From a virus: 23,201 bases of DNA. Location of the stretch: the IMG/VR virus record IMGVR_UViG_3300028156_000004, positions 1 to 23,201 of that record. One strand, 5' to 3'. Numbering within the stretch: position 1 is the first letter of the stretch; each line of letters starts with the position of its first letter. Position numbers and translations under genes: made by a program. The notes under the pieces are model-generated. The model worked only from the letters and a program-made list of their open reading frames with translations. It was not told the DNA's origin and did not search any database. This document shows positions 1 through 23,201 of the stretch, in pieces.

Positions 1-20
1 TCTTTAATGGATGAAAGGAA

Positions 21-39
21 CAATATAAACGGTGACAAA
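21..39 (+). repeat. 19-bp direct repeat, copy 1
   Basis: CAATATAAACGGTGACAAA occurs here and again, identical, at 157-175, a spacing of 136 bp. Repeated motifs near the left end of a Mu-like phage are usually transposase end-binding sites (L1, L2, L3) or repressor operators. The element terminus is not identified, so which of these applies is open. Confidence 0.6.
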
Positions 40-156
40 GGGAGAAATCTGGAAAATTGCGTTAACCATGCGGGACTATATAGGATTAGGTGGGATGAGT
101 AGGGATGAGATTTTAATTTGTCGCAGAATAGATTTAAATAAAAATGCGTTTCAAAG

Positions 157-175
157 CAATATAAACGGTGACAAA
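157..175 (+). repeat. 19-bp direct repeat, copy 2
   Basis: Exact second copy of the 19-bp motif at 21-39, in the same orientation. The nine bases CGTTTATAT at 480-488, overlapping the early -10 region, match part of its reverse complement. That makes a regulatory role possible alongside a transposase-site role. Confidence 0.6.
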
Positions 176-312
176 ATATTTCATTCATCATCCTCCTGAA
201 CGCCGAGCTAACTTGCTCCGGTTTTGGGCGTCAAGTTAAGAGACTGGTTGTGTTGCCGTTCAAGCATAAAAACTTACTTTAAACTGAATTACATGACAAA
301 TAACCTATTTCC

Positions 313-452
313 GTGGTTGCATCCTACGGGCAAAATATGCAACCAACGCGCACTTCACATTAAAAACATAGAATATCTAACAATATCAGTTGTGTATCGC
401 TATTTTTATATAAAATGTTAAATTTTTACGATGCAACCACATTGCAACCACA
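313..452. promoter_or_regulatory. TGCAACC motif cluster, candidate operators
   Basis: GGTTGCAT at 315-322 faces ATGCAACC at 337-344 as an inverted pair. Two tandem copies follow at 431-441 and 442-452 (ATGCAACCACA, TTGCAACCACA), exactly 11 bp or one helical turn apart. The tandem pair ends 8 bp before the -35 of the early promoter. The arrangement is typical of a cooperative repressor or activator site. The binding protein is unknown; a phage repressor or the Ner-like protein at 962 are candidates by inference. Confidence 0.5.
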
Positions 453-460
453 TTTTTTTC

Positions 461-489
461 TTGACAGACGCCTTTTCTTCGTTTATATG
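461..489 (+). promoter_or_regulatory. Early promoter, sigma70 type
   Basis: A perfect TTGACA -35 at 461-466 is followed after 17 bp by TATATG at 484-489; TATGCT at 486-491 is an alternative. The first small gene starts at 538 behind an AGGAG ribosome site. The position matches the early promoter of a Mu-like phage, driving the operon toward A and B. The adjoining TGCAACC tandem suggests that it is regulated. Confidence 0.65.
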
Positions 490-537
490 CTATAACCATA
501 AGCGTCAAAGTAAGCACCAAAAAAAAGGAGAAAACAC

Positions 538-717
538 ATGAGCAGATTCTTTAAACGTAAAAATCGGTTTTTAGGGCGTATTGGAGTCTTCGCCACATAT
601 AACGACCTCAAGACTGCTCTTTTCTACCACCTCCCTGAATCAACTTTAAAAAAGTATGGGGATCTTTTTTCTGAGCGTCTGGTTCGTCGGGATTCGCAAG
701 AGAGGCCAACCCCTTGA
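538..717 (+). CDS. Small basic early protein, unknown function (59 aa)
   Basis: This is the first gene downstream of the early promoter. The ATG follows AGGAG (526-530) with a 7-nt spacer, and the frame runs 59 codons to TGA. The protein is basic at the N-terminus (SRFFKRKNRF) and I recognise no family. It may be an early regulator or host-takeover peptide, but that is a guess from position only. Its last 110 bases overlap, tail to tail, a minus-strand ORF at 608-916 that also has a good ribosome site. At least one of the two could be spurious; the promoter and Shine-Dalgarno favour this one. Confidence 0.6.
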   Translation: MSRFFKRKNRFLGRIGVFATYNDLKTALFYHLPESTLKKYGDLFSERLVRRDSQERPTP

Positions 718-916
718 TGTATATCCGGCCCGGAATGTCTTTAGGGCAACTTTCATATTGTCCTAAAAGTATAGGATGTATCGCTTTCGCTATCACCGGA
801 TCGTGGCATATCGCCACTGTCAGCGTCCCCAGGGCAAGCATAATCGGAATAAGATATTGTTCATTTACAGCCTTTAAAATTATTGGCAATGCTATTTCAA
901 ATTCTTCTCTGTCCAT
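608..916 (-). CDS. Possible minus-strand protein with hydrophobic segment (102 aa)
   Basis: The ORF reads leftward from an ATG at 916 preceded by GAGAGGTG with suitable spacing. The product has an acidic N-terminus and a hydrophobic stretch around residues 21-37 (YLIPIMLALGTLTVAI), which may be one membrane helix, followed by a polar tail. I do not recognise it. It is convergent with the 538-717 gene and overlaps it by 110 bases, so early-operon transcription would run antisense through it. This could mean a lysogenic gene silenced during lytic growth, or a chance ORF. The good ribosome site is the main argument in its favour. Confidence 0.45.
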   Translation of the reverse strand: MDREEFEIALPIILKAVNEQYLIPIMLALGTLTVAICHDPVIAKAIHPILLGQYESCPKDIPGRIYIKGLASLANPDEPDAQKKDPHTFLKLIQGGGRKEQS

Positions 917-961
917 AATTTCACCTCTCTTTCTCTATAAAACAAAAACAAGGAGTTTGTG

Positions 962-1246
962 ATGAAAAACAACGTATCCAACATGTCGCCACTTAACATT
1001 AAAGTATTGATGCTCAAAAGCCATGTCACTCAGGCGGAGATCGCGCGGAAACTTGGCATCACGATACAGACGGTGAACCAGGTGATTCACGGGCGGTTCA
1101 ACTCACATCGTGTGCATCAGGCGGTTGCGGAAGCGACGGGGAAGGATATCCGGGCTATCTGGCCGACCGTCTATCTCTACGGCGGGGGACCCTGGAAACG
1201 AGGGAGACCCTTCGCGGAAGACTCCAGGAAAAGAGCGACGGCCTGA
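962..1246 (+). CDS. ner: Ner-like helix-turn-helix regulator
   Basis: A 94-residue DNA-binding protein. The HTH lies around residues 20-45 (VTQAEIARKLGITIQTVNQV), and the segment ending in IRAIWPTVY resembles the C-terminal signature of Ner/SfsB proteins, where an IWPSRY-type motif closes the domain. In Mu, Ner represses the early and repressor promoters during lytic development. The ATG at 962 is preferred over GTG at 959 because AGGAG at 951-955 then has a 6-nt spacer. The position before A and B fits Mu order. The basic tail after the domain (about 25 residues) is longer than in Mu Ner, which has 75 residues. Targets may include the repeats or TGCAACC motifs upstream. Confidence 0.75.
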   Translation: MKNNVSNMSPLNIKVLMLKSHVTQAEIARKLGITIQTVNQVIHGRFNSHRVHQAVAEATGKDIRAIWPTVYLYGGGPWKRGRPFAEDSRKRATA

Positions 1247-1277
1247 AATCGGCCGATAAATTCTAAAGGAGCATATC

Positions 1278-1499
1278 ATGAGCGATCTTATTGAGGATAC
1301 ATTTGAAAAAGTAGAAGCCCGACTACAGTCGGCCAGGAATCAGGGATTTCAACCGCCTCTTTCTCCCTTACCTGGAGCTTTAAAGAAAAGGTCGCAGCAT
1401 TCAGCCGATCACAATACAGAGCCATTACCCTGGGATCAATTTTGCAAAGCGATAACCAGTGCCCAGCGGGAGTATAACAGTCGAGGGATTGTTCAATGA
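1278..1499 (+). CDS. Small hypothetical early protein (73 aa)
   Basis: The ATG follows AAAGGAG with good spacing, shortly after the Ner-like gene, so it looks like the next gene of the early operon. The N-terminal 25 residues are charged and probably helical (LIEDTFEKVEARLQ); the rest is Pro- and Ser-rich with no recognised domain. The C-terminal half lies antisense to an ORF at 1288-1674 whose composition is also protein-like. Only one of the pair may be translated. The ribosome site favours this one, but the confidence is limited. Confidence 0.45.
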   Translation: MSDLIEDTFEKVEARLQSARNQGFQPPLSPLPGALKKRSQHSADHNTEPLPWDQFCKAITSAQREYNSRGIVQ

Positions 1500-1674
1500 A
1501 CGCATCGACCTGCGCCCTTAATTCTTCGCGGATCAGTGGGAGCTCATCGCCCCACGCGTTGAGAATGTCCAGCGGCCGCAATTTATCAAAGAGCTCTTCA
1601 GGGAAGAGTGTCATAGAGAGGGCCTCTTCCCAAATTTCCAACAAATGTTTTGTTGAGACTATTCGCATTTTCAT
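1288..1674 (-). CDS. Possible minus-strand hypothetical protein (128 aa)
   Basis: The reading frame is open leftward from an ATG at 1674 (a TTG at 1713 would add 13 residues). The N-terminal half looks like genuine protein: helical and rich in Leu, Glu and Asp (LEIWEEALSMTLFPEEL, then LPLIREELRAQVDAFIEQ). The plus strand opposite 1500-1713 encodes only a Ser-rich shadow. Neither start has a clear Shine-Dalgarno. No family is recognised. It overlaps the plus-strand gene at 1278-1499 antisense. If real, it would be one of the few leftward genes here, perhaps a lysogenic or cargo gene. Confidence 0.35.
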   Translation of the reverse strand: MKMRIVSTKHLLEIWEEALSMTLFPEELFDKLRPLDILNAWGDELPLIREELRAQVDAFIEQSLDCYTPAGHWLSLCKIDPRVMALYCDRLNAATFSLKLQVREKEAVEIPDSWPTVVGLLLFQMYPQ

Positions 1675-1750
1675 CTTGAGATTAGCTTTATAGTTTTTTT
1701 TCACTGATTTCAATGTCTAATTTCGAAAAAGATTTACCAGGGGGAGGGCC

Positions 1751-2212
1751 ATGAGACGGAAGGCGGGAGCAAATCAGGGGCAGGCCAGCTTTTTCGATAT
1801 CATTATAAACAATCAACAAACATTTCCTCACCAGGCGGGGAGCCTGGACATAGATCGAGAACTTCGCGAGTCGATCAGCCTGGCACTGAAACAATCGCCA
1901 GTCTCCCGGTATCATATCGCCGCGACTATGAGCGAGATGACCGGGACGGACATCACAAAGTCGAGGCTGGATAGCTGGACGGCGGAGTCGAAGGACGGGC
2001 ACCGCTTTCCGGCTATTTTTATGCCCGCGCTTTGTGTCGCCACGGGCAGCACCGAGCCGCTGAAGGCGCTGACGAGGCGCGTGGGCGTTTTCGTCCTGCC
2101 GGGCGAAGATGCTCTGCGCTCCGAGATCCGGCGATTTGACGAGGAAATTACCCACCTGAAGGCCGAAAGACAGAAGCGCGTCGTTTTGGTCGAGGCGCAG
2201 AAGGGGGCGTGA
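1751..2212 (+). CDS. Mu-like phage conserved early protein, unknown function (153 aa)
   Basis: A soluble protein that I recognise as a type seen just upstream of A in several non-enteric Mu-like phages, without a known function. The central motif around residues 52-90 has an SRYHIAATMSEMTG core, then TKSRLDSWTAES and RFPAIFMPALC. This resembles a small DNA-binding module in which a regulator recognises its site. Residues 125-150 look like a coiled coil (EIRRFDEEITHLKAERQKR). GGGGGAGGG precedes the ATG closely. The Mu counterpart could be a Ner- or Nei-class early regulator, but that is inference from position. Confidence 0.65.
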   Translation: MRRKAGANQGQASFFDIIINNQQTFPHQAGSLDIDRELRESISLALKQSPVSRYHIAATMSEMTGTDITKSRLDSWTAESKDGHRFPAIFMPALCVATGSTEPLKALTRRVGVFVLPGEDALRSEIRRFDEEITHLKAERQKRVVLVEAQKGA

Positions 2213-2269
2213 GAGCCGCCCATATATAAAGGATATAGCAAAACGTATGCCATTTTGGGGGAACAAACT

Positions 2270-2428
2270 ATGAAAACAATACAAAGCATCCAGCGATACA
2301 TCGAGGAGGAGCCCTGGGACGAATGGATCATTAAAAACGACAAATATCTGGAGCGGGCCTGCATCGCGATTATTATTGCCGGGGCGCTGTACTTCGGAAT
2401 CGGCGCGATTGTCGGATTTATGGGGTGA
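2270..2428 (+). CDS. Small single-pass membrane protein (52 aa)
   Basis: A 52-residue ORF starts at an ATG after GGGGGAA. It has a charged N-terminal half (YIEEEPWDEWIIKNDKYLER) and one hydrophobic helix at about residues 31-51 (CIAIIIAGALYFGIGAIVGF), so it is predicted to sit in the inner membrane with its N-terminus in the cytoplasm. The stop is 8 bases before the ATG of transposase A, indicating co-transcription. Function is unknown. Early membrane peptides of phages often act in superinfection exclusion or host modification, but nothing here shows that. Confidence 0.6.
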   Translation: MKTIQSIQRYIEEEPWDEWIIKNDKYLERACIAIIIAGALYFGIGAIVGFMG

Positions 2429-2436
2429 GGTGAGAT

Positions 2437-4695
2437 ATGAAAGATTCTCTCGCAGTGAAAGAAATAGCGACCCTGTTGGGTGTATCACGACAGACCGTCG
2501 AGAAGTGGGCGCAAAAAGAAGATTGGATCAAAGACGAGGACGGGCGCTACCCCATCCTCTCCCTCCCGGGCCCCATCCAGGCCGCCTGGGTATCCTCCAC
2601 ATATAAAGGAGAGGATATGCTCGCCCAGGGGCATGTCATTTCCCTGATCGACGCCCTGGCCCCGGAAGCCATCGAGGCATTCCGTGACGCGACACACCCA
2701 CCCATGCAGATCAAGTCCATGACAGAAGTCGCCACCGGCGGCGGCCGTCAGCCGTTCGAGGGCTGGCTTGAAGACCCGTCGAGACAGTTTTCACTCGATG
2801 ATCTTGCCAATCCGCGCGTCGCGAAGATCCTCGCCATCCTGCGCGAGGTCGACGAGATACCCTGGGACTGGACAAAGGGAAAGCGAAAATGGATCGGCCT
2901 GGTCGCCCTCAAGCACGACGTCACCTTCCAGTCTGTCTACAGATACATAAAACGATATGAGGCAAAGGGAATCGGCGGCATCTGTCACCGGAAAAACACA
3001 AAGGGCCGCGCCAAAGTCTGGCATCCCGACGCCCTCCAATTCTGGATATCCATCTGCCTGAAACGCGAACACCGTCACATCGACAAACGCGACCTCTACG
3101 ACCACCTTATAATAGAGGCCGACCGCCGCGGCTGGACTATCGGCGGCTACGGGTCCGCGATCTGGTGGTATGATAAGCGGGCCACCCCGCAATTTCGAGC
3201 ACTCCAAAGGGGCGGGATGCGAGCGCTGGATAACGTGCTCCCGCCGATCCTGCGCGACTATTCGGATCTCGCCCCCTTCGACATGCTCGTCGGCGATCAG
3301 CATCGATTCGATTTTTGGGTACAAGACGACGAAACCGGCGAAGTCTTCCGGCCGGAGGGCTACCTCTGGCAGGATCTGCGCACCCGCATCATATACGGCG
3401 CCGCCATCGACCATAAATATGATTCACAACTCATCGGCCTGGCCCTGCGGATCGGCATCGGCATTTACGGCGCCTTCGGCAGCATCTATACCGACAACGG
3501 CAGGCCCGAGCTGAGCCGCTACCTCACCGGCATCATGTCAAACATCCGATCGCTCAATCTGAAATGGGAACGCACCGTCGACTCGACAATGGACGTCCTC
3601 GACACGGATCCCGAAGACATCAATCCGAATATCATCATCCCGGGCACCCACAAAAAAGCCATAGTCAAAAACGCGAAAGCCAAAATGATCGAAGGCACCT
3701 TTGACAAACTCGAAAGGCTTCTCCGGAGCCGGTTCCGCCTGCCCGGAAGCGTCAAGCGCCTGTCAGATGACATCCACGCGCAGGACATCGACCAGCTGGA
3801 AGCAAAAAAGCTGGCCGAGCAGGGCAAGCTGATGCTCTTTTCCGAGTTCGCGCTCACCATGTACCGGGCCTGCGACCACTACAACCGAGAGAAAAACCAT
3901 CGCGGCGTCGTCAAAGAATGGGCGTGGAAGCCGAAGACGAAGCAGGCCGTCCCGTATGACTGCCTCCAATTCTGCTACGAGAAAGACGGCTGGCGTCCCC
4001 GGATGATTTCCGATGACGCGTCGATCCTGTTCTTCCTGGCAAAGGCGAGCCGCAAGGTAAACATGGGTCGCATCCAGTTCCAGGGTGATTTTTACGAGGG
4101 TGATGTCCTGGTGGAACTGCACGGCAAACGCGTGGACCTGCGCTACAGCCCGATGGACATCCGCCAGATCTACATATTCCGGGGCAGTGAATACCTCGGC
4201 ATGGCGCTCCCCGTGGAATACTCGAGCATGAAGGACATGACCCTGGCCCAGAAAAAGATCGTAGAGAAACGCAAAATCCGGAAAAGGATCGCCGAAGAGT
4301 TCAAAAAAATCACCTCCGCCGCGCCCGATTTCCGGGAATATTCACAGGTCGATGTCCTGGAAAAAGCCGCCGCCCTCATCGGGAGAGACCGAAAAAAGCT
4401 CGCTGCCGATAACCATGAACTTTATCGCGAGCGCTCCCCGGAGGAGCTGGACGCCGAAGTCAGGATGATTGAAAAGCTCAACGCCACGCCGACCGTCCTG
4501 GGGTACAGGCCGCTTCCGGAACGCCCGTCGTTTTTCCTGCACGAAAGAGACCGGCATGAGTGGGCCGTAAAATACGAGTTCGCCGGGGGCCTCCTCGACT
4601 CCGAAGACAAGGGCTGGCTGGCCGGATACGAGTCAAAAATGACCCCGGAACAACAGGAATACTGGGCGATCCAGAAAGAACGCGGCGGATTATAG
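2437..4695 (+). CDS. A: Mu-like DDE transposase A
   Basis: A 752-residue protein homologous to MuA, which binds both phage ends, nicks them and joins them to target DNA during integration and replicative transposition. The N-terminal HTH (residues 4-30, LAVKEIATLLGVSRQTVEKW) matches the MuA enhancer-binding fold. Residues about 135-270 should hold the two end-binding HTH domains. The RNase H-like core shows the catalytic triad: D287 in VGDQHRFD, D353 in YTDNGRPE and E419 in MIEGTFDKLE. The first spacing (66) is close to MuA; the second (66) is somewhat longer than in MuA. The C-terminal 200 residues fit the beta-barrel and MuB/ClpX-contact tail. MuA has 663 residues, so this one is larger. 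GAGGTGAG precedes the ATG. Confidence 0.95.
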   Translation: MKDSLAVKEIATLLGVSRQTVEKWAQKEDWIKDEDGRYPILSLPGPIQAAWVSSTYKGEDMLAQGHVISLIDALAPEAIEAFRDATHPPMQIKSMTEVATGGGRQPFEGWLEDPSRQFSLDDLANPRVAKILAILREVDEIPWDWTKGKRKWIGLVALKHDVTFQSVYRYIKRYEAKGIGGICHRKNTKGRAKVWHPDALQFWISICLKREHRHIDKRDLYDHLIIEADRRGWTIGGYGSAIWWYDKRATPQFRALQRGGMRALDNVLPPILRDYSDLAPFDMLVGDQHRFDFWVQDDETGEVFRPEGYLWQDLRTRIIYGAAIDHKYDSQLIGLALRIGIGIYGAFGSIYTDNGRPELSRYLTGIMSNIRSLNLKWERTVDSTMDVLDTDPEDINPNIIIPGTHKKAIVKNAKAKMIEGTFDKLERLLRSRFRLPGSVKRLSDDIHAQDIDQLEAKKLAEQGKLMLFSEFALTMYRACDHYNREKNHRGVVKEWAWKPKTKQAVPYDCLQFCYEKDGWRPRMISDDASILFFLAKASRKVNMGRIQFQGDFYEGDVLVELHGKRVDLRYSPMDIRQIYIFRGSEYLGMALPVEYSSMKDMTLAQKKIVEKRKIRKRIAEEFKKITSAAPDFREYSQVDVLEKAAALIGRDRKKLAADNHELYRERSPEELDAEVRMIEKLNATPTVLGYRPLPERPSFFLHERDRHEWAVKYEFAGGLLDSEDKGWLAGYESKMTPEQQEYWAIQKERGGL

Positions 4696-4701
4696 CCCAC
4701 A

Positions 4702-4753
4702 CAGGGGACTGTCCCAGGAATTTTTGCGCAGCAAAAACCCGGGACTGTACCCG
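4702..4753. repeat. REP-like element, type A (copy 1)
   Basis: Two direct copies of a GGGACTGT(A/C)CCC unit flank a central hairpin with arms TTTTTGC (4721-4727) and GCAAAAA (4731-4737). The 52 bases are identical to 7627-7678. The element fills the gap between A and B. Variants are at 6414-6463 and 23154-23201. Confidence 0.8.
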
Positions 4754-4773
4754 AATTTAGAAAGGAGACCCAA

Positions 4774-5463
4774 ATGAAAAACGTCTTTATCGAGACAGCG
4801 AACACCCGGAAATTTTTTGACATGTGCAACGAACTGGCCGACCCCATGAGCCTGATCGGCCCGTCCCTGGCGATGGTCACAGGCCCGGCGGGCAGGGGCA
4901 AATCCGAGGCCGCGAAACATTACGCCACACAGACCAGCGCGATCTATATCCCGCCGATGAATGTGAGATCCCCGGCGATGGTCCTGCGGGAAATCGCCTT
5001 CGAGCTTTCAAAACTCAAGCCGGGCCGGTCCGAAGCGTGCCTCAATATAATAGGAGACGAGATGGCGAAAGATCGCAAGCTCGTCATCATCGACGAGGCC
5101 GACCTCCTCACCCTCCAGATACTGGAGATGCTCCGGAATGTCAACGAGCGCTATGCCTGCCCGATTCTGCTCATCGGTGAGGATGAACTCAGGGGCCGGG
5201 TAGCATCGAGGCGCAGGATCGCGAGCCGGATCCGGCAGAAGGTTGAGTTCATGCCGGTCACCCAGGGCGACATCATCTTCTTCTTTAAACAGTCCCTGGA
5301 GACCAAGCTCGCCGGCGACGTCGCCTCCATCATACTACACCACGCAAAGGGAGACTGGCGGCCCGTCCTCACCACAGCCATCGGCATCGAGAGGGCCATG
5401 AAGGCCAGCGGGATACAGGAAGTCACGGCGGAACTGGCGCGAGAGGTTATCAAAAATGGCTGA
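4774..5463 (+). CDS. B: MuB-like AAA+ ATPase, target-DNA activator
   Basis: A 229-residue ATPase that would bind target DNA and deliver it to the transposase A complex, giving target choice and immunity. Walker A is GPAGRGKS at residues 37-44. Walker B is LVIIDEAD at 103-110, and the sensor-1 region lies around 132-137 (LLIGED). MuB has 312 residues with an N-terminal HTH domain before the ATPase core. That domain is missing here, giving a compact form closer to TniB/IstB-type partners. AAAGGAG precedes the ATG. The end overlaps the next gene by 8 bases, suggesting translational coupling. A type-A repeat separates it from A. Confidence 0.9.
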   Translation: MKNVFIETANTRKFFDMCNELADPMSLIGPSLAMVTGPAGRGKSEAAKHYATQTSAIYIPPMNVRSPAMVLREIAFELSKLKPGRSEACLNIIGDEMAKDRKLVIIDEADLLTLQILEMLRNVNERYACPILLIGEDELRGRVASRRRIASRIRQKVEFMPVTQGDIIFFFKQSLETKLAGDVASIILHHAKGDWRPVLTTAIGIERAMKASGIQEVTAELAREVIKNG

Positions 5464-5980
5464 GGTCGGCTCCTATAAAAAGACAGGCCTCGCCGCGCGC
5501 ATGCGCGAATGGATGAAAGGCCGCAAGCGTCCCTTTACCGCGCGGATGATCTGCGACGGGCTGGAGATATCCGGCTGGGACGAGCGGCAGAAAGTCCACA
5601 ACTCCATCCCCGATTTTCTCAAAAGGGGCGAGGTCTATCAGCATCAGCGGGGACAGATTTCAAATCTGTCCCCGAATCAACAGAAACGGCGACAAAACAA
5701 ACAGTACAAATACAATCATGGCTGGCGAAAGGCGCCGAAAGGGAAAGACAAGCCGAGGATCCTCAAGGCGATGTACATATCGGCGATGGAATTTGCCGCA
5801 TCGGACATCGAAAGACTGTCCGGCGCGGGACGAAACCACGTTGAGAAAATCATCAAATCACTGGTCACGGACGGAGATCTTATCATCGTCGGCCGGAGGA
5901 CATGCTCCGCGGGAGTCGGAGCCGAGCACCTGTATAACATTGCGAACCGTGACCGGTTTAAGATCGAGGTAATGGGATGA
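5456..5980 (+). CDS. Double winged-helix phage protein, unknown function
   Basis: A 174-residue protein overlapping the end of B by 8 bases. The N-terminal part (about 10-60, FTARMICDGLEISGWDERQKV) and the C-terminal part (about 100-150, ASDIERLSGAGRNHVEKI) each look like a winged-helix DNA-binding domain. The inter-domain linker at residues 65-73 is encoded by a perfect palindromic REP-like element (5649-5673), which keeps the frame open. The sequence therefore looks like a two-domain regulator that tolerated an insertion in its linker. The end overlaps the GemA start. A role in regulating transposition or early genes is inferred from position. Confidence 0.65.
   Translation: MAEVGSYKKTGLAARMREWMKGRKRPFTARMICDGLEISGWDERQKVHNSIPDFLKRGEVYQHQRGQISNLSPNQQKRRQNKQYKYNHGWRKAPKGKDKPRILKAMYISAMEFAASDIERLSGAGRNHVEKIIKSLVTDGDLIIVGRRTCSAGVGAEHLYNIANRDRFKIEVMG
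5649..5673. repeat. REP-like palindrome, type B, inside a coding sequence
   Basis: GGGGACAGATTT and its exact reverse complement are separated by a single C, giving a perfect 12+1+12 inverted repeat. It is read in frame as RGQISNLSP between two winged-helix domains. The same palindrome without the central base is intergenic at 18266-18289 and 22349-22372. Confidence 0.9.
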
Positions 5981-6414
5981 ACACGAAGCCCCACCCGACA
6001 GACCGCTGGACGGCAAAAATCGCGGAGCAGCGCCGGGGTATCCTGGCGAAGATCCACATCGCAAAAAAGCAGCTTGGACTCACGCAGGACCAATACGCCG
6101 CGATACTCTCCGGCTTTGAGGTCACCAGTGCGAAAGACCTCACCATGCAGCAGCTCGAAAGTTGCGTGAAATACATGAAATACTTAGGCTGGCGGCCCTT
6201 CCGGGTGCGGAAACGCGCGCCCGTGGAGCGAACGATTACCGCCCTGCAGGACAGGTGCCGCGAGCTGGCCGGGCAGATGGAAAACGGAGAAGAGCGCCTC
6301 GCCGGCCTGATCAAATCGAAGGCCGGAGTCGACGCCCTGGAATGGCTCAGAGACACCGCGAAACTCAAACAGATACTGGCAATTCTGGAAAAATACAGGG
6401 AGCGGGAAGCATAG
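5977..6414 (+). CDS. gemA: GemA-like protein (Mu gp16, DUF1018)
   Basis: A 145-residue protein with the GemA/DUF1018 hallmark at residues about 25-50 (LAKIHIAKKQLGLTQDQYAAIL) and the SAKDLTMQQLESCVKYMKYLGW segment that follows. In Mu, GemA alters host gene expression and DNA topology early in infection; its biochemistry is poorly known. The C-terminal half (about 95-145) is helical and charged. The ATG overlaps the previous stop (ATGA), so the two genes are coupled. The stop codon is the first base edge of a type-A repeat. Confidence 0.88.
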   Translation: MNTKPHPTDRWTAKIAEQRRGILAKIHIAKKQLGLTQDQYAAILSGFEVTSAKDLTMQQLESCVKYMKYLGWRPFRVRKRAPVERTITALQDRCRELAGQMENGEERLAGLIKSKAGVDALEWLRDTAKLKQILAILEKYREREA

Positions 6415-6463
6415 GGGACTGTCCCAGGAGTTTTCGCGTAGCGAAAAACCGGGACTGTCCCCG
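6414..6463. repeat. REP-like element, type A (copy 2, diverged)
   Basis: Same plan as the element at 4702-4753: GGGGACTGTCCC, a central hairpin (TTTTCGC/GCGAAAA) and GGGACTGTCCCC. The hairpin arms differ from copy 1 by compensating changes (TTTTTGC to TTTTCGC with matching partner), so the stem is retained. Confidence 0.8.
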
Positions 6464-6482
6464 GTGGAAAAGGAAAACAAAG

Positions 6483-6689
6483 ATGAAGAACACGACCAAC
6501 ATTAGCCCCCGGGTATGGCGTGACACGGGGCACAGGATCAAAGGACGAAGGTTGTGCAAATCAATCCTGGGCCACTACGCCACAGAAAGTGACGGGATGT
6601 ACCTGGAGGCAGTGGACATAGCGGACGCCGAGGCGGTGATTGCCGCGGCCGGCGGGGAGAAGGCCGATGACGCGCACGATAGAAGTTGA
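6483..6689 (+). CDS. Small hypothetical phage protein (68 aa)
   Basis: The ATG at 6483 follows AAAGGAAAAC, directly after the type-A repeat. The 68-residue product starts with basic and aromatic residues (RVWRDTGHRIKGRRL) and ends in an Ala-rich acidic helix (AVDIADAEAVIAAAGG). I recognise no family. The next gene begins within its last 23 bases, so the pair is translationally coupled. It lies in the GemA-to-Gam early accessory block, where Mu-like phages keep many small unassigned genes. Confidence 0.6.
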   Translation: MKNTTNISPRVWRDTGHRIKGRRLCKSILGHYATESDGMYLEAVDIADAEAVIAAAGGEKADDAHDRS

Positions 6690-6870
6690 TCGAGTAATCG
6701 GCGGGGACGAGAGAGAGAAAGCCCGGGTCATGATATTCGCGGCAGCCGCGGACAGGCCGTCCGGATCGGGCAGACTCAGCATCCGGCAGCTCGATCGGAT
6801 CAGCGCGCTGTCCGGCATCCCCTGGGGCGATGTCACAAGAGAGGCCCGGAAAGAGGGCCTGACAACATAG
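6667..6870 (+). CDS. Small hypothetical phage protein (67 aa)
   Basis: It begins at the ATG at 6667 behind GGGGAGAAGG and overlaps the preceding gene by 23 bases. An in-frame ATG at 6640 would add nine residues but lacks a ribosome site. The second half (LSIRQLDRISALSGIPWGDV) reads like a small helical DNA-binding or adaptor motif, although no known family is clear. Transcription continues through the tandem repeats at 6873-6963 to the next gene. Confidence 0.6.
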   Translation: MTRTIEVDRVIGGDEREKARVMIFAAAADRPSGSGRLSIRQLDRISALSGIPWGDVTREARKEGLTT

Positions 6871-6872
6871 AA

Positions 6873-6963
6873 GGGGGCTGTCCCCGACGGGGACATGACC
6901 CGACTTAGCTTTATCAAATCGGCAGACGGGGACATGACCCGATTTAGCTTTATCAAATCGGGA
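6873..6963. repeat. GGGGGCTGTCCCC plus tandem 39-bp REP-like repeat (type C)
   Basis: GGGGGCTGTCCCC at 6873-6885 precedes two head-to-tail 39-bp units at 6886-6924 and 6925-6963. The units differ mainly at one C/T and at their last bases. Each contains a hairpin with arms CCGATTT (or CCGACTT) and AAATCGG around AGCTTTATC. They share the GGGGAC start with the other families but have a different interior. The tandem arrangement points to slippage or unequal exchange. Confidence 0.8.
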
Positions 6964-6995
6964 TCGTGTACCCGGAAAAAAAGAGGAGAAACAAC

Positions 6996-7394
6996 ATGGA
7001 AAACATGGAATATCTAAAGTACCGGACACTGAGCATCCTGGCCGACCACGTGGGCGAGGTCAATGCCGTCGGCATGGCCGAACTCTATGAGCAGGTGTTC
7101 GGCCGGCGCTGGAAACACAGGATCAACGACACCCGCGCGCTGCGAACCGTGATCACGGTCATGCGCAACGAAGGCAAGCCGATCTGCTCCGTATCCGCGT
7201 GCAACGGCGGAGGCTACTATCTGGCAGCCGCCGGGAGCGAGCTGGCCGACTATCTCAGGCGCGGTGAACATCGGGCGCTCAAGATCCTGGGCCGCAACGC
7301 CCGGCTGAAAAAGATCGCCCTGCCCGAATACCTGGGACAGATGCGGATAAACATGGAAGGCGAGCCGTGTCAGGACATCGGATCGCAGCCATAA
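6996..7394 (+). CDS. Winged-helix phage protein, putative regulator (132 aa)
   Basis: The ATG at 6996 is chosen over an upstream in-frame ATG at 6966 because GAGGAG at 6983-6988 gives a 7-nt spacer. Residues about 5-95 read as a winged-helix fold: helices around LSILADHVGEVNAVGMAEL, then INDTRALRTVITVMRNEG and a wing (CSVSACNGGGYYLA). The tail is basic. Position in the middle of the early block makes it a candidate middle or late regulator, the role taken by Mor and C in Mu. There is no Mor/C sequence similarity that I can see, so this is inference. Confidence 0.6.
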   Translation: MENMEYLKYRTLSILADHVGEVNAVGMAELYEQVFGRRWKHRINDTRALRTVITVMRNEGKPICSVSACNGGGYYLAAAGSELADYLRRGEHRALKILGRNARLKKIALPEYLGQMRINMEGEPCQDIGSQP

Positions 7395-7618
7395 CCAGGG
7401 CATACGTGATTTGCCTGGTGACGCTGATCGTGATGTGGCTGTCCCTGGGTCGCCTTGATGGCGGAACCATAGCGGGGCACCCTGAACCACAGCAGCCTCC
7501 GCCGGCAATTAAGAAGGCTATACACGAAATGGGGCCAAATTATCACTACAGGATACTCGATGACGGCACACTGCAGGTCAACAAAGGCGACGGAGAGTGG
7601 CTGAAGCTGAAATATTAA
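7367..7618 (+). CDS. Small membrane or exported protein (83 aa)
   Basis: Translation probably starts at GTG 7367 behind GGAAGG, inside the last 28 bases of the preceding gene. Residues 10-27 are hydrophobic (AYVICLVTLIVMWLSLG), after a short basic start, so the protein has an N-terminal anchor or signal. A Pro-rich linker (EPQQPPPAI) and a soluble C-terminus follow (YRILDDGTLQVNKGDGEW). No family is recognised. It would sit at the inner membrane with its C-terminus outside the cytoplasm. Confidence 0.6.
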   Translation: MSGHRIAAITRAYVICLVTLIVMWLSLGRLDGGTIAGHPEPQQPPPAIKKAIHEMGPNYHYRILDDGTLQVNKGDGEWLKLKY

Positions 7619-7626
7619 AGGGGACG

Positions 7627-7678
7627 CAGGGGACTGTCCCAGGAATTTTTGCGCAGCAAAAACCCGGGACTGTACCCG
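7627..7678. repeat. REP-like element, type A (copy 3, identical to copy 1)
   Basis: All 52 bases match 4702-4753, although the flanking bases differ. Identity over non-coding DNA 2.9 kb apart implies recent insertion or gene conversion. It lies directly upstream of the Gam ribosome site. Confidence 0.85.
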
Positions 7679-7696
7679 GAAAAGAGGAGATAACAC

Positions 7697-8149
7697 ATGA
7701 ACGACATCAAAAAACAAGCCGATGAGATGCTGCGGGATATTGGTAGAATGCAGAAGGATCGGGAGGATCTCGGGAGCGAATATGACGAGGCCGTTATATC
7801 GATTAGCGAACAGTACTTTCCCCGTATCGCGGCATATAACGAGGCCCTGGAAGGGACGCATAAAGCCCTCATCGCCCTCATGAAAAAGGCAAAGGCCACC
7901 CTCTTCGACGGCACAGACATCGTCCGGCTCGAGAACGGCGTCCTCATATATAATAAGGAAAAGAAGGTCACTATCCCGAAGGGCGCTCTCGAGAAGGCCG
8001 AAGAACAGGGCCTGACCGACGCGATCAAAATCACGAAATCCCTTGACCGCGGCGTCGTTGAAACATGGCCCGACGAGAGACTATTCCTCATCGGCGCGAT
8101 GCGCAAATGGGTGAAGAAATTCAACTACGAGGTAAAAAATGGAAGATAA
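7697..8149 (+). CDS. gam: Mu Gam-like host-nuclease inhibitor
   Basis: A 150-residue protein matching the Mu Gam family. These proteins bind double-strand DNA ends as a Ku-like dimer and shield phage DNA from RecBCD-type exonucleases. The first 60 residues form a long charged helix (EMLRDIGRMQKDREDL), followed by the beta-rich part around 85-130 (DIVRLENGVLIYNKEKKVTI) and a C-terminal helix (LFLIGAMRKWVKKFNYEV). Family members are about 170 residues, so the length is normal. AGAGGAG precedes the ATG. The next gene overlaps by 11 bases. Confidence 0.88.
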   Translation: MNDIKKQADEMLRDIGRMQKDREDLGSEYDEAVISISEQYFPRIAAYNEALEGTHKALIALMKKAKATLFDGTDIVRLENGVLIYNKEKKVTIPKGALEKAEEQGLTDAIKITKSLDRGVVETWPDERLFLIGAMRKWVKKFNYEVKNGR

Positions 8150-8393
8150 ATGTCTGACAACAGATATCGTTGATCTGGTTTTTGAAGAAAATATCAAACA
8201 GCTAAATAAATGGGGAATTCAGAACCGCTCCCCGTTTGAGTGGCTCACATATCTGGCAGAAGAGGTCGGGGAACTGGCGGAGGCTATACAGAACAGCGAA
8301 TATCATAATGGAGAAAAGAGAAACGTGGTCAACGAAGCAATACAGGCCGCGACATTAGCCCTCAAAATAGCGGAGATGCATCGTGAATTTTAA
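8139..8393 (+). CDS. MazG-like nucleotide pyrophosphohydrolase
   Basis: An 84-residue single-domain all-alpha MazG/dUTPase-superfamily protein. The metal-binding helix shows EEVGE at residues 41-45 and the second motif NEAIQAATLAL at 65-75. Such enzymes hydrolyse nucleoside triphosphates to monophosphates and pyrophosphate. Phage copies are thought to adjust nucleotide pools or lower ppGpp-type stress signals. It starts inside the last 11 bases of gam behind GAGGTAAAAA and overlaps the next gene. The substrate cannot be read from the sequence, and the length is at the short end for the family. Confidence 0.72.
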   Translation: MEDKCLTTDIVDLVFEENIKQLNKWGIQNRSPFEWLTYLAEEVGELAEAIQNSEYHNGEKRNVVNEAIQAATLALKIAEMHREF

Positions 8394-8892
8394 ATGTCCC
8401 TACTGCAGAAAGGAATGCAATTTCATGGAGATCAAAGGCGACGCCGATCTGATGGCCATCATACAGACGGTGCCCGTTTTCGAGAAACACGCGAACCTCG
8501 TCTGGGCGTATGTTGAGCTGTTCGGGATCTCGCCCCTGAAGTCGAAGACGAAAAAGCTCCGTATCCTCCTCGAAAAGATGGCCCGCCTCTTCCAGTCGGA
8601 AGAATTTGGCTACCAGAAAAAGACCTACCGGATCAGCCGGGCCGGGATCGCCGAGGCTCTGTCCACGACCGTCCATCACCCATTTGAAACCAAACTTACA
8701 AACCATAACTACCTCAAAAAAATTATGATTTCCATAGCCGGGAAAGAAGAACAGGCTACCGGAAAGCAAGCGGAAAAAGACCTCCGGGAAGGCGAGGGAA
8801 AACTCCGGAGCGGAGGAGAGATATCCGAATCCCAGCGCCGGGCGAATCTCAGGAAACTGGGATCGATTATAGATGACATCGGAAAGGAATAG
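8383..8892 (+). CDS. Conserved Mu-like phage protein with N-terminal zinc finger motif
   Basis: A 169-residue protein starting at GTG 8383 (GGAG at 8372-8375). This start keeps an N-terminal CPYCRKEC zinc-binding motif at residues 5-12. The body contains FGISPLKSKTKKLRILLEKMARLFQSEEFGYQKKTYRISRAG-type helices, a pattern I associate with an unassigned protein in Mu-like phages of anaerobes. The C-terminus is highly charged (EKDLREGEGKLRSGGEI). It may be a replication or DNA-binding accessory factor, a guess from basic charge and the early location. It overlaps the MazG-like gene by 11 bases. Confidence 0.6.
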   Translation: MNFKCPYCRKECNFMEIKGDADLMAIIQTVPVFEKHANLVWAYVELFGISPLKSKTKKLRILLEKMARLFQSEEFGYQKKTYRISRAGIAEALSTTVHHPFETKLTNHNYLKKIMISIAGKEEQATGKQAEKDLREGEGKLRSGGEISESQRRANLRKLGSIIDDIGKE

Positions 8893-8895
8893 ACG

Positions 8896-9096
8896 ATGAA
8901 AAAGAGCATGAAATCAACCATCGCAAAACAGCTCATCGAGGGGATCAAAAAGGGGATTATCTCTGTCGACCGCGATGGCATGGTGATGCGGGGCAAAAAA
9001 ATCCTGAAACGCAAGCTATCAAAATACATCCTGCTGCGCATGACGCGCGAAGGCGCGCGACTGAGTGTCAATGGGTTTTATAAGGTGGGCGAATGA
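8896..9096 (+). CDS. Small basic hypothetical protein (66 aa)
   Basis: The ATG at 8896 follows AAGGA with a 7-nt spacer, three bases after the previous stop. The protein is Lys- and Arg-rich throughout (MKSTIAKQLIEGIKKGI, KKILKRKLSKYILLRM) and is probably a nucleic-acid binding peptide. No family is recognised. The Com-like gene starts in its last codon, with ATG overlapping the stop. Confidence 0.55.
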   Translation: MKKSMKSTIAKQLIEGIKKGIISVDRDGMVMRGKKILKRKLSKYILLRMTREGARLSVNGFYKVGE

Positions 9097-9278
9097 TGAC
9101 TAATCCGGGGTACACCTCCAGATGTGAGGAAAGAGAATTTGTCGTGGACGCGGGTCCGGTGATCCGGTGCCCGAATCCCGACTGTGGTGGGATCCTGATG
9201 GAGGCAATCGTTGACAAATTTAAAACTCGTTGCAAACACTGCGGCAAATGGATATACTTGGAAAAGAAAAAAACTTGA
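9093..9278 (+). CDS. com: Com-like zinc-ribbon protein
   Basis: A 61-residue protein. Residues 24-52 hold a four-Cys zinc ribbon: IRCPNPDCGG, then TRCKHCGKWIYL. The layout resembles Mu Com (IRCKNC ... IRCPRCKRHI), the RNA-binding factor that opens the mom mRNA for translation. In Mu, com is near the right end with mom; here it stands alone in the early block, as in several Mu-like prophages. No mom-type gene is visible in the window, so the target RNA is unknown. The ATG at 9093 overlaps the preceding TGA; AAGGTGG precedes it. A second ATG follows immediately at 9096. Confidence 0.65.
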   Translation: MMTNPGYTSRCEEREFVVDAGPVIRCPNPDCGGILMEAIVDKFKTRCKHCGKWIYLEKKKT

Positions 9279-9325
9279 CAAACCACAATATATAGTGTAG
9301 CGGAAAATTCCAACACTATGTATTG
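9275..9325. promoter_or_regulatory. Inverted-repeat regulatory site with TTGACA, candidate late-operon switch
   Basis: TTGACA at 9275-9280 overlaps the end of the Com-like gene. A 13-bp inverted repeat follows: CAATATATAGTGT (9286-9298) and ACACTATGTATTG (9313-9325), 12 of 13 positions complementary, with a 14-bp spacer. The -10 match is poor at the usual 17-bp distance (TATAGT is only 10 bp away). An activator-dependent promoter is therefore more likely than a simple sigma70 promoter, comparable in logic to Mor- and C-dependent Mu promoters. The activator is not identified. Confidence 0.55.
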
Positions 9326-9355
9326 AAAAAAGTTAATGCAGCACAGCGGCTTTCC

Positions 9356-9400
9356 AGCCCGGTTGCTCCGGATTAATCTCCGGAGGGCCGGGCTTTTTTT
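9356..9400 (+). terminator. Rho-independent terminator before the lysis genes
   Basis: Outer arms AGCCCGG (9356-9362) and CCGGGCT (9388-9394) enclose inner arms CTCCGG (9366-9371) and CCGGAG (9380-9385). A run of seven T ends at 9400. The lysis gene's GGAGG starts at 9403. No room is left for a promoter between terminator and gene, so lysis transcription must cross this terminator or start within it. Confidence 0.85.
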
Positions 9401-9411
9401 ATGGAGGTTTT

Positions 9412-9825
9412 ATGCTGTCACTTATCAGGCACGAAGAAACCACACAGGGGGCCATCAGCGCCTTTCTGATCGATGGCGTCTGGCATGGTGTGAGCCTGGA
9501 GCCCGACTCTGCCGATCCGGTCAAGGGGCATATCCCCGGCGGGACTCCCCACGAACCTAAAATCTATCCTGTTCGCCGATTCCACGGCACAAAATGGCCT
9601 GACACATTCGAGATAATCGTACCCGGGCACACGGCCGTCCTGTTCCATTCCGGCAACATCGAAAAGCACACCGATATGTGCGTCATCGTCGGGCGCTCGG
9701 TCGGGTATCTCGTGTCCGGCGAACGTGCCGTCCTGAACAGCGGCGCGACATTCCGATCATTTATGGAAAAAATGGACGGCATCCAGGAGACGACACTGGA
9801 GGTCATTGATCTTTACAGGAGATAG
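9412..9825 (+). CDS. DUF5675-like protein, probable lysis-associated enzyme
   Basis: A 137-residue protein of the DUF5675 type as I remember the family. The signature is a His-Ser-Gly-Asn box with a following Cys (LFHSGNIEKHTDMCVIVG, around residues 77-94). It sits between an N-terminal beta region that handles a short substrate loop (GHIPGGTPHEPKIYPVRRF) and a C-terminal helix. The conserved H/C pair resembles L,D-transpeptidase-like chemistry, so a peptidoglycan role is likely but unproven. It is the first gene after the terminator, where endolysin functions stand in Mu-like phages. GGAGG precedes the ATG. Confidence 0.7.
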   Translation: MLSLIRHEETTQGAISAFLIDGVWHGVSLEPDSADPVKGHIPGGTPHEPKIYPVRRFHGTKWPDTFEIIVPGHTAVLFHSGNIEKHTDMCVIVGRSVGYLVSGERAVLNSGATFRSFMEKMDGIQETTLEVIDLYRR

Positions 9826-9828
9826 GCC

Positions 9829-10368
9829 ATGATGAAACACCCGACACTATGCCCCGGCGACGAGTTCGCCACGAAAAACCCGATGGCTCTGGGTATGGGG
9901 ATCAATTTCGTCCAGAAAGCCAAATCGGTAGACAACGACTCGGTCTTTACGCATACGGGAATCATCACGGATTCCAAAGGGACTACCCTGGAGGCGCTAT
10001 GGACGGTCAAAGGCCAGAACCTCTGGGAGGCCTACGAAGGTGAGCGGACGCTTGTCGTGCGGAACATCAACATGACCCCGCCCGTTTTCGAGGCCGGGTA
10101 CGAGAAAATCAAGAAGCATATCGGCCAATGGTATCCCGCGCATCGCCTCCTGCTGCACCTGCTCCATGTGGCGAAGTGGGTCCACTGGGGCAGGATCGTC
10201 TGTTCGGAGCTGACCGCGAAATTTGAGACGGGGTGCGCGGAGCATTTCGGCCCGGACAAGACGTCGGGATTCCTGAGGAATTATTACGGAGTCAACCCGG
10301 ACAACCTGGTCGATCGCTGGCTGATCAGTCGTTATTACACGGTCATATTTGACGGGATCATAGAATAG
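9829..10368 (+). CDS. Permuted NlpC/P60 (YiiX-like) cysteine hydrolase
   Basis: A 179-residue protein with the circularly permuted papain-like arrangement: the His comes first (H42 in FTHTGII) and the Cys late (C125 in GRIVCSELTA). Such proteins cleave or modify peptide or lipid amides, often in cell-wall or membrane substrates. The start PGDEFATKNPMALGMGINFVQ resembles the opening loop of YiiX-like proteins. There is no signal peptide, so access to the wall would need a holin or the tail. It follows the DUF5675-like gene by 3 bases, which supports a lysis role, although virion delivery is also possible. Confidence 0.72.
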   Translation: MMKHPTLCPGDEFATKNPMALGMGINFVQKAKSVDNDSVFTHTGIITDSKGTTLEALWTVKGQNLWEAYEGERTLVVRNINMTPPVFEAGYEKIKKHIGQWYPAHRLLLHLLHVAKWVHWGRIVCSELTAKFETGCAEHFGPDKTSGFLRNYYGVNPDNLVDRWLISRYYTVIFDGIIE

Positions 10369-10377
10369 GAGATCATT

Positions 10378-10545
10378 ATGAAAAATGAAAATCCCAGAGG
10401 AGAACCCAGGCCGCATGACGGACGCGGACGCGGCGAGGGAATGCCGGACGGGCAGAGAGGCGGAAGGAATGAAAGCCCCTGCCCTGCTGACGGGCCCGGA
10501 CATGGCCAGGGCGGCGGACAGGGGAAAGAAGGAGAGAAACGATAA
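10378..10545 (+). CDS. Small Gly/Arg-rich low-complexity protein (55 aa)
   Basis: ATG 10378 follows GGAGATC. The 55 residues are mainly Gly, Arg, Pro and Glu, with repeated GRGRG, GGQG-like segments and one Cys, so the protein is expected to be disordered. No family is recognised with confidence. The stop TAA overlaps the likely start region of the next ORF (ATAA at 10542-10545). Its place in the lysis block between the hydrolase and a membrane peptide is typical of tightly packed phage genes, but a function cannot be assigned. AAGGAG inside its 3' end serves the following ORF. Confidence 0.55.
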   Translation: MKNENPRGEPRPHDGRGRGEGMPDGQRGGRNESPCPADGPGHGQGGGQGKEGEKR

Positions 10546-10715
10546 TCCAATACATTCCGACAGACATAGATTTAATGGGGTTTGTGAAGGACCGGATTGT
10601 TATGCTGGGGATGGTTTACGTCATTTTCCGGGCCATGTTCCCGGAGTCGAAGCTGCTCCGGGCGATAGGAGAGGCATTCTCCCGGATTCCGGGGATCGCG
10701 AAAAAGGGCAAATAA
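10542..10715 (+). CDS. Small membrane protein with apparent non-canonical AUA start
   Basis: The frame encodes IIQYIPTDIDLMGFV then a hydrophobic helix (RIVMLGMVYVIFRAMF) and a basic tail ending KKGK, about 57 residues. AAGGAG at 10529-10534 lies seven bases before ATA at 10542. No ATG, GTG or TTG is available there. The first ATG is at 10575, with no ribosome site. ATAA here looks like a former ATGA stop-start overlap in which G changed to A, which keeps the upstream stop (TGA to TAA) but removes the start. Product location in the membrane suggests a holin-like or spanin-like peptide by position only. Confidence 0.5.
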   Translation: MIQYIPTDIDLMGFVKDRIVMLGMVYVIFRAMFPESKLLRAIGEAFSRIPGIAKKGK

Positions 10716-10943
10716 ATGGACGATATCGACCTCGCTAACGAGCATGAGGACTTTTTCAGGGAGAACGCCCTGAGAACGGCAAGGAAAAACCCCGACATCC
10801 CGGGAGAAACGCCGCTATATCTCGACGGCGTTCGCTGCTGCCTCGATTGTGAGGACCCGATCCTGGAGGCGAGACTGGAAGCAAACCCGAAAGCCGTGCG
10901 GTGCGTCGAGTGCCAGTGTCGGCACGAGAGGAGCGGCGCATGA
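10716..10943 (+). CDS. TraR/DksA-type C4 zinc-finger protein
   Basis: A 75-residue protein with a four-Cys finger near the C-terminus (CCLDC at residues 41-45 and CVEC at 63-66, separated by a loop containing PILEARLEANPKAVR). This is the phage TraR/DksA form. Such proteins bind the RNA polymerase secondary channel and change promoter use. The acidic N-terminus (DDIDLANEHEDFFREN) matches the tip region of TraR, which contacts polymerase. The ATG directly follows the previous TAA, and the stop overlaps the next ATG (ATGA). Within the lysis block it may shift host transcription late in infection. Confidence 0.8.
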   Translation: MDDIDLANEHEDFFRENALRTARKNPDIPGETPLYLDGVRCCLDCEDPILEARLEANPKAVRCVECQCRHERSGA

Positions 10944-11317
10944 ATGAAGCGGCGATGGCGGCGACAGCCCTTCCCTGGGGCGCGATGACGGCAACCTTCC
11001 CCTGGGGTCTGCTGGCGGTATTGACAAGCTTGATAGCGGGCTGGAGCCTGCTGATAATCGTTACCGTCCGCTGGCAGATGAGCCGGATATTGGCCGGATA
11101 CGATGATCGATTTCTGGGCCTGGAAAAGGATGTAAAAAAACTCCGCCAGTCCCACATGGAGATGAAGGCGGATTTGCCCCTGCAGTATGTAAGAAGAGAA
11201 GATCATATCCGGCAGGAGGTCGTCATTAACGCTAAGCTCGACAAGCTATACGAACTGATTGACGAAATAAGGAGAGGGAAAAATGGGCGGAATAGACCTG
11301 AAAAAAGCCAGACGTGA
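10940..11317 (+). CDS. Membrane-anchored coiled-coil protein (125 aa), gp25-like position
   Basis: The ATG at 10940 overlaps the previous TGA; longer upstream in-frame starts lie inside the zinc-finger gene. The protein has one hydrophobic stretch at about residues 20-45 (WGLLAVLTSLIAGWSLLIIVTV), then a charged helical region (DDRFLGLEKDVKKLRQSH, QEVVINAKLDKLYELIDEI) likely to form a coiled coil. This membrane-plus-coil layout and its place before gp26/gp27 match Mu gp25-type (DUF2730) proteins, whose function is unknown. Similarity is by layout more than by sequence. The end overlaps the next gene by 35 bases. Confidence 0.6.
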   Translation: MNEAAMAATALPWGAMTATFPWGLLAVLTSLIAGWSLLIIVTVRWQMSRILAGYDDRFLGLEKDVKKLRQSHMEMKADLPLQYVRREDHIRQEVVINAKLDKLYELIDEIRRGKNGRNRPEKSQT

Positions 11318-11600
11318 AGATGTGCGGTGGTATCTGCTCGACGCGCTGAATCGCGGGCGGCCAATCGGAGCGCCCGAGACGATGCTCCATACAACGCTTT
11401 GCGGGATTGCTCCCGATATCACGCAGATGGAAATCCGCCGGGAGCTTGACTATCTGGCCGCGCGCGACCTCGTGGAAATCGAGGGACGCGACACTCCCGT
11501 CTGGTTTGCGAAATTGAACCGTCGCGGCATCGATATCACCGAATATACCGTGGACTGCCATCCCGGGATCGCACGACCGCCGAAATACTGGGAGGAGTAA
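11283..11600 (+). CDS. Mu gp26-like winged-helix protein
   Basis: A 105-residue protein with the gp26 look: VRWYLLDALNRGRPIGAPE at residues 14-32, then an inner region QMEIRRELDYLAARDLVEIE with a short wing (TPVWFAKLNRRGIDITEYT). These features suggest a winged-helix DNA-binding domain. It stands directly before gp27 in Mu-like genomes and may help packaging start or regulate the late operon. This is known only as conservation of place and fold. GAGAGGG lies before the ATG, and the gene overlaps the preceding one by 35 bases. Confidence 0.75.
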   Translation: MGGIDLKKARREDVRWYLLDALNRGRPIGAPETMLHTTLCGIAPDITQMEIRRELDYLAARDLVEIEGRDTPVWFAKLNRRGIDITEYTVDCHPGIARPPKYWEE

Positions 11601-11604
11601 CACA

Positions 11605-12129
11605 ATGCCCCAGAGATCAGCAGTAACACAACTCCCGGACGAGGTGAGAGAAGATCTTGACCGGAGGCTCATAAAAAGCGGATTTGCCAATTACCAGGGT
11701 CTGGCGGACTGGCTCATCGAACAGGGGTATGAGATCTCCAAATCCTCCATCCACCGCCACGGCCAGCAGTTGGAGCAGCGACTCCAGGCTATTAAAATAT
11801 CCACAGAGAGCGCTCGGGCGATCGCAAATGCCAGCCCTGACGATGAAGGAGCTATGGGAGACGCCCTCACGCGGTTAATGCAGGACAAAATCTTCAATAT
11901 GTTGCTCGAACTGGAAAAAATCGACGCGGATCAGATCGACGTGACGAAACTTGGTCGCATGATTGCCGACCTGAATCGCTCTTCGGTAACACAGAAAAAA
12001 TGGCAGGCGGAGGCCAGGGGGAAGGCGGCCAGGGCGGCTGACGACGTCGCTGATATCGTGAAATCCACCGGCCTTTCCGATGAGAAAGCAAAAGAAATTC
12101 GCAAAAAGATATTGGGAGTCGCGGCGTAA
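11605..12129 (+). CDS. Mu gp27-like protein (DUF3486), putative terminase small subunit
   Basis: A 174-residue DUF3486 protein. The N-terminus holds the family's LPDEVREDLDRRLIKSGFANY and YEISKSSIHRHGQQLEQRL segments (residues about 10-60), which form an HTH-like DNA-binding unit. The rest is helical with a charged end. In Mu-like phages this gene precedes the large terminase and is taken as the small terminase, recognising the phage end for packaging. The stop TAA overlaps the ATG of the large subunit by one base, a coupled arrangement that keeps the two subunits in proportion. Confidence 0.85.
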   Translation: MPQRSAVTQLPDEVREDLDRRLIKSGFANYQGLADWLIEQGYEISKSSIHRHGQQLEQRLQAIKISTESARAIANASPDDEGAMGDALTRLMQDKIFNMLLELEKIDADQIDVTKLGRMIADLNRSSVTQKKWQAEARGKAARAADDVADIVKSTGLSDEKAKEIRKKILGVAA

Positions 12130-13634
12130 TGGCGCAGAAATCAACTCCACATAATGATCTCGATACCGCCCGTGAGGCAACCGGAGGCATCCTGCTGCCC
12201 TATCAGGCGAGCTGGGTTGCCGATGATTCCGCGGTGAAGGTCATGGAAAAATCCCGACGGGTCGGGATCTCCTGGGCCGAGGCATCCGATGACGCGCTCT
12301 ATGCCGCGTCGGAAAGCGGCGACGATGTCTGGTACATCGGCTACAACAAAGACATGGCCCTGGAATTTATAGGCGATTGCGCCAACTGGGCGCGGGCCTA
12401 CAACCTGGCATGCTCAGAGATGGAAGAGACCGAAGAAATCGTGGAAGAGCAGAAGATCCTCGCCTTCCGGGTCACATTCAGATCCGGCCACCGGGTCACG
12501 GCATTGTCCAGCCGTCCCACCAACCTGAGAGGAAAGGGCGGTCGTGTCATAATCGACGAGGCGGCATTCCATGACGATCTGCCCGGGCTGATAAAAGCGG
12601 CGATGGCCCTGCTCATATGGGGCGGTCAGGTCAGGATCATCTCCACGCATTTCGGAGACAGTAACGAGTTTAATTCACTCATTCAGGATATCCGCGCCGG
12701 GAAAAAACCCTACAGCCTCCATCGCGTCGATTTCGACGAAGCCCTTGACGCCGGCCTGTATAGACGAATCTGCGAGGTCTTGAAACGGGACTGGTCGCCG
12801 CCAAAAGAGTTCGCCTGGCGACAGGAAGTCATTGATTTTTACGGCGACGACGCGGACGAGGAGCTCTTCTGTATTCCGTCCCAGGGGAGCGGCGTCTATC
12901 TGACCCGCGCCCTCATCGAGACATGCCTCTCCGACGAGATCCCCGTGATCCGCTACGAACAATCCACGGCATTCGCGGAAATCGCCGATCACCTGAGACA
13001 CGCCGAAGTCAAGGATTGGTGCGAGGAAACATTAAAACCGCTCCTTGCCGGATTAGATACAAAGCGCAGGCACTATTTTGGTGAGGATTTCGGTCGCACC
13101 GGTGACCTCACGGTTATCACGCCCCTGGCGGAACAGCAGAACGCGACTTTCAGGGCCCCATTCATCCTGGAACTCAGGAATATTCCCTTCCAGCAGCAGG
13201 AACAGATCCTCTTTTACATCGTCGACCGGTTGCCGCGATTTTCATACGGCGCCCTTGATGCCAGGGGAAACGGGCAGTACCTGGCCGAACGCGCCATGCA
13301 GAAATACGGTGCGTCACGAATCGCCCAGGTCATGCTCTCCGAGCAATGGTATCGGGAAAACATGCCCCCGTACAAAGCGGCGTTCGAAGACCGGAGCATC
13401 CTGCTTTCGAAAGATGCCGATATAATCGAAGATCACAGGGCGTTCAAGGTGATCAAGGGAATTGCAAAGCTCCCCGATACAAAAACAAAAGGCAAGGACA
13501 AAAAACAGCGCCACGGAGATTCCGGAATTGCCGGCGCCCTGGCCTGGTTCGCCACGAGGCAGAAAGGCGGCGGGCCGATCGAATACGAAACCGTCAGCGA
13601 GCGCCGGGCATCCGCCGGCAGAGGAGCCTACTGA
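12129..13634 (+). CDS. Mu gp28-like terminase large subunit
   Basis: A 501-residue packaging motor. The ATPase domain has a Walker A-like KSRRVGIS at residues 41-48, Walker B VIIDEAAF at 140-147 and a coupling segment ISTHFGD at 171-177. The C-terminal RNase H-like nuclease shows three acidic sites in order: D320 (GEDFGRTGDLT), D377 (ALDARGNG) and D464 (RHGDSGIAGALAW). It would cut phage-host junction DNA and pump it headful into proheads. Length and motif spacing are normal. The tail of the protein overlaps no neighbour; the portal ATG follows directly after its stop. Confidence 0.93.
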   Translation: MAQKSTPHNDLDTAREATGGILLPYQASWVADDSAVKVMEKSRRVGISWAEASDDALYAASESGDDVWYIGYNKDMALEFIGDCANWARAYNLACSEMEETEEIVEEQKILAFRVTFRSGHRVTALSSRPTNLRGKGGRVIIDEAAFHDDLPGLIKAAMALLIWGGQVRIISTHFGDSNEFNSLIQDIRAGKKPYSLHRVDFDEALDAGLYRRICEVLKRDWSPPKEFAWRQEVIDFYGDDADEELFCIPSQGSGVYLTRALIETCLSDEIPVIRYEQSTAFAEIADHLRHAEVKDWCEETLKPLLAGLDTKRRHYFGEDFGRTGDLTVITPLAEQQNATFRAPFILELRNIPFQQQEQILFYIVDRLPRFSYGALDARGNGQYLAERAMQKYGASRIAQVMLSEQWYRENMPPYKAAFEDRSILLSKDADIIEDHRAFKVIKGIAKLPDTKTKGKDKKQRHGDSGIAGALAWFATRQKGGGPIEYETVSERRASAGRGAY

Positions 13635-13635
13635 A

Positions 13636-15216
13636 ATGATACTGGACCAGTTCGGACGAGAGATTCAGAGGATGGAAAAACAGCCGGAACAGCGTGAAAT
13701 CGCCGTCGCGGCGGTACGTGACCGCTGGAGCACCTACCCCAGCTCAGGGCTTACACCGGCCAAGCTGGCCACGATTTTCAAGGAGGCCGACGGGGGAAGT
13801 GTTTACCGGCAGGCCGAGTTGTTCGAGGAGATGGAGGAAAAGGACACACATCTTTTCGCCGAATTCCAGACCCGTAAAAATGCCGTCCTCGGCCTTGATT
13901 ACGATATCGAACCGTACGACAGCAGTAGCGAAGCTAAAAAAATAGCCGATTTTTGCGCCGACGTCCTGTTCTCCATGTCCACATTTGAAGAAACGCAGCT
14001 TGACCTCCTCGACGCCATCCCGAAGGGATACGCCATGCAGGAAATCGTCTGGGACGTGACGGAGGGCAAGGCGATCATCGCCGGGTTCATGTGGATCCAC
14101 GCGAAAAAGGCAGTCTTTACGGACTTCGGCAAGAGCATGTGGGAGCCGATGATCTCCATCCCGAAGATCATCACCGAGGCCCAACCGATCAACGGCGAAG
14201 ACATGCCGCCCTTCAAACTGGTTTATCACCGCTACAAGGCCCGGTCGGGATACGACACCCGCGCGGGGATCCTGCGCACCTGCTCCTGGATGTACCTGTT
14301 CAAGAACTACGGAATCAAAGACTGGGTAGGCTTCGCCGAGGTGTTCGGCATGCCGCTGCGCCTGGGGAAGTATGACGCCGGTGCGAGCACGGCCGACAAG
14401 GATGCCCTGAAATTAGCCATCCAGTCGCTGGGCTCCGACGCCGCCGGGATCATATCGAAAAACACGGAGATTCAGTTCATCGAGGCGACAAAAAACGCAT
14501 CAAAGGACAACATCTTCGAGAACCTGGCTAACTTCTGCAACAAAGAAATGTCCAAAGCGATTTTAGGTCAGACAGCCACCTCGGAAGGCACGCCCGGCAA
14601 ACTCGGCGCGGATGACGCGCAATCCGCGGTACGCCAGGATCTCATCGAGGCCGACGCGAGCGCGCTGGCGAACACGGTCCGTTTTCAGATCCTTCGCCCC
14701 CTGGTCGGCTATAACTTCGGATGGGACAAGCTGCTTCCCTGGTTCCGGATCAAATACGAAAGCCCGGAGGATCTCAAATATCTTTCCGATGTGTACGAAA
14801 AACTGCACAAAATCAATTATCCTCTCTCGGCGAAGCATGTATCCGAGCGATTCGGCGTTCCCCTGCCCGACCAGAAAGACAAAGACGACTTTGTCCTCCC
14901 GGCGGCAAGTGGGCCGATGTCTGGGGCCAGATTTAAAGCTGTCCCCTATGCCCTTAAAAATCGCCGCTTTACGCCCGAGCAGGAAGCTCTGGAGGGACTG
15001 ATGGCACGGACAGGCGAAGAGATACCTGGGGCCATGTCAGGCCTCTTGGAGCCGATCCGTAAGCTGATCATGACCGCCGGGTCCCTGACCGAGATCCGCG
15101 ACGGGATATACGCGCTCTATTCCGACATGGATCCGCGCGAGATAGAAGATCTCGTATCGCGGGCAACATACACGGCCGACCTGTACGGCCGGCAGACGAT
15201 AGAGGATAAAAAATGA
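13636..15216 (+). CDS. Mu gp29-like portal protein (DUF935)
   Basis: A 526-residue protein of the DUF935 family, the dodecameric portal through which DNA enters and leaves the head. The ATG at 13636 behind GAGGAG is chosen; a longer in-frame ATG lies inside the terminase gene and has no ribosome site. Segments such as LLDAIPKGYAMQEIVWD and CSWMYLFKNYGIKDWVGFAEVFGMPLRLGKY are typical of the family. Near residues 430-437 a type-B REP-like palindrome (14923-14946) is embedded in frame, in the C-terminal part where portals vary. The stop overlaps a short ATG ORF, and the F gene starts 20 bases later. Confidence 0.92.
   Translation: MILDQFGREIQRMEKQPEQREIAVAAVRDRWSTYPSSGLTPAKLATIFKEADGGSVYRQAELFEEMEEKDTHLFAEFQTRKNAVLGLDYDIEPYDSSSEAKKIADFCADVLFSMSTFEETQLDLLDAIPKGYAMQEIVWDVTEGKAIIAGFMWIHAKKAVFTDFGKSMWEPMISIPKIITEAQPINGEDMPPFKLVYHRYKARSGYDTRAGILRTCSWMYLFKNYGIKDWVGFAEVFGMPLRLGKYDAGASTADKDALKLAIQSLGSDAAGIISKNTEIQFIEATKNASKDNIFENLANFCNKEMSKAILGQTATSEGTPGKLGADDAQSAVRQDLIEADASALANTVRFQILRPLVGYNFGWDKLLPWFRIKYESPEDLKYLSDVYEKLHKINYPLSAKHVSERFGVPLPDQKDKDDFVLPAASGPMSGARFKAVPYALKNRRFTPEQEALEGLMARTGEEIPGAMSGLLEPIRKLIMTAGSLTEIRDGIYALYSDMDPREIEDLVSRATYTADLYGRQTIEDKK
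14923..14946. repeat. Degenerate type-B REP-like palindrome inside the portal gene
   Basis: GGGGCCAGATTT followed by AAAGCTGTCCCC matches the perfect palindrome at 18266-18289 at 22 of 24 positions. It is read in frame within the portal C-terminal region. The two substitutions suggest an older insertion that has drifted under coding constraint. Confidence 0.7.
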
Positions 15217-15235
15217 GATTACACGAAAGAAAACC

Positions 15236-15994
15236 ATGCGCTTAGACGGTCCGTACATAGTTCTGGAACCCGTGCCGTTCGACGAGGCGATCGAATATTT
15301 CGGCGCGCGGATCCCGATGACGCCGGAGCGGTTCGCCGCGCTTTCCGAAGGGGCAAAGGCAACGGCGTTCATGATCGGAGGCGTCACCCGCATGGATCTG
15401 GTCGAAGGGATCCACGGCGCTGTCCTGAAAGCTATTGAGGCGGGCGAGACCCTGGCCGATTTTCAAGGGCGAGTTGACGACCTGTTCACCTCCCAGGGGT
15501 TCGCGGCGGCGGAAGAGGGGCTCGGTGCCTGGCGGCTGGAGACGACCTTCCGGACGAATATCCAGACGGCGTACAACGTCGGCCGCTACGAGCAGATGGT
15601 CGACATGACCGAGGCTTTTCCATACTGGGAATATGACGCAGTGAACGACGGAAACACACGGCCCGAACACGCCGCCCTCGATGGGAAGGTGTTCCCGGCT
15701 GATCATCCGTTCTGGGATACCTGGTATCCTATAAATGGTTACAACTGACGATGCGGAGTGAATATGGTCCACAGGTCTGTGGCCGAGGAGGAGGGGTTGA
15801 AAATCGAAACGGACGACCCGACTGGGAAACTGATCGAGCCGATCGACGCCGCGGGAAATAAGCTCCCGGCCCGGCCCCTGATGCCCGATCCCGGATTCGC
15901 GACGAACCCGGCGAAGCAGCCTTGGAAACCGGATCTCGGAAAGTATCCGGACGAATTGTCAAGACAATACGAAAAGGAGGAAAAAGACAGATGA
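15236..15994 (+). CDS. F: MuF-like head morphogenesis protein, predicted selenoprotein (UGA at 171)
   Basis: Two open stretches in one frame form a single MuF-type minor head protein of 252 residues. Residues 1-170 contain LIRTN-like FRTNIQTAYNVGRYEQM, RPEHAALDGKVF and PFWDTWYPINGYN. The next codon is UGA (15746-15748). The frame then runs on as RCGVNMV...DPGFATNPAKQPW, ending 15994. MuF proteins normally continue NGxNCRC, so UGA replaces the first Cys and U171-R-C173 results. Downstream lies an fdhF-like SECIS hairpin. UGA is an ordinary stop elsewhere in this window, which excludes a recoded genetic code. The start ATG 15236 has only a weak ribosome site. Alternatives are a nonsense mutation or partial readthrough giving a 170-residue form. 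Confidence 0.85.
15746..15784 (+). promoter_or_regulatory. Candidate selenocysteine codon with SECIS hairpin
   Basis: UGA is at 15746-15748. After 17 nt, GG at 15766-15767 can pair with CC at 15783-15784, leaving U15768 bulged. CCACA (15769-15773) then pairs with UGUGG (15778-15782) around the loop GGUC (15774-15777). The E. coli fdhF SECIS, bound by SelB, has the same order: GG/CC, bulged U, short stem, A-GGUC-U tip. The tip begins 26 nt after the UGA; as I recall, bacterial SECIS loops lie about 16-37 nt away. The upper stem here has 5 pairs against 4 in fdhF. Confidence 0.82.
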
Positions 15995-17058
15995 AGCTCT
16001 GTGTGCTCGTGAAGGAAATCGACGGCGTGCCGTCCGAGTTCCAACTACTGCCATACGGCGAGATCTCAATCCACACCCGGAAACGCCCCGCGGTGCTGGA
16101 TGAAGCTGCGATGAAGACTGTTATTGCGAAATTTGATGCGCGCGGAAACGACATGGTCATCGACTACGAGCACCAGACGGAGATGGGCACACAGGCGCCG
16201 GCGGCGGGGTGGATCAAGCAACTGGTCAACCGGGGCCGGGATGGGCTGTGGGCGATCGTGGAGTGGACCGACAAGGCGAAGGAATATCTCAAGAACCGGG
16301 AATACCGGTATTTCTCGCCGGTAATGTGGATTCACGAGGTGAGCGACAGGGTGGCGCTGCTTGAGCATGTCGCGCTGACGAACGACCCGGCGATCAATAA
16401 TCTAAAACCGATCATGGCAAAAATGAAGCTGGCGAAGGCCGGTACGCGCCATGACCACAACGAGGAGGAAGTGAATATGGACAAAATCAGAGAGATGTTG
16501 GAGCTGCCGGCGGAAACGCCCGCCGACAAAATCGAGGGGAGGGTCGCGCTGGTGATATCGAAATGCGCTGACCTGGAAACGAAGCTCGCGGACGCCGTAA
16601 CACAGGCAGCGGACGCGGCAAGGGTCGTCGCCTGCAAGGAAGTGATGACGGCGCTCGGGACGAACGAGGGCGCCACTGCCGACGATCTCGTCAAAATCAT
16701 CACCGGCATGAAAGCCCTGGAAACCCCGGCGCAGAAGCTCGCGCTGAAGGTTCAGGAGCTGGAAACAAGAATCGCCTCCAGGGAATCGGACGATATCGTC
16801 CAGGAGGCCCTCAAGTCCGGCCGCACGTCTCCCGCTGAACTCGAAGAATGGGGAAACGACCTGGCAAAAACGTCGCCGGATCAGTTCAGGAAGATCGTAC
16901 TTTCCCGGACGGCCGGAAGCGTGATCCCGCTGGATAAGCTCCGCGTGGCGAAAGGTAAGCCCGAAGGGCTCGCCGATGAGGCACAGAAGGGGATTAATAA
17001 GCAGTTGGGGATCTCCGACGAAACGTACACAAAGTTTGGTCCGAAAAAGGCCGACTAA
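15991..17058 (+). CDS. I: Mu protease I-like maturation protease with C-terminal scaffold
   Basis: A 355-residue head maturation protease fused to a scaffold. The N-terminal 140 residues resemble Mu I: GNDMVIDYEHQT (H61) and YRYFSPVMW (S109) are candidate catalytic positions, followed by VALLEHVALTNDPAINNLKP. The C-terminal 190 residues are helical and charged (ETKLADAVTQAADAARV), as expected for a scaffold that is cleaved away. The ATG at 15991 overlaps the F stop (ATGA); AAAAGGAGG lies 10 bases before it. A second start with its own ribosome site is at 16477. Protease residues are inferred from position and family habit, not proven. Confidence 0.85.
   Translation: MKLCVLVKEIDGVPSEFQLLPYGEISIHTRKRPAVLDEAAMKTVIAKFDARGNDMVIDYEHQTEMGTQAPAAGWIKQLVNRGRDGLWAIVEWTDKAKEYLKNREYRYFSPVMWIHEVSDRVALLEHVALTNDPAINNLKPIMAKMKLAKAGTRHDHNEEEVNMDKIREMLELPAETPADKIEGRVALVISKCADLETKLADAVTQAADAARVVACKEVMTALGTNEGATADDLVKIITGMKALETPAQKLALKVQELETRIASRESDDIVQEALKSGRTSPAELEEWGNDLAKTSPDQFRKIVLSRTAGSVIPLDKLRVAKGKPEGLADEAQKGINKQLGISDETYTKFGPKKAD
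16477..17058 (+). CDS. Internally initiated scaffold protein (nested in I)
   Basis: ATG 16477 is in the same frame as I, preceded by GAGGAGG at 16462-16468 with an 8-nt spacer, giving a 193-residue product that begins MDKIREMLELPAE. In Mu and lambda-type phages the scaffold is made from an internal start of the protease gene (Mu Z, lambda Nu3), so that many scaffold copies accompany few proteases. The product is largely helical and acidic-basic in alternation, with the VQEALKSGRTSPAELEEWG region near the capsid-binding end. The strong internal ribosome site supports its expression; no direct proof is available. Confidence 0.7.
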   Translation: MDKIREMLELPAETPADKIEGRVALVISKCADLETKLADAVTQAADAARVVACKEVMTALGTNEGATADDLVKIITGMKALETPAQKLALKVQELETRIASRESDDIVQEALKSGRTSPAELEEWGNDLAKTSPDQFRKIVLSRTAGSVIPLDKLRVAKGKPEGLADEAQKGINKQLGISDETYTKFGPKKAD

Positions 17059-17064
17059 TGACTC

Positions 17065-17087
17065 GGGGACAGATTTAAATCTGCCCA
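17065..17087. repeat. Degenerate type-B REP-like palindrome between I and the decoration gene
   Basis: GGGGACAGATTTAAATCTG is intact, but the right end reads CCCAC where GTCCCC would be expected, as if a base was lost. It lies seven bases after the stop of I and upstream of the ribosome site GAGGAGG of the next gene. Confidence 0.8.
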
Positions 17088-17110
17088 CACAACCAAAGAG
17101 GAGGAACAAT

Positions 17111-18259
17111 ATGAAAAAACTACTGAGAATACGGAGCATTTGGACGCTGGGTCTTGCGATCTTGATGCTCGTCGCATTCTGCGGTCCGGCCTGGGGAACG
17201 GCGCTGTCCGCGGATAAAAAGACGGAATATACCGATGGGAAGATGATGGTCCTGTCGGTTGCCGCCGCCGATACCATATACGCGGGGGCGCTGACCAGCG
17301 TCAATGCCGCCGGGTATGCCATCGCCGGGGCCGACACGGCGAGCACAATATTTGTGGGGATCTCCCGCGAATATGTGGACAATTCTCTCGGAGCCGACGG
17401 AGCAAAAACCGTCCTGGTGCAGCGTGCCGGGGTCTTTAAAATGCTCCTCGGGACCGCGATTACGATAGCGAATGTCGGGGATAATGTATTCATCGCCGAC
17501 GACGCGACCGTCGATCTCACGGCGAACGTGACGAATAACATCTACGTCGGGATCATAGCCAACTATATCGATACGACCCATGCCTGGGTCGACATTACCC
17601 CGGCAATCCAGCAGGCCGATGTGGCGACGCATATCGCCGACGCATCTGCGGCCCACGCCGCGAGTGCGATATCGATAGCCGATGCCGGTACGTTCACGAC
17701 ACAGACCGAAACGGAAGCGGCCCTTCAGGAGATATACCAGAGCCTGATCAGCATCCAGGGGTTCGTTCCGCTCAAGCTGACCGACCTGCGAGAGGTCGGC
17801 ACTATGGCGGTCGGCGCGATTGCCGCGGCCGGCGGTGTCCTCTGCTCTGACACAACCCCGATCCTCGCGCCCGCTGACGGCGCGACGGACGGCGGCCAGT
17901 TGGTATCTTGGGCGGCCAGCAATAACGACCCTGTTATATTTCAGGTCGCGCTCCCTCCGGATATCGACGTCACTGCCGACCTGATCCTCCACTTCAGGAT
18001 TAAGAGCGCCGGAACGACCAACGCGGTAGGGTTCACCGTCGACGCCTGGTTCAACGAGGGCGATACAAAGGTGACAGACACATCCGAAACGAACCAGACA
18101 GCGACCTGGGCGGAGAAAATTGCCACGATCGCCGCCGCGGACGTGCCTGCAGGCGCCCAGATCCTCACCGTGAGCCTGACCCCGGCAGCCCACACCACCG
18201 ACATCATGTATCTGTCGGGCCTGTGGATCGAATACAAGACGGCGCTCAAGACGTCATAA
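17111..18259 (+). CDS. Putative capsid decoration/head-fibre protein with signal-peptide-like N-terminus
   Basis: A 382-residue protein. ATG 17111 follows GAGGAGGAAC. Residues 1-30 look like a Sec signal: basic start MKKLLRIRS, hydrophobic core WTLGLAILMLVAFC and small residues near AWG for cleavage. Residues 31-150 resemble a DUF2190-like head decoration module (TDGKMMVLSVAAADTIYAGA). The last half is Ala- and Thr-rich with regular beta strands (DLILHFRIKSAGTTNAV) and could be an exposed fibre domain. It sits between protease I and capsid T, the usual place of a decoration protein. A secretion signal on a virion protein is odd; it may be an N-terminal clamp instead. GC content is like its neighbours. 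Confidence 0.6.
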   Translation: MKKLLRIRSIWTLGLAILMLVAFCGPAWGTALSADKKTEYTDGKMMVLSVAAADTIYAGALTSVNAAGYAIAGADTASTIFVGISREYVDNSLGADGAKTVLVQRAGVFKMLLGTAITIANVGDNVFIADDATVDLTANVTNNIYVGIIANYIDTTHAWVDITPAIQQADVATHIADASAAHAASAISIADAGTFTTQTETEAALQEIYQSLISIQGFVPLKLTDLREVGTMAVGAIAAAGGVLCSDTTPILAPADGATDGGQLVSWAASNNDPVIFQVALPPDIDVTADLILHFRIKSAGTTNAVGFTVDAWFNEGDTKVTDTSETNQTATWAEKIATIAAADVPAGAQILTVSLTPAAHTTDIMYLSGLWIEYKTALKTS

Positions 18260-18265
18260 CAATTC

Positions 18266-18289
18266 GGGGACAGATTTAAATCTGTCCCC
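18266..18289. repeat. REP-like palindrome, type B, perfect 24-bp copy
   Basis: GGGGACAGATTT is followed immediately by its exact reverse complement. It lies between the decoration gene stop and the AAGGAGG of capsid T. The same 24 bases recur at 22349-22372, and diverged copies are at 14923, 17065 and 20962. Confidence 0.92.
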
Positions 18290-18308
18290 AACTAAGGAGG
18301 AAAAACCA

Positions 18309-19190
18309 ATGATAATAAATCAGGCAAATCTGGAGGGTATTTACAAATCCTTTTCCACCATATTCAACAAACAGTTTGAGCTGACGCCGTCAGACTATGC
18401 GCTGATCACGATGATCACCCAATCCGGCGGCCGGTCAGTCGACTACAAATGGCTCGGCGATCTGTCCGGCATGCGGGAATGGTTGGGTGACAGGGTCATC
18501 ACGGATCTGTCCGCCTTTCATTATGAGATAACAAATAAGTCGTTTGAACTGACGATCGGCGTGGACAGGGATGACATCGAGGACGACCTCATCGGCGTCT
18601 ATCTCCCCCGGCTCGAGATGCTGGCACACGGGGCAAAGACACACCCCGACGAGCTGATCTTCGCGCTCCTGAAACTGGCCTTCGAGACGGAGTGCTTTGA
18701 CGGGCAATATTTCTGTGACTCGGACCACGTGGTCAACGGCGCGTCCGTCTCAAACACCGGCGGCGGATCGGGGAATCCCTGGTTTTTGATGGACCTATCG
18801 AGGCCCATCAAACCCATGATTCTCCAGCGCAGGAAAAATCCGGAGTTCGTGGCGATGGATAACCCGGCGGACGAGAGCGTGTTTATGCGCAAGGAGTTCC
18901 GTTACGGCGTGGACGACCGCAAGAACGTCGGGTACGGTCTCTGGCAGCTCTGTTTTGGCTCAAAGGACACGCTGGACGCGACGACATACGCGGCGGCGCG
19001 GGCGGCGATGATGGCGTTTACAAAGGACGATGGAGTCACGCCCCTCGGAGTCAGAGGAACACACCTGCTTGTTGGGGGTACAAACGAAGCAGCGGGGAGA
19101 GCGCTCGTAGAGGGCGCGAACCTCACGGGCGGAGCCAGTAACCCCTGGTTTAACACGGCTAAGCTGGTGGTAACCCCCTGGCTGACATAA
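18309..19190 (+). CDS. T: Major capsid protein (Mu gpT-like)
   Basis: A 293-residue major head subunit of the Mu gpT family, HK97-fold. Recognised parts are FSTIFNKQFELTPSDYALI (residues about 15-33), the SGGRSVDYKWLGDLSGMREWLGDR segment and FELTIGVDRDDIEDDLIG. The middle has DGQYFCDSDHVVNGASV and the C-terminus LLVGGTNEAAGRALVEG. Length is typical. AAGGAGGAAAAACC gives a strong ribosome site for a protein needed in hundreds of copies. A large hairpin with 14-bp arms stands just after its stop. Confidence 0.93.
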   Translation: MIINQANLEGIYKSFSTIFNKQFELTPSDYALITMITQSGGRSVDYKWLGDLSGMREWLGDRVITDLSAFHYEITNKSFELTIGVDRDDIEDDLIGVYLPRLEMLAHGAKTHPDELIFALLKLAFETECFDGQYFCDSDHVVNGASVSNTGGGSGNPWFLMDLSRPIKPMILQRRKNPEFVAMDNPADESVFMRKEFRYGVDDRKNVGYGLWQLCFGSKDTLDATTYAAARAAMMAFTKDDGVTPLGVRGTHLLVGGTNEAAGRALVEGANLTGGASNPWFNTAKLVVTPWLT

Positions 19191-19198
19191 CAACCTGA

Positions 19199-19239
19199 CG
19201 GGGACATTCCCATTTTCACCGAAACTGGGAATGTCCCCG
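19199..19239. repeat. Large hairpin REP-like element (type D) after capsid T
   Basis: CGGGGACATTCCCA (19199-19212) and TGGGAATGTCCCCG (19226-19239) form a perfect 14-bp inverted repeat with a 13-base loop. It begins with the GGGGAC seen in the other elements. No T run follows, so a simple terminator is unlikely. It could stabilise the 3' end of capsid mRNA. Confidence 0.8.
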
Positions 19240-19278
19240 GCTAATAGGACCACGCGGGGTCGCGAAAGGAGAACAACT

Positions 19279-19479
19279 ATGCCAATAAAAATCACATGCA
19301 AAGACAAGGACGGGTTTCGCCGGTGCGGAGTGTTGTTTCCGAAGGGAGTCACCGAATACCCCGACGGAAAATTCAGAGATAAAGAGATCGACCTCCTGAA
19401 GGGTGAAAAACACCTGGCCGTGGAAATCACGACCGCGAAAGAGGAGAGTCCCTCCGACGACAAAAAGAAGAAGGGCTAA
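19279..19479 (+). CDS. Mu gp35-like small protein
   Basis: A 66-residue protein starting at ATG 19279 after AAAGGAG; an upstream in-frame ATG at 19231 lacks a ribosome site and lies in the hairpin. Residues 1-45 fit the gp35/HI1506-type pattern: MPIKITCKDKDGFRRCGV, then FPKGVTEYPDGKF with DKEIDLLKGE. The C-terminal tail is charged (KEESPSDDKKKKG). In Mu it lies between T and gp36; its role in head completion is not known. Four bases separate it from the gp36 gene, in keeping with co-translation. Confidence 0.75.
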   Translation: MPIKITCKDKDGFRRCGVLFPKGVTEYPDGKFRDKEIDLLKGEKHLAVEITTAKEESPSDDKKKKG

Positions 19480-19482
19480 CCG

Positions 19483-19902
19483 ATGTACGCGACACAGGCA
19501 GACATACTGGAACAGCTGGATGAGGACACCCTCATCCAGCTCACCGACGACGCGGATACGGGCGCGGTCGATGACGATATGGTGACACGCGCCATTGCCG
19601 ATGCCGATGCTGAGATCGACGGCTATTGCGGCAAACGCTATTCCGTGCCCTTTTCCACCGTCCCCGCGATCATCCGGAAATTCGCCGTCGATATCGCCAT
19701 CTATAACCTCTACGCCAGGCGCAAGGGCGCACCGGAGGACCGGAAGGATCGCTATACAAGTGCCTTGAAATTCCTGGCGGGCGTCTCGAAAGGGATCATC
19801 TCCCTGGGTGAAAACGATCCCGATTCCACACCGGCCAGCAACGCGCCGGAAATCGACGACGAAGACAGGATATTCACCCGCACGACGATGGAGGGGTTTT
19901 AA
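19483..19902 (+). CDS. Mu gp36-like protein (DUF1320), head completion
   Basis: A 139-residue DUF1320 protein. The family features are ATQADILEQLDEDTLIQLTDD at the start and the DADAEIDGYCGKRYSVPFSTVPAIIRKFAVDIAIYNLYARR block in the middle. These proteins are alpha-helical adaptors thought to bind the portal ring and receive the tail, similar to HK97 gp6 connectors. The end is acidic and probably disordered. The next gene starts immediately after its stop, so the pair is tightly coupled. Confidence 0.87.
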   Translation: MYATQADILEQLDEDTLIQLTDDADTGAVDDDMVTRAIADADAEIDGYCGKRYSVPFSTVPAIIRKFAVDIAIYNLYARRKGAPEDRKDRYTSALKFLAGVSKGIISLGENDPDSTPASNAPEIDDEDRIFTRTTMEGF

Positions 19903-20376
19903 ATGTTCGGAATACGCTGGCTCATAAAAGACGACCAGGCAAAATCCGCACTAAAAAAGGCGGCGTCAAAGATGGAAACCCCCGAGGGCGCGCTCCGGCA
20001 GTGCGGCGGCGTGCTCCTGCGGTCCATCGCCAAAACCTTCGAGGCGGGCGGCCGTCCGACTAAGTGGAAGCCCTCCATTCGGGCCTCGATGGCGGGAGGA
20101 AAGACTCTTCTGAAAACGGCCCGGCTGCTGCGGTCCATCACGATGCAGGTGGCGGCGCGGAGACTGACTGTTGGGACGGCGGTTATATACGCGCGGATTC
20201 ACCAGCTGGGCGGTGTGATCAAACCGAAGTCGGGCAAGGCGCTGAAGGTCAACATCCCCGGCGTGGGCTGGCGGTCGCTGAAACAGGTAACCATCCCGGC
20301 CCGGCCCTTCCTGGTCGTGCAGGATGAAGATATCCGCGTATTTAACAGGATCATAGCCGAGGATGTGACCACATGA
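19903..20376 (+). CDS. G: Phage virion morphogenesis protein (gpG-like, tail completion)
   Basis: A 157-residue protein matching the Mu gpG/phage virion morphogenesis family. The PSIRASMAGGKTLLKTARLLRSI segment and the AVIYARIHQLGGVI motif (about residues 50-108) are typical, as is the basic charge. Such proteins complete the head-to-tail joint. In Mu, G follows F; here it stands after gp36, an order change. The ATG follows the previous stop without a gap, and the stop overlaps the next start (ATGA). Confidence 0.87.
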   Translation: MFGIRWLIKDDQAKSALKKAASKMETPEGALRQCGGVLLRSIAKTFEAGGRPTKWKPSIRASMAGGKTLLKTARLLRSITMQVAARRLTVGTAVIYARIHQLGGVIKPKSGKALKVNIPGVGWRSLKQVTIPARPFLVVQDEDIRVFNRIIAEDVTT

Positions 20377-20834
20377 ATTCATCGATGAAGGCGCTTTTAA
20401 CAGCAATCGAGTCGGCCCTGCAGGGCTGCATCTCGTACATGCGCGACAGCGATATCTATATCACCGACAATCTCTACCAGATCCCGGAGGGCGCGCGCTT
20501 CCCCGCCTGCGCAATCAAGGACGGCGCGGTTTCGGATGTGGAAACACCAGGCGGGAGGTGGGTGCTCACCATGAACGTCTCGTTCGCGGTTTTTGTTCAG
20601 ACCCAGAAGGAGAACGAGGCAGTCATGGGGAATGCCGACACGGGAGCGAAGGGTACCCTCGACTGTGAGGCCGACGTGATCGGCACGCTGTCGGAGAACC
20701 TGCTCGAGCTCGACGGCGTGGTGCTGGCGAGATGGACGGGCTCCGAAGAGTCCGAAAAGTTCGAGGATGAGCGGGAAGCCATCCAGATGAAGATCATAAG
20801 ATTCCAATATGAAAAAGAGGAGGACAGGCCATGA
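20373..20834 (+). CDS. Mu gp37-like protein (DUF1834), tail terminator candidate
   Basis: A 153-residue DUF1834-type protein with SMKALLTAIESALQGC at the start, a middle section RFPACAIKDGAVSDVET and the strand WVLTMNVSFAVFVQTQKENEAV. The C-terminus has FEDEREAIQMKIIRFQYE. The family lies between gpG and tail tube or sheath in Mu-like phages and is thought to terminate or connect the tail. The ATG overlaps the previous stop, and the next gene overlaps by four bases, so the tail genes are translated as a block. Confidence 0.8.
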   Translation: MNSSMKALLTAIESALQGCISYMRDSDIYITDNLYQIPEGARFPACAIKDGAVSDVETPGGRWVLTMNVSFAVFVQTQKENEAVMGNADTGAKGTLDCEADVIGTLSENLLELDGVVLARWTGSEESEKFEDEREAIQMKIIRFQYEKEEDRP

Positions 20835-21034
20835 ACTACAGGCTGAAAAAAGGGCAGGAGAATATCGTGATAATGGGCGGACCATTCGAGGGGAAAAAGT
20901 TCGTCCGCGGCGTGGAGTATTCGGAGATCCCTCCGGAGGAGAAACACCGGTTCGAGAAAGTGGGGACAGATTTCAAGCCTGTCTCCAAAACAAAACCGGC
21001 GACAAAATCAATCGCCGGAGGAGGTGAATTATGA
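20831..21034 (+). CDS. Small gp38-position protein (67 aa) carrying a REP-like insertion
   Basis: A 67-residue protein of unknown family, starting at ATG 20831 in overlap with the DUF1834-like gene. N-terminal part: MNYRLKKGQENIVIMGG, then FEGKKFVRGVEYSEIPPEE. The C-terminal 25 residues (KVGTDFKPVSKTKPATK) come from a degenerate type-B palindrome at 20962-20986 and flanking bases, so the original gene may have ended earlier. The end overlaps the tail tube start. The position corresponds to Mu gp38, a small tail-region gene. Function cannot be told. Confidence 0.6.
   Translation: MNYRLKKGQENIVIMGGPFEGKKFVRGVEYSEIPPEEKHRFEKVGTDFKPVSKTKPATKSIAGGGEL
20962..20986. repeat. Degenerate type-B REP-like palindrome inside a small tail-region gene
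   Basis: GGGGACAGATTT, a C, then AAGCCTGTCTCC: the left arm is intact and the right arm has changes at a few positions. It is read in frame as part of the C-terminal extension of the 67-residue protein. It shares the extra central C with the copy at 5649-5673. Confidence 0.7.
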
Positions 21035-22314
21035 GGTCATACCAAGGGACACACAATCAAATTGCCGTGTCGGCCAACGTGCGCGAATCGGCAATCAACA
21101 CGGTCGCCGCGCTGGATACGACGATCCTTTTCGATCTTTCCAGCATAATCAATTTGAAACCACGCCGCCAGTCTAACGAAGACGAGGCCACGGGATACGA
21201 AGAAGCTGATCTGATTTACGATCTTGGTGCAACTTCGGGATGGCCGTTATCAGCATCCCGGGCGCAACCGCAGCATTTCGCGTTTGTTTTGGCCTATGCA
21301 TTAGGGGGCGCGTCGGTGGTCGGACTGGGAGACGGATATAAGCATTCCATCGTCCCCATCGCGGGGGATCTCGATGACGACCGATCGAACCCCACATTCA
21401 CCGCGGCTATGCGCTACGGGAAAACGGTGCTGAAGCGCCGCTTTGCATCGATGGCCATTTCTGATTTCACGGCCAGCTTCGCGAAAGACGACTGGTGCAA
21501 GATCAATGCCAACTGCGTCGGCTCGGGTCTCGTGGCCGACAATATAACCGAGGAGGTCGTCTCCGCCCTCCCCACGGTGGAAGCGCTGACCCTGGCGACC
21601 AACGCTGTCGAGGGGACAGCGGCTGCGGACCGCCTGGCCAACGTGCAGAGGATCCGTGCGGAACTCACCACGGGCGTCTGGACGGAGGTTGTTTATACAG
21701 CGGTTTCCGACGCTGAGCCTGCCGTAATCACCATCGTGGCCCCAGGAGCTGGCGAGGTGGTTGTGAATTACCGCATCCTTTACATCCCCGAGGAGGCGGA
21801 CTGGCACATATTCCCGGCACGGGTACAGGAGACGCCGCTTCGCGTGGCGCAGATGACGGTGAATATGGGCGGAAAATGGGGTGGCGCATCATTCACCGGG
21901 GGCCGTTCACTCGCCGCTGAGGTGAAGAACATCGATTGGAATGTTCAGAACGGGATCACGCCGGAATTTGTGCCCGGAGGCGGCGGGGCATACGCGTCGC
22001 GAATGATCCGCGAGGGGCGCACACAGACCCTGAAACTGAACCGGGAATTTCGCGAGTATATCCTCCAGCAGCACATCGATGCCAACGATGAGTTTGGCGT
22101 CCACATACAGTGCCTGGGCGGACTGATGGACGATACCTACTATTACACGGTGGATATCGCATTTCCGGCCTGCGGAGTTGTCGAGGCCCCCATCAGCGTG
22201 GACGGTAAACGCCTGGCAGAGGCCGGAGATCTGAGGGTGCTGGAAGACGCAACATACGGCAGCGTAATCACCTACGTCCAGAACCTGCAAACGAAATACG
22301 CCGCGGCGGTGTAG
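21031..22314 (+). CDS. Siphovirus-type tail tube protein
   Basis: A 427-residue protein where Mu would have its contractile sheath L. The sequence does not show sheath motifs. It resembles the long tail-tube family of non-contractile tails: SNEDEATGYEEADLIYDLG near residues 45-65, RRQ-rich strands, RYGKTVLKRRFASMAISDF and the C-terminal TYYYTVDIAFPACGVVEAPISVDG segment. A central part (about 175-250) looks like an inserted Ig-like beta domain (AELTTGVWTEVVYTAVSD). The strong GGAGGAGGTG ribosome site fits a protein made in many copies. The virus would therefore have a Mu-type head and a flexible tail. Confidence 0.7.
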   Translation: MRSYQGTHNQIAVSANVRESAINTVAALDTTILFDLSSIINLKPRRQSNEDEATGYEEADLIYDLGATSGWPLSASRAQPQHFAFVLAYALGGASVVGLGDGYKHSIVPIAGDLDDDRSNPTFTAAMRYGKTVLKRRFASMAISDFTASFAKDDWCKINANCVGSGLVADNITEEVVSALPTVEALTLATNAVEGTAAADRLANVQRIRAELTTGVWTEVVYTAVSDAEPAVITIVAPGAGEVVVNYRILYIPEEADWHIFPARVQETPLRVAQMTVNMGGKWGGASFTGGRSLAAEVKNIDWNVQNGITPEFVPGGGGAYASRMIREGRTQTLKLNREFREYILQQHIDANDEFGVHIQCLGGLMDDTYYYTVDIAFPACGVVEAPISVDGKRLAEAGDLRVLEDATYGSVITYVQNLQTKYAAAV

Positions 22315-22322
22315 AGCGCTAA

Positions 22323-22372
22323 GGGGACTGTCCCCGGCAAACTTATTCGGGGACAGATTTAAATCTGTCCCC
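22323..22372. repeat. GGGGACTGTCCCC plus perfect type-B REP-like palindrome
   Basis: GGGGACTGTCCCC at 22323-22335 is half of a type-A element. A perfect 24-bp type-B palindrome follows at 22349-22372, identical to 18266-18289. The pair lies after the tail tube gene and before the AAAGGAG of the next gene, a mosaic of the two families. Confidence 0.85.
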
Positions 22373-22399
22373 CTATCGGAAGAAAAAAAGGAGAAAACT

Positions 22400-22837
22400 A
22401 TGGCACGACAATTGACCACAAAAGACAGCAAAATGGCGCTGTATGACCGTCTGTCCGATTCCGATCTGGAGTTGTACTATCGGCTGCCTACAACTCAGGA
22501 GCAGGTGGCATACGACAACGCCCTGATGACGCGGACGCGGAACAAAATCAAAACCGCCGTGGGCGAGACCAGGATGAAATATGGCAAGATAATTATCACC
22601 GGTATCGGCGACGATTCATTCACGATTGAGAAGGACGGGAAGCTTATCCCCCTCCATTCGCGGGCTGACTCGGAACATTACGATCCCCGGTGGAAAACGC
22701 ACGTTGCGGATATGGCACCCGACATTATATCAAAATTCGCGTTTCTCGTGTTCGAGGCATCGGTAGAGCAAGCAGGTGATGACAAACCCGACAATGAGAA
22801 GGAGGACAACCCTGAGCCGGACGAGGACCCTACTTAG
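22400..22837 (+). CDS. Putative tail assembly chaperone
   Basis: A 145-residue protein directly after the tail tube gene, where siphoviruses have the tail assembly chaperone. The ATG follows AAAGGAG with a 7-nt spacer. The first 90 residues are soluble and mixed alpha/beta (LSDSDLELYYRLPTTQEQVAYD; YGKIIITGIGDDSF). The end is a very acidic disordered tail (DNEKEDNPEPDEDP). A second frame that overlaps this end continues into the following ORF, suggesting a frameshifted longer form. The role is inferred from position and from the frame arrangement. Confidence 0.6.
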   Translation: MARQLTTKDSKMALYDRLSDSDLELYYRLPTTQEQVAYDNALMTRTRNKIKTAVGETRMKYGKIIITGIGDDSFTIEKDGKLIPLHSRADSEHYDPRWKTHVADMAPDIISKFAFLVFEASVEQAGDDKPDNEKEDNPEPDEDPT

Positions 22838-22866
22838 CGGATCTGGAGCGGATATACGGGGAGGGA

Positions 22867-23148
22867 GTGTGTGATGTCCGGGATCTGGCAAAATGCGAGG
22901 CCGAGGTTGGAGAAGGGAAAAATCTCGAATGGACATGCGCCCAGTGCGGCAAAATCCGCGAGGCCGACATCCATCCTTACACGCGCAAGATCACCAGGAT
23001 CCGCCGCCGCCGCCTCGCGGGATATCCCTTCCGGGCGAACGATCTGACCCCCGAGGAATGGGACGATCTCGGCCTCCTGGAAGAGTACGAAACCAGGGCC
23101 GATACGTCACGACCGAGGCCGGTGATGATGGTCCGGATGAAGGAATAA
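22867..23148 (+). CDS. Zinc-motif ORF, possible frameshift extension of the chaperone
   Basis: The frame reads DVRDLAKCEAEVGEGKN, then WTCAQCGKIREADIHPYTRK with a CxxC pair, a basic stretch (ITRIRRRRLAGYPF) and an acidic end, 93 residues from GTG 22867. The GTG has only a 1-2 nt gap to GGGGAGGGA, a poor start. The same frame is open back to 22816 and gives sensible protein (PYLADLERIYGEG) overlapping the end of the preceding gene. Tail assembly chaperones often make such a second form by frameshift. No clear slippery heptamer is visible in 22816-22837. It may instead use an independent weak start. Confidence 0.55.
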   Translation: MCDVRDLAKCEAEVGEGKNLEWTCAQCGKIREADIHPYTRKITRIRRRRLAGYPFRANDLTPEEWDDLGLLEEYETRADTSRPRPVMMVRMKE

Positions 23149-23153
23149 ATCGA

Positions 23154-23201
23154 GGGGACTGTCCCATTTTTCGAGCATCGAAAACAGGGACTGTCCCCGG
23201 C
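23154..23201. repeat. REP-like element, type A (copy 4, at the window edge)
   Basis: GGGGACTGTCCC (23154-23165), a central hairpin with arms TTTTTCGA and TCGAAAA around GCA, then GGGACTGTCCCC. The element continues to the last base of the window. The hairpin differs from copies 1-3 but the layout is the same. Confidence 0.8.

What the first reader, a model, noticed from the sequence alone, without database searches (positions are those of the whole stretch)
15236..15994. Phage head protein F appears to be a selenoprotein: UGA at a conserved Cys
Seen: one frame runs through a single UGA at 15746-15748, with recognisable MuF protein on both sides (PFWDTWYPINGYN before, RCGVNMV and later DPGFATNP after). 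Known: MuF-type proteins end this region with NGxNCRC, so UGA takes the place of the first Cys, giving N-U-R-C. Other genes in the window end normally at UGA (2428, 5980, 13633-region neighbours), so a recoded genetic code is excluded. Inference: the virion or prohead carries a selenocysteine next to a cysteine, which could form a selenenylsulfide or bind metal at the head vertex.
Basis: partly seen in the sequence, partly recalled or inferred. Interest (0 to 1): 0.95.

Follow-up and report, generated by a model that had tools for sequence, protein, structure and literature searches.

The report
Selenium-containing phage head protein (MuF)
A Mu-like bacteriophage encodes its minor head protein with a UGA codon where relatives have an essential-looking cysteine, and dozens of other phages do the same with a selenocysteine-insertion hairpin behind it, so these phages very probably build selenium into a head protein using the host's machinery.

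Summary
In a Mu-like phage contig, the MuF (PF04233) gene at 15236-15994 is open through one in-frame UGA (15746-15748). The UGA stands at the first cysteine of an invariant C-x-C motif.

It is not an error or pseudogene. Identical UGA occurs in two further metagenome records. Across 77 loci (16,409 aligned codons) the only in-frame stops are the eight UGAs at this position. Scans of 2.9 million viral contigs gave 27 distinct MuF genes with UGA-x-Cys, 12 with Cys-x-UGA and 3 with UGA-x-UGA. They gave none with UAA/UAG there, and none with UGA at the neighbouring invariant Trp.

Downstream sequence is under purifying selection and can encode recognised domains (PBECR2 nuclease). A bacterial-SECIS-type hairpin follows in 35 of 39 cases under a strict rule, against 6 of 54 cysteine homologues. 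Its stems covary around a conserved loop. In the window it reads CCACA-GGUC-UGUGG, 25 nt after the UGA.

Selenocysteine is therefore much the best reading. No MuF or phage family is in the 2026 inventory of 119 prokaryotic selenoprotein families. Unproven: the host (unknown, so selA-selD untested), the biochemical decoding, and what the C/U-x-C/U motif does (redox or metal site).

The parts
15236..15994 (+). MuF minor head protein gene read through the internal UGA; 252 residues, stop TGA at 15992-15994
   Evidence: PF04233 E=2.9e-24; phrog_220 matches residues 12-248 across the UGA; stop overlaps the ATG of the next gene (15991), sequence ATGA
15746..15748 (+). in-frame UGA, residue 171, at the first Cys of the invariant C-x-C motif; read as selenocysteine
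   Evidence: Cys codon or UGA, never another stop, in 77 loci; invariant column in alignment A1; scans
15752..15754 (+). TGC codon for Cys173, the second Cys of the motif; UGA in 12 other distinct phage genes (C-x-U) and in 3 double (U-x-U) genes
15668..15670 (+). codon of His145, invariant in the family together with Cys171 and Cys173
15766..15784 (+). bacterial-SECIS-type hairpin: stem GG(u)CCACA / UGUGGCC, apical loop GGUC closed by A-U (AGGUCU), loop starts 25 nt after the UGA
   Evidence: fold -9.0 kcal/mol; meets the published bSECIS rules; strict-hairpin test p=0.033 against synonymous recodings for this gene, combined p about 5e-14 over 27 U-x-C genes
13636..15216 (+). Mu-type portal protein, immediately upstream, ends in TGA (start not determined)
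   Evidence: PF06074 E=2.4e-101; stop TGA
15991..17058 (+). Mu-like prophage I protein (protease/scaffold); its ATG overlaps the MuF stop
   Evidence: PF10123 E=4e-72
12129..13634 (+). probable terminase large subunit, ends normally at TGA
   Evidence: no Pfam hit; DNA similarity to Mu-like terminase genes; stop TGA
18309..19190 (+). major head subunit gpT
   Evidence: PF10124 E=6e-108
2437..4695 (+). Mu-type transposase A
   Evidence: PF09299 and PF02914

Best explanation
The MuF minor head protein of this Mu-like phage is a selenoprotein. UGA 171 is decoded as selenocysteine by the Sec machinery of the bacterial host (SelA, SelB, SelD, tRNASec); no part of that machinery was found on the phage contigs. 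Decoding is directed by the in-gene hairpin at 15766-15784, whose GGUC/AGGUCU apical loop would bind SelB. The product carries N-U-R-C where most relatives carry N-C-R-C. Shown here: the UGA, its exchange with Cys, selection on the read-through part, the hairpin and its covariation, and a normal genetic code. Inferred: decoding as Sec, and the host machinery. Function, inferred with about 45% confidence: the invariant C/U-x-C/U pair, probably together with invariant His145, is a redox-active or metal-binding site. It would act in a protein held at the portal inside the head, where selenium lowers the pKa and speeds thiol exchange. A likely role is in assembly, or in release of MuF or DNA on infection of anaerobic hosts.
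For: (1) Exchange at one column: UGA in 8 of 77 loci, otherwise TGC/TGT, with no other in-frame stop in 16,409 aligned codons. (2) Scans of 2.9 M viral contigs: 31 stretches (27 distinct genes) with UGA-x-TGY and 18 MuF stretches (12 distinct) with TGY-x-UGA; one further match to that pattern, L133, is not MuF. Four stretches (3 distinct) with UGA-x-UGA are MuF. UAA/UAG gave 0, and UGA at invariant Trp160 gave 0 MuF. (3) Three separate metagenome records hold the identical UGA gene. (4) dN/dS downstream of the UGA is 0.09-0.31 wherever computable and 0.12 for window vs L007. The downstream parts of relatives match PBECR2 at E=1e-19 to 1e-23. (5) Strict bSECIS-type hairpin in 23/27 U-x-C and 12/12 C-x-U genes, against 6/54 C-x-C genes. 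Synonymous nulls give 16-18%; combined p=5e-14 and 2e-8. L094 and L095 carry GUGUC-AGGUCU-GACAC only 14 nt from the UGA, so the strict rule misses them. (6) 19 distinct hairpins with 5-nt loops pair at 89%, against 38-47% when slid by 1-2 nt; 18 extra pair types. (7) Normal code and no suppressor tRNA.
Against: No host genome, so selA/B/C/D presence is untested. No protein or 75Se data. The window's own hairpin energy (-9.0 kcal/mol) is not exceptional against dinucleotide shuffles (z=0.43), and an energy-only scan for SECIS did not separate the groups; only the defined hairpin geometry did. Two of 39 genes (L085, L090) have weak hairpins. The closest relatives (L003, L005, L006, about 85% identical) use Cys, so Sec is not essential to the protein.
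Confidence: 0.93

Rival explanations
1. Sequencing error or a degraded gene: the UGA is a chance nonsense mutation of TGC or TGT.
For: TGC/TGT to TGA is one step, and prophage genes decay.
Against: Identical in three records. No other in-frame stop in 77 loci. No UGA at invariant Trp160, although TGG to TGA is also one step. dN/dS downstream is low. UGA recurs at homologous sites across a diverse tree with at least 12 Sec/Cys changes.
Confidence: 0.01
2. Programmed UGA read-through by an ordinary near-cognate tRNA (Trp, Arg or Cys), used only to make a short and a long form of MuF.
For: Several relatives put a toxin-like domain (PBECR2, ART) behind the UGA, so two products would make sense.
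Against: Regulatory read-through would not need the stop to sit exactly on a conserved Cys, to move to the other conserved Cys or to occupy both. UAA/UAG never occur. The hairpins fit the SelB-binding bSECIS geometry.
Confidence: 0.03
3. UGA is read as cysteine or another residue by an unusual tRNA or SelB-dependent allo-tRNA rather than as Sec.
For: Cys is the alternative residue; such tRNAs exist in some bacteria (own knowledge, not tested here).
Against: UGA terminates other genes of the phage. No such tRNA on the contigs. Conserved hairpins directly behind the UGA are the mark of Sec decoding.
Confidence: 0.02
4. Genome-wide reassignment of UGA in phage or host.
For: Known in some phages and bacteria.
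Against: At least four window genes, MuF included, end in TGA at the expected places.
Confidence: 0.01

Closest known systems
Phage Mu gpF / SPP1 gp7 (MuF, PF04233) minor head proteins
   Same: Same domain, same position directly after the portal gene, and same C-x-C motif (NCRC in Mu, GCQC in JBD25).
   Different: All cultured phages whose sequence I read have two cysteines; here one is UGA/Sec, and in other environmental phages the other one, or both.
Bacterial selenoprotein families (FdhA, GrdA, Prx-like and others; 119 families in PMC13188914)
   Same: In-frame UGA at a Cys column, downstream bSECIS hairpin within the published rules, Cys homologues.
   Different: No MuF, phage or capsid family is in that list. 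This one is phage-encoded, is expected to be part of the virion, and uses U-x-C, C-x-U and U-x-U in one family.
E. coli fdhF SECIS
   Same: AGGUCU apical loop in the window, L094 and L095 (fdhF loop recalled, not retrieved here).
   Different: Loop sits farther from the UGA in the window (24-25 nt) and closer in L094/L095 (14 nt). Most relatives use CGUGA or CGGGC loops with other stems.
MuF polymorphic toxins (PMC5576092)
   Same: MuF domain with a C-terminal toxin-like domain in several Sec-type relatives (PBECR2, ART).
   Different: The toxin-like domain lies behind a UGA, so it would be made only if the UGA is decoded; the window's own MuF has no such domain.

Membership tests
MuF minor head protein (PF04233) | matches the domain profile above its cut-off | tested here: met
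   86.4 bits against a cut-off of 29.6
MuF minor head protein (PF04233) | gene directly after the portal gene in the packaging/head module | tested here: met
   Portal_Mu upstream, Mu I protein downstream
MuF minor head protein (PF04233) | present in the virion, bound to the portal | not testable with these tools
   known for SPP1 gp7 (PMC5576092, PMC6316719)
Bacterial selenoprotein | in-frame UGA aligned with Cys in homologues | tested here: met
Bacterial selenoprotein | read-through part conserved as protein | tested here: met
   dN/dS 0.09-0.31 where computable; PBECR2 domains behind the UGA in relatives
Bacterial selenoprotein | bSECIS: G in the first two loop positions, loop 16-37 nt from UGA, stem 4-16 bp, energy at or below -7.5 | tested here: met
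   window: GGUC loop at 25 nt, -9.0 kcal/mol; family 35/39 by the strict hairpin rule
Bacterial selenoprotein | host encodes SelA, SelB, SelD and tRNASec | not testable with these tools
Bacterial selenoprotein | selenium shown in the protein | not testable with these tools
   needs 75Se labelling or mass spectrometry
Listed prokaryotic selenoprotein families (PMC13188914, Table 1) | belongs to one of the 119 families | tested here: not met
   no MuF/PF04233/phage entry in the table

The most novel reading that the evidence does not exclude
A virus family uses selenocysteine as a switch. Only hosts with an active selenium economy yield full-length MuF, including MuF-nuclease/ART fusions encoded behind the UGA, so that head maturation and effector delivery are tied to the host's selenium or redox state. 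The U-x-C/C-x-U/U-x-U centre then works as a redox trigger inside the virion.
Probability: 0.2. Interest if true: 0.95.

Novelty: new variant of a known kind. Interest (0 to 1): 0.85.

Why it matters
Selenocysteine has been catalogued in cellular enzymes. In the papers I could search I found no phage structural protein among selenoproteins and no report of UGA-encoded Sec in a phage head. If right, some tailed phages depend on the host's selenium pathway to make a head protein, which would restrict host range to Sec-decoding bacteria. It also adds a large natural set of Cys/Sec exchanges (C-x-C, U-x-C, C-x-U, U-x-U) in which to ask why Sec is chosen. It points to a redox or metal centre in MuF, whose domain function is described as unknown (PMC5576092). 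Practically, standard gene calling stops at the UGA (as the ORF list does), so annotation would lose the C-terminal domains.

Tried and rejected
Searches used a pattern one base short after the Gly codon; their results mean nothing, and the only genome-contig scan was lost that way, so no host with a UGA-MuF could be tied to selA/B/C/D. A substitute search of 398 genomes around an unrelated MAG found none, as expected for so small a sample. A taxon name is not accepted as a centre.

Energy-only SECIS scoring did not separate Sec from Cys genes because long stems form easily in GC-rich sequence; the geometric rule did. Rfam gave no hit in the window. Plasmid and phage collections hold MuF homologues only below 60% identity, and the six phage records I read are C-x-C with no UGA there. 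No solved MuF structure or structural neighbour was found.

Considered and rejected: sequencing error, pseudogene, recoded genome, suppressor tRNA on the phage.

Full report
WHAT IS THERE. The window is a 23,201-base virus record with no host genome attached. It carries a Mu-like phage: transposase A, GemA, terminase small subunit, Mu portal, MuF, I protein, gpT and a tail-S-type protein. MuF lies between the portal gene and the I-protein gene. Its frame 15236-15994 has one internal stop, UGA at 15746-15748, and ends in TGA at 15992-15994 overlapping the ATG of the next gene. Profiles of MuF match on both sides of the UGA.

THE SITE. In an alignment of 69 relatives ten columns are invariant; among them are His145, Cys171 (the UGA) and Cys173. 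In 77 aligned loci the codon at 171 is TGC or TGT except in eight loci where it is TGA. Among 16,409 aligned codons those eight are the only in-frame stops. The window gene is identical in two other metagenome records (L001, L002), so a sequencing error is excluded for practical purposes.

HOW WIDESPREAD, AND CONTROLS. Exact-pattern scans of 2.9 million viral contigs gave 31 stretches with UGA-x-TGY, all MuF, 27 distinct genes when pooled with the relatives. The second cysteine can be the UGA instead: 18 MuF stretches, 12 distinct genes. Both can be UGA: L135, L140 (= L143) and L141; the other matches of that scan are chance, with stops all through the frame. Controls were clean: UAA/UAG at site 171 gave no match, and UGA at the invariant Trp160, also one step from its codon, gave two matches, neither MuF. 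So UGA is confined to the two cysteine positions, in all combinations.

TRANSLATION CONTINUES PAST THE UGA. dN/dS after the UGA is 0.09-0.31 in the pairs where it can be computed; for window against L007 it is 0.20 before and 0.12 after. In some Sec-type relatives the part behind the UGA contains a PBECR2 nuclease-like domain (L063, L067, L114, L132; E 1e-19 to 1e-23) or an ART-like domain (L099, just under the Pfam cut-off).

THE SIGNAL. Behind the window's UGA is the hairpin GG(u)CCACA-GGUC-UGUGGCC at 15766-15784, loop 25 nt from the UGA, -9.0 kcal/mol. This meets the published bSECIS rules: loop 3-9 nt, G in the first two loop positions, 16-37 nt from the UGA, energy at or below -7.5 (PMC13188914). 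L007 has CCACA-GGUU-UGUGG and L010 has CCACC-GGUC-GGUGG, a compensated closing pair. Under a strict geometric rule 23 of 27 U-x-C and 12 of 12 C-x-U genes have such a hairpin, against 6 of 54 C-x-C genes; recoding the same proteins with synonymous codons gives 16-18%. Combined p is 5e-14 and 2e-8, with related genes counted separately, so these are rough. Two of the four exceptions, L094 and L095, have GUGUC-AGGUCU-GACAC 14 nt from the UGA. Nineteen distinct hairpins with five-base loops (mostly CGUGA, CGGGC) pair at 89%, against 38-47% in slid controls, with 18 additional pair types: stems change by compensation while the loop stays. A cysteine relative, L008, retains CCACA-GGAG-UGUGG, a probable relic; such relics are known for Sec-to-Cys reversions (PMC1794560). 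A search by energy alone did not discriminate, and the window's fold is not unusual against shuffles.

CODE AND MACHINERY. UGA ends at least four genes of this phage, including MuF. No tRNA lies in the window or, apart from one tRNA-Met in L099, in 46 Sec-type loci. Sec decoding must therefore come from the host. The host is unknown; this is the main gap.

EVOLUTION. On a maximum-likelihood tree of 95 MuF proteins, with the motif left out, Sec/Cys changes at least 12 times, and U-x-C and C-x-U neighbour each other (L106/L129, L098/L118). The tree is a quick one and the sample was enriched for UGA forms by the scans; direction of change is not inferred. The window's nearest relatives mix Sec (L007) and Cys (L003, L005, L006).

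FUNCTION. [quoted passage not shown]). The AlphaFold model is good (pLDDT 89.7), but no solved structure resembles it, and the coordinates could not be inspected, so the distance between His145 and the C-x-C is unknown. Free exchange of S and Se at both positions, the invariant His and the insertion of an intein at exactly this Cys in L061 all mark an active or ligand site. I favour a redox-active or metal-binding centre (about 45%); disulfide networks stabilise at least one other phage virion (PMC10491603), but that is an analogy only.

PRIOR KNOWLEDGE. A 2026 review listing 119 prokaryotic selenoprotein families has no phage, capsid or MuF entry; term searches inside other selenoproteome papers found no phage head selenoprotein. 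Full-text searches of the held library found no report of one. Subscription papers and supplementary tables were not searchable.

VERDICT. Confidence 0.93 for Sec decoding. The finding is larger than stated: a recurrent phage selenoprotein family using either or both cysteines.

Noticed in passing
L061 about 5199-6560; L041 about 5475 onwards: An intein is inserted immediately before the same Cys171 (PPNGYN / CFPPWT...TYIVQGATVHN / CRCGVNP in L061). The residue that is Sec in the window is the intein's +1 cysteine there; in L041 the end of the intein was not found in the same frame.
   Followed up: partly
L063 5484-6212, L067 5484-6209, L114 9663-10352, L132 (minus) 6020-6739, L099 5328-6167, L007 5496-6458, L100 5073-5909, L085 (minus) 4740-5288: Several Sec-type MuF proteins carry extra C-terminal domains of about 100-250 residues behind the UGA: PBECR2 nuclease-like, ART-like (just below cut-off), DUF3626, or unrecognised. 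The effector would only be made if the UGA is decoded.
   Followed up: partly
window 4703-4753, 5646-5680, 6413-6463, 7628-7678, 17061-17104, 18262-18305, 19199-19239, 20959-20993, 22322-22388, 23153-23200: A family of short palindromic repeats (GGGGACTGTCCC and GGGGACAGATTTAAATCTGTCCCC) sits mostly at gene junctions: 19 matches of GGGACAGTCCC with up to one mismatch, 0.4 expected. REP-like elements inside a phage; perhaps a clue to the host.
   Followed up: partly
window 6886-6961: Two adjacent, almost identical 37-nt direct repeats (97%) upstream of the gene at 6966-7394.
   Followed up: no
L008, codon 171 region (about 5483-5540): A cysteine MuF that keeps the SECIS-like stem (CCACA-GGAG-UGUGG) with a changed loop: probable relic of a Sec-to-Cys reversion.
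   Followed up: partly

Follow-up and report, generated by a model that had tools for sequence, protein, structure and literature searches.

A putative SECIS hairpin behind an in-frame UGA codon in the muF head gene of a Mu-like phage

The muF gene and its in-frame UGA

The window, by which we mean the whole stretch of DNA analysed, is an entire viral record of 23.2 kb (positions 1 to 23,201). Its gene order is Mu-like, running through transposase, DNA transposition protein, terminase, portal, MuF, protease and major head protein, with the protease gene overlapping the stop codon of muF (Table 1). Positions 1-600 have a high AT content and show no clear phage gene; they may be host DNA flanking the integrated phage.

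Table 1. Coordinates of the head genes and of the features within muF
Feature	Position	Strand	Support
Large terminase subunit	12129..13634	+	phrog_2, E=4e-31
Portal protein (Portal_Mu), directly 5' of muF; start codon uncertain	13612..15216	+	PF06074, E=2.5e-101
muF read through UGA, 252 aa with putative Sec171 and Cys173	15236..15994	+	PF04233, TIGR01641, purifying selection
In-frame UGA, proposed Sec171, first Cys of NG-x-x-C-x-C	15746..15748	+	Relatives have only TGC, TGT or TGA
Cys173, partner of the proposed Sec171 in the U-R-C motif	15752..15754	+	Invariant in 69 aligned relatives
Putative SECIS hairpin	15766..15784	+	RNAfold; bSECIS model; kept in near relatives, L010 having a compensatory change and L007 one altered loop base
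Mu I-like head maturation protease; start codon uncertain	15991..17058	+	PF10123, E=4.1e-72
Major head protein, Mu gpT-like	18309..19190	+	PF10124, E=6e-108

Termination at the in-frame UGA would leave a MuF fragment of 170 aa. Read-through raises the PF04233 score from 72 to 86.4 bits, and this score, above the gathering value of 29.6, together with the adjoining portal gene, places the product among the MuF minor head proteins. The UGA falls on a Cys that homologues conserve, at residue 171, where NG-x-x-C-x-C, invariant in 69 relatives, has its first Cys; such a Cys/Sec pair is a mark of selenoproteins. Sequencing error is excluded, since the same UGA is common to three contigs of this phage (the window, L001 and L002).

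The UGA might nevertheless be a true stop, either arising by nonsense mutation as a prophage decays or closing a naturally short MuF that a second ORF follows, with any hairpin behind it coincidental. Indeed, a short ORF with a GTG start (15758-15994) lies behind the UGA. However, the frame 3' of the UGA matches MuF without a break and experiences purifying selection equal in strength to that 5' of it (window versus L007: dN 0.10, dS 0.73; dN/dS behind the UGA ~0.14, not above the 5' value), and the head genes adjoining muF are intact.

A hairpin within SECIS distance of the UGA

Sequence and RNAfold agree with the bases and pairing given in the original prediction for the hairpin (window letters GGTCCACAGGTCTGTGGCC): a GG/CC base, an unpaired, bulged U15768, the 5-bp stem CCACA/UGUGG and the loop GGUC at 15774-15777, with an optional extra G-U pair (U15765-G15785) at the hairpin base and a free energy of -8.4 to -9.0 kcal/mol. 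The loop is separated from the UGA by 25 nt and its tip is the 26th nucleotide, again as predicted. The published bacterial SECIS consensus model (bSECISearch; PMC13188914 Fig. 2) sets a loop of 3-9 nt, an upper stem of 4-16 bp, G in the first two loop positions (GG or GU), a UGA-to-loop distance of 16-37 nt, the range also given in the original prediction, and an MFE of at most -7.5 kcal/mol. The hairpin conforms to all four published sequence and structure constraints, having a 4-nt loop on a 5-bp upper stem (8 bp with the basal pairs), a loop that begins with GG, and spacing and energy inside the limits. It also carries the two fdhF-type features, a bulged U below the stem and a GGUC tip.

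The predicted structure was thus returned by folding, but its free energy is ordinary: the 55-nt region does not exceed dinucleotide shuffles in stability (z = 0.32), and fold energy by itself therefore argues nothing. Similarly, the claim that the match is unlikely by chance held for a strict fdhF-type pattern (GGU, a 4-6 bp stem, GGUC, CC), which turned up a single time in the window and, beyond it, only in other copies of this phage (3.73 Mb, both strands counted), but not for the general model, which is permissive and satisfied by 217 of 2000 random TGA sites (~11%). Both the unexceptional folding and this permissiveness speak for a true stop with a coincidental hairpin. The evidence that settles the putative SECIS is comparative rather than energetic, and it is on comparison of sequences that we regard the hairpin as most likely a working bacterial SECIS.

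UGA, cysteine and hairpins among MuF relatives

Searching by protein retrieved 85 relatives, 84 of which span the site; TGA stands there in seven (two being this same phage) and TGC or TGT in the rest. We also ran pattern scans, with stop-codon controls, over 2.9 million viral contigs (IMG/VR). The pattern TAYCCNCCNAAYGGN7-TGA-NNNTGY matched 26 stretches, among them 24 MuF frames that stay open before and after the TGA, whereas TAYCCNCCNAAYGGN7 followed by TAA or TAG gave nine stretches and no MuF. Likewise, AAYGGNTGGNNN-TGA matched 92 stretches, MuF included (19 MuF sites over all loci, 15 distinct), as against 62 stretches without any MuF when TAA took the place of TGA. The distinct UGA-MuF genes number 33 in total (29 once the false match L094 was removed, plus L236, L288, L295 and L300), and UGA homologues, a further mark of a selenoprotein, are thus present in other organisms. 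That UGA, never TAA or TAG, falls at exactly this Cys in 33 distinct genes argues against a true stop, which we now consider highly improbable. This stop-specific pairing of UGA with Cys over many MuF genes is the strongest evidence for the proposed Sec decoding.

The UGA-MuFs are scattered over many clades, and a maximum-likelihood tree of 85 sequences has 11 Cys/UGA changes, at least 9 of which are forced by well-supported branches. As to hosts, L078, L080, L081 and L083, all Cys relatives, come from genomes that encode both selB and tRNA-Sec, so Sec machinery is present in such hosts. Among the results that count against the Sec reading, a search of 395 Desulfobacterota genomes gave no UGA-MuF, and tRNA-Sec and selB, both sought in the 23-kb record, are absent from it. 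Fifty-five genomes from the class to which G001 belongs showed Cys in every MuF motif seen, and the nearest isolated-phage relatives of UGA-MuFs are single unbroken CDSs in GenBank in all six cases inspected. The records of three UGA-MuFs (L087, L100 and L102) bear IMG/VR names suggestive of isolate genomes (IMG ids 2684623112, 2523231026 and 2593339183, respectively) and are candidates for leading to cultured hosts of UGA-MuF phages.

Hairpins at SECIS distance go with UGA and not with Cys. The best such hairpin averages -10.0 kcal/mol in 29 UGA genes versus -4.5 in 56 Cys genes (p=6e-8), and the mean z against synonymous-codon shuffles is -1.30 versus -0.19 (p=2e-6), although both p values ignore kinship. 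In line with the prediction that the hairpin supports Sec decoding, 19 of the 29 UGA genes agree with the bSECIS model, compared with 7 of the 56 Cys genes. Across nine phylogenetically independent pairs the direction holds (5.7 versus 0.4) with a median sign-test p of ~0.06; as a test of hairpin against UGA, this pairing is no more than suggestive.

Within the window's own UGA clade the hairpin is kept, together with the U bulge and a GG-U-Y tip; loss of the hairpin from UGA homologues, which the original prediction had named as the outcome that would speak against it, was looked for and not encountered in the nearest two. The window has CCACA-GGUC-UGUGG, L007 has CCACA-GGUU-UGUGG, and L010 has CCACC-GGUC-GGUGG, a compensatory exchange of an A-U pair for C-G in which both changes are silent (AGG to CGG, Arg; TCT to TCG, Ser). 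In the nearest Cys relatives, of 85% protein identity (L003, L004 and L006), the hairpin is weak or absent; one Cys relative, L008, retains the stem CCACA/UGUGG (L008:3478-3520) with the loop changed to GGAG. The L008 hairpin is likely to be a SECIS decaying after a return to Cys, or a precursor of one. More distant UGA genes have other stems, their tips often being GGUC, GGU, GGC, CGUGA or CGGGM, and the far relatives L093 and L095 have independently UGUCA-GGUC-UGACA. In L063, L064, L104 and L111 two alternative, mutually exclusive hairpins can form 3' of the UGA, GCGGGGUGGUGAGCCAUUCCGC or UUCCGCC-CGUGA-GGUGGAA.

It may be asked whether Sec is inserted by means of some other structure, or independently of a SECIS. 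About one third of the UGA-MuFs fail the strict bSECIS model (e.g. L086 and L211, and, by one nucleotide of spacing, L093 and L095), and L063-type genes have a choice of hairpins, both of which would fit such a reading. In the window clade, however, it is the present hairpin that is conserved, with its synonymous compensatory change, U bulge and GG-U-Y tip, and it matches the E. coli fdhF element, so that we think a different SECIS, or insertion without one, very unlikely here. We give even less credence to UGA being read as an ordinary amino acid without Sec machinery, whether by a UGA-reading tRNA-Cys or as Trp or Gly in a reassigned code. A UGA-reading tRNA-Cys would also place UGA always where Cys belongs, but TGA ends 10 of the 26 gene models in the window, muF among them, and is therefore otherwise a normal stop; a tRNA search of the window found none, and the association of hairpins with UGA would not follow from this reading. 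On stop specificity and stop usage we rejected both the pseudogene and the code-reassignment readings.

Inteins or intein-like inserts start at the Cys that would be Sec in the window in two relatives (L061:3217-4305 and L041:3493-4467), the L061 insert ending in ...VHN followed by CRCGV. Sec decoding would need to be squared with the homing of inteins into that MuF site; both mark this site as the conserved core of MuF.

Proposed selenocysteine decoding and known systems

Taken together, we hold it very probable that the hairpin is a bacterial SECIS in the muF gene of a Mu-like phage and that Sec replaces the invariant Cys171. The sequence-level basis comprises the UGA at a Cys site, the hairpin and its conservation, stop specificity and purifying selection; the proposed decoding of UGA as Sec draws jointly on stop specificity, the pairing with Cys, selection and SECIS-like hairpins, mostly in metagenomic contigs. 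We infer a host with Sec machinery as part of the explanation. In the infected or lysogenic host, a host-encoded SelB-GTP-Sec-tRNASec complex would bind at the bulged U and the GGUC tip as the ribosome pauses on the UGA, and insertion of selenocysteine would yield a MuF of full length with Sec171-Arg-Cys173. Failed recoding would give the short fragment, which has neither the U-R-C motif nor the C-terminus. Recoding of E. coli fdhF in vivo reaches 30-40% (PMC4513850). Each capsid contains only one or two copies of the MuF homologue SPP1 gp7 (PMC5576092), and incomplete recoding may perhaps be tolerable for that reason.

The function of the MuF domain has been described as unknown (PMC5576092). 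The AlphaFold model of the window's MuF has a mean pLDDT of 81; Foldseek returned nothing significant with it (best E 1.2), VIA-align gave no Z above 3.3, and a PDB sequence search found no relative, so the role of the Sec site cannot be read from structure. R142, H145, D156, U171 and C173 form a conserved cluster, for which a metal-binding or redox role is our guess. On a broader scale, it is probable that Mu-like phages repeatedly swap Cys and Sec in a virion protein by way of the host selenium machinery, and that assembly or cargo injection is contingent on the host's selenium state. If this is true, the 21st amino acid has a place in a phage particle protein, UGA-MuF genes are cut short by standard annotation, infection would rely on SelB and selenium of the host, and the NG-x-x-C-x-C site of MuF is pointed to as chemically reactive or metal-binding.

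To the best of our knowledge, known prokaryotic selenoproteins are cellular, and most are thought to work in redox reactions. The most complete inventory, that of 2026 (PMC13188914), lists neither phage nor virion proteins among the prokaryotic selenoproteins, nor PF04233, and phages are not mentioned in four selenoproteome papers (PMC9312934, PMC12013277, PMC2398784 and PMC1794560). No phage selenoprotein was found in the literature, that is, among open-licence papers, which does not prove priority; UGA-MuF would seem to be a virus selenoprotein family absent from current inventories. An Rfam scan of the window gave no match at the gathering threshold.

The closest known counterpart of the hairpin is the E. 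coli fdhF SECIS (GGUUGCAGGUCUGCACC), whose description in the original prediction was borne out: a 56-mer holding GGTTGCAGGTCTGCACC matches annotated fdhF, folds in the same way and is present in 5368 of 5426 E. coli genomes. The two share the GG/CC base, the bulged U in third position, the GGUC cap and an in-frame location just behind the UGA. They differ in that the window hairpin has a stem of 5 bp rather than 4 bp, the stem sequences being unrelated, in that 25 rather than 18 nt separate UGA and loop, and in that the extended lower stem of the fdhF element has no predicted equivalent in the window; moreover, fdhF encodes an oxidoreductase and the window gene a phage head protein. Compared by sequence and structure with the bacterial SECIS consensus (bSECISearch; PMC13188914), the window hairpin shows no difference. 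On the protein side, the window shares with MuF proteins (PF04233, TIGR01641; Mu gpF, SPP1 gp7) the domain, NG-x-x-C-x-C and the gene order terminase, portal, MuF, protease and major head; unlike the relatives examined in named phages, which are unbroken CDSs, it has UGA, putatively Sec, for the first Cys. The UxC selenoproteins (thioredoxin-like Sec.2 and the SO_0444 family transporter; PMC13188914 Table 1) share Sec-x-Cys and the existence of Cys homologues but belong to families unrelated to MuF. The RNA element itself is thus a canonical SECIS; what is new is its place in a viral head gene and its recurrence across a phage family.
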